Assembly (NCBI RefSeq): GCF_020510525.1
Contig: NZ_CP075188.1
Span: 2,480,001 to 2,544,000 of the forward strand
DNA length: 64,000 bases
Reading direction: 5' to 3'
Source: Quatrionicoccus australiensis
GTDB taxonomy: Bacteria; Pseudomonadota; Gammaproteobacteria; Burkholderiales; Rhodocyclaceae
This document shows positions 1-64,000 of this stretch, one piece after another. Below the pieces are notes generated by a model. The model had not been told where the DNA came from. It saw only the letters and a list, made by a program, of their open reading frames with translations, and ran no database searches. The translations under genes were made by a program, and so were the position numbers. Each line of letters opens with the position of its first letter. The first letter of the stretch is position 1.

Positions 1-1
1 C

Positions 2-1030
2 GACTCGAACAAGGACGGCGGCTTCCTGACCTCGGGCTGGGAGCTTTACAAGGCCGAGATCGAACTGGCCCGCGTTTTCGGCCAGCACGGCGTGCGCCTG
101 CGCCTGTTCCACGGACGCGGCGGCTCGGTCGGGCGCGGCGGCGGCCCGTCCTACCATGCCATCCTTGCCCAGCCGGCCGGCGCCGTATCCGGCCAGATCC
201 GCCTGACCGAACAGGGCGAAGTGATTTCGACCAAGTACGGCAACCCGGACAATGGCCGGCGCAATCTCGAAGTGCTGCTCGCCGCAACCCTGGAAGCCAG
301 TCTGACCGACCACGAAAACCAGGTCGAGCCGGCACAGCAGTTCCATGCCGTCATGGACGAGCTGTCACTGCGCGCCTTCAACGCCTATCGCGGCCTGGTC
401 TATGAAACACCGGGCTTCACGACCTATTTCCGGCAATCGACCGTGGTGTCCGAAATCGCCCTGCTCAACATCGGCAGCCGCCCGGCGTCGCGCAAGGCCT
501 CCGAGCGCATCGAAGACCTGCGCGCCATTCCCTGGGTGTTCAGCTGGGCGCAATGCCGCCTGATGCTGCCCGGCTGGTACGGCTTCGGCTCGGCGGTCGA
601 CGGTTATCTGGCGGCCAATTCCGACGGCCTCGCCACGCTGCGCCGCATGCTGAAATCCTGGCCCTTCTTCAAGAGCCTGCTGTCCAACATGGACATGGTG
701 CTGGCCAAGAGCGATCTCGCGATCGCCTCGCGCTATGCCGAACTGGTCAGCGACGCCGGCTTGCGCGAACGCATCTTCGGCCAGATATGCAGCGAGTGGG
801 AACTGACGAAAAAGCACCTGCTGGCCATTCTCGAACAGGACGATTTCCTCGGCGACAACCCGCAACTGAAGCGTTCGCTGCAACTGCGTTCGCCCTACAT
901 GGACCCGCTCAACCACCTGCAGGTCGAACTGCTCAAGCGCCACCGCGCCGGCGAGACCGACGAGCGCGTCGCCCGCGGCATCCATCTGTCGATCAACGGC
1001 GTCGCTTCCGGTTTGCGCAACAGCGGGTAA
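2..1030 (+). CDS. ppc: Phosphoenolpyruvate carboxylase, C-terminal part (5' truncated by window)
   Basis: PEP carboxylase adds bicarbonate to phosphoenolpyruvate to make oxaloacetate, refilling the TCA cycle in the cytoplasm. The reading frame is open from base 2, so the gene begins before the window; 342 residues are visible, about a third of the usual 880-930. The family signatures [19 protein letters not shown] and [15 protein letters not shown] (the phosphate-binding active-site loop) are present, and the protein ends [11 protein letters not shown], close to the conserved PEPC C-terminus (usually ending RNTG). The stop is 9 bp before ppsR, so the two are probably co-transcribed. Identification is secure. 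Confidence 0.97.
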
Positions 1031-1039
1031 AATCCGGGG

Positions 1040-1858
1040 ATGCCCATCACACTCAAACGCACTGTATTTTTCGTCTCGGACGGTACCGGCCTGACCGCCG
1101 AAGCGCTCGGCCACAGCTTGCTGACGCAGTTCGAGGAAGTCGAATTCAAGCAGATCCGCATCCCCTTCCTCGACAACATCGAGAAGGCACAGGACGCCGT
1201 CGCCCGCATCAACGCGCAAGGCGAGGCCGACGGCATGCGGCCCATCGTGTTCACGACGCTGGTCAATCAGGCTCTGGCCGAGATCGTGCACCAGGCCGAT
1301 GCCTTCTCGCTGTCCTACTTCGAAACCTATCTGTCGCCGCTCGAAGCCGAACTCGGCATCAAGTCCAGCCACACCATCGGCCGCTCGCGCGACTCGACCG
1401 ACAGCTCTGACTACAAGAAACGCATCGAGGCGATCAACTACACGCTGGCGCACGACGACGGCATCACCGACCGCGACCTCGAGGAAGCCGACGTGATCCT
1501 GGTTGCCGTGTCGCGCTGTGGCAAGACGCCGACCTCGCTCTACCTGGCCATGCAGTTCGGCCTCAAGGTCGCCAACTTCCCGCTGATCCCGGAAGACTTC
1601 GATCGCGGCCGCCTGCCCAGCACGCTGGAAAAGCACCGCCCGAAACTGTTCGGCCTGACCATCCAGCCCGAGCGCCTGACCCAGATCCGCGAAGAACGCC
1701 GCGCCGCGAGCAAATACGCCTCACTGGCCAACTGCCGCTACGAGGTTGCCGAAGCCGAGAAAATGATGCGCCGCGAAGGCATCCGCTGGCTGGACTCGTC
1801 AACCAAGTCGATCGAGGAAATCTCGACCACGGTGCTGCAGGAACTCAAGCTGCGCTAG
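1040..1858 (+). CDS. ppsR: PEP synthase regulatory protein (bifunctional kinase/pyrophosphorylase, DUF299)
   Basis: 272 residues, the normal length for the DUF299/PSRP family. Members inactivate PEP synthase by ADP-dependent phosphorylation of a threonine and reactivate it by phosphate-dependent removal. The N-terminus [15 protein letters not shown] and the P-loop-like [14 protein letters not shown] (about residues 154-167) are typical. No ppsA is in the window; the gene instead follows ppc by 9 bp. Both partners act on the PEP node, so the pairing is metabolically sensible. A strong hairpin terminator follows at 1864-1893. Confidence 0.93.
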
Positions 1859-1863
1859 AAGGG

Positions 1864-1893
1864 AATAGCGCGGATCAAATCTGCGCTATTTTT
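1864..1893 (+). terminator. Rho-independent terminator after ppsR
   Basis: Inverted repeat AATAGCGCGGAT / ATCTGCGCTATT with a CAA loop and one mismatch, followed by TTTT. It starts 5 bp after the ppsR stop and would end the ppc-ppsR transcript. Confidence 0.8.
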
Positions 1894-1920
1894 ACTATTA
1901 GTGCCTTCGTTCACCATTGG

Positions 1921-2457
1921 CTTCCGCCCCTGCGGGGCGTCTAACTTTTTCTTGCTTCGCCAAGAAAAAGTAAGCAAAAAGAAGGCGACCCCAGGCTACG
2001 CGGTCGGCTGCGCCGACTCCCCTGCGCTACTCGCTGCGGGCGGGGGCTGCGGAACTCGGGGCTACGCCCCTCAGACAGTCCTCGCCCTTTATCCGCCAGC
2101 AGCTGTGTTGCTCGGCGCTCCACATGGGGACCCGAAAAAACGTCTCGGAACGATGGCTCTGCCCAAGAACAGAAAATGCCGTTTTTTAGCGGTCGACCGC
2201 TGGAAAAAGCCAAAAACCGTTTCCCCAGGCTCGGCGGCGACGCTTTTCCATCCCCCTGAGAGGCGCTGAGCAACGCAGGCTGGCCGGGGGCTTTCGGCTT
2301 GCGTCTGTCTGAGCCGCAGGCGAGTTTAGCAAGCCGCCCGGACGGCCGAGTAGCGCAAGGGACCGGGCAACGCCCGGCGCCGACCCGGGGGTCGCCTTTT
2401 CTTTGGCTACTTTCTTTTGGCGAAGCAAAAGAAAGTACGCCCGCCCGCAAGGCGGAA
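1921..2457. repeat. Long imperfect palindromic repeat element, copy 1
   Basis: This stretch fills most of the 690-bp gap between ppsR and the next gene. It is one long imperfect inverted repeat whose centre is the perfect palindrome AGCGGTCGACCGCT (GGTCGACC at 2191-2198). Each outer arm carries a smaller hairpin (left TTTTTCTTGCTTCGCCAAGAAAAA, right CTTTTGGCGAAGCAAAAG). The right half (about 2240-2457) is nearly identical to the right half of copy 2 at 44133-44666; the left outer arm has diverged. There is no transposase. Apparent reading frames across it recur in both copies and follow the repeat, so I treat them as spurious. Confidence 0.85.
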
Positions 2458-2551
2458 TACAGCTGTTGAAGCCGTGGCTTTCCCCTTATTTCCGCGCTCC
2501 ACAGAAATTCTCCGCTCCATTTCCCCTGATCGACCGCAGGATCACGAAACA

Positions 2552-3118
2552 TCAGCAGTCTGTTTCAATTAGCTGAGCACGTTTCTTCTCGATTAGAGCT
2601 TTTTTCTGCTCCAAATATCCTCTAGGGTAGCAATTATCATCGCTGGCGAATGTAAGCCCAACGTAAGAACGAAGCTGGGCAGCCACATTAAGAGCGAATA
2701 ATCCTAGAGTTGCATATTGCAATTGGCGCTCTTCATACCACTCAGAGTAATCGGGAGGACCTGCGACGTATTCATATACACCTGAAATTGTTTCGTCGGC
2801 TTGTTCTATTTTGAATGGCAAATCCAATATTTCGAACATCAGTCTATCTGGTAAAGCTTTCCACTCAACATCAAACATCTCGGGCTTGAAGCTTGGAGTC
2901 GATGTCCTTGGTATACAGCAACCGTTACCGTCTTCTTCACCACTGTCACCTGCTACGTTGGCACAACTGCCGGCAAACTTGAGCAATTCACAAGAAACCT
3001 TAATGCTCAGATATGTCGCGTCTTTTTTAGCTCTTCGCTGTTGAAACCACCATTCCTTTGCAATCGTCAGAAGCGACCCGATCACAACCCCAATTAGCCC
3101 AAATACGGCAGATTCCAT
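2552..3118 (-). CDS. Hypothetical membrane-anchored protein
   Basis: 188 residues with one N-terminal hydrophobic segment (about residues 5-20), then basic residues FQQRRAKK, which suggests a single membrane anchor with a cytoplasmic remainder. The rest is polar, with a cysteine pair near residue 66 and a charged C-terminus. I do not recognise a family. A good ribosome site (CGAGG, 7 bp before ATG) supports the start. Base composition is clearly more AT-rich than the neighbouring operon, and the 3' end lies about 95 bp from palindromic repeat copy 1, both consistent with an acquired cargo gene. Confidence 0.65.
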   Translation of the reverse strand: MESAVFGLIGVVIGSLLTIAKEWWFQQRRAKKDATYLSIKVSCELLKFAGSCANVAGDSGEEDGNGCCIPRTSTPSFKPEMFDVEWKALPDRLMFEILDLPFKIEQADETISGVYEYVAGPPDYSEWYEERQLQYATLGLFALNVAAQLRSYVGLTFASDDNCYPRGYLEQKKALIEKKRAQLIETDC

Positions 3119-3172
3119 TTTTACCTCGTTCCATAGTAAAAGCGGGACAAATGATGATTTGTTTTAGAAGTT

Positions 3173-3943
3173 TCAGCCCAGCCTGCGACGCAGCATCTCG
3201 AACAGGCAGACAGCGGCAGCGGCGGCCACATTGAGCGACTCGACCGCACCCGGCATCGGAATGCGGATGCGCAAGCCGGCCGCGGCCAGCAACTCGGGAC
3301 GCACGCCCTGCCCTTCGGCGCCAAAGACCCAGGCCAGCGGCCCGGACCAACTTGCCTCATAGAGCGAAGTCGCCTGCTCCAGCGTGGTCACTGCCGTCGT
3401 ACCGCGGTAATCGGCGATGAAAGCGGCGAGATCGACGTCTTCGTGGATAGCCAGCGCAAACTGGGCGCCCTGCCCGGCACGCAGCACCTTGGGTGACCAC
3501 GGCGAGGCACATCCCGGCGCCAGCAGCGCCTGCCGGATACCGGCGGCGGCGGCAGTGCGCAGCAGCGTGCCGACATTGCCGGGATCCTGCACGCCGTCGA
3601 GCAAAATGGCATCTTTTTCAGGGTCGACCGGCGGGCGCTGTGCCGGCATGGCCGCAATCGCCAGCAAACCACTCGGCGTATCGACCAGGCCGAGGTCGCG
3701 CAGCAAGCTGTCGGCGAGCACGACGACATCGCGCCCGGCCGTGAATCCGGCGATTTCGCCGACCTGCATTGCCGATTCGGCCACGATCAGACTGTCGACC
3801 GGGCCAAACGCTGCTTCGTAGGCCTCAACCAGATGCACGCCGTCGAGCAGCGTCTGGCCGGTCTTGCGCCGCTCGCGCCCCGACTCGGCAAGACGCTTCA
3901 GGCTCTTGTAAAAGGCGTTGTCGCGCGACTGGATCAGCTTCAT
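3173..3943 (-). CDS. TrmH/SpoU-family RNA 2'-O-methyltransferase
   Basis: 256 residues. Members transfer a methyl group from S-adenosylmethionine to the 2'-OH of rRNA or tRNA using a knotted (SPOUT) fold. The three SpoU motifs are visible: [13 protein letters not shown] (about residue 123), VFGAEGQGV (about 211) and [18 protein letters not shown] near the C-terminus; an N-terminal RNA-substrate-binding domain precedes them. The start codon overlaps the rnhB stop (ATGA), so it is the last gene of the envelope operon. The exact RNA target cannot be read from the sequence. Confidence 0.9.
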
Positions 3944-4530
3944 AGCAGGGAAAGCTGTTTCGCCACCGGCCCGAAGCTACGGCGATGCACCGGCGAGGCA
4001 CCGTGTTGTTCGAGCGCGGCAAAATGTGCAGCTGTCGGATAACCCATGTGGCGGTCAAAACCGTATTGCGGATACTGCGCATGCAATTCAAGCATCTCGG
4101 CATCACGCACCGTCTTGGCAAGAATCGAGGCAGCGGCGATCGAGGCGATCTTGCCGTCGCCCTTGACGATGGCCTCGACCGGAATATCCAGTTGCGGGCA
4201 GCGATTGCCATCGACCAGCGCACCAGTCGGGCGCACTGAGAGGCCGGCCACGGCGCGCTGCATGGCAAGCATCGTTGCGTGCAGGATGTTAAGGCGATCA
4301 ATTTCCTCGACCGAGGCCGAGGCGACACACCAGGCCACGGCGCGTTCGCGGATCAGCACGGCCAGCGCGTCGCGCTTCTTTTCGGAAAGCTTTTTCGAAT
4401 CATTGAGGCCGGCAATCGGCCGCGCCGGATCGAGAATGACCGCCGCCGCGACCACCGTGCCGGCCAGCGGCCCGCGCCCGGCCTCGTCGATACCGCAGAC
4501 CAGGCCCGGCGGGATCATCAGTTCAGGCAT
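3940..4530 (-). CDS. rnhB: Ribonuclease HII
   Basis: Removes ribonucleotides embedded in DNA and degrades the RNA of RNA/DNA hybrids. 196 residues from the ATG at 4530, matching the E. coli length. [12 protein letters not shown] holds the first acidic catalytic pair, with [20 protein letters not shown] and [17 protein letters not shown] following as in the family. I chose MPELM (4530), which overlaps the lpxB stop; an ATG at 4518 (MIPPGL) sharing one base with that stop is an alternative. A longer in-frame extension exists but lacks family similarity. Confidence 0.95.
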
Positions 4531-5663
4531 TGAATGACCGCGTTGGCGGCCTTTTCGGCAGTGTTCTGGCGCAGTTGCCAATGCAGGTCGGTAAACACCT
4601 CGGCCACCGCCGCGGCGTTTTCCTTGTCCTCGTAGAGTTTGATCAGGGCTTCTGCCAGGTTTTCCGGCGTTGCCTGATCCTGCAGGATTTCCGGCACCAC
4701 CTCGCGCCCGGCCAGGACGTTGGGCAGACCGACAAAAGCCTGATAGGCCATGCGTTTCATGATCCAGTACGACAACTTGGCGATCTTGTAGGTGATCACC
4801 ATCGGCCGCTTGATCAGTGCCGCTTCAAGCGTCGCGGTACCGCTTGCCACCAGCGACACGTCAGCGGCGCCAAGCGCATCCTGGGCGTGGCCAAACAACA
4901 GGCGGAACGGCACCTCGCCGGCCTGCTGCGTGTACATCGCCATCTCGAACTGCAGACGCGTCTCGCGCGTGGTCAGCGGCACGACGAACAAGGCGCCGGG
5001 CAGGCGTTCGTGAATCAGTTTGGCCGTCTGCACGAAAGTCTCGGCCATCATCGCCAGTTCGCCCTGGCGGCTGCCGGGCAGCAAGGCGAAGATCGGCGCA
5101 TCCTTGGGCATGGCGAGCTTTTCGCGCACTGCCGTCTTGCTGGTTTCCAGCGGAATGATGTCGGCCAACGGATGCCCGACATAGGTCACCGGAATGTGCG
5201 CCTTTTCATAGAGCGGTGGCTCCATCGGAAACAGTGCCAGCACGCGGTTGACCGCCCGGCCGATCTTCTTGATGCGACCGCCGCGCCAGGCCCAGATCGA
5301 CGGGCTGACATAATGGATGGTCTTGATGCCGGCCGCCTTGAGATCGGTTTCCAGACCCAGATTGAAGTCCGGCGCATCGACCCCGATGAAGATGTCGGGC
5401 CGGATGTCGAGCAGACGCTTTTTCAGCTGGCGGCGAATGCCGGCAATCTCGCGATAATTCTTCAGGGCATCGACATAGCCCATGACCGCCAGCTTTTCGA
5501 GCGGCCACCAGGCGTCAAACCCCTGCCCCTGCATGCGCGGACCGCCAATGCCGTAGAACACGGCATCAGGCAGGCGCGCCTTGAGCGCGGCAATCAGATG
5601 GCTGGCCAGCAAATCACCGGAGGCCTCACCGGCCACCATCGCAATCCGTACCACGTTGCCCAT
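4518..5663 (-). CDS. lpxB: Lipid-A-disaccharide synthase
   Basis: Family GT19 glycosyltransferase that joins UDP-2,3-diacylglucosamine and lipid X into the lipid A disaccharide at the inner membrane. 381 residues, normal length. The N-terminus [18 protein letters not shown] and [14 protein letters not shown], the central [14 protein letters not shown] and [15 protein letters not shown], and LLPGSRQGE are characteristic. Its ATG shares one base with the lpxA stop (TGATG), implying translational coupling. Confidence 0.97.
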
Positions 5664-6433
5664 CAGCGAATAATGCCGCGCTTGGAAAGCTCAAGGAAAT
5701 CGACAAAGCGCTGCACATCAGGCTGCGTCTTGGCGTCCTCCGCCAGCTTCTGCTTGGCTTCCTCGAGCAGCAGACCAGACTTGTACAGCGTGCGATAGGC
5801 GCGCTTCAGCGAGCTCAGCGACTCGGCAGTAAAACCGCGACGCTTCAGGCCTTCGACATTGATGCCGTAGGGCTGCGCCGTATTGCCGGCGGCCATCAGG
5901 TAAGGCGGCACATCCTGCAGGATCACCGTGCTGACCGCGGTCATGACGTGCGCGCCGATGCGGCAGAACTGGTGCACACCGGTGAAGCCGCCGAGAATCG
6001 CCCAGTCGTCGACAACGACGTGACCGGCCAGCGAGGCGTTGTTCGCGAAGGTGACCTTGTTGCCGACCTGGCAATCGTGCGCGATGTGCACGTAGGCCAT
6101 GATCCAGTTGTCGTCACCGATCTTGGTCACGCCGGCATCCTGCACGGTGCCGAGGTTGAAGGTGCAGAACTCGCGGATGGTGTTGCGGTCACCGATTTCC
6201 AGGCGGGTCGGTTCGCCGGCGTACTTCTTGTCCTGCGGCACTTCGCCCAGCGAACAGAACTGGAAGATATGGTTGTCGCGACCAATACGGGTGTGCCCGG
6301 TAATGATCGTGTGCGGCCCGATTTTCGTGCCCTCGCCGATCTCGACATGCGGACCGATGATGGAATAAGCGCCGATCTCGACATTGGCACCGATCCTGGC
6401 GCCCGGATCGACAATGGCTGTTGGATGAATCAT
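5663..6433 (-). CDS. lpxA: UDP-N-acetylglucosamine acyltransferase
   Basis: First lipid A enzyme: moves 3-hydroxyacyl from acyl carrier protein to UDP-GlcNAc. 256 residues from [15 protein letters not shown]. The N-terminal two thirds shows left-handed beta-helix hexapeptide repeats (e.g. [15 protein letters not shown]), and the conserved [12 protein letters not shown] region carries the catalytic histidine. The start at 6433 lies one base after the fabZ stop; an upstream in-frame start would add seven non-conserved residues inside fabZ. The lpxD-fabZ-lpxA-lpxB order is standard. Confidence 0.97.
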
Positions 6434-6434
6434 G

Positions 6435-6875
6435 TCAGAGATCCCGCTTGGCACACATCAGCTTGGCCGAGGCAGCCAGCTGGCCGTCGACACGCGCTTC
6501 GGCGATGAATTTCCAGACGCCGCGCATCTGGCGCTCGATTTCGACATGCAGGTGCAACTGGTCACCAGGCACAACCGGGCGCTTGAAGCGGGCATCGTCG
6601 ATACCGGCAAAGTAGAACACGGTATCTGCGGACGGCTTTTCGTCCATCGACTTGAAGGAAAGGATGCCCGCCGCCTGGGCCAGGGCTTCCATGATCAGCA
6701 CGCCCGGCATGACCGGATGGTGCGGGAAATGGCCGACAAAATACGGCTCGTTCATCGTGATGTTCTTGTAGGCGTGAATCGACTTGCCGGGCTCGATCTC
6801 GAGCACGCGATCGACCAGCAGGAACGGGTAGCGATGCGGCAGATGCTCGAGAATTTGTTGAATATCCATTTCCAT
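6435..6875 (-). CDS. fabZ: 3-hydroxyacyl-ACP dehydratase
   Basis: Dehydrates 3-hydroxyacyl-ACP in fatty-acid elongation and competes with LpxA for the same substrate, which is why they sit together. 146 residues, hot-dog fold. The catalytic pair lies in [20 protein letters not shown] (His then Glu). [13 protein letters not shown] near the N-terminus is typical. MDIQQI at 6869 is an equally possible start. It ends one base before lpxA. Confidence 0.97.
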
Positions 6876-6878
6876 TTT

Positions 6879-7922
6879 TCAGCCCTCTACATTGGTATTT
6901 TTAAGTTTTTTCTCGAGTTCCGTAACCCGTTCGGCCAGCTTGGCCAGATGCCGTATCTGCGCCGCATTGTGCAACCAGTGGCCATGCTCTTCCAACGGGA
7001 AGACGCTGGTGTATTGCCCCGGCCTGGTGATGTTTTTCATGACCAGCGAGCCACCGGAAATCACCGCCCCGGAGGCTATCGTCACATGCCCGGCAATCAT
7101 CGCCGCGCCGCCGATGATCACGTTGTCCTGCAAGGTGACACTGCCCGCCACCGCGGCACAGGCGGCGATGACGCAATGCTTGCCGATCTGGCAGTTGTGG
7201 CCGATCTGGATCTGGTTGTCGATCTTGCTGCCGTCGCCAATCACAGTGTCGTCGAGCGCGCCACGGTCGACCGTCGTACTGGCACCAATTTCAACGTTGT
7301 CGCCAATGATGACCCGACCGATCTGCGGAATCTTGATCCACTGTCCCTGGTCCGGTGCGAAACCGAAACCATCGGCACCGATCACGACACCGGAATGCAG
7401 GATGACATTACTCCCAATCTCGCAACCGGCGTAGATGCTGACATTCGGATAAAGAATACTACCGGCACCAATCACGACATCGTCACCGAGCACACAACCG
7501 GCATGAAGGACGACGCCCTCGCCCAGACTGACCCGCGCCCCGACCGTGACCTGCGGGCCGATACTGGCACTGGCCGGCACTTCCGAAGCGCAGCAGGCAC
7601 TCGGATGCACGCCGGCAGCCATCGCCGGCCGCGGATTGAGCAGCGTCGCCAGACGGGCGTAATAGGCATAAGGATTTTTGCTGACGATGCGCGGCAAATC
7701 GACCGCAGCGGCGAAATCAGGCGCCACGATCACGGCCGAAGCGCGCGTTGTTGCCAACTGGCTCTTGTACTTCAGGTTGGTCAGGAAGCCGATTTCGCCA
7801 GCGCCCGCCGAAGCCAGCGTCGCCACCTGCCTGATCTGCGTTTCGGCGTCACCAAGCACATCGCCGCCCAAACGGGCGGCGATGTCAGCCAGGGAAAGCG
7901 GAGTACCCCCAGCCACCGGCAT
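6879..7922 (-). CDS. lpxD: UDP-3-O-(3-hydroxyacyl)glucosamine N-acyltransferase
   Basis: Third committed lipid A enzyme, adding the N-linked hydroxyacyl chain. 347 residues: an N-terminal uridine-binding domain (about 1-100), then left-handed beta-helix hexapeptide repeats (e.g. IGAGSILYPNVSIYAG) and a C-terminal helix (LAKLAERVTELEKKL). The conserved IGHNCQIGKHC contains the catalytic histidine. The ATG shares one base with the skp stop (TAATG). Confidence 0.97.
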   Translation of the reverse strand: MPVAGGTPLSLADIAARLGGDVLGDAETQIRQVATLASAGAGEIGFLTNLKYKSQLATTRASAVIVAPDFAAAVDLPRIVSKNPYAYYARLATLLNPRPAMAAGVHPSACCASEVPASASIGPQVTVGARVSLGEGVVLHAGCVLGDDVVIGAGSILYPNVSIYAGCEIGSNVILHSGVVIGADGFGFAPDQGQWIKIPQIGRVIIGDNVEIGASTTVDRGALDDTVIGDGSKIDNQIQIGHNCQIGKHCVIAACAAVAGSVTLQDNVIIGGAAMIAGHVTIASGAVISGGSLVMKNITRPGQYTSVFPLEEHGHWLHNAAQIRHLAKLAERVTELEKKLKNTNVEG

Positions 7923-8425
7923 TACTTGCCTTCGGCAAGTGCCTTGATCACACGATCGGTAATATCGAGCTTCGGGCTGACCCAGACCACGTCCTGAAGA
8001 ATCAGATCGAACTTGTCGCCTTCGGCGATCTGCTTGATGGCCTTGTTGGCCTTCTCGATCACGGCGGCATTTTCTTCGTTCTGACGCAGGTTCAGATCTT
8101 CGCGGAACTCACGCTGCTTGCGCTGGAACTCACGCGACAACTCGCCGAATTCCTTTTCCTTGTTGCGGCGGTCACCTTCCGACATGGTCACGGAATTCTT
8201 TTCCAGATTTTCCTGCAGCCCCTGCAACTGCTTGGCCATGCGCTGGAGATCCTGGTCTCGCTTGGCGAATTCGCCTTCCAGCTTCTTGGCCGCCTTCTGG
8301 GCAGCCGGAGCATCGCGGAAAATGCGCTGGGTATTGACGTAACCGACCTTCAATTCATTGGCACTGGCACCCGTCACAAACAGGGCAGACATCAACGAGG
8401 CGAGAACTAGAGACTTAACTTTCAA
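7922..8425 (-). CDS. skp: Periplasmic OmpH/Skp-family chaperone
   Basis: 167 residues. A signal peptide (MKVKSLVLASLMSALFVTGASA) targets it to the periplasm, where Skp trimers hold unfolded outer-membrane proteins on the way to BamA. The mature part starts ELKVGYVNTQRIFRDAP, typical of OmpH, followed by a long charged helical stretch (about residues 45-130) that forms the coiled-coil tentacles. It lies between bamA and lpxD as in most proteobacteria. Confidence 0.95.
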   Translation of the reverse strand: MKVKSLVLASLMSALFVTGASANELKVGYVNTQRIFRDAPAAQKAAKKLEGEFAKRDQDLQRMAKQLQGLQENLEKNSVTMSEGDRRNKEKEFGELSREFQRKQREFREDLNLRQNEENAAVIEKANKAIKQIAEGDKFDLILQDVVWVSPKLDITDRVIKALAEGK

Positions 8426-8440
8426 CTTGAGACTCCTGAA

Positions 8441-10717
8441 TCAAAATGTAGTGCCCATCTGGAACTGGAAGGCTTCAGTCTTGTCGGTAGACGACTTGTT
8501 GAGCGGCCTGCCGAAACTGAATTTTAACGGACCCATCGGCGAAATCCATGCAGCAGAAAGGCCGGTTGAATAACGAAGCTGGCTCAGATCGAACTTCTCA
8601 TTCGCCTGATAGACCTGACCTGCGTCAAAGAACCAACCCATGCGGAAAGTCTTTTCCATCCCCGGAAAGCCCCAGAGCAATTCTGCATTGGCAACGACAC
8701 GGCGATTACCGCCAATTTTATACTCGGTGTTATCCCAAGGCTGACCGAGCGATGATGCCTTATAGCCACGCACCGAACTAACGCCACCCGCATAAAAGTT
8801 CTTGAAGAACGGCAAATCCATGCCGCCATAACCGTTCGCATAACCCAACTCGCCGTTCAGCATAATCGTAAACTTGCTGTTGAGCGGAATGAAATGCTGC
8901 AACTGGTAATTGGCACGATAGTACTTCAGGTCACCTCCAGGTAGTGCCAATTCGATGCCGGCACGCTGGTAGGTTCCTTTGGTCGGGAAGAAATAATTGT
9001 CCTTGCTGTCACTGGCCCAATTCAGGGTCAACGGCAAGGACAGATTGCGATTACCGAATTTATCGACAAAATCTTGGTAATACTGCGGGCTCTCGCTCGT
9101 CGTCGTGATGTTGGTGGAATCTATCCCCAGCCCGATACCCAGAGACTCCTTTTCACCGATCGGGAAACCGAAACGAATCCCCGCGCCGGTCGAAGACGAA
9201 GTGTAATAGGCAATCGCGGTTGAACTGGTATTCACCGTACGATGATAGACATCAAAGCCCTGGCTTACACCATCCTGCGTAAAGTAAGGATTCGTATAGG
9301 AAAACGCGTAGGTTCGATACGACTTGGCCGAATTAACCTGAACGGAAACATTGTTGCCACTGCCCAGGAAGTTGTTCTGGGAAATCGAGCCCGAAAGAAT
9401 GACCTTGTCGGTACTGGAGGTACCTACACCCAGCATCAGATTGCCGGTCGGCTTTTCGACAACCGCCAGATTGACGTCAATCTGGTCAGACGTACCAGGC
9501 ACTGCGGGGGTATCGACCACAACTTCAGTGAAATAACCAAGCCGGTCAAGGCGCTGTTTCGAGGCGCTAACGCGATCCGCGTCATACCAGCCACCTTCCA
9601 TCTGACGTACTTCGCGACGCACGACCTCATCACGAGTCTTGGTATTGCCGGTCACATTGACCCGTCGCACATAAACCCGTTTGCCTGGATCGACAAAAAT
9701 GGTGAAGGCAACCTTGCGCTTTTCCTTGTCGATTTCCGGTGCAGCATTGACATTGGCAAAGGCATAACCCTCCTTGCCCAGTCGCTCGCTAATTGCCTTG
9801 GTCGAATCGTTCAGGCGCTCGCGCGAGAACACATCGCCCGCCTTGACCTTGACCAGATTGCGCAACTCGTCTTCAGGCACGCTGAACTCACCGGCCAGCT
9901 TGACCGAGGAAACCTGATAACGTTCGCCTTCGACCACATTGACGGTGATATAAACGTCCTGCTTGTCGGAAGAAATGGAAACCTGGGTCGATTCGACATT
10001 GAATTCCAGGTAGCCCTGATTCATGTAGAAGGACTTCAGCTTTTCCAGGTCGGCAGACAGCTTTTGCCGCGAATACTGGTCGCTCTTCGAATACCAGGTG
10101 AACCACCCCGGCGTCGTCAATTCGAACTGGGACAGAAGCTCCTTGTCGCTGAAGGACTTGGCGCCAACAAAATTGATCTGGCGAATCTTGGCAGCAACGC
10201 CTTCTTCGATATTGAAGTTGATCCCGACCCGGTTGCGCTCGAGCGGCGTTACCGTCGTCGTGATATTCACGCCGTATTTGCCGCGCGTCAGATACTGACG
10301 TTTGAGTTCCTGCTCGGCCTTTTCCAGCAGGGCGCGATCGAAGATCCGGCCTTCGGCAATCCCCGTATCCTTCAGAGCCTTGACAATGACATCCTTGTCG
10401 AATTCCTTCAGCCCGACAAAATCGAGCTTGGCCACAGCCGGGCGCTCCTGCACCACGACAACCATGACATCGCGATCAATCTCGAGTCGCACATCCTTGA
10501 AGAACCCCGTGGCAAAGAGCGCCTTGATTGACTGGGCGGCCTTTTCATCGGTCAGCGTATCGCCGACCTTGACCGGCAGGTAGCTGAAGACGGTACCCGC
10601 TTCGGTACGCTGGATGCCCTCAACACGGATATCCTTGACCGCAAAAGGCTCGAAAGCCAGCGCGGGCGTGGCAAAGAGGCCAGCAATCAGGAAAGACAGC
10701 AGCGATTTGTTCATCAT
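8441..10717 (-). CDS. bamA: Outer membrane protein assembly factor BamA
   Basis: Essential Omp85-family insertase that folds beta-barrel proteins into the outer membrane. 758 residues: signal peptide (1 to about 22, ending ATPALA), five POTRA repeats (about 23-420, the first starting FAVKDIRVEGIQRTEAGTVF), then a 16-strand barrel. The barrel includes the family motif GGVSSVRGY and ends FQMGTTF with a terminal phenylalanine. The rseP stop is immediately before its start; a second ATG directly follows the first. Confidence 0.97.
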   Translation of the reverse strand: MMNKSLLSFLIAGLFATPALAFEPFAVKDIRVEGIQRTEAGTVFSYLPVKVGDTLTDEKAAQSIKALFATGFFKDVRLEIDRDVMVVVVQERPAVAKLDFVGLKEFDKDVIVKALKDTGIAEGRIFDRALLEKAEQELKRQYLTRGKYGVNITTTVTPLERNRVGINFNIEEGVAAKIRQINFVGAKSFSDKELLSQFELTTPGWFTWYSKSDQYSRQKLSADLEKLKSFYMNQGYLEFNVESTQVSISSDKQDVYITVNVVEGERYQVSSVKLAGEFSVPEDELRNLVKVKAGDVFSRERLNDSTKAISERLGKEGYAFANVNAAPEIDKEKRKVAFTIFVDPGKRVYVRRVNVTGNTKTRDEVVRREVRQMEGGWYDADRVSASKQRLDRLGYFTEVVVDTPAVPGTSDQIDVNLAVVEKPTGNLMLGVGTSSTDKVILSGSISQNNFLGSGNNVSVQVNSAKSYRTYAFSYTNPYFTQDGVSQGFDVYHRTVNTSSTAIAYYTSSSTGAGIRFGFPIGEKESLGIGLGIDSTNITTTSESPQYYQDFVDKFGNRNLSLPLTLNWASDSKDNYFFPTKGTYQRAGIELALPGGDLKYYRANYQLQHFIPLNSKFTIMLNGELGYANGYGGMDLPFFKNFYAGGVSSVRGYKASSLGQPWDNTEYKIGGNRRVVANAELLWGFPGMEKTFRMGWFFDAGQVYQANEKFDLSQLRYSTGLSAAWISPMGPLKFSFGRPLNKSSTDKTEAFQFQMGTTF

Positions 10718-12085
10718 TCAGCCAGTGACCAGGCGATTTATGTCATTAAAAAAGGCGAAAGCCATCAAGACGAAAAGTATGGACAGACCAATACGCTGCC
10801 CCAACTCCATGGCCCGCTCCGAGAGCGGCCTGCGCCTGACGACTTCGATCATATGATACATCAAATGCCCCCCATCCAGCACCGGGATGGGCAGCAGATT
10901 CAGGACGCCCAGACTGATGCTGACCAGCGCCATGAACTTCAGATAATAGTCGAGACCAAGACGAGCCGATTGGCCGGCATAGTCGGCAATCGTCACCGGA
11001 CCGGACAGGTTTCGCCAGGAAACTTCGCCGGTCAGCATCTTGCCCAGCATAAGCAGACTGAATACCGACTTGTCCCAGGTTTCTGCCAGCGCCTTGCCGC
11101 CAGCCGCAAAGAAGCCATAACTGACGAAAGTCCGCATTTCCCGGTGTAATTCGGCGTTATCCGCAACCGCCACACCGATCCGGCCTATCGTCTGACCGCG
11201 CTCGGCAAAAGCTTCCGGCACCACATCAAGAGCAAGGAGCTCGCCCCGCCGTTCAACATCCAGATGCAGAACACTGCCCGCCGAGTCACGTACCTTGCCA
11301 ACCAGTTCATGCCAGAATTGAATGGCCTTGCCGTTGGCCGCCAGAATCCGGTCACCCGGTTTCAACCCGGCCAGATCAGCAACGCCACCACTGACAACCT
11401 GCCCCAACACGGCCGGAACCTTCGGACGATAAAAGCCGACCCCCAGACGCAGCAGCGCATCCCCCTCCCAACCGCCTTCACCTGCGGCCTGCAGATAAAG
11501 CCGGCGCAAGGAAATCTCCTGCTGCTCGTTGATCACTTCCAGCTCGACGCTTTCCTGATCGACCGCCTTCTGCAACAGCGTCCAGCGCAAATCATTCCAG
11601 GTTGCGACCGGTTCGCCGTCGATCCGGCGCACCTGCTCACCATTGCGTACACCAGCCATGGCTGCCGGCGAATCGACCGGCGGCGTGCCCAGCACCGGCA
11701 GCAACTCCTGGCTGCCGTACATGAAAATGCCCCAGTAGAGCAGGATGGCCAGGGCAAAATTGGCAAGCGGTCCGGCGGCAACGATCAGGCTGCGTTTACC
11801 GACGCCCTGCCGGTTGAAAGCCCGACCCAACTCCTCAACAGCCACCTCGCCTTCGCGCTCGTCGAGCATCTTGACGTAGCCACCCAAAGGAAAAACACTG
11901 AGCGCCCATTCGGTCTGGTCACGCCCCAGCTTTTTCTGCCACAGAACAGGACCAAAACCGAGCGAAAAACGCAGCACTTTGACACCGCAAAAGCGGGCCG
12001 CGGCGTAATGACCAAACTCGTGCACAACGATCAGGACGCCGAGCACCACCAGAAAGGCGGCAAGATAGAACGGAAAATTACTCAC
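10718..12085 (-). CDS. rseP: Site-2 intramembrane zinc protease RseP
   Basis: 455 residues. The active-site HEFGH motif is at residues 22-26 in the first membrane helix, and the third ligand motif [10 protein letters not shown] is near the C-terminus. Two PDZ-like domains lie between (about 120-300, e.g. [20 protein letters not shown]). RseP cleaves anti-sigma-E factor RseA and remnant signal peptides, linking envelope stress to the neighbouring bamA and skp. Its start overlaps the dxr stop by 4 bp. Confidence 0.96.
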
Positions 12086-13272
12086 GCGAAGCGACGCTCA
12101 CGGATCATCTGGCTGGCAAGATGCCGTGCCTCGACATCGGCTGCCATGACATCGCCCAGATTACCCTGCGGACCAGCCGGCAAAGCTGAAAGAACAGCCT
12201 CGTTGAGACGGGCTATCCCCAGGAAAGGCAAGTCACGCTCAAGGAAGGCGGCCACCGCGACTTCGTTGGCTGCGTTAAGAATGGCCGATGCCGTTCCACC
12301 GGTTGTCAGCACATCGTAAGCCAGTTGCAGGCAGCGGAAACGTTCGAAATCCGGCGCGTGAAAGTCGAGGCGGGCGATCTTGAACAGATCGAGCGGCTCG
12401 ACCCCGGCCGCGATGCGCTCAGGCCAGGCCATGGCATAAGCAATCGGCGTGCGCATGTCCGGATTGCCCAACTGGGCGAGCACCGAGCCGTCGGCATATT
12501 CGACCGCCGAATGAATCACGCTTTGCGGATGCACAACCACCTGGATTTGCTGTGGCGGCGCCGCGAACAACCAGTGCGCCTCGATGACTTCGAGACCCTT
12601 GTTCATCATGGTCGCCGAATCAACCGAAATCTTGCGCCCCATCACCCAGTTCGGATGGGCACAAGCCTGTTCCGGCGTCACATGCGCCAGCGTATCGAGC
12701 GGCGCATTGCGGAAGGGACCGCCCGACGCCGTCAGCAGGATGCGGCGCACGCCGCAGGCATCGAGGCCGCGGGCAAAATCGGCCGGCAAGGCCTGGAAAA
12801 TGGCATTGTGTTCGCTGTCGACCGGTAGCAATGTCGCGCCATGCGCATGCACGGCATGCATGAACAGCTCGCCGGCCATGACCAGAACTTCCTTGTTGGC
12901 CAGCATGACGCGCTTGCCGGCGCGCGCCGCGGCCAGGGTCGGCTCGAGACCGGCAGCACCGACGATCGCCGCCATCACGGCGTCGACTTCGGGCAGCGCC
13001 GACAACTCGATCAGCGCTTCGATACCGTACCGAACTTCGGTCGCCAGCCCTGCTGCGCGCAAACGCTCCGTCAGTTGCGTCGCAAGAGTGGCGTCACGCA
13101 ACACGGCAAAATGCGGCTGAAATTCACGGCATTGTTCGAACAGCTTGTCGACCTGGCTATGCGCACACAACGCAAATGCCCGGTAGCGATCCGGATGCCG
13201 GCGAATGACATCGAGCGTACTGACGCCGATCGAACCGGTCGAACCCAGTACCGTAATGTTTTGCACAGTCAT
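12082..13272 (-). CDS. dxr: 1-deoxy-D-xylulose-5-phosphate reductoisomerase
   Basis: Second step of the non-mevalonate isoprenoid pathway, making MEP with NADPH; feeds undecaprenyl phosphate synthesis by UppS two genes upstream. 396 residues. NADPH-binding [17 protein letters not shown] at the N-terminus, [25 protein letters not shown] (metal-binding Asp and Glu) and the substrate loop LTASGGPFR are all present. It overlaps cdsA by 4 bp (ATGA). Confidence 0.97.
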
Positions 13273-14108
13273 CCTTTGGACGATGCGAACAGCAACCAGA
13301 GCAAGGCAACAACCGGCAGCGTCGACGTCAGGCTGTCGATACGGTCGAGCACACCGCCGTGCCCGGGCAGCACGTTGCTGCTGTCCTTGATGCCGGCCTT
13401 GCGCTTGAGCAGCGACTCGTAAAGGTCGCCAATGATGCTGATTGCAGTAACGCCAAGCAGCAACAGGATCCAGAGCGGCAGCGCCGGCACGTCAAGCGCA
13501 AAAGCTGCGCGTACCACGACACCGTAAATAACAACACCAACGGCAGCGCCCGCTGCGCCTTCCCAGGTCTTGCCCGGACTGATCGACGGCGCCAGCTTGC
13601 GCTTGCCGAAGGCCTTGCCGGAAAAATACGCGGCGATATCGGCCATCCAGACCACGGCAAAAATCGCCAGCAATACAGCCGGCCCGAGAATGCGCAACTG
13701 CACCATGGCCAGCCAGGTCGGCAACAGCACGACCGCACCGACCAGAACGCCGACGACACCACCGCTCAGCGCCCATTTTTTCCTGAGCCAAAGCGGGATC
13801 AACAGACACCAGAACAGGGCCGAAACCCCATAAAAGGCCAAAACCCACGTCTGCGCAGGGTCGACCGCCTGGCCGACACCAAGCGCCTCAGGAAAACGCT
13901 GCGCCAAACCGGTACAGAGCAAGGCAGTCAGCCCACCGAGAATCCGCCGGGCCCGACCGCTCCAACCGAGCAACGCCCCCCATTCCCAGGCGGCAACACC
14001 GATGAAGGCGGCCACCAGGATGGCCCAGGAGGCTTGCGGCAACAGGAAAATACTCGGCAACAAAAGCGCCATCAGGACCAGCGCCGTGATCACACGGGTC
14101 TTAAGCAT
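13269..14108 (-). CDS. cdsA: Phosphatidate cytidylyltransferase
   Basis: Makes CDP-diacylglycerol from phosphatidate and CTP, the branch point for phospholipids. 279 residues from [18 protein letters not shown] with about eight hydrophobic segments. The C-terminal family signature is clear: [20 protein letters not shown] followed by VLDRIDS. I chose the ATG at 14108, which overlaps uppS by 8 bp; a longer upstream extension would run inside uppS and is not hydrophobic. Confidence 0.95.
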
Positions 14109-14862
14109 TGGGGCTTTCCACCAGCTGCTCGCTGGTTCGACCGAAACGACGCTCGCGTTGCTGATAGGAAGCAATCGCCTTGTCGAATTCGGCGGTATCG
14201 AAGTCCGGCCACAGCGTGCCGGTGAAATAGAGTTCGGTATAGGCCAGCTGCCAGAGCAGGAAATTGCTGATCCGCTCCTCACCGCCAGTACGGATGAACA
14301 GATCGGGTTCCGGCGCGTAGCTCATCGCCAGCCACGGCTCGAGATCGGCCTCGGTCCAGCCTGCATGCTTTTCCGGCTGCGCCGCGCACATCCGGTTGAC
14401 CGCCTGCATGATGTCCCAGCGCCCGCCGTAATTGGCGGCAATGGTCAGTTCCAGACGCTGATTGCCGGCCGTCTTGTCCTGCGCATCCTGGATCAGTTGC
14501 TGCAAGCGGGGATCGAAAGGCGACAGATCGCCGACGATACGCAAACGCACGCCGTTGCGATCAAGTTTTTCAACCTCCTGCTCAAGCGCCTTGACGAACA
14601 GTTGCATGAGCAGGGAAACCTCCTCCTGCGGTCGACGCCAGTTTTCTGACGAAAATGCAAAAAGGGTCAGGTACTTGACGCCGCGCTCGAGGCAGGCCCG
14701 CACCATTTCGCGAACCAGTTCGACACCCTTGACGTGGCCGGCAACGCGGGGCAGGAAGCGCTTCTTTGCCCAGCGTCCGTTGCCATCCATGATGACGGCG
14801 ACGTGCCGGGGCATGGCCGCAATCGTCGGAACCTGGCGCGTCGAACTCGAGAACAGAGCCAT
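14101..14862 (-). CDS. uppS: Undecaprenyl diphosphate synthase (cis-prenyltransferase)
   Basis: Adds eight isopentenyl units to farnesyl diphosphate to form the C55 carrier for peptidoglycan and O-antigen. 253 residues. [16 protein letters not shown] near residue 20 holds the catalytic Asp, [13 protein letters not shown] the substrate-binding Ser/Asn region, and [19 protein letters not shown] the C-terminal conserved motif. It sits between frr and cdsA. Confidence 0.97.
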
Positions 14863-14891
14863 TCAGCGAGAAAACTCAGCCGAAGAAAGGC

Positions 14892-15449
14892 TCAAACCTG
14901 CATCAGCTCGGCCTCTTTGGCGGCGAGCATCTTGTCGACTTCAACAATGTAACGATCAGTCAGCTTCTGGACATCGTCCTGGGCACGACGCTCGTCATCC
15001 TCGGGAATCTCGCCCTTCTTGAGCGCATCCTTGAGATGGGTATTGGCATCACGACGCAGGTTGCGGATCGCGACCTTGGCGGCTTCGCCTTCGGTCTTGA
15101 CGACCTTGATCAGGTCACGCCGACGCTCTTCGGTCAGGGCCGGCATCGGCACACGGATCAGGTCGCCTTGCGAAGCCGGATTCAGACCCAGATCGGAGTC
15201 ACGGATCGCCTTTTCGATTTTCTGGCCCATCGGCTTTTCCCACGGCTGAACACCGATGGTACGCGCGTCGATCAGCGTGATATTGGCCACCTGATTGACC
15301 GGCACCATGGAGCCGTAGTAATCGACCTGGACATGATCCAGCAGACCGGTATGAGCACGGCCGGTACGGATTTTCTGGAGATCGTTCTTCAACGATTCCA
15401 GAGACTTCTGCATCTTGCCTTCGGCAGTTTTCTTGAGTTCGGCGATCAT
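14892..15449 (-). CDS. frr: Ribosome recycling factor
   Basis: Splits post-termination ribosomes together with EF-G. 185 residues, the exact family length. [20 protein letters not shown] and the loop [16 protein letters not shown] are diagnostic, as is the C-terminal helix [16 protein letters not shown]. It is 9 bp downstream of pyrH. Confidence 0.98.
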
Positions 15450-15458
15450 CTTGTTTCC

Positions 15459-16175
15459 TCAGCAATAGACCAGCGTACCTTCATCTTCACCACAGACCAC
15501 GCGCTTCAGCGCGCCGGCCTTGAAGATGGAGAACACATTGATCGGCAATTTCTGGTCGCGGCACAGCGCGAAGGCGGTCGCATCCATGACCGCCAGATTA
15601 CTGGAGATCGCTTCATTGAAGCTGATCTTGTCAAAACGCGTGGCAGAAGGGTCTTTTTTCGGGTCGGCGGTATAGATGCCATCGACCTTGGTCGCCTTGA
15701 GCACGATTTCCGCACCGATTTCCGAACCGCGCAGGGCTGCAGCAGTATCGGTGGTGAAGAAGGGATTGCCGGTACCGGCACCGAAGATGACGACCTTGCC
15801 TTCTTCGAGATAGCGGATCGCCTTGCCGCGGATGTACGGCTCGACCACCTGCTCGATATTCAGCGCCGATTGCACGCGGGCATTCAGACCGCCCTGGCGC
15901 ATGGCATCGGACAGTGCCATGGCATTCATCACCGTGGCCAGCATGCCCATGTAATCAGCGGTGGCTCTATCCATCCCGGTGGCCGTACCGGCCATGCCGC
16001 GAAAGATGTTGCCGCCGCCAATCACGACGCCAATTTCCACACCCATATCGGATACCGCCTTGATCTCCGCGACGATCCCGGCGATGACCTGCGGGTTGAT
16101 GCCGTAGGCGTCATTACCCATCAGGGCTTCGCCGGAGAGTTTGAGGAGAATCCGCTTGTACTTGGGCGTGGTCAT
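15459..16175 (-). CDS. pyrH: Uridylate kinase
   Basis: Phosphorylates UMP to UDP for nucleotide and UDP-sugar synthesis (UDP-GlcNAc feeds LpxA in the same operon). 238 residues, amino-acid kinase fold. [15 protein letters not shown] at the N-terminus, [29 protein letters not shown] and the C-terminal [19 protein letters not shown] are typical. Confidence 0.98.
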
Positions 16176-16192
16176 TGGCGTTTCCTTAACAA

Positions 16193-17092
16193 TTACTTCT
16201 TGGCAGCAGCAGCGGCAGCCTGGGCAGCAACTTCAGCAGCGAAGTCGTCAACCTTCTTCTCGATGCCTTCACCCACCAGGAACAGGCTGAAGCCAGCAAC
16301 GGAAGCGCCCTTGGCCTTGAGCAGCTGCTCGATGGTTTGCTTGCCGTCTTCTGCCTTGACGAAGACCTGACCGAGCAGGGTCACGTCCTTCAGGTACTTC
16401 TGGACGGTGCCTTCGGCGATCTTTTCGAGCATGGCTTCCGGCTTGCCGGCTTCACGGGCCTTTTCGATGGCGACGCGACGTTCGGTATCGAGCAGTTCGG
16501 CAGAAACACCGGATGCATCGAGCGACTTCGGCTTGGAAGCAGCGATGTGCATCGCCAGATCCTTGCCCAGCTGATCATCACCGCCAACCACATCGATCAC
16601 GACGCCAACCTTGGAACCGCCGTGGATGTAAGACTGCAGCTTGCCCTTGGCTTCGAAACGGACAAAACGACGAATCGTCATGTTTTCGCCGATCTTGCCG
16701 ACCAGTGCGGAACGGGTCGATTCGACGGTGCCTTCGCCCATCGGCAGAGCCGACAGCGCAGCCACGTCGGCCGGGTTGTGTGCAGCCACCAGGGCGGCAC
16801 TGCCATTGGCCAGCGCAAGGAACTCGTCGTTCTTGGCGACGAAGTCGGTTTCGCTATTGACTTCGATCATGGCACCGGTCTTGCCGTCAGCAGCGATGCT
16901 GATTGCCACAACACCTTCAGCGGCGATGCGGGTAGCGGCCTTGGAGGCCTTGTTACCCAGCTTGACGCGAAGGATTTCTTCGGCCTTGACCATGTCGCCA
17001 TCGGCTTCGGTCAGTGCCTTCTTGCATTCCATCATGGGCGCATCGGTCTTGCCGCGCAGTTCTGCCACCATGCCTGCGGTAATTGCCGCCAT
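16193..17092 (-). CDS. tsf: Translation elongation factor Ts
   Basis: Nucleotide exchange factor for EF-Tu. 299 residues. The N-terminal UBA-like domain has [16 protein letters not shown], and the EF-Tu-contacting [17 protein letters not shown] motif follows at about residue 76. A GC-rich hairpin at 17120-17140 separates it from rpsB. The C-terminus ends in an alanine-rich tail. Confidence 0.98.
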
Positions 17093-17119
17093 AACTTATC
17101 TCCTGAGCTTGTTCAAACA

Positions 17120-17140
17120 GGCGGAGCCTAGGGCTCCGCC
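17120..17140 (-). promoter_or_regulatory. Hairpin in the rpsB-tsf spacer
   Basis: Perfect 9-bp stem GGCGGAGCC / GGCTCCGCC with a 3-base loop, between the rpsB stop and tsf. It has no strong U-run after it, so a partial attenuator or RNA-processing site that sets the S2:EF-Ts ratio is more likely than a full terminator. Confidence 0.5.
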
Positions 17141-17149
17141 ATTGCAGCT

Positions 17150-17899
17150 TTATTGCGCTGCTTCTTCCTGGACTTCGACGAACTCGTCGTCACCACCGGC
17201 AGCGACGATGTCCTGCAGAACCTGGCTACGACCTTCGAGGATGGCATCAGCCACGCCGCGGGCGTAAAGCTGGATGGCACGCGAGGAGTCATCGTTACCC
17301 GGAATGACGTAAGCAACGCCTTCCGGAGAGTGGTTGGTATCGACCACGCCGATGACCGGGATACCGAGCTTTTCGGCTTCGGTAATGGCAATCTTGTGGT
17401 AACCGACGTCGATCACGAAGATGGCATCCGGCAGACCGGCCATATCCTTGATGCCGCCGATGGACTTTTGCAGCTTTTCCAGTTCGCGACGGAAGGTCAG
17501 TGCTTCCTTCTTCGGCATGCGCTCGAGTTCGCCGGCTTCGACAGCCAGTTCCATTTCCTTGAGGCGCTTGATCGAGGTCTTGACCGTCTTGAAGTTGGTC
17601 AGCATGCCACCCAGCCAACGCTGGTCAACATACGGCACGCCAGCGCGCTGGGCTTCCTGGGCCAGGATTTCACGAGCTTGACGCTTGGTGCTGACGAACA
17701 GGATGTTGCCGCGATTGGCGGACAGCTTCTTCACGAAAGCGATGGCTTCGTTGTACTTGGCCAGGGTCTTTTCGAGATTGACGATGTGAATCTTGTTGCG
17801 GGCACCGAAGATATACGGGGCCATCTTGGGGGACCAGAAACGGGTTTGGTGACCGAAGTGGACACCGGCTTCCAGCATTTCGCGCATGGTAACGGACAT
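17150..17899 (-). CDS. rpsB: 30S ribosomal protein S2
   Basis: 249 residues from [19 protein letters not shown], the canonical S2 start. [20 protein letters not shown] and [17 protein letters not shown] are diagnostic. A strong ribosome site (AAGGAG, 8 bp upstream) decides the start at 17899; the longer frame to 18004 covers the untranslated leader. It heads the long operon and is preceded by a consensus-like promoter. Confidence 0.98.
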
Positions 17900-18054
17900 G
17901 TAAAACTCCTTAAGGGTTGAACCGCCACCCGCCGGAAACGTACGCCAGGACTGAATCTTGACGCACACCCTTAATCGGCGGATGTGAGGATTTTGATTGC
18001 ACACACCACGTGCACAACCATTTTTTTGGCTAACACAGCCAGAAAAACCGGTCG

Positions 18055-18082
18055 ATTATAGCAGCAGAACGCCCGCCCTCAA
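18055..18082 (-). promoter_or_regulatory. Sigma-70 promoter for the rpsB operon
   Basis: On the minus strand, TTGAGG (18082-18077), a 16-bp spacer and a perfect TATAAT (18060-18055). Transcription would start near 18048, leaving an RNA leader of about 150 nt before rpsB. Leaders of this kind often bind S2 for feedback control; I see GC-rich pairing possibilities near the start codon but did not model a fold. Confidence 0.75.
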
Positions 18083-18097
18083 AGAGCTACAAGCACT

Positions 18098-18997
18098 CTA
18101 GGTGGCCGCCAGTCGCTCCAGCATGCGCGCCAGAGAAGCTTGCCAGCCCGGCATCTGCAGCCCGAAATCGTTTTCGAGCCGGGTACAGGCTAGTTGCGAA
18201 TTGGCCGGACGCCGCGCCGCCGTCGGATATTCGGATGTCGTGATGGCGCGGATTGCCTCTGCCTGCAGACGCAGATCGAAGCCCGGCATCTGCCCGGCCA
18301 GCTCGACAATCGCACGCGCGAACCCGCACCAGCTGACCGGCTCGGCCGAAGCGAGGTGATACAGCCGGTTTTCGCCTTTTTCCAGGCGTTGACCGCCGCG
18401 CAGCATGGCCAGCACCATGGCGCTGACGTCGGCGATCAACTCGGCCGGCGTCGGCGCACCGACCTGGTCGTCGACGACATTCAGGCTTTCCCTGTCGCGC
18501 GCCAGCCGCAGGATGGTCTTGACGAAATTGCCGCCGTGTTCGCCAAACACCCAGCTGGTACGAAAGATCAGCGACTTGCCGCCGACCGCAAGTATCGCCG
18601 CCTCGCCGGCCAGCTTGCTGCGCCCATAAACGCTTTGCGGATTGGTCGCATCGCTTTCGACATAAGGCGTCGCCTTGCAGCCGTCGTAAACGTAATCGGT
18701 CGAGTAATGCAGTAGCGTCGCACCCAGTTGCAGCGCCTCCTCTGCCAGCACGCCCGGCGCCACGGCATTGATCAGGTGCGCCAGTTCAGGCTCCGACTCG
18801 GCCTTGTCCACGGCGGTATACGCGGTCGCATTGACGATGATCGCCGGCCTGGATTGACGAATCAGGGAACGAATCTGCCCGGCATCGGCCAGATCACATT
18901 GAGCACGCCCGCAAGCCAGCACCGGCCCCAACGCTGCCAGCGCCCGTTGCAACTGCCAGCCCACCTGCCCGTCCTTGCCCAACAAGAGAATAGTCAT
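18098..18997 (-). CDS. rfbD: dTDP-4-dehydrorhamnose reductase
   Basis: Last step of dTDP-L-rhamnose synthesis, NADPH-dependent, for cell-surface polysaccharide. 299 residues from MTILLLGKDGQVGWQLQ (ATG at 18997). The Rossmann glycine motif, HYSTDYVYDG and the catalytic YGRSKLAGE (Tyr-X3-Lys) are present. rfbA, rfbB and rfbC are not in the window. A longer frame to 19072 lacks family similarity at its start. Confidence 0.93.
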   Translation of the reverse strand: MTILLLGKDGQVGWQLQRALAALGPVLACGRAQCDLADAGQIRSLIRQSRPAIIVNATAYTAVDKAESEPELAHLINAVAPGVLAEEALQLGATLLHYSTDYVYDGCKATPYVESDATNPQSVYGRSKLAGEAAILAVGGKSLIFRTSWVFGEHGGNFVKTILRLARDRESLNVVDDQVGAPTPAELIADVSAMVLAMLRGGQRLEKGENRLYHLASAEPVSWCGFARAIVELAGQMPGFDLRLQAEAIRAITTSEYPTAARRPANSQLACTRLENDFGLQMPGWQASLARMLERLAAT

Positions 18998-19120
18998 CGC
19001 ACCACTGCCCGGCCCGTCGATTGCACAAGCCCGAAGTATGCCATTTCCCGCCTGGCCGGCTTTGAGAAACAAAGCCCATCATTTATCCTTGCCCATTGCC
19101 CACCGCTTAACAGAACAACC

Positions 19121-19921
19121 ATGAGCATCACGATCAAGACGCCGGAAGAAGTAGAAAAAATGCGCGTCGCCGGCCGCCTCGCCGCCGAAGTCCTCGACTA
19201 CATCGAACCCTTCGTCAAGGTTGGCGTGACCACCGAAGAACTCGACCGCCTCTGCCATGACTACATGGTCAATGTGCAGGGCTGCATCCCCGCCCCGCTC
19301 AATTACGCCCCTTCCGGCTACGATCCCTACCCGAAGTCGATCTGTACCTCGATCAACCAGCAGGTCTGCCACGGTGTCCCGAGCGATCGCGCGCTCAAGA
19401 ACGGCGACATCGTCAATCTCGACATCACGACCATCAAGGACGGTTATCACGGCGACACCAGCCGCATGTTCATCGTCGGCGAAGGTTCGATTCAGGCCAA
19501 ACGCCTCTGCGAAATCACCTTTGAATGCCTGTGGCTGGGCATCTCGGTGGTACGTGCCGGCGCCCACCTGGGCGACATCGGCGCGATCATCCAGAAACAT
19601 GCCGAAAACAACGGCTACTCGGTGGTGCGTGAGTTCTGCGGCCACGGCATCGGCAAGAAATTCCACGAAGACCCGCAGGTCGTCCATTACGGCAAGGCCG
19701 GCACCGGCCCGCGCCTGGAAGCCGGCATGATGTTCACCATCGAACCGATGATCAACGCCGGCAAGGCTGCCATCCGCGAAATGAACGACGGCTGGACCAT
19801 CGTCACCAAGGATCGCAGCCTGTCTGCGCAATACGAGCACACCCTGCTCGTCACCGAAACCGGCTACGAGATCATGACCCTCTCCGCCGGATCTCGCCCC
19901 AAGCCGGACTGGATCAAGTAA
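19121..19921 (+). CDS. map: Methionine aminopeptidase type I
   Basis: Removes the initiator methionine from nascent proteins. 266 residues from [15 protein letters not shown]. The metal ligands lie in [19 protein letters not shown] (two Asp), [15 protein letters not shown] (His), MFTIEPMI (Glu) and the C-terminal [10 protein letters not shown] (Glu). Elsewhere map often faces rpsB; here rfbD lies between. Its stop shares one base with the glnD start (TAATG). Confidence 0.97.
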
Positions 19922-22482
19922 TGAGCTGTGATGTCGGCGCCCTGCGCGCAGAAGTGAAGGCCATCCAGAATGGGCTGAAACAGGATTACGAGCAGAACCA
20001 GGACGCCGTCGCCCTGCTCCGTTCGCGCTGCGTGCAGGTCGACGCCGTACTTGCCAAGCTGTGGAATGCCCTCGACTTTCCTGCCACGCTGTCGCTTGCC
20101 GCCGTTGGCGGCTATGGCCGCGGCGAGTTGTACCCGGCCTCCGACATCGACCTGCTGATCCTGCTGCCGCGCGAAGCCGGCGCGGCGCTGCAGGAAAAGC
20201 TGGAAAGGCTGGTCGGCTACTTCTGGGACATCGGCCTTGAAATCGGCCACAGCGTGCGCACCATCCAGGAATGCCTGGACGAAGCCGGCAACGACATCAC
20301 GGTCCAGACTGCCCTGCTCGAAGCCCGTCTGCTGACCGGCAACGAAAAACTGTTCGCCACCTTCCAGAAACGCCTGCACGGCAACCTCGACCCGCTGGTC
20401 TTCTTCGAAGCCAAGCGCCTGGAACAGCAGGAACGCTACCTGCGCTTCAACGAAACGCCATACAGCCTGGAACCGAACTGCAAGGATGCGCCAGGCGGTC
20501 AACGCGATTTGCAGGTCATTTTCTGGATCGCCAAGGCAGCCGGTTACGGCGCGACCTGGGCCGAACTCGAACAAAACGGCATCATCACCGAAGAAGGCGC
20601 CCGCCAGGCCGAGGCCTGCGAAGATTACCTGCGCCACCTGCGCATCCGCATGCACCTCACGGTCGGCCGCCGCGAAGACCGCCTGCTCTTCGACTACCAG
20701 AGCACGCTGGCCGCCCAGTACGGTTTTGTCTCGAACGAAGCGAAGCGCGCTTCCGAGCAGCTGATGCAGGGCTATTACCGCAACGCCAAGTCGGTCACTG
20801 TCCTCAACACCATCCTGTTGCAGAACATGGGCGCCGCGCTGGCGCCGGAAAGCGAACTGACACCGCAATACATCGACGAGGACTTCCAGTCGGTGGGCAA
20901 TCTGCTCGATATCCGCAACGAAAACCTGTTCGAGACCAAGCCGACGGCGATTTTCGACAGCTTCCAGGTCATGCAGGAAAGCCACGAGCTGCACGGCATG
21001 ACAGCGCGCACCCTGCGCGCCCTGTGGCGTGCCGGCGAGTCGGTGATCAACGACGACTTCCGCGCCGATCCGGCCAACCGTGCCGCCTTCATGCGCCTGC
21101 TGCACAGCGGACGTGGCGTCGTTCATGAATTCCGCCGCATGAACCAGCTCGACATCCTTGGTGCCTATCTGCCCAATTTCGGCCGCATCGTCGGCCAGAT
21201 GCAGCACGACCTGTTCCACGTCTACACCGTCGACCAGCACATCCTGCAGGTCATGCGCAACATCCGGCGCTTCACGATGAGCGAGTTTGCGCACGAATAT
21301 CCGCTCTGTTCGCGCGTCATGAGCGAATTCGACGCGCCCTGGCTGCTCTACATCGCCGCCCTCTTCCACGACATCGCCAAGGGTCGCGGCGGCGATCATT
21401 CCGAGCTGGGCACCAGCGATGCGCAGATCTTCTGCGAACAACACGGTCTCTCGCCGGAAGACTCGGAACTGGTCGTCTGGCTGGTCCGCAATCACCTGAA
21501 CATGTCGCAGGTCGCGCAAAAGGAAGATCTCAGCGACCCCGATGTCGTCGCCGGCTTTGCCCGCCGGGTCGGTGATGCCCGCCATCTCGCCGCACTCTAC
21601 CTGCTCACCCACGCCGACATCCGCGGCACCAGTCCGAAAGTCTGGAACCAGTGGAAGGGCAAGCTGCTCGCCGACCTCTATTACCAGACCCTGCACTATC
21701 TCGGCCAGGACGAGGCACCGGCGCGTCAGGGCATCATCGCCGAACGCCAGGCCGAGGCGATGCGCCTGCTGCGCTTCTTCGCCCTGTCCGACACCGTGCA
21801 TGAGCGCTTGTGGAAGCAGCTCGACACCGTCTATTTCCTGCGCCACTCGGCCGAGGAAATCGCCTGGCACACGCGCTCGCTGCATTACCGGATCTACAAC
21901 AACCAGCCGGTCGTGCGCGCCCGCCTCTACCAGGAGGGCGAAGGCCTGCAGGTCATGGTCTATACCCAGGACCAGCCCGACCTCTTCGCCCGCATCGTCG
22001 GCTTCTTCGCGCGTGCCGGCTACAGCATTGTCGATGCCAAGATCCACACCACGGCACACGGCTACGCGCTCGACAGCTTTGTCGTGCTCGACATCGAAAA
22101 CCGCGAATCCGACCGCGAAATGGTTGCCTACATCGAGCACGAACTCGAACAGCGCCTGATCCAGCAGCTGCCGCCCGACATTCCGTCGTCCGGCCGCCTG
22201 TCGCGCCAGGTCAAACATTTCCCGATCAAGCCCGAAGCCAGCATCCGCGGCGACGAGCGCGGCGCCCACTTCCTTCTTTCGCTGACCGCGGCCGACCGTC
22301 CAGGTTTGCTCTACACGGTCGCCAACACGCTGGCCGAACACGGCGCCAACCTGCATACCGCCAAGATCACGACGCTCGGCGAACGCGCGGAAGACGTTTT
22401 CCTGATCAGCGGCGGTGACCTGCGCGAAAGCGCCAGCCGCATCCGCCTGGAAACCGAGCTGATGGAGCGCTTGAAGGTCTGA
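19921..22482 (+). CDS. glnD: Bifunctional uridylyltransferase/uridylyl-removing enzyme GlnD
   Basis: Senses glutamine and uridylylates or deuridylylates PII proteins, the top of the nitrogen-control cascade. 853 residues: nucleotidyltransferase domain with [20 protein letters not shown] (about residues 62-81), HD domain for removal with [16 protein letters not shown] (about residue 482), and two C-terminal ACT domains (from about 680 and 780). It is relevant to the sigma-54 promoter at 32669 because PII/NtrC signalling would control that site. Confidence 0.97.
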
Positions 22483-22503
22483 GCTTTTCCCGCTGCAAAC
22501 AAA

Positions 22504-22525
22504 GGGCGCCGCGGCGCCCTTTTTT
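22504..22525 (+). terminator. Rho-independent terminator after glnD
   Basis: Perfect palindromic stem GGGCGCC-GC-GGCGCCC followed by six T residues, 21 bp after the glnD stop and just before the convergent mtnP-family gene. The preceding AAA run allows partial action in the other direction. Confidence 0.9.
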
Positions 22526-22548
22526 GCATTATTTCAGCGGTCGACCGT

Positions 22549-23304
22549 TCAGCGCTGACAAATATCCTGGCAGCCGACCAGTTTCTCGATCACCGAACGC
22601 ACCCGGCCCATCGCGCCCTGCAGAACCTCGTCCAGACTTTCGAAACGGATGCCATGTTCGCTGCTGCCGCGCCCGGCGGCGTGGTTGGCGATCACGTTGA
22701 TGGCGGCGTACGGCAGGCCAAGTTCGCGCGCCAGCACTGCTTCCGGCATGCCGGTCATGCCGACCAGGTCGGCGCCATCGCGCTCCAGGCGATTGATCTC
22801 GGCTGCAGTTTCGAGGCGCGGCCCCTGGGTTGCGGCGTAGACGCCACCTGACTTCATCGGAATACCCAGGGCTTCGCCCGCCTCACGAATACGGCCGCAC
22901 AGTTCGGCATCGTAAGGCTCGGTGAAATCGACATGCGTAACCGGCGTGCCGTTGCCATCAAAGTAGGTCGATTTGCGGCCCCAGGTGTAATCGATGATCT
23001 GGTGCGGCAACACGATGTCGCCCGGCTGCAGGTCGCTGCGGATGCCGCCCACCGACGCTACCGAAATGACACCGGTCGCCTTGTGGTGGTGCAGCGCCCA
23101 CATGTTGGCGCGGTAATTGACCATATGCGGCGGGATGGTGTGACCGTAGCCGTGGCGCGGCAGGAACATCGCCGGCTGGCCGCAGATCTGGCCAAAAACC
23201 ACCGGCCCGGAGGGTTCACCGTAAGGCGTGCGAACGACCTCGCGGTGCGAGACGTCAAGATTGGACAGGGTCGTCAGACCGCTGCCGCCGATGATTGCCA
23301 ACAT
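22549..23304 (-). CDS. mtnP: Methylthioadenosine/methylthioinosine phosphorylase family protein
   Basis: 251 residues. Members phosphorolyse 5'-methylthioadenosine (or S-methyl-5'-thioinosine in some proteobacteria) to methylthioribose-1-phosphate and the base, in methionine and purine salvage. MLAIIGGSGL, FLPRHGYGHTIPPHMVNYRAN and LVGMTGMPEAVLARE are typical; which substrate is preferred cannot be settled by eye. It lies next to hpt, which would salvage the hypoxanthine released from methylthioinosine. Confidence 0.88.
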   Translation of the reverse strand: MLAIIGGSGLTTLSNLDVSHREVVRTPYGEPSGPVVFGQICGQPAMFLPRHGYGHTIPPHMVNYRANMWALHHHKATGVISVASVGGIRSDLQPGDIVLPHQIIDYTWGRKSTYFDGNGTPVTHVDFTEPYDAELCGRIREAGEALGIPMKSGGVYAATQGPRLETAAEINRLERDGADLVGMTGMPEAVLARELGLPYAAINVIANHAAGRGSSEHGIRFESLDEVLQGAMGRVRSVIEKLVGCQDICQR

Positions 23305-23305
23305 A

Positions 23306-24007
23306 TTATTTTTTCCTTTCGGCCAGCAGCGAAGCCAGCACGGGCACCGCGCTCTTCAGCGAGGGGTGCGATTTGCGCATTCTTTCGATTTCCGGCGAGT
23401 TGCCGTCGATCTTGCGATACAGCGCCTGTTTGCGCTCGGCAAGCAGGGGCAGATCGCGCAGGGTCTTGCCGGCGTGGTAACCGACCAGGGTGTCGCGGCC
23501 GATGTCCTTGGCCTGCCAGGGAATCACCGTCCGGTCGACGAGGTGGAACGCCTGCACGCCCGGCAGGCTGGCCGCCAGTTCGGCGATGCCGCGGTGGATC
23601 TTCTCGCGGTAGGCGACCACCGCCTTGCCGCCATCGCTCGCCGTCGCACCGGTGACCGTGGCCGGCGCGCCCATCAGCCAGCAAACCACCGTATCCGGGG
23701 CAAAATCGGCGATTTCCCGACGTTGACCGTCTGACAAGGCCATGACGTCGGCTTCGAGCAGCGTGACATCCTGCCCCGCCACGCGCGCCTGCGTCGCCGC
23801 CAGACATTCCGGCAGCGTGTCGATGGCGAGCACGGACAAGCCGCGCGCCGCCAGCGCCTGCGTCGCGAAACCGACGCCGCAGCCGATTTCCAGCACCCGC
23901 TTGCCCGGCACCAGCGATGCCATCCATTCGTAGTCGCCGCGCCGCACGTAGTGCTGCCCTTCCGCTTCCCAGTAGCCGAGAAACTCGGCGACGGTGGCGC
24001 CACTCAT
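23306..24007 (-). CDS. Class I SAM-dependent methyltransferase, substrate unknown
   Basis: 233 residues. Motif I VLEIGCGVGFATQALAARG (about residues 38-56) binds S-adenosylmethionine, followed by VLAIDTLPECL and LLEADVMAL. The C-terminal half carries no recognised substrate domain. It shares one base with the hpt stop and ends one base before mtnP, so it is embedded in a purine-salvage unit; whether it acts there is unknown. Confidence 0.85.
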   Translation of the reverse strand: MSGATVAEFLGYWEAEGQHYVRRGDYEWMASLVPGKRVLEIGCGVGFATQALAARGLSVLAIDTLPECLAATQARVAGQDVTLLEADVMALSDGQRREIADFAPDTVVCWLMGAPATVTGATASDGGKAVVAYREKIHRGIAELAASLPGVQAFHLVDRTVIPWQAKDIGRDTLVGYHAGKTLRDLPLLAERKQALYRKIDGNSPEIERMRKSHPSLKSAVPVLASLLAERKK

Positions 24008-24552
24008 CAGTCTTCTTTCATCGCATAGATGGCCGGCAGGTTGCGCCAGGCGCCATCGACATCCATGCCGTAACCGAAGACGAAACGATCCGGCACCGGC
24101 AAGGCGACGAAATCGGCCGCAATCGGCTTGTTCTTGCCGTTCAGCTTGTCGGTAAACACGGCGAGCAGCACTTCGTCGGCGCCAAGCTGCAGCAGGCTGT
24201 CCTTGACCGCGGCCAGGGTGACGCCCTCGTCGAGGATGTCATCCACCACCAGCACGGTGCGCCCCTTGACCGAAGTCCACGGCGCCATGCGCCAGGAAAT
24301 CTTGCCGCCCTGGGTGTCGGCGCCGTAGCGCGTGGCATGCAGGTAATCGAAGTCGAGGGGAAAATCGAGCTTGGGCAGCAGTTGACCGGTAAAGATCACA
24401 CCGCCGGTCATCACGCAGAGGACCAGCGGATTCTTCTCGGACAACTGGCTGCGGATGCACCCGGCGACCTCGTCGAGCGCCGCCTGGACGGCGGCCTCGG
24501 AGTGGATCAGTTCGGCCTCGGCGAGCAGCTTGCGGGCTTTTTGTGCGTCCAT
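24007..24552 (-). CDS. hpt: Hypoxanthine-guanine phosphoribosyltransferase
   Basis: 181 residues. Converts hypoxanthine or guanine with PRPP to IMP or GMP. The PRPP-binding motif RTVLVVDDILDEGVTLAAV is clear, with VLCVMTGGVIFTGQLL upstream and the base-contacting region VPDRFVFGYGMDVDGAWRNL near the C-terminus. It starts one base before galU's stop on the same strand. Confidence 0.94.
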   Translation of the reverse strand: MDAQKARKLLAEAELIHSEAAVQAALDEVAGCIRSQLSEKNPLVLCVMTGGVIFTGQLLPKLDFPLDFDYLHATRYGADTQGGKISWRMAPWTSVKGRTVLVVDDILDEGVTLAAVKDSLLQLGADEVLLAVFTDKLNGKNKPIAADFVALPVPDRFVFGYGMDVDGAWRNLPAIYAMKED

Positions 24553-25421
24553 TTATTGCCCCAGGGTCTTCAGGTAGGCATCGAAGGCCGGCCCGACTTC
24601 ATGGTGACGCTGGCCGAAGACGACCGTCGCCTGCAGGTAGCCCAACTTGGAGCCGCAGTCGTAGCGGGTGCCTTCGTAGCGGTAGGCGAGCACCTGCTCT
24701 TCGGAGAGCAACGAGGCGATGCCGTCGGTCAGCTGGATCTCGCCGCCGGAACCCGGCTTGATGTTTTCCAGGTGATGGAAGATGCGCGGCGTCAGGATGT
24801 AGCGACCGACCACGGCCAGCGTGGACGGCGCGTCTTCCGGCTTCGGCTTCTCGACGATGGCATTGACCTGTTCGAGGCGGTCGGCGACGCGGCGCGCATC
24901 GACGATACCGTAGCTCTTGGTATCGGCGCGCGGCACATCCTGCACGCCGAGCACGGAACAGCGGTAGTAATCATAGGTGTCGGTCATCTGCTTCATCACG
25001 GCCACTTCACCATCGAGCAGGTCGTCGGCAAGGATGACCGCGAACGGCTCGTCGCCGATCACCGGCTTGGCGCAGAGCACGGCGTGGCCGAGACCGAGCG
25101 CTTCGGCCTGGCGGATGTAGATGCAGTTGATGTTCTTCGGAATCATGTTGCGCACGAAGTCGAGCAACTCGTTCTTGCCGCGCGCTTCGAGTTCGCTTTC
25201 CAGCTCGTAGGCCTTGTCGAAGTGATCCTCGATCGAGCGCTTGGAACGCCCGGTCACGAAAATCATGTCGGTAATGCCGGCGGCAACGGCTTCTTCAACC
25301 GCGAACTGGATCAGCGGCTTGTCGACGATGGGCAGCATTTCCTTCGGGCTGGCCTTGGTCGCCGGCAAAAAACGGGTGCCCATGCCGGCCACGGGAAAGA
25401 CAGCTTTCCTGACTTTTTTCA

Positions 25422-25422
<1 letters not shown>
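24553..25422 (-). CDS. galU: UTP-glucose-1-phosphate uridylyltransferase
   Basis: Makes UDP-glucose for surface polysaccharides and trehalose/glycogen-type metabolism. 289 residues. [20 protein letters not shown] is the nucleotide-binding signature, with [13 protein letters not shown] and [11 protein letters not shown] further on. The ATG overlaps the ligA stop by one base. Confidence 0.97.
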
Positions 25423-32598
<7,176 letters not shown>

Positions 32599-32642
32599 GA
32601 GGCTGTGGCGGAAGCAAATGCCCCTGCCATGACGGGGGCCGT

Positions 32643-32648
32643 ATCATA
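32643..32648 (-). promoter_or_regulatory. Possible -10 box for smc
   Basis: TATGAT on the minus strand, about 45 bp before the smc start. No convincing -35 box lies at the expected distance, so this is tentative. Confidence 0.35.
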
Positions 32649-32668
32649 ACATCGACCGATTTGATCGC

Positions 32669-32684
32669 TGGCACCGCGCTTGCA
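32669..32684 (+). promoter_or_regulatory. Sigma-54 (RpoN) -24/-12 promoter for the permease-kinase operon
   Basis: TGGCACCGCGCTTGCA matches the sigma-54 consensus TGGCAC-N5-TTGCA at every conserved position, with the required 10 bases between the GG and GC dinucleotides. It points at the permease-kinase gene, whose ATG is about 97 bp downstream. An NtrC-type activator would be needed; I did not find a clear enhancer site in the short spacer. Confidence 0.8.
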
Positions 32685-32781
32685 CGAAGCTGGCCGGGCA
32701 ATGTGCCGCAAAAGGGCCGCGCCCCGCAACAAACTTCCGCCAGGCAAACGACGAGCGGAAAAATCATGTTCTAATTTCTCC

Positions 32782-35700
32782 ATGAATCCCGCTGCCGCCA
32801 CCCAGAAAGTCATCAAGATCCGCCGCGACTACAACACCTGGGTCGCCAACGAAACGCTTGAGGACTACGCCCTGCGCTTCACGCCGCGCAGTTTCCGCAA
32901 GTGGTCGGAAATGCGCGTCGCCAACACCGCTTTCGGCGCCGCTTCCTTCCTGGTGCTCGAAGCGGTCGGCGCGACGATGATGGTGCAGGCCGGCTTCATC
33001 AACGCCTTCTGGGCGATTTTCGCGACCGGCCTGATCATTTTCCTGATCGGCCTGCCGATCAGCAGCACCGCCGCCCGCTACGGTCTGGACATGGACCTGC
33101 TGACGCGCGGCGCCGGCTTCGGCTACATCGGCTCGACCATCACCTCGCTGATCTACGCCAGCTTCACCTTCATTTTCTTCGCCCTCGAAGCGGCGATCAT
33201 GGCCTATGCGCTCGAACTCGCCTTCGGCATTCCGCCGGCCTGGGGCTACCTGATCTGCGCCCTGGTCGTCATCCCGCTGGTCACCCACGGCGTCACCGCG
33301 ATCAGCAAGCTGCAGGCGTGGACGCAGCCGCTCTGGCTGTTCCTGCTCGTGCTGCCCTACGCCTTCCTGTTCATCGAGGAACCGCAAGCCCTGGCCGGGC
33401 TGTGGAGTTATGGCGGCGAACACGGCGCACCGCCCGGCTTCGATCCGCACCTGTTCGGCGCGGCGCTCACCGTCGGCATCGCCATGGTCACGCAGATGGG
33501 CGAACAGGTCGATTACCTGCGTTTCATGCCGGAAAAGACGCCGGCCAACGCGCGCCGCTGGTGGTTCGGCGTCATCGTCGGCGGTCCGGGCTGGGTCGTG
33601 CCCGGCATCCTCAAGATGCTGGGCGGCGCCCTGCTCGCCTGGCTGGCGCTGCGCAATGCGGTGCCGGCGGCCAAGGCGGTCGATCCCAACCAGATGTACC
33701 TGATCGGCTTCTCGCACGTCTTCGACAACACGACGCTGGCCATCGCCGCGACAACGCTGTTCGTCGTCGTCTCGCAATTGAAGATCAATGTCACCAACGC
33801 CTATGCCGGCTCGCTGGCCTGGTCCAATTTCTTCGCCCGCCTGACCCACAGCCATCCGGGGCGCGTCGTCTGGGTCGTCTTCAATACGCTGATCGCCCTG
33901 CTGCTCATGGAACTCAACGTCTTCCAGGCGCTCGGCCAAGTGCTCGGCCTCTATTCCAATATCGCCATTTCGTGGATGGCGGCAGTGGTCGCCGATCTCG
34001 TCATCAACAAGCCGCTCGGCCTGTCGCCGCCGGGCATGGAATTCAAGCGCAGCAATCTCTACGACATCAACCCGGTCGGCGTCGGCGCCATGGGCATTGC
34101 CTCGCTGCTCTCGATCGCCGCCTTCGTCGGCCTGCTCGGCAGCGAGATCCAGCCCTACGCGTCCTTCGTCGCGCTCGGCACCGCCCTGCTCTGTGCGCCG
34201 CTGATCGCCTGGGCGACCGGCGGCCGCTATTACCTGGCGCGCCCGGCCCTGCCGCCAGCGGTCGACGTCCAGAAATGCGTGATTTGCGAACGCGATTACG
34301 AGAGCGAGGACATGGCGCACTGCCCGGCCTACCAGGGGCAGATCTGCTCGCTATGCTGCTCGCTCGACGCCCGCTGCCACGATCTGTGCAAACCGCAGGC
34401 CAATCTCGCGGCGCAATGGAACGGCGTCCTGCGCCGCCTGCTGCCGGCGGTCGCCCGGCCCTACCTGGAAACCGGCCTCGGCCATTACCTGCTGCTGATG
34501 GCCGGCATCGTGCCTATCCTGGCGCTCGTCCTCGGCGTGCTGTACACGCACGAACTGCTCGCGCTCGGGGCCGAACAGACCCTGCTCATCGCCGCGCTGC
34601 AGGATACCTTCATCAAGGCCTTCGCCGCCCTGCTCATGCTCTCCGGCGTCGTCGCCTGGTGGATGGTGCTGACCCAGCAGAGCCGGCAGGTCGCACAGGA
34701 AGAGTCGAACCGCCAGACGCAATTGCTGATCCAGGAAATCGAGTCGCACCAGCGCACCGACGAAGCCCTGCAGAAGGCCCGCCAGGTCGCCGAGCAGGCC
34801 AACCAGGCAAAGAGCCGCTACATCACGGCGATCAGCCACGAACTGCGCACGCCGCTCAACAGCATCCTCGGCTACGCGCAGATTCTCGATGCCGATGAAA
34901 ACATCCCGCCCAGCCGCAAGCAGGCGGTCAGCGTGATCAGGAAAAGCGGCGACCACCTGCTGTCGGTCATCGAAGGCACGCTGGACATCGCGCGCATCGA
35001 GGGCGGCAAGCTGACCCTGGAGGTCAAGCCGCTCGACTTCCCCGACTTCCTGCAGCAGATCGTCGGCATGTTCGAACTGCAGGCGCGCAACAAGGGGCTG
35101 TCCTTCGACTACCAGCCGAGCGGCGAGATTCCCGCCATCGTCCGCGCCGACGAAAGACGCCTGCGCCAGATCCTGATCAACGTGCTCGGCAACGCGATCA
35201 AGTTCACGGTGCGCGGCGGCGTCGCTTTCAAGGTCGAATGCCGGCGCGAGATGGCGGTGTTCGAAATCCGCGACAGCGGCCCCGGCATCGCCGCCGCCGA
35301 CCTCGAACGCATCTTCGAACCCTTCGTGCGCGGCAGCAGCGTGCAGGCCGGCGGCAGCGGCGTCGGCCTGACCATCGCCCGCATGCTGACCGACCTGATG
35401 GGCGGCGAAATGCAGTTGAGCAGCACGCCCGGCGAGGGCACGCTGTTCCGCATCCGCCTCTTCCTGCCGCAGGTGCATGCCCGCCAGGCAGCGCGCGAGC
35501 TGAGCCGGCTCAACCGCATCGGCTATGTCGGCGTGCGCCGGCGTATCCTGGTCGTCGATAACGAAAAGGTCGATCGCGACATGTTGCAAAGCGTGCTCGA
35601 ACCGCTCGGCTTCATCGTCGAACAGGCGGCCAGCGGTTACGAATGCCTGGCCAGCGTTCCGCGCTTTGCGCCGCACCTGATTTTCATGGATCTCGGCATG

Positions 35701-36153
35701 CCCGGCATCGACGGCTGGGAAACCATCCGTCGCATCCGCCAGCAAGGCCTCAGCGACGCCCACATCGCCATCCTCTCGGCCAATGCCTTCGACAAGGGCC
35801 TGGACAACGATGTCGGCATCGCGCCGCAGGATTTCATCGTCAAGCCGCTGCGCGTCAATGAACTGCTCGACTGGATCGGCCGCCAGTTGCAACTCGAATG
35901 GATCACCGCCGACAGTCCGCCACCGGCCGCCGCACCGAGCGAACCGCCACCGCTGATCGCGCCCGACGCCAGCCACCTGGCGGCGCTCGACGAGCTGATC
36001 AACCTCGGCTACCTGCGCGGCATGCTCAACAAGCTCGCCGAAATCGAACGACTGGACCCGCAACACGGCGAATTCGTCCGCGTCCTGCGCGATCTGGCGC
36101 GCCAGTTCCAGTTCGATGCGATGAAGGAAATTCTCAGGAAAATGCACCCATGA
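32782..36153 (+). CDS. NCS1 purine/cytosine-type permease fused to a hybrid histidine kinase
   Basis: 1123 residues from MNPAAATQKVIKIRRDYN. Residues about 40-480 are a 12-segment NCS1-like permease (e.g. NTAFGAASFLVLEAVGATMM; SSTAARYGLDMDLLTRGAGF). A cysteine-rich segment with eight cysteines follows (about 499-540: CVICERDYES..., ICSLCCSLDARCHDLCK), then two more membrane segments (about 570-635) and a helical linker. The kinase has the HisKA box AISHELRTPLNSILGYAQIL (His686), HATPase with GSGVGLTIARMLTDLMGG, and a receiver domain (Asp970, HLIFMDLGMPGIDGWE), then a short helical tail. The transporter-like part is probably the sensor. The stop overlaps the response regulator gene by 4 bp, and a sigma-54 promoter precedes it. 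Next to urt and near urate genes, so purine or nitrogen sensing is inferred. Confidence 0.9.
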   Translation: MNPAAATQKVIKIRRDYNTWVANETLEDYALRFTPRSFRKWSEMRVANTAFGAASFLVLEAVGATMMVQAGFINAFWAIFATGLIIFLIGLPISSTAARYGLDMDLLTRGAGFGYIGSTITSLIYASFTFIFFALEAAIMAYALELAFGIPPAWGYLICALVVIPLVTHGVTAISKLQAWTQPLWLFLLVLPYAFLFIEEPQALAGLWSYGGEHGAPPGFDPHLFGAALTVGIAMVTQMGEQVDYLRFMPEKTPANARRWWFGVIVGGPGWVVPGILKMLGGALLAWLALRNAVPAAKAVDPNQMYLIGFSHVFDNTTLAIAATTLFVVVSQLKINVTNAYAGSLAWSNFFARLTHSHPGRVVWVVFNTLIALLLMELNVFQALGQVLGLYSNIAISWMAAVVADLVINKPLGLSPPGMEFKRSNLYDINPVGVGAMGIASLLSIAAFVGLLGSEIQPYASFVALGTALLCAPLIAWATGGRYYLARPALPPAVDVQKCVICERDYESEDMAHCPAYQGQICSLCCSLDARCHDLCKPQANLAAQWNGVLRRLLPAVARPYLETGLGHYLLLMAGIVPILALVLGVLYTHELLALGAEQTLLIAALQDTFIKAFAALLMLSGVVAWWMVLTQQSRQVAQEESNRQTQLLIQEIESHQRTDEALQKARQVAEQANQAKSRYITAISHELRTPLNSILGYAQILDADENIPPSRKQAVSVIRKSGDHLLSVIEGTLDIARIEGGKLTLEVKPLDFPDFLQQIVGMFELQARNKGLSFDYQPSGEIPAIVRADERRLRQILINVLGNAIKFTVRGGVAFKVECRREMAVFEIRDSGPGIAAADLERIFEPFVRGSSVQAGGSGVGLTIARMLTDLMGGEMQLSSTPGEGTLFRIRLFLPQVHARQAARELSRLNRIGYVGVRRRILVVDNEKVDRDMLQSVLEPLGFIVEQAASGYECLASVPRFAPHLIFMDLGMPGIDGWETIRRIRQQGLSDAHIAILSANAFDKGLDNDVGIAPQDFIVKPLRVNELLDWIGRQLQLEWITADSPPPAAAPSEPPPLIAPDASHLAALDELINLGYLRGMLNKLAEIERLDPQHGEFVRVLRDLARQFQFDAMKEILRKMHP

Positions 36154-37094
36154 CGAAGGTCGACCGTACGCCACCCATCGCCGGCAACATCTCCGACATC
36201 GTGCTGATCGTCGATGACGTGCCGGAAAACCTTTCGCTGCTCCACGATGCGCTCGACGACACCGGCTACACCGTGCTCGTCGCCACCAACGGCGAATCGG
36301 CGCTGCAGCGCGCCCGCCAGAGCCTGCCCGACGTCATCCTGCTCGACGCGCTGATGCCCGGCATGGACGGCTTCGAGGTGGCGCGCCGGCTGAAGGCCGA
36401 TTTCTCGACGCAGCACATCCCCATCGTCTTCATGACCGGGCTCACCGAAACCGAACACGTCGTCGCCGCCTTCGCGGCCGGCGGCGCCGATTACGTGACC
36501 AAACCGATCCGCCCGCCGGAAGTTTTGGCGCGCATCGCCGCCCACATGCAGAACGCCCGCCAGATGAAGCAGGCGCGCACGGCGCTCGATGCCTTCGGCC
36601 AAGCCACGGTGGCGGTGCGCGCCGCCGACAGCCGCATCGTCTGGCAGACGCCGCTGGCCAGGAAGCTGCTCAACGATTATTTCGCCAACCCGGAAGACGT
36701 CGCCCCCGAAGAACTCCTGAACTGGATCGCCGGCGCCCACAAGGCACGCCGCGACAACCGCGAACCCGGCCCGCTGTTGTGCGCCAACGGCAGCCGCCGC
36801 CTGCTCGCCTCCTTCCACGACCAGACCGGCGACGACGAATGGCTGGTCGTGCTGCGCGAGGAAAACGACGCCTCCGCCATCGAATCGCTGATCGCCGCCT
36901 TCCGCCTGACCCAGCGCGAAGCCGAGGTGCTCTACTGGGTCGCCCAGGGCAAGACCAGCAACGACATCGGCGACATCCTCGGCAACAGCCCGCGCACGGT
37001 CAACAAGCATTTGGAGCATGTTTTCGAGAAACTCGGCGTCGAAACGCGCACAGCGGCGGCGAATCTGGCGACGAGCAAGATGCGCGGCGGCTGA
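36150..37094 (+). CDS. Response regulator with LuxR-type DNA-binding domain
   Basis: 314 residues. Receiver domain at about 16-135 (IVLIVDDVPENLSLLHDAL; phospho-acceptor Asp66 in VILLDALMPGMDGFE; conserved Lys in YVTKPI), a middle segment of about 100 residues without a recognised motif, and a C-terminal LuxR helix-turn-helix (FRLTQREAEVLYWVAQGKTS ... SPRTVNKHLEHVFEKLGV). It overlaps the permease-kinase by 4 bp and is surely its partner. The downstream urt genes are the natural targets (inference). Confidence 0.9.
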   Translation: MTKVDRTPPIAGNISDIVLIVDDVPENLSLLHDALDDTGYTVLVATNGESALQRARQSLPDVILLDALMPGMDGFEVARRLKADFSTQHIPIVFMTGLTETEHVVAAFAAGGADYVTKPIRPPEVLARIAAHMQNARQMKQARTALDAFGQATVAVRAADSRIVWQTPLARKLLNDYFANPEDVAPEELLNWIAGAHKARRDNREPGPLLCANGSRRLLASFHDQTGDDEWLVVLREENDASAIESLIAAFRLTQREAEVLYWVAQGKTSNDIGDILGNSPRTVNKHLEHVFEKLGVETRTAAANLATSKMRGG

Positions 37095-37100
37095 CCCGCC

Positions 37101-37265
37101 TTACAAGTCGGTTTGCTGCTGACTGGCCTGCAGGCGGGCCAGCGCTTCACGTGCAGGATCGCGTCCCTGCTGCGTCGCGGGAACGGCAACGCAGCGCGGC
37201 ACGACGACGCGCACGACAGGCGGCAGATGGGGCACGACGGGAATCGGCTGCTGGTTGATGTTCAT
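37101..37265 (-). CDS. Possible small protein, 54 residues
   Basis: Minus-strand frame starting MNINQQPIPVVPHLPPVVRV and ending QASQQQTDL. It is rich in proline and valine at the N-terminus and has a charged helical C-terminal half (REALARLQASQQQ). A GGAG ribosome site lies about 9 bp before the ATG, and codon third positions look GC-rich as in real genes nearby. It is convergent with the response regulator gene. No family recognised. Confidence 0.4.
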   Translation of the reverse strand: MNINQQPIPVVPHLPPVVRVVVPRCVAVPATQQGRDPAREALARLQASQQQTDL

Positions 37266-37428
37266 GATGTCTCGCTCCGCAAATCGCGAATCGAATCGCG
37301 CGGTTCGGCGCTTCTTGGCGGCGCCTGGAAAAGAACGCCAGATTACGCCGACCAGGTTACAGATTAACGAAACAACGATGACGGAGTTCTACCAATTATT
37401 GATAAGCAAATCCTCCCGACGGGCGTAT

Positions 37429-37503
37429 CCATCCACCTACGCAATCTAACGTATTCCGCCAAAACCGCCCGCTCCTTAATCTGGCGCTGCACTGCAACAA
37501 CGC
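37429..37503 (+). promoter_or_regulatory. urtA upstream element (shared with urtB)
   Basis: Contains the blocks ACGCAAT-N4-CGTATTCC-N19-TAATCTGGCGCTGCACTGCAACAA. The same blocks at the same internal spacing occur before urtB (40205-40284). The last block ends about 36 bp before the urtA ATG. Likely promoter plus activator site. Confidence 0.6.
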
Positions 37504-37536
37504 AGTAAGACCAGACCCCCAAACCGAGGAGCTTCC

Positions 37537-38799
37537 ATGAGCAACCGTCGCAACTTCATCAAGGCAACCGTACTCTCCGCCGCCCTGGCTTCCATTGGCA
37601 TGACGGCTCACGCCGCCGACACCATCAAGGTCGGCGTCCTGCATTCCCTGTCCGGCACCATGGCCATTTCCGAGACTGCGCTCAAGGAAACCGTGCTGAT
37701 GACCATCGACGAAATCAACAAGTCCGGCGGCGTGCTCGGCAAGAAGCTCGAGCCAGTCGTCGTCGACCCGGCCTCCAACTGGCCGCTGTTCGCCGAAAAG
37801 GCCCGCCAGCTGCTGACCAAGGACAAGGTCGCCGTCACCTTCGGCTGCTGGACCTCGGTGTCACGCAAGTCGGTGCTGCCGGTTTACAAGGAACTGAACG
37901 GCCTGCTCTTCTACCCGGTCCAGTACGAAGGTGAAGAGCTTGAAAAGAACGTCTTCTACACCGGCGCCGCCCCCAACCAGCAAGCCATTCCGGCCGTCGA
38001 ATACCTGATGTCCAAGGACGGCGGCGAAGCCAAGCGCTTCGTGCTGCTCGGCACCGACTACGTCTATCCGCGCACCACCAACAAGATCCTGCGCGCCTTC
38101 CTGAAGTCCAAGGGCGTGGCTGACGCCGACATCATGGAAGACTACACGCCGTTCGGCCACAGCGATTACCAGACCATCATCGCCAAGATCAAGAAGTTCG
38201 CCTCCGAAGGCAAGAAGACCGCCGTGGTTTCGACCATCAACGGTGACTCCAACGTGCCTTTCTACAAGGAACTGGGCAACGCCGGCCTGAAGGCCACCGA
38301 TGTGCCGGTCGTCGCCTTCTCGGTTGGTGAAGAGGAACTGCGCGGCGTCGATACCAAGCCGCTGGTCGGCCACCTGGCTTCGTGGAACTACTTCATGTCG
38401 CTGAAGAACCCGGAAAACGACAAGTTCGTGAAGATGTACCGCGACTGGGCCAAGAAGGCCAAGCTGCCGAACGCCGACAAGGTCGTGACGAATGACCCGA
38501 TGGAAGCCACCTACATCGGCATCCACATGTGGAAGCAGGCCGTCGAGAAGGCCAAGTCCACCGACACCGACAAGGTCATCGCCGCCATGGCCGGCCAGAC
38601 CTTCAAGGCACCGTCCGGCATCGTTTCCAAGATGGACGAGAAGAACCACCACCTGCACAAGTCGGTATTCATCGGCGAAGTGAAGGCCGATGGCCAGTTC
38701 AACGTCGTCTGGAAGACGCCCGGCCCGGTCAAGGCCCAGCCGTGGAGCCCGTTCATCGCCGGCAACGACAAGAAGAAGGACGAGCCGGAAATGAAGTAA
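37537..38799 (+). CDS. urtA: Urea ABC transporter, periplasmic substrate-binding protein
   Basis: 420 residues. Starts MSNRRNFIKATVLSAALASI, a twin-arginine-type signal (RRNFIK) ending AHAAD. The mature protein is a branched-chain-amino-acid-type binding protein (IKVGVLHSLSGTMAISETAL; FGCWTSVSRKSVLPVYKELN; LLFYPVQYEGEE), a pattern typical of UrtA. It captures urea or short amides for UrtBCDE. A hairpin follows its stop, so urtA may be made in excess of the membrane parts. Confidence 0.95.
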   Translation: MSNRRNFIKATVLSAALASIGMTAHAADTIKVGVLHSLSGTMAISETALKETVLMTIDEINKSGGVLGKKLEPVVVDPASNWPLFAEKARQLLTKDKVAVTFGCWTSVSRKSVLPVYKELNGLLFYPVQYEGEELEKNVFYTGAAPNQQAIPAVEYLMSKDGGEAKRFVLLGTDYVYPRTTNKILRAFLKSKGVADADIMEDYTPFGHSDYQTIIAKIKKFASEGKKTAVVSTINGDSNVPFYKELGNAGLKATDVPVVAFSVGEEELRGVDTKPLVGHLASWNYFMSLKNPENDKFVKMYRDWAKKAKLPNADKVVTNDPMEATYIGIHMWKQAVEKAKSTDTDKVIAAMAGQTFKAPSGIVSKMDEKNHHLHKSVFIGEVKADGQFNVVWKTPGPVKAQPWSPFIAGNDKKKDEPEMK

Positions 38800-38823
38800 T
38801 CCGGCGCTACTGTCAGTCGCAGA

Positions 38824-38846
38824 AACGGGGGCCTCGGCCTCCGTTT
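38824..38846 (+). terminator. Hairpin terminator after urtA
   Basis: ACGGGGGC-CTCG-GCCTCCGT with one G-T pair, followed by TTT, 25 bp after the urtA stop. It probably separates urtA from the rest of the urt genes. Confidence 0.65.
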
Positions 38847-39062
38847 TACGTTCCGGGGAAAGATTTCTAAAGGCTCTTTAGTGCCCATAGCGGTAGTTGC
38901 CAGCCTGCAGAAGCGAACAGTAAGGAACGTGAAGTGACCGGCGACTTACCTCAGGAGGCCGCGCAGCGAGCAGCCTTTGTAAGGCCTCTGTGTCAAACAA
39001 TAAGTAAGACCTTTGAGAGCTGCTTGCTCAGCCCATGGGATGAATCTCGCGACTTCACCGGT

Positions 39063-39920
39063 TCAACGCCACTTTTCGCACTTCCGCTTTCGAGCCTCAA
39101 GGAGATCACCAATCTCCTGTTCAACACCCTCTCTCCGATACTGCTGCCCATCAAATTTCAGCAGTCCCCCAGACACTATCTCATCCTTTATTTCCGGGAG
39201 GTTGTACACGGATGAAGAAAGGGTTGCCCGGATCGCGAGGTCTTGGTAGCCATTGCTTGACGTCGAAGCGACCGACAGCGTTAAGGACGCATCGTGCACC
39301 GCACCCTTTGACTCTTCTTGAGAACAGCAGACACATCCTTTGAAGAACTGGCGCTCTGATCGATACATATCAAAGCCGGATAGCACGGGCTGCAGCACAG
39401 CCCCCTGTTCCTGAAAAAGCCACAAAGTATCACCTGATGCGCCATCCCACGCACAGCCCGGTCGCACAATATCCATTCGGACGCCGATCGCCCTCACGCC
39501 ATTTTTTAGGTCATTGCGGGCCGTATCAATAGCAAGGGAGCCATGCCAAAAGGCATTTGTACCCCCATCTTCCTGCAACATTGAAGTGTGCAGCGACAAG
39601 AGGCGCCGCTGCGCCTGATCCACTAATGCCACCACAAAGCCGACATCCCTCGCTTCGAACTCCGCAGGGGCCTTGTTCGGTACGAAGAACGTCGCCACGA
39701 CAACCTGATTCGAATGACCAGGCCTCTCCTTGCAGACCAGAGCCAACTCGGTCCACTCATGCTGGCTCTTGCGATTCAGTCCTTCAAAGGTAATTTTCTG
39801 ATGATCGCCGAATACGTCGGCAAGAAGTTCCCGGTCACATCTTGTTTGATCCCCACTCTGAGACCATACCAGTGAACTAGAAGCCAGCAGGATGGGCAAC
39901 AGCAGGATTTTCTTGAGCAT
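39063..39920 (-). CDS. Exported hypothetical protein inserted between urtA and urtB
   Basis: 285 residues from MLKKILLLPILLASSSLVWS, a clear signal peptide with cleavage near WSQ, so periplasmic or secreted. The body has six or more cysteines (including KGCVCCSQEE) and no membrane segment. I do not recognise the family. It is opposite in direction to the urt genes and more AT-rich, so it was probably inserted. An in-frame ATG nine residues upstream (39947) is possible but gives a poorer signal peptide. Confidence 0.7.
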   Translation of the reverse strand: MLKKILLLPILLASSSLVWSQSGDQTRCDRELLADVFGDHQKITFEGLNRKSQHEWTELALVCKERPGHSNQVVVATFFVPNKAPAEFEARDVGFVVALVDQAQRRLLSLHTSMLQEDGGTNAFWHGSLAIDTARNDLKNGVRAIGVRMDIVRPGCAWDGASGDTLWLFQEQGAVLQPVLSGFDMYRSERQFFKGCVCCSQEESKGAVHDASLTLSVASTSSNGYQDLAIRATLSSSVYNLPEIKDEIVSGGLLKFDGQQYRREGVEQEIGDLLEARKRKCEKWR

Positions 39921-40298
39921 TGTGTGGGGCAGGTTCAGAAGCAGCATTAATTAGTCATATCCATTGTTCGGATGACTCCAAGGCGAATGTACGGGATTTT
40001 TGACGCATGGTAGGTCTGATGTTTATTCAGACCCAGAAGCATCCGCATTATTGCAACAATACGGACACGATTGGATCGCAGGTAAGATTTTCAATGACAT
40101 GGAGATTGTCCAATGCCGATCTCCTTATCACTTAGCAATCATACGGACAGAGCCAAGGTCCGCTATGCGGAGCGAACTTGATGGACCGCTCATGACCGAC
40201 TTGAGCCATCCTCCCCCCTACGCAATTCGCCGTATTCCTGATCCGCCGTCCCGTCCGTAATCTGTCGCTGCACCGCAACAATTGCGAACGGAACGTTG
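39921..40298. other. Spacer between exported hypothetical gene and urtB
   Basis: About 380 bp, AT-rich up to about 40190. It holds a small hairpin (GGTCTGA...TTCAGACC around 40013-40034), a non-ATG open frame that I do not believe, and the urtA-like upstream element at 40205-40284. Confidence 0.5.
40205..40284 (+). promoter_or_regulatory. urtB upstream element (shared with urtA)
   Basis: ACGCAAT-N4-CGTATTCC-N19-TAATCTGTCGCTGCACCGCAACAA, ungapped match to the urtA element: about 47 of 64 positions by my count, and 22 of 24 in the last block. It ends about 18 bp before the urtB ATG, so urtBCD probably has its own promoter. Confidence 0.6.
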
Positions 40299-41876
40299 AT
40301 GACCAAAATCCTTTTCACTCTCCTGCTCTGCGCCGGCACGCTGCCGGCCTGGGCTGCGCTGGACCCGGCGCAGGTTCGCCAGCTGGCGGCCGAGGACTCC
40401 AGCGAAAAAGTCGCCGCCATCCGGCAACTGACCCAGACCGCCGACCCGGACGCCGTGCGCGTCCTCAAGGCCATGGCCGAAGACAGCCTGTTCCTGGCCG
40501 GCGACAAGGTCGTCATCATTGAAGGCGACAAGGCGTTCGACGGCGCCACCGGCGAGATGGTCAAAATGCCGGCCAGCCCGGAGTCGCCAACGGTCAACAA
40601 CCGGATTCGCGGCGAATTGGCCAGCGCGCTGGCCGCGCTCAAGCTGTTCGATGCCGATGCCGGCGTCCGCCTCGCCTCGGCCCAGAAACTGCAAAGCCAG
40701 GTGACACCGGAAATGGCGCCGCTGCTGGCGCGGGCGCTGGAGAAGGAAAGCGACGCCGAGATCAAGGCGCTGCTCACCCTGGCCTACGCCCAGGCCAATC
40801 TCGCCAACGCCGACCCGGCCGCCCGCCTCGCCGCGGTCAAGGCGCTGGCCGAAACCTCGTCGCCCACCATCAAGAGCGTCCTGCTGCCGCTTACCGAAAA
40901 GGCCGGCGAGCCCGACGACAAGGTGCGCTACGAAGCCATCGCCGCGGTCAAGGCCATCGACAGCCGGCTGGCCATCGCCGAGAACGTCGGCCGCGCCTTC
41001 TCCGGCCTGTCGCTCGGCAGCATCCTGCTGCTCGGCGCGCTCGGCCTGGCCATCACCTACGGCGTCATGGGCATCATCAACATGGCGCACGGCGAGCTGC
41101 TGATGGTCGGCGCCTACGCCACCTACGGCATGCAGACGCTGTTCCGCGCCTACTTTCCGGAAGCCATCGACTGGTACCTGCCGGCCGCCATCCCGGTCGC
41201 CTTCTTCGCCGCCGCGCTGGTCGGCGTGATCATGGAACGCACCGTCATCCGCTGGCTCTACGGCCGCACGCTGGAAACCCTGCTCGCCACCTGGGGCCTG
41301 TCGCTGGTGCTGATCCAGTCGGCGCGCGTGCTGTTCGGCGCTCAAAACGTCGAAGTGTCGAACCCGAGCTGGATGTCGGGCGGCATCGAAATCATGCCCA
41401 ACCTGATCCTGCCGTGGAACCGCATCATCATCGTCGGCTTTGCGATGTTCGTCCTCTTCCTCGTCTGGGTGCTGATGAACAAGACGCGCCTCGGCATGTT
41501 TGTCCGCGCCGTGACGCAGAACCGCCCGATGGCCGGCTGCGTTGGCGTGCCGACTTCGCGCATCGACACCATGGCCTTCGCGCTCGGCGCCGGCATCGCC
41601 GGGCTGGGCGGCGTCGCGCTGTCGCAGATTTCCAATGTCGGTCCGGACATGGGCCAGGGCTACATCGTCGATTCCTTCATGGTCGTCGTTGTCGGCGGTG
41701 TCGGGCAACTCGCCGGCGCGGTCTGGGCGGCGCTCGGCCTGGGCATCTTCTCGAAACTGCTCGAAGGCTGGGCCGGGGCGGTCATCGCCAAGATCAGCAT
41801 CCTCGTCTGCATCATCATCTTCATCCAGAAACGGCCGCAGGGCATCTTCGCCCTCAAGGGTCGCTTCGTCGAGTAA
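40299..41876 (+). CDS. urtB: Urea ABC transporter permease UrtB
   Basis: 525 residues from MTKILFTLLLCAGTLPAWA, a signal peptide. As is usual for UrtB, a periplasmic alpha-helical, HEAT-like domain (about 20-230, repeated ALAALKLFDADAGVRLA-type helices) precedes the LivH-like permease (about 235-525; LGLAITYGVMGIINMAHGEL, VSNPSWMSGGIEIMP). It pairs with UrtC in the inner membrane. An adjacent in-frame TTG was not used. Confidence 0.95.
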   Translation: MTKILFTLLLCAGTLPAWAALDPAQVRQLAAEDSSEKVAAIRQLTQTADPDAVRVLKAMAEDSLFLAGDKVVIIEGDKAFDGATGEMVKMPASPESPTVNNRIRGELASALAALKLFDADAGVRLASAQKLQSQVTPEMAPLLARALEKESDAEIKALLTLAYAQANLANADPAARLAAVKALAETSSPTIKSVLLPLTEKAGEPDDKVRYEAIAAVKAIDSRLAIAENVGRAFSGLSLGSILLLGALGLAITYGVMGIINMAHGELLMVGAYATYGMQTLFRAYFPEAIDWYLPAAIPVAFFAAALVGVIMERTVIRWLYGRTLETLLATWGLSLVLIQSARVLFGAQNVEVSNPSWMSGGIEIMPNLILPWNRIIIVGFAMFVLFLVWVLMNKTRLGMFVRAVTQNRPMAGCVGVPTSRIDTMAFALGAGIAGLGGVALSQISNVGPDMGQGYIVDSFMVVVVGGVGQLAGAVWAALGLGIFSKLLEGWAGAVIAKISILVCIIIFIQKRPQGIFALKGRFVE

Positions 41877-41921
41877 GGCTGAAAACGTCATGAACACGCG
41901 CAACACCTCAACCCCCCCCTG

Positions 41922-41992
41922 CCCCCCCTTGTCAGGGGGGGAGTGCGCCGGCGGTGAATTGACCACCTCACCCTCCCCTGACAAGGGGAGGG
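41922..41992. repeat. Pair of inverted GC-rich hairpins in the urtB-urtC spacer
   Basis: CCCCCCCTTGTCAGGGGGGG (41922-41941) and CCCTCCCCTGACAAGGGGAGGG (41971-41992) share the core CCCCTTGTCAGGGG in opposite orientation, like a REP doublet. They lie in a 161-bp spacer where other bacteria have urtB and urtC almost touching. They may stabilise the upstream mRNA or reduce downstream expression. Confidence 0.65.
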
Positions 41993-42037
41993 CCGGGGAG
42001 GGGTTTGCCTTTCACCTCACCCTCACCCGGAGCTACC

Positions 42038-43162
42038 ATGCGTAAGCCCCTCACCCTCCGCATCCTGTCCTCCCTCGACAAAAAGAGCTGGATCACCCTC
42101 GGCATCTTCCTCGCCCTCGCGCTAGTCGTCGTCCCGGTCCTCCACCTCAACTTCCCGGAAGACAGCGCGTTCCACGTCTCAACCTACGCCATCACGCTGA
42201 TCGGCAAGATCATGTGCTACGCGCTGGTCGCCGTGGCGATGGACCTGATCTGGGGCTACGGCGGCATCCTGTCGCTCGGCCACGGGCTGTTCTTCGCGCT
42301 CGGCGGCTACGCCTTCGGCATGTACCTGATGCGCCAGATCGGCCGCGACGGCAGCTACGGCGCCGACCTGCCGGACTTCATGGTCTTCCTCGACTGGAAG
42401 GAACTGCCCTGGTTCTGGCTCGGTAGCGACAGCTTCGGCTGGGTCGCCTTCCTGGTCATGGCGGTGCCGGCCGTCGTCGCCTTCGTCTTCGGCTACTTCG
42501 CCTTCCGCTCGCGCATCAAGGGCGTCTATTTCTCGATCATCACCCAGGCCCTGACCTACGCCGCGATGCTGCTCTTCTTCCGCAACGAAACCGGCTTCGG
42601 CGGCAACAACGGTTTCACCGACTTCAAACGCTTGCTCGGCTACACGATCACCTCATCGGAAACCCGGCTGGTGCTGTTCGGCCTGACCGCCATCGCCCTC
42701 GCGCTGACCCTGCTCTTCGCCGCCTGGCTGGTCAAATCCAAGTTCGGCCGCGTGTTGACCGCCATCCGCGATGCCGAAAGCCGCGTCATGTTCATCGGCT
42801 ACAACCCGCTCTGGTACAAGCTCACGATCTGGGTCATCTCGGCCGTGCTGTGCGGCATCGCCGGCGCACTCTACGTGCCGCAGGTCGGCATCATCAACCC
42901 GTCCGAAATGTCGCCCGGCAATTCCATCGAAATCGCCATCTGGGTCGCGGTCGGCGGGCGCGGCACGCTGATCGGGCCGATCATCGGCGCCTTCGTCGTC
43001 AATCTCGCCAAGAGCTGGTTCACCGTCAGCTTCCCCGAATACTGGCTGTTCTTCCTCGGCCTGCTGTTCATCGTCGTGACGCTGATGCTGCCGCAAGGCC
43101 TGGTTGGCCTGTGGAAGAAATTGATGGAAAAGTACGAAAGCCGCAAAGGAGCCGCCGCATGA
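42038..43162 (+). CDS. urtC: Urea ABC transporter permease UrtC
   Basis: 374 residues, LivM-like with about nine membrane segments (LIWGYGGILSLGHGLFFALG; GNNGFTDF; IPGNSIEIAIWVAVGGRGTL-type EAA loop region). The ATG at 42038 has a GGAG ribosome site 5 bp upstream; an upstream in-frame TTG would start inside the hairpin region. Overlaps urtD by 4 bp. Confidence 0.95.
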   Translation: MRKPLTLRILSSLDKKSWITLGIFLALALVVVPVLHLNFPEDSAFHVSTYAITLIGKIMCYALVAVAMDLIWGYGGILSLGHGLFFALGGYAFGMYLMRQIGRDGSYGADLPDFMVFLDWKELPWFWLGSDSFGWVAFLVMAVPAVVAFVFGYFAFRSRIKGVYFSIITQALTYAAMLLFFRNETGFGGNNGFTDFKRLLGYTITSSETRLVLFGLTAIALALTLLFAAWLVKSKFGRVLTAIRDAESRVMFIGYNPLWYKLTIWVISAVLCGIAGALYVPQVGIINPSEMSPGNSIEIAIWVAVGGRGTLIGPIIGAFVVNLAKSWFTVSFPEYWLFFLGLLFIVVTLMLPQGLVGLWKKLMEKYESRKGAAA

Positions 43163-43992
43163 ACACCCTCGAAACCTGGCAAGACGACCGCCCCGAGGGC
43201 AGCGACGGCGCCGACCAGATGGGCCACGTCGTCACCGGCGAGCTCGACCTGTCGCACGGCGTCGCCCTCTACCTCGAAGACATCACCGTCAGCTTCGACG
43301 GCTTCAAGGCGCTCAACAACCTCAACCTTGAAATCAACGCCGGCGAACTGCGCTGCATCATCGGCCCGAACGGCGCCGGCAAGACGACGATGATGGACGT
43401 CATCACCGGCAAGACGAGGCCCGATTCCGGCAAGGCCTTCTTCGGCCAGTCCATCGACCTGACCCGCCTGACCGAACCGGAAATTGCCCACATCGGCATC
43501 GGCCGCAAGTTCCAGAAACCGACCATCTTCGAGCAGCACACCGTCTTCGAGAACCTCGAACTGGCGATGAAAACCGACAAGCGGGTGTGGAAAAGCCTGA
43601 TGGCCTGGCTGGCCGGAGACGAGCGGGATCGCATCGCCGAAACCCTGCGCCTGATCCGGCTGGACAAGGAAGCGGATCGGCAGGCTGGACTGTTGTCGCA
43701 TGGGCAAAAGCAGTGGCTGGAGATCGGCATGCTGCTGATGCAGGAACCGAAGCTGTTGCTGCTGGATGAACCCGTTGCCGGCATGACCGATGACGAGACG
43801 ATGCGGACCGCGGAGTTGTTTGTTTCGCTGGCTGGCAAGCATTCGCTGGTTGTTGTCGAGCATGACATGGCGTTTGTCGAGAAGCTGGGCGGGCTGGTGA
43901 CTGTGCTGCACGAAGGCTCGGTGCTGGCCGAGGGCGATCTGGCGACGGTGCAGAATGATCAGCGGGTGATTGAGGTTTATCTTGGACGCTGA
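43159..43992 (+). CDS. urtD: Urea ABC transporter ATP-binding protein UrtD
   Basis: 277 residues. Walker A IIGPNGAGKTTMMDVITGKT, signature region LLSHGQKQWLEIGMLLM and Walker B LLLLDEPVAGMTDDE, with the H-loop VVVEHDMAFVE. An N-terminal extension of about 35 residues precedes the ABC core, as is common in UrtD. It pairs with UrtE but is separated from it by 764 bp holding a palindromic repeat. Confidence 0.95.
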   Translation: MNTLETWQDDRPEGSDGADQMGHVVTGELDLSHGVALYLEDITVSFDGFKALNNLNLEINAGELRCIIGPNGAGKTTMMDVITGKTRPDSGKAFFGQSIDLTRLTEPEIAHIGIGRKFQKPTIFEQHTVFENLELAMKTDKRVWKSLMAWLAGDERDRIAETLRLIRLDKEADRQAGLLSHGQKQWLEIGMLLMQEPKLLLLDEPVAGMTDDETMRTAELFVSLAGKHSLVVVEHDMAFVEKLGGLVTVLHEGSVLAEGDLATVQNDQRVIEVYLGR

Positions 43993-44132
43993 GGGGTTTT
44001 TGCCGTTTTCGACCGGTCGACCGATGGAAATGGCCGGTTTTGCCATGTCGTTCCGGCGATTCGGATTTCGCGATGGTTCGCCCTTGCGGGGCGTCTCGCT
44101 TGCGGACGTTGCGGCTCTTGTTTCGCGTGATG

Positions 44133-44666
44133 GTTCCGCCTTGCGGGCGGGCGTACTTTCTTTTGCTTCGCCAAAAGAAAGTAGCCAAAGAAAAGGCGAC
44201 CCCAGGGTCGGCGCCGGCTTCGCCGGTCCCTTGCGCTACTCGAAACCGGCGGGGGCTGCGGAACTCGGGGCTACGCCCCTCAGACAGTCCTCGCCCTCTT
44301 TCCGCCGTTTTCTGCGTTGCTCAGCGCCTCTCATGGGGCCCCCAAAAACGTCACGAAACGACGGCTCTGCCCAGGAACAGAAAATGCCGCTTTTTAGCGG
44401 TCGACCGCTAAAAACGACCAAAAACCATCTCCACCGGTTCGGCGGCGACGCCTTTCGGATCCCCCTGGGAGGCGCTGAGCAACGCAGGCTGGCCGGGGGT
44501 TTCGGCTTGCGTCTGTCCGAGCCGCAGGCGAGTTTAGCAAGCCGCCCGGACAGCCGAGTAGCGCAAGGGACCGGGCAACGCCCGGCGCCGACCCGGGGGT
44601 CGCCTTTTCTTTGGCTACTTTCTTTTGGCGAAGCAAAAGAAAGTACGCCCGCCCGCAAGGCGGAAC
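44133..44666. repeat. Long imperfect palindromic repeat element, copy 2
   Basis: About 534 bp between urtD and urtE. The outer 110 bp at each end (44133-44242 and 44555-44666) are near-perfect inverted repeats starting GTTCCGCCTTGCGGGCGGGC and themselves containing the hairpin CTTTTGCTTCGCCAAAAG. Pairing continues inward imperfectly (e.g. CTGCGTTGCTCAGCGCCTC on both sides) to the centre TTTTTAGCGGTCGACCGCTAAAAA at about 44391-44414. Copy 1 is at 1921-2457. A partial further end (GATGGTTCGCCCTTGCGGGGCGTCT) lies just outside at about 44072. The rest of the 764-bp gap shows nothing else. Confidence 0.88.
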
Positions 44667-44756
44667 CCCAACGTAAAACGAGCACAAACCCCACCGTAGC
44701 CGAGACTACAAGCAAAAAACCACGCGAACAAAATACCTGAGCCGGAGAACCCCACC

Positions 44757-45449
44757 ATGCTGAAAATCGACACCCTAAACCAAGCCTATGGCGGCAGCCA
44801 CATCCTCCGTGGCCTCTCCTTCGAGGTCAAAACCGGCGAAGTCACCACCCTCCTCGGCCGCAATGGCGTCGGCAAGACGACGCTGCTCAAATCGCTAATG
44901 GGCCTGGTCAAGACCAAATCCGGCAGCATCACTTTCGACGGCAAGGACATCACGAACCTGCCACCGCACGAGCGCGTCAAGGCCGGCATCGGCTACGTGC
45001 CGCAGGGCCGCGAGATCTTCCCGCGCCTGACCGTCGAGGAAAACCTGCTCATGGGCCTCGCCACCAAGCCGGGCGGCACGAAGATTCCCGAGCGCATTTT
45101 CGAGATGTTCCCGGTTCTCAAGCAGATGATGCACCGCCGCGGCGGCGACCTTTCCGGCGGCCAGCAGCAACAGCTCGCCATCGGCCGCGCCCTGGCCATG
45201 GGTCCGAAACTGCTCATCCTCGACGAACCGACCGAAGGCATCCAGCCGTCGATCATCAAGGACATCGAACGCGCCATCCGCATGCTCGCCGCCACCGGCG
45301 AAATGGCGATTCTGCTGGTCGAGCAGTATTACGATTTTGCCGAAGCCCTGGCCGACCAGTACCTGCTGATGGAACGCGGCGAATTCATCATGCGCGGCCG
45401 CGGTGAAACCATGCCGCAGGACGGCGTGCGCCAGGCTTTGGCGGTCTAA
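44757..45449 (+). CDS. urtE: Urea ABC transporter ATP-binding protein UrtE
   Basis: 230 residues. Walker A LLGRNGVGKTTLLKSLMG, signature DLSGGQQQQLAIGRAL and Walker B LLILDEPTEGIQPS; LivF-like. A GGAG ribosome site precedes the ATG. The palindromic repeat upstream would form a very long RNA hairpin in any transcript reaching from urtD, so expression of urtE relative to urtD is uncertain. Confidence 0.95.
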   Translation: MLKIDTLNQAYGGSHILRGLSFEVKTGEVTTLLGRNGVGKTTLLKSLMGLVKTKSGSITFDGKDITNLPPHERVKAGIGYVPQGREIFPRLTVEENLLMGLATKPGGTKIPERIFEMFPVLKQMMHRRGGDLSGGQQQQLAIGRALAMGPKLLILDEPTEGIQPSIIKDIERAIRMLAATGEMAILLVEQYYDFAEALADQYLLMERGEFIMRGRGETMPQDGVRQALAV

Positions 45450-45479
45450 GTCGGGAGAGTGGCCGCTATCGACCCAGCA

Positions 45480-48400
45480 CTATTTCGGCCAACTGACGTC
45501 CAGCACCCGAACAAAAACCCGCCGGCGCTCTTCAGGATCAAGTTGCGCTTCGAGGCGGGCCTGCAACTCGCCCGGCGAGCTTGGCTTTTTCCCGCCATCC
45601 CTGGCTGGCGGGAAATCACTCTTGCCAAACCAGAGCACAAGATAAATACCGTAACCCGAGGTTTTTGGCGAAGTGGTGTATTGGCTCATCAATTGGCTAC
45701 GCAATGCGCTCCATAACGAGCGGTTATCGTCACGCTTGATTTCGATGGGCACTTCAAAGTCATTGCGATACGACAAGCGGATGTCTGCACGCTTGTCGTT
45801 GGCGTAATCGCCTTCGGGTTGGCAATCGACGCCGAATGTTGCGGAAGAAGCGCGTAGCCTCCTCAGCAAAACATCGCGACAATAATTTTCCTCCCGCTTG
45901 CCGCTCGGCTTCTTGTTTTCAACATTCCAGAAGTCCCGAAAACCATCATCGTTGTCGTTGCGAATCCCAAGCGCAATTTGCTCCAGATAGTCGACCGTCA
46001 GGGCCGCCAAATCAGCGGAATTGACCGGTTCACGATTGGCCAGAATCCGCGCCACGCTTGCCAGTTCGGGGAAACGATAAAGCAACTCGCGCCGCTTCAA
46101 CTTCAACTGGTGCAGTGCATCGAGCAGTGCATGTTTCAATTTACTCAATGACTGCAAAGCAAGCAGCCGCTCGATTTCCCGCTCGGCTTCATCGGTTGCC
46201 AGTGCGCCGAGACGGGTCACCATGGCCAGAATATTTTCGCCACGTTGCATGGTGCTACTGACCACTCCCGAGCGGCGTTCAAAATCGGCATGTGGACTGA
46301 GCAGTTCGATCAGTTTGCCGATGCTCACTGGCGAGAGCGGATAGTCATTGCTGATACCCGCAAAACGCTCGCTGAGAAAGACACACAGATGATTGGCCCT
46401 TAGCCAGTTCTTACCGATATACCGCCAGAGCGCCGATTCGTATTTCGGGGGATCAAGCAGCATGGCCGCCGTCAGCCAGTAAACCCGCTGCGCAACATCC
46501 ATGCCTTTGACGGCCAGCTTATGGTCGACCAGTACCAGTAGCTGAACAGGGGTATAGCGTACAGCCGCTTTCAGCAGATATTCGAGATGCGACAACTGGG
46601 TCGATTTGGCACGAACGGGAAAGCCGGCCAACAAGGGCGGCCCGGCCAATTCTGCGACGCCACGGTAGATTGGATCGTGCGCCAGTGGATAGATGCCGTA
46701 GATGAAATCCTGGCGGGCTTTCAGGGTGGCGCCGGCATAAACGACCAGCACTTCGGCCACCAATTCGGGACACGTCTGTACCAGGTGGGTAAACCATGCC
46801 GGCGTATTGTCTGCGCCATAAGTCAGGCGAAAGGCCAGCATGCGACGCAGGCAGTCGTCGCCGAGCGTATCGACGAGAGAAACACCTTGCTGCCAGCGCA
46901 ACTCCATGCCGATCAGGCAGGGTTTACGGATGTAGTGTTCTCGCTGTTTGATACCGAGGTCGACGATTTCGGCAACACTGGGCAAATCATTGCGAAGGGG
47001 ACTCGCCACGAAACCAGACTCGGCTGCCTCCAGCGCTTCCAAGCCGTTATCACAATAACTGTCGAAGCGTTCCTGGTGCGTTTTTCCATGGGTATCGTAG
47101 TAGTGATCCATCCAGACCCCTGCCAACTCATACAGGATACCGGGCGCGGCACTGCCATCCTGAATCGCCGACAAGTACTTGGACAAATCAATAGCGCGTT
47201 TTCGTTTTTTTTCTGCATGTTCAAGCTTGCGAACTCTGGCTTTGGCTGAGCTATCCCGCTGCCACTCCTGTATTTCGCAAGTCAGCATTCGCTCCAGCCA
47301 GTCCTTTTTCTGCGGATTAGCTTCAGCCCATGCTTCGAGCTTTTCCAGCGACAGACCAACATGACCACGCTCAAACATCAGTGCTTGTACGGCCTCGATG
47401 GCGTGAATCTCGGCAAGCTCGACATTTGGCTCCCGGGATGCCAATTCCAGATGCCAAAGTCCGAAATCATCCGGCACGACAGCGCCATGCAAACGATGCT
47501 CCTGTGCAAAAATGCAAGAACGCACCTGATCTTTCGCCGCACAATGTTTGTAGCAAAGAGCAAGCACTGCCTTGTAACGTTCGGGACGTTTTCCCAACCA
47601 ATCGGCAATGACAGCCTGATGCTCTTTTTCCCTGTGGCTCTCGCCATACTTGTCAGCACCGATTCCTAGCCAGGCAAACAACCGTTCATCATCGATCTCG
47701 TCGCCAAATATTTCCAGGCCCCGGCAGAGCAAGGCACCCTGCATTTTTCGGCAATAGAAGCTGAAGTCGTATTTATCGGAGACAACCAGATCTGTCCTAG
47801 TAGCAAGCTGATCCAGCAAAACAAGCAAATGCAAGTCTGGAGCGATGCTAGCTAATTTATATCCCCAGAAGCTTGCAAGCCCACCGATGTAGTCACGCTT
47901 CTTGGGCGCGTGCAGATAACGAAACAGCACATCGGGTGCGATATAGTCAGGATACAGATGACTGAGCAACTCGCCAGCCAGATCGTCATCAGAATCCGTC
48001 AGCCTATGCTCGTTGATCGAGTCCAGCACGGCCAGCGCCTCTGCGCTTGCCGGCGACAATTTCAACCAGACTCTCAGCGCATGGCTTCTGATTCCACTCC
48101 AGCGGCTGTCATCAAGGACAACAGCCTTGAGGGTTGCCGCCAATTCGGGAATGGGCTCACCTTCGCCAAGGATGTCCAACACGCAATAGGCGAAGTACTG
48201 ACTTGCATCGTCACGCTGCTCCGACAGCAGGGCATTGGTAAATTCAGGGACCAGCTCCGGCTCGGCAAGCGCACCAAAGGAGGCCATGGAAGGAACTTCT
48301 CGGCGCGAGATGAAATGGTGTTTTGTCTCTTCTTGCAGGCCGGCAAGCAACTTGCGCTTGTCGGCCAATGACATGGGTTTGACGTCGCCATAAACCACCA

Positions 48401-49508
48401 CGGTCAGAGGATCGGCCTCGATCAGGCGTTGGCGGGCAGTCTGGCAATGCAGCGCCAACCAGCCGTAGAGGCCACGCAAGCCGGCAACCGTCCGTTCGTC
48501 GCGCCCGACGAAAAGATTGATGACCCGCCGCAGCGGTAGACCGCTTTGATCGATTTGTTTTGCCAGCCATTGCGCCGCCAGGTATTCGGCAACGCTTCGA
48601 TGACTGGGTTGCACCCGCTCTTCGGCGTCGGCAGAACGAAACAGTTTTCGCCTCACGGCCAGGCGCGCCACTGATAAATCGGGCGGGGAAAAATCGTCAA
48701 TCAGCGGGAAACCTGAGTCGGCGCGCTCGATATCGAGCGCCAGGCCGGCCTTGTCGGAGAGCAGCAGCACGGCACAGAGTTGGCCGGCAGCTTCCAGAAC
48801 GCGCTCGACAGAAATCGCCTGGCCGCGCAGGCAATCCCGATGTGGCTTGGCATCCTCTTCCGCCAATTTCCGACAGGCCAGCCTGAAGGTTTCCTCACGG
48901 GTAATCGGCCACTGCCCGTCACGTATGGCCTCTGCCAGCAGGCGTAGCGTCTGGGGATTGTTCAACAAACCGTTGATGCCACGATCACTTGCCTTGTTCA
49001 CAAAATCTTCGGGATCGGCAATGTCGTGGTTGAGCTTCAGAATCTCCTGAATTTCCTCCGGGCTCAGGGGCTGAAGAACAAAGACCCCGAGGCGACCATC
49101 CGGCGACACATCGCTCACCGCCTGACTGTCCGTTGAACCGAACCAATCGGCCGCACGACAGGCGATACGAAATTTGGGGTTGCCGAGCTTTCTCAGATGA
49201 CCCCGGATTTTCAACAAGATGCTGCTGTCGCCGCCACTGGCGCGCGTCTCATCCAGACCATCGAGAAACAAGGTTTTCCCTTGCCAAGCCGGGTCGGGAT
49301 CATCGCTTAAAAATTTGGCGATGGAGATATAGAGACCTTCTGTCTCTGAGGCTTCCATCTTGAATACTTCGGTCTTCCCTGCACCCGGCTCACCCAGTAA
49401 AACCCATGCTCCTTGGTCGCGAAGCTCGGGCAAGAGGCAAATCGGATTTTCAGCCAGCCTGGCTGCATCGTCAGAGATTCGGGAAACATGACGCGGGATG
49501 AGCAACAT
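45480..49508 (-). CDS. NACHT-like STAND NTPase with C-terminal PD-(D/E)XK nuclease domain
   Basis: 1342 residues from MLLIPRHVSRISDDAARLAE. Walker A LLGEPGAGKTEVF (residues 37-49), NACHT-type Walker B LFLDGLDE (80-87) and an arginine motif FRIACRAADW (about 113-122) sit at the very N-terminus. Residues about 300-1190 are mostly helical and look like an alpha-solenoid sensor. The C-terminal 150 residues have Asp1242 (KRADIRLSY) and Glu1256-X-Lys1258 (VPIEIKRDD), the spacing of a PD-(D/E)XK nuclease, followed by SQYTTSPKTSGYGIYLVLWF. I chose the ATG at 49508, 5 bp after the preceding gene with GGAG upstream; a TTG at 49526 is possible. Less GC-rich than its neighbours. Role in phage or plasmid defence is inferred from architecture. 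Confidence 0.8.
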   Translation of the reverse strand: MLLIPRHVSRISDDAARLAENPICLLPELRDQGAWVLLGEPGAGKTEVFKMEASETEGLYISIAKFLSDDPDPAWQGKTLFLDGLDETRASGGDSSILLKIRGHLRKLGNPKFRIACRAADWFGSTDSQAVSDVSPDGRLGVFVLQPLSPEEIQEILKLNHDIADPEDFVNKASDRGINGLLNNPQTLRLLAEAIRDGQWPITREETFRLACRKLAEEDAKPHRDCLRGQAISVERVLEAAGQLCAVLLLSDKAGLALDIERADSGFPLIDDFSPPDLSVARLAVRRKLFRSADAEERVQPSHRSVAEYLAAQWLAKQIDQSGLPLRRVINLFVGRDERTVAGLRGLYGWLALHCQTARQRLIEADPLTVVVYGDVKPMSLADKRKLLAGLQEETKHHFISRREVPSMASFGALAEPELVPEFTNALLSEQRDDASQYFAYCVLDILGEGEPIPELAATLKAVVLDDSRWSGIRSHALRVWLKLSPASAEALAVLDSINEHRLTDSDDDLAGELLSHLYPDYIAPDVLFRYLHAPKKRDYIGGLASFWGYKLASIAPDLHLLVLLDQLATRTDLVVSDKYDFSFYCRKMQGALLCRGLEIFGDEIDDERLFAWLGIGADKYGESHREKEHQAVIADWLGKRPERYKAVLALCYKHCAAKDQVRSCIFAQEHRLHGAVVPDDFGLWHLELASREPNVELAEIHAIEAVQALMFERGHVGLSLEKLEAWAEANPQKKDWLERMLTCEIQEWQRDSSAKARVRKLEHAEKKRKRAIDLSKYLSAIQDGSAAPGILYELAGVWMDHYYDTHGKTHQERFDSYCDNGLEALEAAESGFVASPLRNDLPSVAEIVDLGIKQREHYIRKPCLIGMELRWQQGVSLVDTLGDDCLRRMLAFRLTYGADNTPAWFTHLVQTCPELVAEVLVVYAGATLKARQDFIYGIYPLAHDPIYRGVAELAGPPLLAGFPVRAKSTQLSHLEYLLKAAVRYTPVQLLVLVDHKLAVKGMDVAQRVYWLTAAMLLDPPKYESALWRYIGKNWLRANHLCVFLSERFAGISNDYPLSPVSIGKLIELLSPHADFERRSGVVSSTMQRGENILAMVTRLGALATDEAEREIERLLALQSLSKLKHALLDALHQLKLKRRELLYRFPELASVARILANREPVNSADLAALTVDYLEQIALGIRNDNDDGFRDFWNVENKKPSGKREENYCRDVLLRRLRASSATFGVDCQPEGDYANDKRADIRLSYRNDFEVPIEIKRDDNRSLWSALRSQLMSQYTTSPKTSGYGIYLVLWFGKSDFPPARDGGKKPSSPGELQARLEAQLDPEERRRVFVRVLDVSWPK

Positions 49509-49513
49509 TCTTC

Positions 49514-50776
49514 TTACTCCAGCCAATCATCGGCGGGATGAGACAGGAATTCGGCCAAGGGAACACCGCCTTCACCAACGATCAAGCTGCGAGCATCCTT
49601 GAACTTCCCGGTAAAAACCTCCAGTCCCTTGGGGGCTGCATATTTCGCACCGCTTTTGACTTCGATGGCAAGGATCTTTCTACCGTTGGTGAGGACGAAA
49701 TCGACTTCGAGCGGGCTTTCCCGCCAGTACTGGATTTCGCAATCTTCCGAAGCGGTATTGATCAAATGTGCGCCGACGGTACTTTCGACCATACGCCCCC
49801 AGTAGCTCCGATCTGCGGTTGCTTCGGCAAAGGAATATCCGGCCAATGCCGAAATAAGGGCGGTGTTGTGGGCGTTCAGCTTCGGACTGGAGGCCCGTTT
49901 GCGGAATGCCTGCATGGCAAACTTTGATAAGCCGCTTAGCAAGCCGGCCATGGAGAGCAGCTCAAGATAGTGAGCCAGCGTCGTCGTATTTCCGGCATCG
50001 GCCAATTGGCCACGCAATTTGTCGTAGGCAATGATTTGGCCGGAATAGGCACCACATCCCAACTCGAACAGCGCTTTCAGCAAGGCAGGCTTGTCGACCC
50101 GCGTCATTTGCAGAATGTCTTTTTCGATATTCGGCTGAATCAGGGCCGTACGAACATAATGTCGCCAGCGTGTTTCCTCCCTGATCAGGCTCGCGCTACC
50201 GGGATAGCCACCAAAGTAGATGTACTCGTCCAGAGAAAAATCGAACGCAGCCTGCATCTCTCCGTAAGACCAGTGCGCCATGCGAATGGGCTCGTAGCGG
50301 CCCGCCAGACTTTCGGTAAGGCCCTTCTGCATCAACCAGGGTGACGAACCGAGCAAGACGATGTGGAGCGGCAGATTCTCGGCGCGATCAGCATCCCACA
50401 GGCCTTTGACAATTTCGGACCAACGGGGAATTTTCTGAATTTCGTCGATAGCCAGGACGTAGCGTTCGCCCTCAGAGAGATTTCTTGCGTTTGCCCGCGC
50501 CTGATTCCATTGCCGCACGAGCCATTCGGCGGTTGGTGGCGCCCCAGCTACGCTCTGTGCCACGGAGAAACTACTTGTATCGTTGAAAGGATCAAGTGCT
50601 TCCGGACCCGCTTGATCGACAGCGACGAAACTGGATCGCTCCCGATACTCAGACAAGGCCTGCCGGACCATTGTGGTTTTGCCAACTTGGCGAGGGCCGG
50701 CGACAACGATCATGAAGCGCGGCTGCTCACTGAGCCGGCTACGCAGGGTATTGATTTGACTACGTTCAAATAACAT
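49514..50776 (-). CDS. AAA ATPase of the AAA_14/DUF4143 family
   Basis: 420 residues. Walker A VVAGPRQVGKTTMV (about 24-37), Walker B YVLAIDEIQKIPRW (about 105-118), and sensor-type LLGSSPWLMQKGL. The C-terminal DUF4143 region has VDFVLTNGRKILAIEVKSG, an Asp...Glu-X-Lys pattern like a PD-(D/E)XK fold. Family members are widespread and poorly understood. It lies 5 bp upstream of the NACHT-nuclease gene on the same strand, so the two are an operon. A perfect 16-bp palindrome lies just before its start codon. Confidence 0.88.
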   Translation of the reverse strand: MLFERSQINTLRSRLSEQPRFMIVVAGPRQVGKTTMVRQALSEYRERSSFVAVDQAGPEALDPFNDTSSFSVAQSVAGAPPTAEWLVRQWNQARANARNLSEGERYVLAIDEIQKIPRWSEIVKGLWDADRAENLPLHIVLLGSSPWLMQKGLTESLAGRYEPIRMAHWSYGEMQAAFDFSLDEYIYFGGYPGSASLIREETRWRHYVRTALIQPNIEKDILQMTRVDKPALLKALFELGCGAYSGQIIAYDKLRGQLADAGNTTTLAHYLELLSMAGLLSGLSKFAMQAFRKRASSPKLNAHNTALISALAGYSFAEATADRSYWGRMVESTVGAHLINTASEDCEIQYWRESPLEVDFVLTNGRKILAIEVKSGAKYAAPKGLEVFTGKFKDARSLIVGEGGVPLAEFLSHPADDWLE

Positions 50777-50787
50777 TTTTACGATAC

Positions 50788-50803
50788 TGAGTAAATTTAC
50801 TCA
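50788..50803. promoter_or_regulatory. Perfect 16-bp palindrome, likely operator of the NTPase-nuclease operon
   Basis: TGAGTAAATTTACTCA, fully self-complementary, 11 bp before the ATG of the DUF4143 gene. Its size and place suit a dimeric repressor site. No repressor gene is next to it. Confidence 0.5.
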
Positions 50804-51004
50804 CAACATTAATACTTAACATTCTTGAACGCAATGAACTTTCTGGCGTTCAAGGCATTTCCAGTCAGTTCGAAAAAAAATCAAACTCCCAACGGTCGAC
50901 ACAAAACCAGGCATCGAATTGGGGCGCATACAGCTTTCAGTGCGCAAAAGCGGTGCGCAAAAAGAGCATGTCGAGTTAGCCGAAACCCCGATCCGGCCTG
51001 GATT

Positions 51005-51022
51005 GCTGACTTTTCGGTCAGC
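51005..51022. promoter_or_regulatory. Inverted repeat upstream of the LysR gene
   Basis: GCTGAC-TTTTCG-GTCAGC, about 66 bp before the LysR ATG; a further TCAGC lies at 51051. It could be the autoregulatory LysR binding site or a hairpin in the leader. Confidence 0.35.
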
Positions 51023-51087
51023 AGACGACGAGGCGCGTTTATTGCTTTAGTCAGCTATCAACGCCGAATCGTCAGAGGGGAAAAATA

Positions 51088-52074
51088 ATGGCAACGACTT
51101 GTTCCTGGGAATCCATCGATGTGCATCTGCTGCAGGTCTTGCATGCGCTGCTCACCGAATGCAGCGTCTCCAACGCCGCCCGCCGCCTGAACCAGTCGCA
51201 GCCGGCGGTGAGTACCGCGCTGCGTCGCCTACGCGACATCACCGGCGACCAGTTGCTGGTGCGCAGCCGCAATGGCATGACGCCGACCGAGCGCGGCCAG
51301 TCGCTGCTCGAACCGGTCAAGATCGCGCTCGCCCAGATCGAGGCGATCGGCCTGCAACAGGTACGCTTCGATCCGATGAAGTCGAAGCGCGTCTTCAACA
51401 TCGCAACGCCGGATTACCTGAATGCCATCCTGATTGGCAACATCGTCGCCCGCCTGCGCAAGCTGGCGCCCAATTCGCAGGTCGTGCTGCATTCCTTCGG
51501 GCCGGATTACGACTACGCCCGCGCCCTCGAATCGGGCGAACTCGACACCGTCATCGGCAACTGGCCGCAGCCGCCCGAGCACCTGCGCCTGGCACCGCTC
51601 TTCGACGACGACGTCGTCTGCCTGATGCGCAAGGATCACCCGCTGGCCGGCCACAAGCTGACCCAGGACGACTACCTGAATGCCGAGCACCTGGTGCCGA
51701 CGCCCTACGCGGTCGGTCAGCGCGGCGTCATCGACATGCAGCTGGCGCGCGAACGCTTGAAGCGCAACATCGTCGCCAGCGTGCCCTACTTCAATCTGGT
51801 GCCTTACGTGCTGTTGCAGAACGACATCATCTTCTCGGCACCGCGCATCTTTGCCGAGCACTGCTGCTCGCTGGGCGATCTGTGCTTCGCCGAATCGCCG
51901 CTTGAGTTCCCCAAGATGCGCTTCTACCTGCTCTGGCACGACCGTTCGCACCATTCCGAGGAATGCCGCTGGTTCCGCGAGCAGATCGTCGATGTCATCC
52001 GCGAACGCGTCGGTAACAAGAGCGACAGCGTCCAGTCCGCCGCCCCGGTCGCAAAAAAGCGCGCCCTGGCCTGA
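51088..52074 (+). CDS. LysR-family transcriptional regulator
   Basis: 328 residues. N-terminal winged helix-turn-helix (LLTECSVSNAARRLNQSQPAVSTALRRLRDITGDQLLVR, about residues 22-60) and a periplasmic-binding-protein-like effector domain (about 95-300, ATPDYLNAILIGNIVARLRK). It converges on uraD and is next to the urate genes, so it probably controls them; the effector would be urate or an intermediate (inference). Confidence 0.88.
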   Translation: MATTCSWESIDVHLLQVLHALLTECSVSNAARRLNQSQPAVSTALRRLRDITGDQLLVRSRNGMTPTERGQSLLEPVKIALAQIEAIGLQQVRFDPMKSKRVFNIATPDYLNAILIGNIVARLRKLAPNSQVVLHSFGPDYDYARALESGELDTVIGNWPQPPEHLRLAPLFDDDVVCLMRKDHPLAGHKLTQDDYLNAEHLVPTPYAVGQRGVIDMQLARERLKRNIVASVPYFNLVPYVLLQNDIIFSAPRIFAEHCCSLGDLCFAESPLEFPKMRFYLLWHDRSHHSEECRWFREQIVDVIRERVGNKSDSVQSAAPVAKKRALA

Positions 52075-52080
52075 TTTTGC

Positions 52081-52103
52081 CCCGGTCGACGCGGTCGACC
52101 GGG
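52081..52103. terminator. Bidirectional hairpin between the LysR gene and uraD
   Basis: CCCGGTCGAC-GCG-GTCGACCGGG, a perfect 10-bp stem with a 3-base loop followed by TTTATT on the plus strand. It sits exactly between two convergent stop codons. Confidence 0.7.
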
Positions 52104-52104
52104 T

Positions 52105-52626
52105 TTATTCGGCGAAAATCAGGTCGTCGAGACGGAAGCTGGCTATGCGCAGGATCTGCGCCAGCGCTTCGGCGAATTCATCTTCCGGCCGGCGCGTCAG
52201 ACGTGCCGCCATCGCCGCGATGATTTCCTGCCGCCCCAGTCCCTTGACCGCGATGATGAAGGGCCAGCCGAATCGTTCCCGGTAGGCTGAATTCAATTTC
52301 TGGATGCTGGCGAACTCCTCCGGCGTACAGGCATTGAGCCCGGCCCCGGCCTGTTCGCGCGCCGAATCGGTGGTCAGGTCGCCGCGCACTGCCGCCTTGC
52401 CGGCCAGCTCCGGGTGGGCATTGATCAGGGCGAGCAGTTCGCCGCGTTCGGCCTCGGCCAGCACCGTACGCAACACCTCAAGCAGCGCCGCACGGTTGGC
52501 AAAGGGGCGCCGCTCCCAGGCCCTTTCCATGACCCAGGGCGAATGCTCGAAGACCGCACCGACGGCAGCCATGAAGCTGGCGCGATCGAGGCGGGAAAGA
52601 CTGTCTATGGTCAGATGTTCGAGCAT
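52105..52626 (-). CDS. uraD: 2-oxo-4-hydroxy-4-carboxy-5-ureidoimidazoline (OHCU) decarboxylase
   Basis: 173 residues. Decarboxylates OHCU to S-allantoin, third step of urate oxidation. LINAHPELAGKAA carries the catalytic histidine, and FGWPFIIAVKGLGRQEII is the other family signature. It is divergent from uraH across a 221-bp spacer that must carry both promoters. Confidence 0.95.
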   Translation of the reverse strand: MLEHLTIDSLSRLDRASFMAAVGAVFEHSPWVMERAWERRPFANRAALLEVLRTVLAEAERGELLALINAHPELAGKAAVRGDLTTDSAREQAGAGLNACTPEEFASIQKLNSAYRERFGWPFIIAVKGLGRQEIIAAMAARLTRRPEDEFAEALAQILRIASFRLDDLIFAE

Positions 52627-52807
52627 GGGGAAAGGAAGGCAGTTGAACGTTGGCCTAGCTTACGGAGGTCGCCCCCCTTCCAGCAAGCCGCCGGGCAATA
52701 TAACGATCTTGCGCGCTTTCATATATCGCCGGGCGCAGCGGCGCCAAACCGGCCTTCATCTGGAAAACCCGATAGCCTTTATAAACCCGCCGGCGGCCGA
52801 GGCTTCC

Positions 52808-52813
52808 TATAAT
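52808..52813 (+). promoter_or_regulatory. Possible -10 box for uraH-puuD
   Basis: TATAAT, 35 bp before the uraH ATG. No good -35 box is at the right distance, which fits an activator-dependent promoter such as a LysR target. Confidence 0.4.
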
Positions 52814-52847
52814 CGCCCCATCGCCATTTCCGTTTCCGGAGAAGCCC

Positions 52848-53201
52848 ATGGGGCGCCTGACCACGCATGTACTCGACACCGCCAACGGCCTGCCCGCCGC
52901 CGGCATGCACTTCACGCTGTACCGCATCGACGGCGCCGCGCGCACGCAACTCGTCGCCGGCACGACCAATGCCGACGGCCGCTTCGACCGGCCGCTGCTT
53001 GAAGGCGAAGCGCTGACGCCGGGCTGCTACGAACTGGTCTTCGCCAGCGCCGACTACTTCCGCGCCCTGGGTACCGAGCTGCCCGAGCCGCCCTTCCTCG
53101 ACCGGATCAGCCTCGCCTTCGGCATCGCCGATGCGGCCAGCCATTACCACGTTCCCCTGCTCGTCTCGCCGTGGGCCTACTCGACCTACCGGGGCAGCTG
53201 A
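52848..53201 (+). CDS. uraH: 5-hydroxyisourate hydrolase (transthyretin-like)
   Basis: 117 residues. Hydrolyses 5-hydroxyisourate to OHCU. The N-terminal LTTHVLDTANGLPAAG and the C-terminal tetrapeptide YRGS are the two diagnostic motifs that separate the enzyme from transthyretin. Its stop shares one base with the puuD start, so urate oxidase and its product hydrolase are coupled. Confidence 0.96.
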   Translation: MGRLTTHVLDTANGLPAAGMHFTLYRIDGAARTQLVAGTTNADGRFDRPLLEGEALTPGCYELVFASADYFRALGTELPEPPFLDRISLAFGIADAASHYHVPLLVSPWAYSTYRGS

Positions 53202-54385
53202 TGGACAGCGCCTACCTGATCGAAATCGGCTCGCTGCTGCTGCGCTGGCTGCACCTGATCGTCGGCATCGCCTGGATCGGCTCCTCGTTCTACTTCGTCT
53301 GGCTAGACAACACGCTGAAGGCGCCGAGCGATCCCGACCTGATCGCCAAGGGCGTCGGCGGCGAACTGTGGGCGGTGCATGGCGGCGGCTTCTACAACCC
53401 GCAGAAATACCTGGTCGCGCCCAAGAACCTGCCGGACGACCTGCACTGGTTCAAGTGGGAGTCCTACTCGACCTGGATCACCGGCTTCTTCCTGCTCGGC
53501 GTGCTCTATTACTCGCAGGCCGCGACCTACATGGTCGATCCGGCCAAGGCAGCGCTGACGCCGGGCCAGGCAATCGGCGTCGGCCTGGCGACGCTGGCCG
53601 GTGGCTGGCTGGTCTACGACGGCCTGTGCCGGCTGCTGATGAAGCGCAGCCTGCTGCTCTTCGCGGCGCTCTACTTCATTTTCGTGGTTGCCGTCGCCTA
53701 TGCGCTGACCCACCTGCTTTCCGGGCGCGCCGCCTTCCTGCATGTCGGCGCGATGATCGCGACAACGATGAGCGGCAATGTCTTCTTCTGGATCATTCCC
53801 GGCCAGAAAACCACGGTCGCCGCCATGCAGCGCGGCGAGGTGCCGGACGCCATCCACGGCCAGCGGGCCAAGCAGCGCAGCGTGCATAACAACTACCTGA
53901 CGCTGCCGGTGCTGTTCTGCATGATCTCGAATCACTACGCCTTCACCTACAACCACCCGCAGGCCTGGCTGGTGCTGGCGGCGATCATGCTTGCCGCGGT
54001 ACTGATCCGCCACTTCTTCAATCTCAAGCACAAGGGCATTTTTGCCTGGCAATACCCGTTGACCGGTGGCGCCATCCTGCTTGCCGTTTTCGTCTGGCTG
54101 GCACCGGCGCCACTCGCCGTTTCGGCAGCCAGCGCACCGCAGCTGGCCGACATCGAGCCGATCATCGCGGCGCGCTGTGCCGGCTGCCATGCCACCGCAC
54201 CGACGCTGATGCCGGCCGCGCCGGCCGGCGTGCTGCTCGACAACCCGGCCGCCATCCGCGCCAACGGCCCGCGCATCCTGGCCCAGGCCGTGCAATTGAA
54301 GGCCATGCCGCTCGGCAACATCACCGCGATGACCGATGCCGAACGCGCCAAGCTGGCCGCCTGGGTAGCCGGCGGTTACCGCTGA
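53201..54385 (+). CDS. puuD: Membrane-bound urate oxidase with cytochrome c domain
   Basis: 394 residues. About eight membrane segments (starting LLLRWLHLIVGIAWIGSSFY), the conserved WAVHGGGFYNPQKY and HNNYLTLPVLFCMISNHYAF, and a C-terminal haem c site CAGCH (Cys326, Cys329, His330). The PuuD type oxidises urate to 5-hydroxyisourate and passes electrons to the respiratory chain rather than making hydrogen peroxide as soluble uricase does. Starts at ATG 53201, overlapping uraH. Confidence 0.93.
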   Translation: MDSAYLIEIGSLLLRWLHLIVGIAWIGSSFYFVWLDNTLKAPSDPDLIAKGVGGELWAVHGGGFYNPQKYLVAPKNLPDDLHWFKWESYSTWITGFFLLGVLYYSQAATYMVDPAKAALTPGQAIGVGLATLAGGWLVYDGLCRLLMKRSLLLFAALYFIFVVAVAYALTHLLSGRAAFLHVGAMIATTMSGNVFFWIIPGQKTTVAAMQRGEVPDAIHGQRAKQRSVHNNYLTLPVLFCMISNHYAFTYNHPQAWLVLAAIMLAAVLIRHFFNLKHKGIFAWQYPLTGGAILLAVFVWLAPAPLAVSAASAPQLADIEPIIAARCAGCHATAPTLMPAAPAGVLLDNPAAIRANGPRILAQAVQLKAMPLGNITAMTDAERAKLAAWVAGGYR

Positions 54386-54901
54386 TTACGGAGCGGCGCG
54401 ATGCTTCTTCATCGGCGGCACGAACTGGTAGTCGATATCCCAGGGGAAGTAGATCCACTTGTCCTGGCTGAACTGCTTGACGCAGAGATCGACCACCTCG
54501 CGCCCCTGCGGCTTGGCATAGAGGGTTGCGAAATAGGCCTTGGGCAGCAGTTTGCGGATGACGCGCGCGGTATTGCCGGTATCGACCAGGTCGTCGATAA
54601 GCAGAAAACCTTCGCCGTCGTGCTCGATGCCCTTGAGGATTTTGACTTCCTTGCGCATGGTCTGCGCACTGTCGTCGACCGCCGCTTCGTAGCTCGAAGC
54701 GCAGATCGTGTCGATCAGGCGGATTTCCAGTTCGCGCGCAACCAGTGCGGCCGGGATCAGGCCGCCGCGGGCGATCGCGATGATGCCCTTGAACGGCCCT
54801 TTTTCCAGCAACTGATGGCAGAGCAGACGCGTGTCGCGATGCAGTTCCGGCCAGGAGATGACGATATCGTCGCGGTAGGGGCTGGCGGGGGTATTTTCCA
54901 T
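54386..54901 (-). CDS. gpt: Xanthine(-guanine) phosphoribosyltransferase
   Basis: 171 residues, close to E. coli Gpt. PRPP-binding FLLIDDLVDTGNTARVI, with KGIIAIARGGLIPAALVAREL and the C-terminal DKWIYFPWDIDYQFVPPM. It returns xanthine or guanine to nucleotides, the opposite fate to the urate genes around it. Its stop codon directly abuts the puuD stop, and it is divergent from puuE with a 50-bp spacer. Confidence 0.92.
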   Translation of the reverse strand: MENTPASPYRDDIVISWPELHRDTRLLCHQLLEKGPFKGIIAIARGGLIPAALVARELEIRLIDTICASSYEAAVDDSAQTMRKEVKILKGIEHDGEGFLLIDDLVDTGNTARVIRKLLPKAYFATLYAKPQGREVVDLCVKQFSQDKWIYFPWDIDYQFVPPMKKHRAAP

Positions 54902-54951
54902 GGTGCATTCCCGAGAAAAAAGAATGGGCCGCAGTATAGTTGGAGGCAGCT

Positions 54952-55899
54952 ATGAGCCATATACGCAAAACCGAATACCCGCGCGATCTGATTGGATATG
55001 GTGCGCACCCGCCGCATGCCGCCTGGCCCGGCAATGCCCGGATTGCCGTGCAGTTCGTGCTCAATTACGAAGAAGGCGGCGAGAACTGCGTGCTGCATGG
55101 CGACGCCGGCTCCGAGCAATTTCTCTCCGAGATGTTCAATCCGGCCAGCTACCCGGAACGCCACCTGTCGATGGAGTCGATCTACGAATACGGCTCGCGC
55201 GTCGGCGTCTGGCGCATCCTGCGTGAATTCGAGAAGCGCGGCCTGCCGCTCACCGTGTTCGGCGTCGGCATGGCGCTGCAACGCCACCCGGAACTGACCG
55301 CCGCCTTCGTCGAACTCGGCCACGAAATCGCCTGCCACGGTTGGCGCTGGATTCACTACCAGAACGTCGATGCAGCCGTCGAACGCGAACACATGCGCCT
55401 GGCGCTGGAAGTCATCGAACAGATGACCGGCGAGCGCCCGCTCGGCTGGTACACCGGCCGCGACAGCCCGAACACGCGCCGCCTGGTTGCCGACGACGGT
55501 CGACTGCTCTACGACAGCGATTATTACGGCGACGACCTGCCCTTCTGGACCGAGGTCACGAAGAGCGACGGCACGCCGGTGCCGCACCTGATCGTGCCCT
55601 ACACGCTCGACACCAACGACATGCGCTTTTGCCTGCCGCAGGGTTTCAGCCACGGCGACCCGTTCTTCCAGTATCTGAAAGACAGCTTCGACGTGCTCTA
55701 CGCCGAAGGCGACGAATCGCCCAGGATGCTGTCGATCGGCATGCACTGCCGCCTGCTCGGCCGGCCCGGCCGCTTCCTGGCGCTGCAACGCTTCCTCGAC
55801 CATATCGAACAACACGACCGGGTCTGGGTCTGTCGCCGCCTCGACATCGCCCGCCACTGGATCGCCACCCACCCATACCGCAAGGACTCCGCACTATGA
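54952..55899 (+). CDS. puuE: Allantoinase, polysaccharide-deacetylase type
   Basis: 315 residues from [17 protein letters not shown] with GGAG 6 bp upstream. Hydrolyses allantoin to allantoate. The NodB-like deacetylase fold is visible ([47 protein letters not shown]), matching the PuuE group rather than the amidohydrolase AllB. A possible TATAGT -10 lies at 54935-54940. Overlaps alc by 4 bp. Confidence 0.94.
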
Positions 55900-56927
55900 G
55901 CGACGCTGCGCCCATCGTTTCCGCCCCCGCCACCCTGCCCGACTGGGCGACCCGTTCGGTGAACCTCGCCGACGCCCGCATCGGCGCGCGCGCCATTGCC
56001 GCCAGCGACGAATTCTTCGCGCCGCTCGAACGCCTGCTCAACCCGGAACCGGCGGTGTTCATCCCCGGCAAGTACGACGCCAACGGCAAATGGATGGACG
56101 GCTGGGAAACCCGTCGCAAGCGTACCGCGGGCTACGACTGGAGCCTGGTCAAGCTCGGCCGGCGCGGCATCGTGCGCGGCTTCGACGTCGATACCAGCCA
56201 CTTCACCGGCAACTTCGCGCCGGCCATCTCGATCGACGCCACCGACTGCGAATCGGACGACCCCGCCGTGCTCGCCAACGCGCGCTGGACGCGCATCCTG
56301 CCGTCCACGACCTTGTCGGGCAACAGCCATCACCTGCTCGAAATCAGCAGCACCGACACCTGGAGCCACCTGCGCCTGAACATCTACCCGGACGGCGGCA
56401 TCGCCCGCCTGCGCGTCTATGGCCAGCCAGTCGGCGTTTTCGATGCCAACGAGCCGGAACGTATCTACGACCTCGTCGCGCTGGAAAACGGCGGCCGCGC
56501 CGTGGCCTGGAACGACGCCCACTTCGGCTGCGCCGCCAACCTGATCGCGCCGGGGCGCGGCATCAACATGGGCGACGGCTGGGAAACCCGGCGCCGGCGC
56601 GAACCCGGCAACGACTGGTGCATCCTGCAACTGGGCACGCCCGGCCTGATCGAGCGCATCGAAGTCGACACCGCCCACTTCAAGGGCAACTACCCCGACC
56701 GCTTCTCGCTGCAGGCGGCACGCATGGACGGCGGTACCGACCAGTCGGTGATCACGCAGAGCATGTTCTGGCCCTTCCTGATCAGCGAACAGAAGCTCTC
56801 GATGGACGCCATCCACACTTTCAGCGGCAACCTCGCCGACCTCGGCCCGGTCACGCATGTGCGCCTCAACATCATCCCCGACGGCGGCGTCTCGCGCCTG
56901 CGCCTGTGGGGCAAGGTGGCCTGGTGA
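55896..56927 (+). CDS. alc: Allantoicase
   Basis: 343 residues. Splits allantoate into ureidoglycolate and urea. It shows the characteristic internal duplication: [16 protein letters not shown] and [20 protein letters not shown], each followed by a [14 protein letters not shown] / [14 protein letters not shown] block and by [11 protein letters not shown] / [19 protein letters not shown] at 55896 overlaps puuE; the GTG start of allA overlaps its stop. Confidence 0.96.
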
Positions 56928-57418
56928 AAAAGCTCGTTCCGGAAGCGTTGACCGCTGCGGCCTTCGCCCCCTTCGGCGAGGTCATGGCGGTCGACGCCGC
57001 AAAAATGCCGATTTCCATCAACGCCGGCAACACCGAGCGCTACCACGATCTGGCCAGACTCGACCCCGGCCCGGACGGCAAGCTGATCGTCAGCATCTTC
57101 CGCGGCCAGCCGCGCTCGCTGCCCTTCGCCGTCAGCATGATGGAACGCCACCCGCTCGGCTCGCAGGCCTTCATGCCGCTCGGCAACCAGCCCTACCTGG
57201 TCGTCGTCGCCCGCCCCGGCCCGGCACCCGGCCCGGACGACCTGCGCGCCTTCCTCGCCCGACCCGGCCAGGGCGTCAATTACGCAACCGGCGTCTGGCA
57301 TCACCCGCTGCTCGCGCTCAATGAAATTGGCGATTTTCTGGTGGTCGACCGATCGGGACCGGGCAACAACTGCGACGAAGTCAGCATCGAACCGCCAGTC
57401 AGCCTGAGCCTCGATTAA
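56924..57418 (+). CDS. allA: Ureidoglycolate lyase
   Basis: 164 residues starting at a GTG that overlaps the alc stop (GTGA). Releases glyoxylate and a second urea from ureidoglycolate. [26 protein letters not shown] and [15 protein letters not shown] motifs and the C-terminal [10 protein letters not shown] (metal-site region) fit the family. It completes the urate-to-glyoxylate route in the window. Confidence 0.94.
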
Positions 57419-57730
57419 TCAGGCGAACCCGGCCGGCAACAAGGCGCGCGAAGCGGGCAGCGTAAAATGGCGGCGCCCTCCTCGCTCCCTGCCCCATGCC
57501 CCTCGCCGCGCCCGCCCATGGCGAACAACTGATCCAGAAAAGCCGCTCAAACGAATCATCCACCGCAGCATAAATGCGATACTCAGGGCTGCTGTAGGAA
57601 AAATCTGAAGTAACGCTATGTCGCTGGTCATTCCAGCGCACAAAACCAGTTCTCAACTATTCTGATTGCCCTCCTTGGGCTGGTAGTTGGAGGCGTCGAA
57701 ACTTTTGCGCGTGCTTTCTCTGGTAGGGCA
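57419..57730. other. Leader region before the two-component genes
   Basis: 312 bp. Contains the 24-bp site at 57592-57615, a perfect small hairpin CGCTGG-TCATT-CCAGCG around 57622-57638, and no believable gene. The sensor-kinase promoter should lie downstream of the 24-bp site, but no clear boxes were seen. Confidence 0.5.
57592..57615 (-). promoter_or_regulatory. 24-bp regulatory site, copy 1 (before the sensor kinase)
   Basis: On the minus strand CGTTACTTCAGATTTTTCCTACAG, differing at one base from the copy at 59405-59428. It lies about 115 bp before the kinase ATG, in reverse orientation to the gene. Confidence 0.6.
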
Positions 57731-58771
57731 ATGTCCAAAGACCTTGATATTCCTTTTCGCGGAATCGTCGAACAATCACTGGCTGGCATCTATGTAATTC
57801 AAGACGAGGTATTCGTCTATGTGAACGCGACTTTCTCCGGCATGCTGGGCTATACGCCAGAGGAAATGACAGGGATGCATTTGCGCCAGGCGGTGGTCCC
57901 GGAGTTGCAGGACGAGACCATTCGTAACTTTCACCGACGGGTCAGCGGAGAGGTTCCCAGCATTCGTTATACAACGGTCGGGAAACACAAGCTTGGTTTC
58001 CCGGTTACGCTCGACGTTCATGGTTCCAATCTGCAATATCGTGGGCAGCCAGCCGTGGTTGGCGTCGGGGTGAACATCAGTGAGCAGGTTCTCCAGCAGG
58101 AAGAGTTGAGAATCTCGCGTGAGCGTCTTCGAGAGTTGGCCGAATACATCAATACGGCCCGCGAGGAACAACGCACACGAATCGCCCGGGAGTTGCACGA
58201 CGTGGTTGGGGGCATGCTGACCTCGATGAAATTGGACGTACAGCGCATTGCCCGCAAGACCGAGAACCCGCAATTAAAGAACATCGTTGCCGATCTTTTG
58301 GCGCTGGCGCAGGAAAGCATCGATACCGTTCGCAGCATTTCCGAAGACCTGCGCCCCGGCGTGCTTGACCATCTTGGTCTACCCGCGGCTTTGCGGGCGG
58401 CCCTGCGCCAGTTTTCGGAACGAACCGAAATTGCCAGCGAATTGACGGTCGAGGATTTTGATGAGGTCGTGTCACAACCGCGAGAAACGGCCGTGTATCG
58501 CATCTGCCAGGAAGCGCTGACCAATATTGCCAAGCATGCCAATGCAACGCATGTGCATGTCAGGCTGTACACCATTGATCGTCAGTTAAAACTGGAAATC
58601 AAGGATAACGGTCGCGGAATCTCGAACTCGACACCAACCGGCAAGAGCATAGGCCTGCTCAGCATGGCAGAACGGGCACGCGAACTCGGCGGCAGTCTGA
58701 CGGTCGAGCGGGGTGAACGGGGAGGAGCATGCCTGCAGATGAGTATCCCACTGGAAGAGCGTCATGATTGA
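57731..58771 (+). CDS. PAS-domain sensor histidine kinase, NarX/UhpB class
   Basis: 346 residues, no membrane segment. PAS domain at about 8-125 (IVEQSLAGIYVIQDEVFVYV), HisKA_3 with His156 (RIARELHDVVGGMLTSMKLD) and a HATPase (ICQEALTNIAKHANATHVHV; KDNGRGIS). It is probably cytoplasmic and overlaps the regulator gene by 8 bp. The signal is unknown; the downstream beta-oxidation genes suggest an acyl-CoA or redox cue (inference). Confidence 0.92.
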   Translation: MSKDLDIPFRGIVEQSLAGIYVIQDEVFVYVNATFSGMLGYTPEEMTGMHLRQAVVPELQDETIRNFHRRVSGEVPSIRYTTVGKHKLGFPVTLDVHGSNLQYRGQPAVVGVGVNISEQVLQQEELRISRERLRELAEYINTAREEQRTRIARELHDVVGGMLTSMKLDVQRIARKTENPQLKNIVADLLALAQESIDTVRSISEDLRPGVLDHLGLPAALRAALRQFSERTEIASELTVEDFDEVVSQPRETAVYRICQEALTNIAKHANATHVHVRLYTIDRQLKLEIKDNGRGISNSTPTGKSIGLLSMAERARELGGSLTVERGERGGACLQMSIPLEERHD

Positions 58772-59396
58772 AATCCTTATGGCCGATGACCACGCCATAT
58801 TTCGAAGTGGTGTGCGACGCTTGCTGTCAGATGAACAGGATATGCGCATTGTGGCCGAAGCCGCCAATGGCCCGGAGGTTGTCGAGCAGTTAAGGCAGCG
58901 TTCTTTCAGCCTGATATTGCTCGACATCAACATGGGTGGGCGCAGTGGTCTGGAAACGATGCGGAGAATCCGCGCGGAGTGGCCCAAGCAACCGGTCATC
59001 ATGTTGTCGATGTATCCGGAAGATCAATATGCCCCGATTGCACTTGAACTCGGTGCCAACGGCTACCTCTCCAAGGACAGGGATGCCGATGAACTTCTTT
59101 CTGCGATCCGCATTGCAGCAGGCGGGGGGTATTACCTGCCGCCGGGCTTGTCAGGCGGGATTCTGGCCGGCTTGAGGAAGCACGATGATGCTCCCTTGCA
59201 TCGGGAACTGACTGAACGTGAATGGGAAATCCTGCGTCTTATTGTCAAAGGCACGTCACTGACGGCCATCGGGCTTCGTCTGAGCCTGAGCGTCAAGACC
59301 ATCAGCACCTACCGAACCCGGCTACTGGCCAAGTTACGCCTGGAAAGCAACGCTGAACTGATTCGCTATTGCCTCGAACACGGCATTACCGACTGA
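58764..59396 (+). CDS. NarL/LuxR-family response regulator
   Basis: 210 residues. Receiver with Asp54 (LILLDINMGGRSGLE) and C-terminal LuxR helix-turn-helix (LTEREWEILRLIVKGTSLTA ... SVKTISTYRTRLLAKLRL). Partner of the preceding kinase by overlap. The 24-bp site near both its own operon and the ligase operon is the obvious candidate target. Confidence 0.93.
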   Translation: MIEILMADDHAIFRSGVRRLLSDEQDMRIVAEAANGPEVVEQLRQRSFSLILLDINMGGRSGLETMRRIRAEWPKQPVIMLSMYPEDQYAPIALELGANGYLSKDRDADELLSAIRIAAGGGYYLPPGLSGGILAGLRKHDDAPLHRELTEREWEILRLIVKGTSLTAIGLRLSLSVKTISTYRTRLLAKLRLESNAELIRYCLEHGITD

Positions 59397-59404
59397 GCAC
59401 GACG

Positions 59405-59428
59405 CGTTATTTCAGATTTTTCCTACAG
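59405..59428 (+). promoter_or_regulatory. 24-bp regulatory site, copy 2 (before the CoA ligase operon)
   Basis: CGTTATTTCAGATTTTTCCTACAG, 8 bp after the response regulator stop and about 80 bp before the CoA ligase ATG, a good position for an activator site. 23 of 24 bases match copy 1. Confidence 0.6.
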
Positions 59429-59509
59429 ACACTCCGGAAACCTCTGGCAGCAATTTAATTTTCCGGGCACTAGTCTCCCTGTTCCATACCAAAAATACAG
59501 GAGACTGCG

Positions 59510-61147
59510 ATGCCCGCAAGCACCATCGAGGTTACGCCCTCGGCATACACCTACCCGCTGCTGATCAAGCAATTGCTGCACTCGGCCGTCGCCAGTGCAG
59601 GCGATCAGAGCATTGTCTATCGCGATCTTGGCCGGTATACCTATCGCCAGTTCTTTGAACGCATTGGCCGCCTGGCCAATGCCCTGTCCGGCCTGGGCAT
59701 CGCCCCGGGCAATACCGTGGCTGTCATGGACTGGGATAGCCATCGCTACCTTGAAGCATTCTTTGCCGTACCGATGATGGGTGCCGTGCTGCAGACCGTC
59801 AATGTGCGCCTTTCGCCAGAACAAATACTGTACACACTGAATCACGCCAAGGCCGACATCGTCTTGGTCAACGTTGAATTCATCCCGACCCTGGCGATCA
59901 TCAAGGACCAGCTCGAAACGGTGAAGAAATTCGTCCTGATCAGCGACGACGGCGCGACGATGAGCAGTTTCAAGGTGCCCTACGCCGGCGAATATGAAGC
60001 CCTGCTGGCGGCGGCACCGGCCAGCTACGACTTCCCCGATTTCGACGAAAACACCCGCGCCACGACCTTCTACACCACCGGCACCACCGGCCTGCCGAAG
60101 GGCGTCTATTTCAGCCACCGGCAACTCGTGCTGCACACGCTGGGCGTCGCGACGGCGCTCGGCACTGCAGCCGGACAGGGCCGGCTGCATCGCGACGACG
60201 TCTATATGCCGATCACGCCGATGTTCCACGTGCACGCCTGGGGCATGCCCTACGTCGCCACCATGCTCGGCCTGAAGCAGGTCTATCCCGGCCGCTACAC
60301 GCCGGACATGCTGTTGCAGCTGATAGCCAAGGAAAGCGTGACCTTCTCGCATTGCGTCCCGACCATCCTGCACATGCTGTTGAGCAACAAGGCCGGCGAG
60401 AACATCGACCTGTCGCGCTGCAAGATGATCATCGGCGGCGCCGCCTTCCCCAAGGGCCTGGCTGCAGCCGCTTTGGCGCGGGGTATGGACGTCTTCACCG
60501 GCTACGGCATGTCGGAAACCTGCCCGATCCTGACCATCGCGCATGTCCGCGAGGAGCTGCCGGATGCCGAGGCCGAGGCGACCGAACGCATCAAGACCGG
60601 CTACACCATTCCGCTCGTCGATCTGCATACGGTCGATGCCGAAATGCTTGATGTCGAGCGCGACGGCAAGGCGACCGGCGAGATCGTCGTGCGCGCCCCG
60701 TGGCTGACCCAAGGCTACCTGCACAACCCGGACGCCTCGGAAGACCTGTGGGCCGGCAGCTACCTGCACACCGGCGACATCGGCACCCTCGATCCGCGCG
60801 GCATGCTGACCGTCACCGACCGCCTGAAGGACGTCATCAAGACCGGGGGCGAATGGGTGTCCTCGCTCGAACTGGAGAGCGTCATTTCGCAGCATCCGGC
60901 GGTCAATGAAGTCGCCGTCATCGGCATCAAGGACGACAAATGGGGCGAGCGGCCGCTGGCCATGATCGTCCTGCGCGCCGAACACACGGCGACGGTCGAC
61001 GACATCAAGCAGCATGTCCTGCGCTTTGCCGAGGAAGGCCATATTTCCAAATTTGCCGTGCCCGAGCAGGTTCGTTTTGTCGACAGCCTGAGCCGGACCA
61101 GCGTCGGCAAGCTCAACAAGAAGGCCATGCGTGAGCAACTGGCCTGA
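59510..61147 (+). CDS. Medium/long-chain fatty-acid--CoA ligase (AMP-forming)
   Basis: 545 residues. Adenylates a carboxylic acid and joins it to CoA. The P-loop TFYTTGTTGLPKGVYFSHRQ, FTGYGMSETCP (A5), YLHTGDIGTLDPRGMLTVTDR (A7) and the C-terminal lysine region SVGKLNKKAM are intact. Overall it resembles the AlkK/DmdB-type medium-chain ligases. A strong ribosome site (AGGAGA) precedes the ATG. It heads a ligase-dehydrogenase-thiolase operon. Confidence 0.92.
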   Translation: MPASTIEVTPSAYTYPLLIKQLLHSAVASAGDQSIVYRDLGRYTYRQFFERIGRLANALSGLGIAPGNTVAVMDWDSHRYLEAFFAVPMMGAVLQTVNVRLSPEQILYTLNHAKADIVLVNVEFIPTLAIIKDQLETVKKFVLISDDGATMSSFKVPYAGEYEALLAAAPASYDFPDFDENTRATTFYTTGTTGLPKGVYFSHRQLVLHTLGVATALGTAAGQGRLHRDDVYMPITPMFHVHAWGMPYVATMLGLKQVYPGRYTPDMLLQLIAKESVTFSHCVPTILHMLLSNKAGENIDLSRCKMIIGGAAFPKGLAAAALARGMDVFTGYGMSETCPILTIAHVREELPDAEAEATERIKTGYTIPLVDLHTVDAEMLDVERDGKATGEIVVRAPWLTQGYLHNPDASEDLWAGSYLHTGDIGTLDPRGMLTVTDRLKDVIKTGGEWVSSLELESVISQHPAVNEVAVIGIKDDKWGERPLAMIVLRAEHTATVDDIKQHVLRFAEEGHISKFAVPEQVRFVDSLSRTSVGKLNKKAMREQLA

Positions 61148-61171
61148 TAACGTGATTCAGGAGAATCAGCA

Positions 61172-63568
61172 ATGAAACTAGTCGTTAATAAAGCGGCCGT
61201 TCTCGGTGCTGGCGTCATGGGAGCGCAGATTGCCGCCCACCTCGCCAACGCCAACGTGCCGGTGGTGCTGTTCGACCTCCCGGCCAAGGAAGGTGACAAG
61301 AACGGCATCGTCAAGAAGGCGCTCGATGGCCTGAAGCGTCTGCAACCGTCGCCACTGGTCACGCGCGACAAGCTGCAGTACATCGACGCCGCCAATTACG
61401 AGGAACATCTGGAACTGCTCTCCGGCTGCGATCTGGTCATCGAAGCCATCGCTGAACGGATGGACTGGAAGAACGATCTTTATTCCAGAATTGCCCCGTT
61501 TTTGCCGTCGACCGCCATCATCGCCTCCAACACCTCCGGCCTGTCGATCAATGCGCTGGCCGAAGGCCTGCCGGAGGCGCTGCGTCCGAATTTCTGCGGC
61601 ATCCACTTCTTCAACCCGCCGCGCTACATGCCGCTGGTCGAAATCATCGCCACCCGCAGCACCGATCCGGCCACCCTCGACAATCTCGAAACCTGGCTGA
61701 CCTCGCGCCTCGGCAAGGGCGTTGTCCGTGCCCTCGATACGCCGAACTTCGTCGCCAATCGCATCGGCATCTTCTCGATTCTCGCGGTCATGCATCACAC
61801 GGCTGCCTTCGGCCTCGGCCTGGATACCGTCGACGGCCTGACCGGTCCGAAGATCGGGCGTCCGAAGAGCGCCACCTTCCGGACCGGCGATGTCGTCGGT
61901 CTCGACACCCTGGCCCATGTCGTCAAGACCATGCGCGACACCCTGCCGGGCGATCCCTGGCATGGCCACTTCAATGTCCCGGCCTGGCTTGATGACTTGA
62001 TCGCCAAAGGGGTGCTCGGCCAGAAAACCAAGGGCGGCATCTTCCGCAAGCTGGGCAAGACCATTCAGGTCTTCGATCCGGCCAGCGGCGATTACCGTGA
62101 CAGCGACGACAGCCTGGCGCCGGAAGTCGACGCCATGCTCAAGATGAGCGACCCGGCGGCCCGCCTGAGCGCCTTGCGCACTTCGCACCATCCGCAGGCC
62201 CAATTCCTGTGGTCCATCTTCCGCGACCTGTTCCACTACTGCGCCGTGCAACTCGAAAACGTCGCTGACAATGCGCGCGATGTCGATTTCGCGCTGCGCT
62301 GGGGCTTCGGCTGGGGGCAGGGGCCGTTCGAACTGTGGCAGGCCGCCGGCTGGGCCGAAACGGCACAGGCGATTGCCGCCGACATCGCCGCCGGCAAGGC
62401 CATGAGCAGCGTGCCGCTGCCGGCCTGGGTGATGGCCAAGGAGCGCACAGGTGTGCACGGCCCGGCCGGATCGTGGTCGGCCAGCCGCCAGGACAATGTG
62501 CCGCGCTCGACCCTGCCGGTCTATGGCCGTCAGCTCTTCCCGGAATTGTTGCTGGGCGAAACCCTGGCCCTGCCGGAGAGCAGCGGCCAAACCCTGTTCG
62601 AGAACGACGGTGTCCGTTTGTGGACGCTGCCAACGGTCGACGCCGGCATTGGCATCATTTCCTTCAAGTCCAAGATGCACGCCATCGGCGACGAAGTCCT
62701 CGACGGCGTACTGGCTGCACTCAAGCAGGCAGCCGGCAGTCTCGATGGCATGGTCATCTGGCACGACGCGCCCTTTGCCGTTGGCGCCAATCTCAAACAG
62801 ATCAGCGATGCCTGCGTGGCCGGTGATTTCGATCGCCTCGAACAGACGGTGAGCAAGTTCCAGCAGGCGACGATGGCCATCAAGTATGCGCAACTGCCGG
62901 TCGTGGCTGCCGTGCAAGGCATGGCGCTCGGTGGTGGTTGCGAGTTCGCCATGCACGCCGCCAAGCGCGTGCTGGCGCTGGAAAGCTATCTCGGTCTGGT
63001 CGAAGTCGGCGTCGGGCTGATCCCGGCCGGCGGCGGCTGCAAGGAGCTGGCGCTGCGCGCGGCCCGTTGGGCGGCACAGTCCGGCGCTTCGGGCGAAGTG
63101 CTCGGCAACCTGTCGCCAACCTTCATGACCGTGGCCATGGGCAAGACCAGCAAGAGCGCGCATGAAGCGATCGATCTCGGCTTCGGCAAGGCCGGCGACA
63201 CACTCCTGTTCAATGCCCGCGAACTGCTCTTTGTTGCCCTCAAGGAAGCCCGCCTGCTGGCCGATGCCGGCTATGTCCCGCCGGTCCCGGCGCGCGGCGT
63301 TCCGGTGGCCGGTCGGGCCGGTATCGCCAGCATGGAGATGACACTGATCAACATGCGCGAAGGCGGCATGATTTCGGCCCACGATTACCGCGTTTCCCGC
63401 GCCGTCGCCGTTGCCCTGTGCGGCGGTGAAGTCGAATACGGCAGCCTGGTCGATGAAGCCTGGCTGCTGGCCGTCGAACGCCGGCAATTCCTCGAACTCC
63501 TCAAAACCCCGGAAACCCAGGCACGCATCAAGCACATGCTGGACACCGGCAAACCCCTGCGTAACTGA
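61172..63568 (+). CDS. 3-hydroxyacyl-CoA dehydrogenase / enoyl-CoA hydratase fusion (FadN/FadB-like)
   Basis: 798 residues. N-terminal NAD-binding VLGAGVMGAQIAAHLANANV and dehydrogenase C-terminal domains (about 1-410) precede a crotonase domain (about 480-680, with AVQGMALGGGCEFAMHAAKR). This order (dehydrogenase first) is that of FadN rather than E. coli FadB. It performs two beta-oxidation steps and hands 3-ketoacyl-CoA to the thiolase encoded next. Confidence 0.94.
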   Translation: MKLVVNKAAVLGAGVMGAQIAAHLANANVPVVLFDLPAKEGDKNGIVKKALDGLKRLQPSPLVTRDKLQYIDAANYEEHLELLSGCDLVIEAIAERMDWKNDLYSRIAPFLPSTAIIASNTSGLSINALAEGLPEALRPNFCGIHFFNPPRYMPLVEIIATRSTDPATLDNLETWLTSRLGKGVVRALDTPNFVANRIGIFSILAVMHHTAAFGLGLDTVDGLTGPKIGRPKSATFRTGDVVGLDTLAHVVKTMRDTLPGDPWHGHFNVPAWLDDLIAKGVLGQKTKGGIFRKLGKTIQVFDPASGDYRDSDDSLAPEVDAMLKMSDPAARLSALRTSHHPQAQFLWSIFRDLFHYCAVQLENVADNARDVDFALRWGFGWGQGPFELWQAAGWAETAQAIAADIAAGKAMSSVPLPAWVMAKERTGVHGPAGSWSASRQDNVPRSTLPVYGRQLFPELLLGETLALPESSGQTLFENDGVRLWTLPTVDAGIGIISFKSKMHAIGDEVLDGVLAALKQAAGSLDGMVIWHDAPFAVGANLKQISDACVAGDFDRLEQTVSKFQQATMAIKYAQLPVVAAVQGMALGGGCEFAMHAAKRVLALESYLGLVEVGVGLIPAGGGCKELALRAARWAAQSGASGEVLGNLSPTFMTVAMGKTSKSAHEAIDLGFGKAGDTLLFNARELLFVALKEARLLADAGYVPPVPARGVPVAGRAGIASMEMTLINMREGGMISAHDYRVSRAVAVALCGGEVEYGSLVDEAWLLAVERRQFLELLKTPETQARIKHMLDTGKPLRN

Positions 63569-63585
63569 GACGGCGGAGACAGACA

Positions 63586-64000
63586 ATGAACAAACAGATT
63601 CAGGACGCCTATATCGTCGCCGTGACCCGTACCCCGGTCGCCAAGCGCAAGGGCATGTATCGCAACGTGCGGCCGGATGACCTGCTGGCCCACGTCCTCA
63701 AGAGTGTCATGGCGCAGGCGCCGGGGCTGGACCCGGCATTGATCGGCGACGTGATCGTCGGTTGCGCCATGCCGGAAGCCGAACAAGGCATGAACGTCGC
63801 CCGCATCGGCGTCTTGCTGGCCGGGCTGCCGAACAACGTGCCGGGCATTACCATCAACCGCTTCTGCTCGTCCGGTTCGCAGGCGGTGGCCGATGCGGCC
63901 AACCAGATCCGCCTCGGCCAGGCCGATGTGATGATCGCGGCCGGCACCGAGTCGATGACGGTGATGACCAACATGATGGGCAACAAGGTGGTGGTCAATC
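63586..64000 (+). CDS. fadA: Acetyl-CoA acyltransferase (thiolase), 3' truncated by window
   Basis: 138 residues visible, running off the window. AYIVAVTRTPVAKRKGMYRN and the active-site ITINRFCSSGSQAVADAA with nucleophile Cys94 identify a thiolase. It lies 17 bp after the dehydrogenase/hydratase gene with GGAG upstream. Cleaves 3-ketoacyl-CoA to acetyl-CoA and a shortened acyl-CoA. Confidence 0.94.
   Translation, partial: MNKQIQDAYIVAVTRTPVAKRKGMYRNVRPDDLLAHVLKSVMAQAPGLDPALIGDVIVGCAMPEAEQGMNVARIGVLLAGLPNNVPGITINRFCSSGSQAVADAANQIRLGQADVMIAAGTESMTVMTNMMGNKVVVN

Follow-up and report, generated by a model that had tools for sequence, protein, structure and literature searches.

A patchily inserted gene pair encoding a DUF4143 ATPase and an EruA-family NACHT protein, preceded by a palindromic operator-like site

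Two minus-strand genes lie 5 bp apart (ATPase stop codon to EruA ATG) within the window, the whole stretch of 64,000 nucleotides that was analysed, and both frames are where the initial annotation had placed them (Table 1). An alternative EruA start, a TTG at 49526, is located 18 bp upstream of the ATG and would overlap the ATPase gene. The GC content per kb is 0.52–0.60 at 45–51 kb vs 0.61–0.66 in the flanking five kb on each side, which agrees with the pair having been described as less GC-rich than its neighbours; equally low values are present elsewhere in the window, e.g. at 8–10 kb and 39–40 kb. A tRNA search of the 64,000-nt window found none. The neighbouring genes are, as we take them to be from reading the sequence, urtD, urtE, a LysR gene, and urate genes.

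Table 1. Positions of the genes, domains, and upstream elements in the window
Feature	Position	Strand	Basis or remark
ATPase gene, DUF4143/AAA_14 (PDC-S01 subfamily PDLC04791)	49514..50776	minus	420 aa, first of the pair
AAA_14 P-loop domain, residues 22-174	50255..50713	minus	Pfam; model
DUF4143 region, residues 218-376, with winged-helix-like part and nuclease-like E331, D359, E372, K374	49649..50125	minus	Pfam, conservation, model
EruA-family NACHT gene with C-terminal nuclease-like domain	45480..49508	minus	1342 aa from ATG; NCBIfam NF058535
Walker A GEPGAGKT, residues 39-46	49371..49394	minus	sequence; conservation
Walker B LFLDGLDE, residues 80-87	49248..49271	minus	sequence; conservation
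Predicted PD-(D/E)XK domain, residues 1189-1342 (E1207, D1242, E1256, K1258, Q1272)	45483..45944	minus	model, comparison, conservation
Palindromic operator-like site, ~34 bp	50779..50812	.	two bases before ATPase start codon
Palindrome core TGAGTAAATTTACTCA	50788-50803	.	sole exact copy in this genome
Predicted -10 element TAATGT, within upstream arm of palindrome	50806..50811	minus	alignment of 51 loci
Insertion footprint, urtE to LysR gene	approx. 45446..51031	.	comparison with four same-genus empty sites

The pair is a GC-poor insertion with a patchy distribution within the genus. When 60 genomes of the genus were searched (that of the window included), the LysR neighbour was found at more than 600 bits in eight others. 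The site is empty in G016, G008, G461, and G465, where the urtE and LysR alignments are ~140–180 bases apart vs ~5.6 kb in the window, while G031 carries one different gene and G459 12.4 kb of different genes between them; in G460 and G006 a full urtE alignment beside LysR was not found. No EruA homologue was detected in 35 other same-genus genomes, which gave just short P-loop matches of 18–21 bits, and no target duplication was identified at the insertion. The location of the pair between apparent urea and urate genes in this genome might suggest a housekeeping or plasmid-maintenance role with no phage link, but we regard this as very improbable, given the patchy insertion with empty sites, the spread of the pair over many phyla (see below), and the designation of the family as antiphage by NCBIfam.

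The ATPase matches Pfam AAA_14 (5.8e-22) and DUF4143 (3.4e-23) and the PADLOC PDC-S01 model PDLC04791 (7.3e-169, 559.6 bits, residues 1–419), and its frame is kept in relatives at 41–79% identity. The predicted structure comprises an archaeal-type ATPase, a winged helix, and a nuclease-like end, in which D359, E372, and K374 are conserved, so that the earlier reading of the partner as a DUF4143 ATPase ending in a nuclease-like pattern is upheld. Its resemblance to the archaeal AAA+ proteins PABY2304 and SSO1545 and to Cdc6/Orc1 extends over the ATPase and the next domain, aligned to residues 1–313 here, whereas the DUF4143 nuclease-like end is an addition in the window's ATPase. A search of PHROGs returned 0 matches for the ATPase and 0 for the large protein.

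The large protein scores 1032.8 bits over residues 28–1339 against NCBIfam NF058535 ('NACHT domain-containing antiphage protein EruA'), which passes the curated cut-off of 1000 bits, and its Walker motifs and nuclease residues are in the same order as in that family. Both Walker motifs, as well as D1242, E1256, and K1258, are nearly invariant in 91 aligned proteins (the window's included), and the frame is kept in relatives at 19–59% identity. The cut-off score is reached by 14 of the 34 members of alignment A2, the window's protein among them. The protein has no Pfam match, including to NACHT, even though Walker A and B are conserved; Pfam PF05729 is matched by only 2 of the 34 aligned members. 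HyoA (NF058534) is related to it over residues 129–1298 at 195 bits, far below the HyoA cut-off of 1200. The name EruA is also borne by an unrelated E. coli regulator, and a paper on the antiphage EruA was not found in the open literature library searched. Both the P-loop motifs and the C-terminal Asp1242...Glu1256-X-Lys1258 signature pointed out in the initial annotation are therefore borne out, whereas its view that the arrangement as a whole was unrecognised no longer holds, since the parts are already named as NCBIfam EruA and PADLOC PDC-S01. Neither the palindrome nor the empty sites in related genomes figured in that annotation.

A structural model covering residues 709–1342 shows helical structure at residues 709–1190 and a C-terminal domain of PD-(D/E)XK topology with the catalytic residues present. 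The predicted fold and these residues support the assignment of the EruA C-terminus to the PD-(D/E)XK superfamily. Of the ~900 helical residues proposed earlier, the model thus supports 709–1190. Foldseek returned 0 matches at E up to 0.001 for residues 709–1342; on re-examination of its matches, the closest solved nuclease folds to the C-terminal domain were the PD-(D/E)XK nucleases Can2 and McrC, which differ in protein and in activation and have no sequence match to it. A sequence search of the PDB gave nothing relevant for the proteins. The Avs and bNACHT defence NTPases are P-loop STAND/NACHT proteins with a large helical part, and the window's protein resembles them in its P-loop motifs and predicted helical part. 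The PADLOC library includes Avs models, and the large protein, for which an Avs match was sought, matched 0 of its families at E up to 1. According to PMC13092281, the effector of Avs/bNACHT proteins is typically N-terminal, whereas the predicted one of the window's protein is C-terminal.

The distribution of the two families was analysed in 398 genomes of the phylum and in a wider scan of named genomes. Among the 398 genomes, 67 match NF058535 at E up to 0.001 and 10 exceed its cut-off (the window's own included); the nine other loci over the cut-off (L083–L091) have neither an ATPase related to the window's in the stretches covered nor the palindrome core. PDLC04791 gave ten matches above 500 bits in the same genomes. 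In four (G000, G043, G107, and G314) the gene immediately precedes EruA; in the other six no EruA was seen, and two of these lie within ~350 bases of a downstream contig end. The scan of named genomes, conducted with an alignment (A1) of ten EruA proteins, three of them from ATPase-carrying loci (the window's included), gave at least 79 loci. A same-strand ATPase gene is located directly upstream of EruA in 61 of the 79 loci listed, a proportion that is not representative of EruA at large because the sample was centred on the window's protein; in the other 18, the contig ends too early (6) or the ATPase is absent (12). The earlier proposal of a linked two-gene module is thereby corroborated. 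One of the 61 paired loci was recognised by the C-terminal part of the ATPase, the remainder being masked; in L122 both genes are fragmented. Among the six contig-limited loci, the end of the ATPase gene is visible in L166 and that of a different DUF4143 ATPase in L176 (see below). A 4-base overlap is found in 32 of 59 pairs when EruA is taken to begin at the in-frame start closest to the ATPase stop, a choice that favours short gaps. Judged by record titles, the paired loci represent about twelve phyla, the titles naming Proteobacteria, Desulfobulbus, Pelodictyon, Chloroflexi, Dadabacteria, Acidobacteria, Binatia, Gemmatimonadetes, Bacteroidetes, Nitrospinota, Acidimicrobiia, and Opitutales.

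PMC12988326 describes PDC-S01 as an ATPase fused to a PD-(D/E)XK member, places it among single-gene candidates, ranks it fourth in frequency among prokaryotic defences, and states that most such candidate systems still await validation. The window's ATPase resembles this candidate in its PDLC04791 match and in having an ATPase joined to a PD-(D/E)XK-like end, and differs from that single-gene description (PMC12988326) in being the first gene of a two-gene EruA module, as it is in the 61 paired relatives. This steady pairing with a NACHT nuclease implies that a candidate classed as single-gene belongs to a larger module in many phyla.

Phylogenetic analysis of 91 EruA proteins (FastTree, midpoint root) placed the paired loci in a single clade (0.97) that also contains nine unpaired ones (L090, L118, L128, L130, L132, L140, L142, L150, and L156). 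Outside this clade are L153, a group with two named Magnetococcales-type members, and a group with the core EruA. A tblastn search of 69 ATPase sequences against 30 loci found nothing in 28, some of them shortened by contig ends, the exceptions being an ATPase remnant in L142 and the partly masked copy mentioned above. Sixteen loci with EruA but no ATPase, eight of which belong to the core group (L083–L089 and L098), showed no fixed upstream partner. L176 falls outside the paired clade; the ORF upstream of its EruA gene, visible for its C-terminal 165 residues, matches Pfam DUF4143 (9.2e-30) and belongs by sequence comparison to another PDC-S01 subfamily, PADLOC PDLC04789 (6.6e-73); L176 is thus, at the sequence level, a second association of the DUF4143 ATPase and EruA families. 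The ATPases without a seen EruA nest within the tree of paired ATPases, the deeper branches of which are modestly supported. In the plasmid database PLSDB, 29 records (17 predicted to be conjugative) carry EruA relatives and, at a stricter limit, 4 carry close ATPase relatives, none of these 4 being among the 20 EruA records listed. Among 50,697 phage records, one contains EruA, and this copy is partial.

In the window's genome, this site is the sole exact copy of the 16-base palindrome core, with one more place at 2 mismatches. Of 62 paired loci, two of them truncated at contig ends, 41 carry GAGTAAATTTACTC ahead of the ATPase start codon when up to 2 mismatches are allowed, as against 0 of 20 shuffles of each. 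A test independent of the core found 34-base stretches symmetric at 13 or more of 17 positions in 30 of 60 loci, where 0.3 were expected; in a few loci the best symmetric stretch lies elsewhere. Arm covariation was measured around the core in 51 of the 62 loci. The outer positions 9–20 pair in 66.8% of cells vs 44.2% after column shuffling (0 of 1000), and in 23.5–31.9% when the arms are slid out of register. Cells altered on both arms number 132 vs 47.9 in the shuffles, which ignore the kinship of loci that share ancestry, and the symmetry of the arms despite sequence change reaches ~19–20 positions from the centre. In the 51-locus alignment, -35-like sequences are enriched at the appropriate spacing, the left arm contains a predicted -10 element (TACNNT), and the right arm is often closely followed by the ATPase start codon; together, these three features indicate an operator-type layout.

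The palindrome is tied to this ATPase subfamily, as judged from its occurrence in the sequences compared. With up to 3 mismatches, TTACNNTNNTGAGTAAWTTTACTCANNANNGTAA, which was derived from paired loci including G043 and G107, is found in 6 of the 398 genomes at one place each, and a backward control pattern in 0 of the same genomes. All six sites lie directly before ATPase genes of the PDLC04791 subfamily; two of them are cut by contig ends, and at one of these, the G241 site, the ATPase was identified by its initial 22 codons alone, which are similar to the start of the G107 gene. Upstream of 29 EruA genes that lack this ATPase, no copy of the core was seen, the best having 4 or more mismatches; this set includes L091, L094, L096, and L099 as well as L128 and L156, in which genes are broken. 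Each of the six ATPase genes with no EruA in view has an exact half-site (GAGTAA or TTACTC) at least once within 100 bases, usually arranged as direct repeats. In 18 other DUF4143 ATPase genes, one half-site is present in 3 and two in none. Two Pseudomonas-type EruA loci without this ATPase have a different, GC-rich palindrome upstream, and the palindrome pattern had 0 exact matches in IMG/VR.

Other repeats precede the start codon in 13 of these 18 other DUF4143 ATPase genes. Direct repeats at 15 or more of 16 positions are found in 7 of the 18 (0 of 270 null sequences reach 14) and inverted repeats at 13 or more positions in 7 (1.5% of null), with one gene having both kinds. The ATPase could alternatively be a working partner of EruA (a co-sensor, a loader, or a second nuclease), with the palindrome read by another protein or serving basal promoter control. 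This would be consistent with the correlation of ATPase and EruA distances (r = 0.85 over 57 pairs; the highest of 1000 permutations, which ignore species history, was 0.16), with the second DUF4143 subfamily before the distant EruA relative of L176, and with catalytic and nuclease-like residues of the ATPase that are nearly invariant in 63 paired sequences, beyond the needs of a mere repressor. However, the half-site accompanies the ATPase gene even where EruA is not seen, the core is missing before the 29 EruA genes, and most of the other ATPases have repeats of their own, which makes this reading rather unlikely. It is possible, though we propose it tentatively, that the DUF4143/PDC-S01 ATPases are self-regulating DNA-binding switches with a repeat of their own at the start codon in each subfamily, one of which captured EruA in this lineage into a two-stage immune circuit in which operator release during infection would arm the nuclease, and that what they recognise may be the form of the DNA, a hairpin or cruciform, instead of its base sequence.

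Such a reading of shape is also allowed because the palindrome arms vary jointly. In a stronger form, the palindrome would be a structural target (hairpin or cruciform) for the Holliday-resolvase-like end of the ATPase, and the module would sense DNA topology or replication state. The outer arms that vary yet stay symmetric, the perfect 44-bp symmetry in L110 and L113, and the low-scoring hits of the ATPase end in NCBIfam (Hjc and YraN, far below the cut-off) point in this direction; but symmetric change equally fits a dimeric reader of drifting specificity, and the site overlaps the predicted -10 element and adjoins the start codon like ordinary operators, so we consider it improbable. A hairpin at the RNA level was rejected as the leading view because the excess of G-T over A-C mismatches (54 to 25) is already given by shuffles that keep the column make-up (70 to 46) and because the predicted -10 element in the left arm would put that arm outside the transcript.

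The pair is likely switched on and off through the palindrome, as the sequence patterns suggest. Type II toxin–antitoxin operons have an upstream DNA-binding gene, a short overlap, and an operator over the promoter. The pair resembles them in its likely DNA-binding upstream gene, the short overlap, and the palindrome over the predicted promoter, and on this view the ATPase would be an autoregulated antitoxin keeping the EruA nuclease neutralised. EruA without the ATPase, both inside and outside the paired clade, nevertheless keeps the nuclease residues and would need no such antitoxin there; the ATPase is therefore not an obligatory antitoxin, and a toxin–antitoxin operon appears quite improbable.

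The pair is real and likely a defensive module. The best explanation, to which we give about an even chance, is a two-gene variant of EruA in which the ATPase acts as an operator-binding switch that represses until infection, whereupon the NACHT nuclease likely cuts DNA; the anatomy, the pairing, and the palindromic site are the part that rests directly on the present data. The ATPase and EruA genes would be co-transcribed, and the ATPase would bind the palindrome over the predicted promoter through its winged-helix part, holding the likely operon down before infection. Infection would disturb this binding and release the site, so that the NACHT protein is made or freed. EruA may then sense through its helical-repeat region and oligomerise, and its C-terminal domain would cut phage or host DNA via E1207, D1242, E1256, and K1258.

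What looks new in the sequence comparisons is the ATPase–EruA linkage and the operator-like site, the parts themselves being already named in databases. Among the matches listed in one open library (title and start of abstract), no paper connected NACHT proteins, or a site of this kind, with DUF4143 ATPases. A dedicated operator-like site, together with the repeats before other subfamilies, allows a direct biochemical test of how PDC-S01 ATPases act, and the palindrome would be a first handle on a common defence ATPase. The solo and switch-linked forms of one NACHT protein can now be compared.

The expected co-occurrence with defence genes, for which the pairing itself held in the relatives listed, received a weak hint from the neighbourhood survey. 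The nearest ORF on each side of the paired loci, where at least 100 aa, was taken (110 ORFs, long ones cut to 450 aa), and 110 ORFs from stretches of other genomes served as controls. The neighbours matched 128 PADLOC families at 1e-10 vs 13 for the controls, a count of families rather than genes that is a weak measure because many PADLOC models describe one protein; the hint is weak also because the control genomes differ and each family drew at most 2 of the 110 neighbours. The best 25 of the 128 families were methyltransferase models with 2 members each.

Directly upstream of a distant relative of EruA, the NACHT-type protein with a predicted C-terminal nuclease domain, lies the end of a DUF4143 ATPase gene (locus L176), which is interrupted by the contig end so that the C-terminal end alone is readable. 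This ATPase belongs to another PDC-S01 subfamily, PDLC04789, so EruA proteins and DUF4143 ATPases may have come together on separate occasions. Six ATPases of the window's own subfamily for which EruA was not seen (L100–L105) are placed inside the tree of paired ATPases, and the half-sites ahead of them are mostly direct rather than inverted.

In the 120 bases upstream of other DUF4143/PDC-S01 ATPase genes (L060–L079), 13 out of 18 show repeats ahead of the start codon, direct or inverted and almost perfect, each gene having its own repeat of differing sequence. These repeats hint at self-regulation throughout the ATPase family.

EruA relatives are carried by 29 plasmid records (H1–H20 being those listed), and 17 are predicted to be conjugative. 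The urtE–LysR interval may be a recurrent integration spot, because other, unrelated genes occupy it in two same-genus genomes. Between urtD and urtE lies an inverted-repeat element; a 214-bp stretch of it is matched 20 times in its own genome, its own copies included. The element is absent from G016, a same-genus genome with an empty urtE–LysR site, where the urtD and urtE alignments are ~11 bp apart.

Positions of the features discussed (window coordinates unless a locus is given)
Feature	Position	Location	Detail
Inverted-repeat element	43995-44682	between urtD and urtE	arms 101 nt, 93% complementary
DUF4143 ATPase, end	L176:3-497		
Unrelated genes	L220:1283-13718	urtE–LysR interval	
Unrelated genes	L216:2529-4064	urtE–LysR interval
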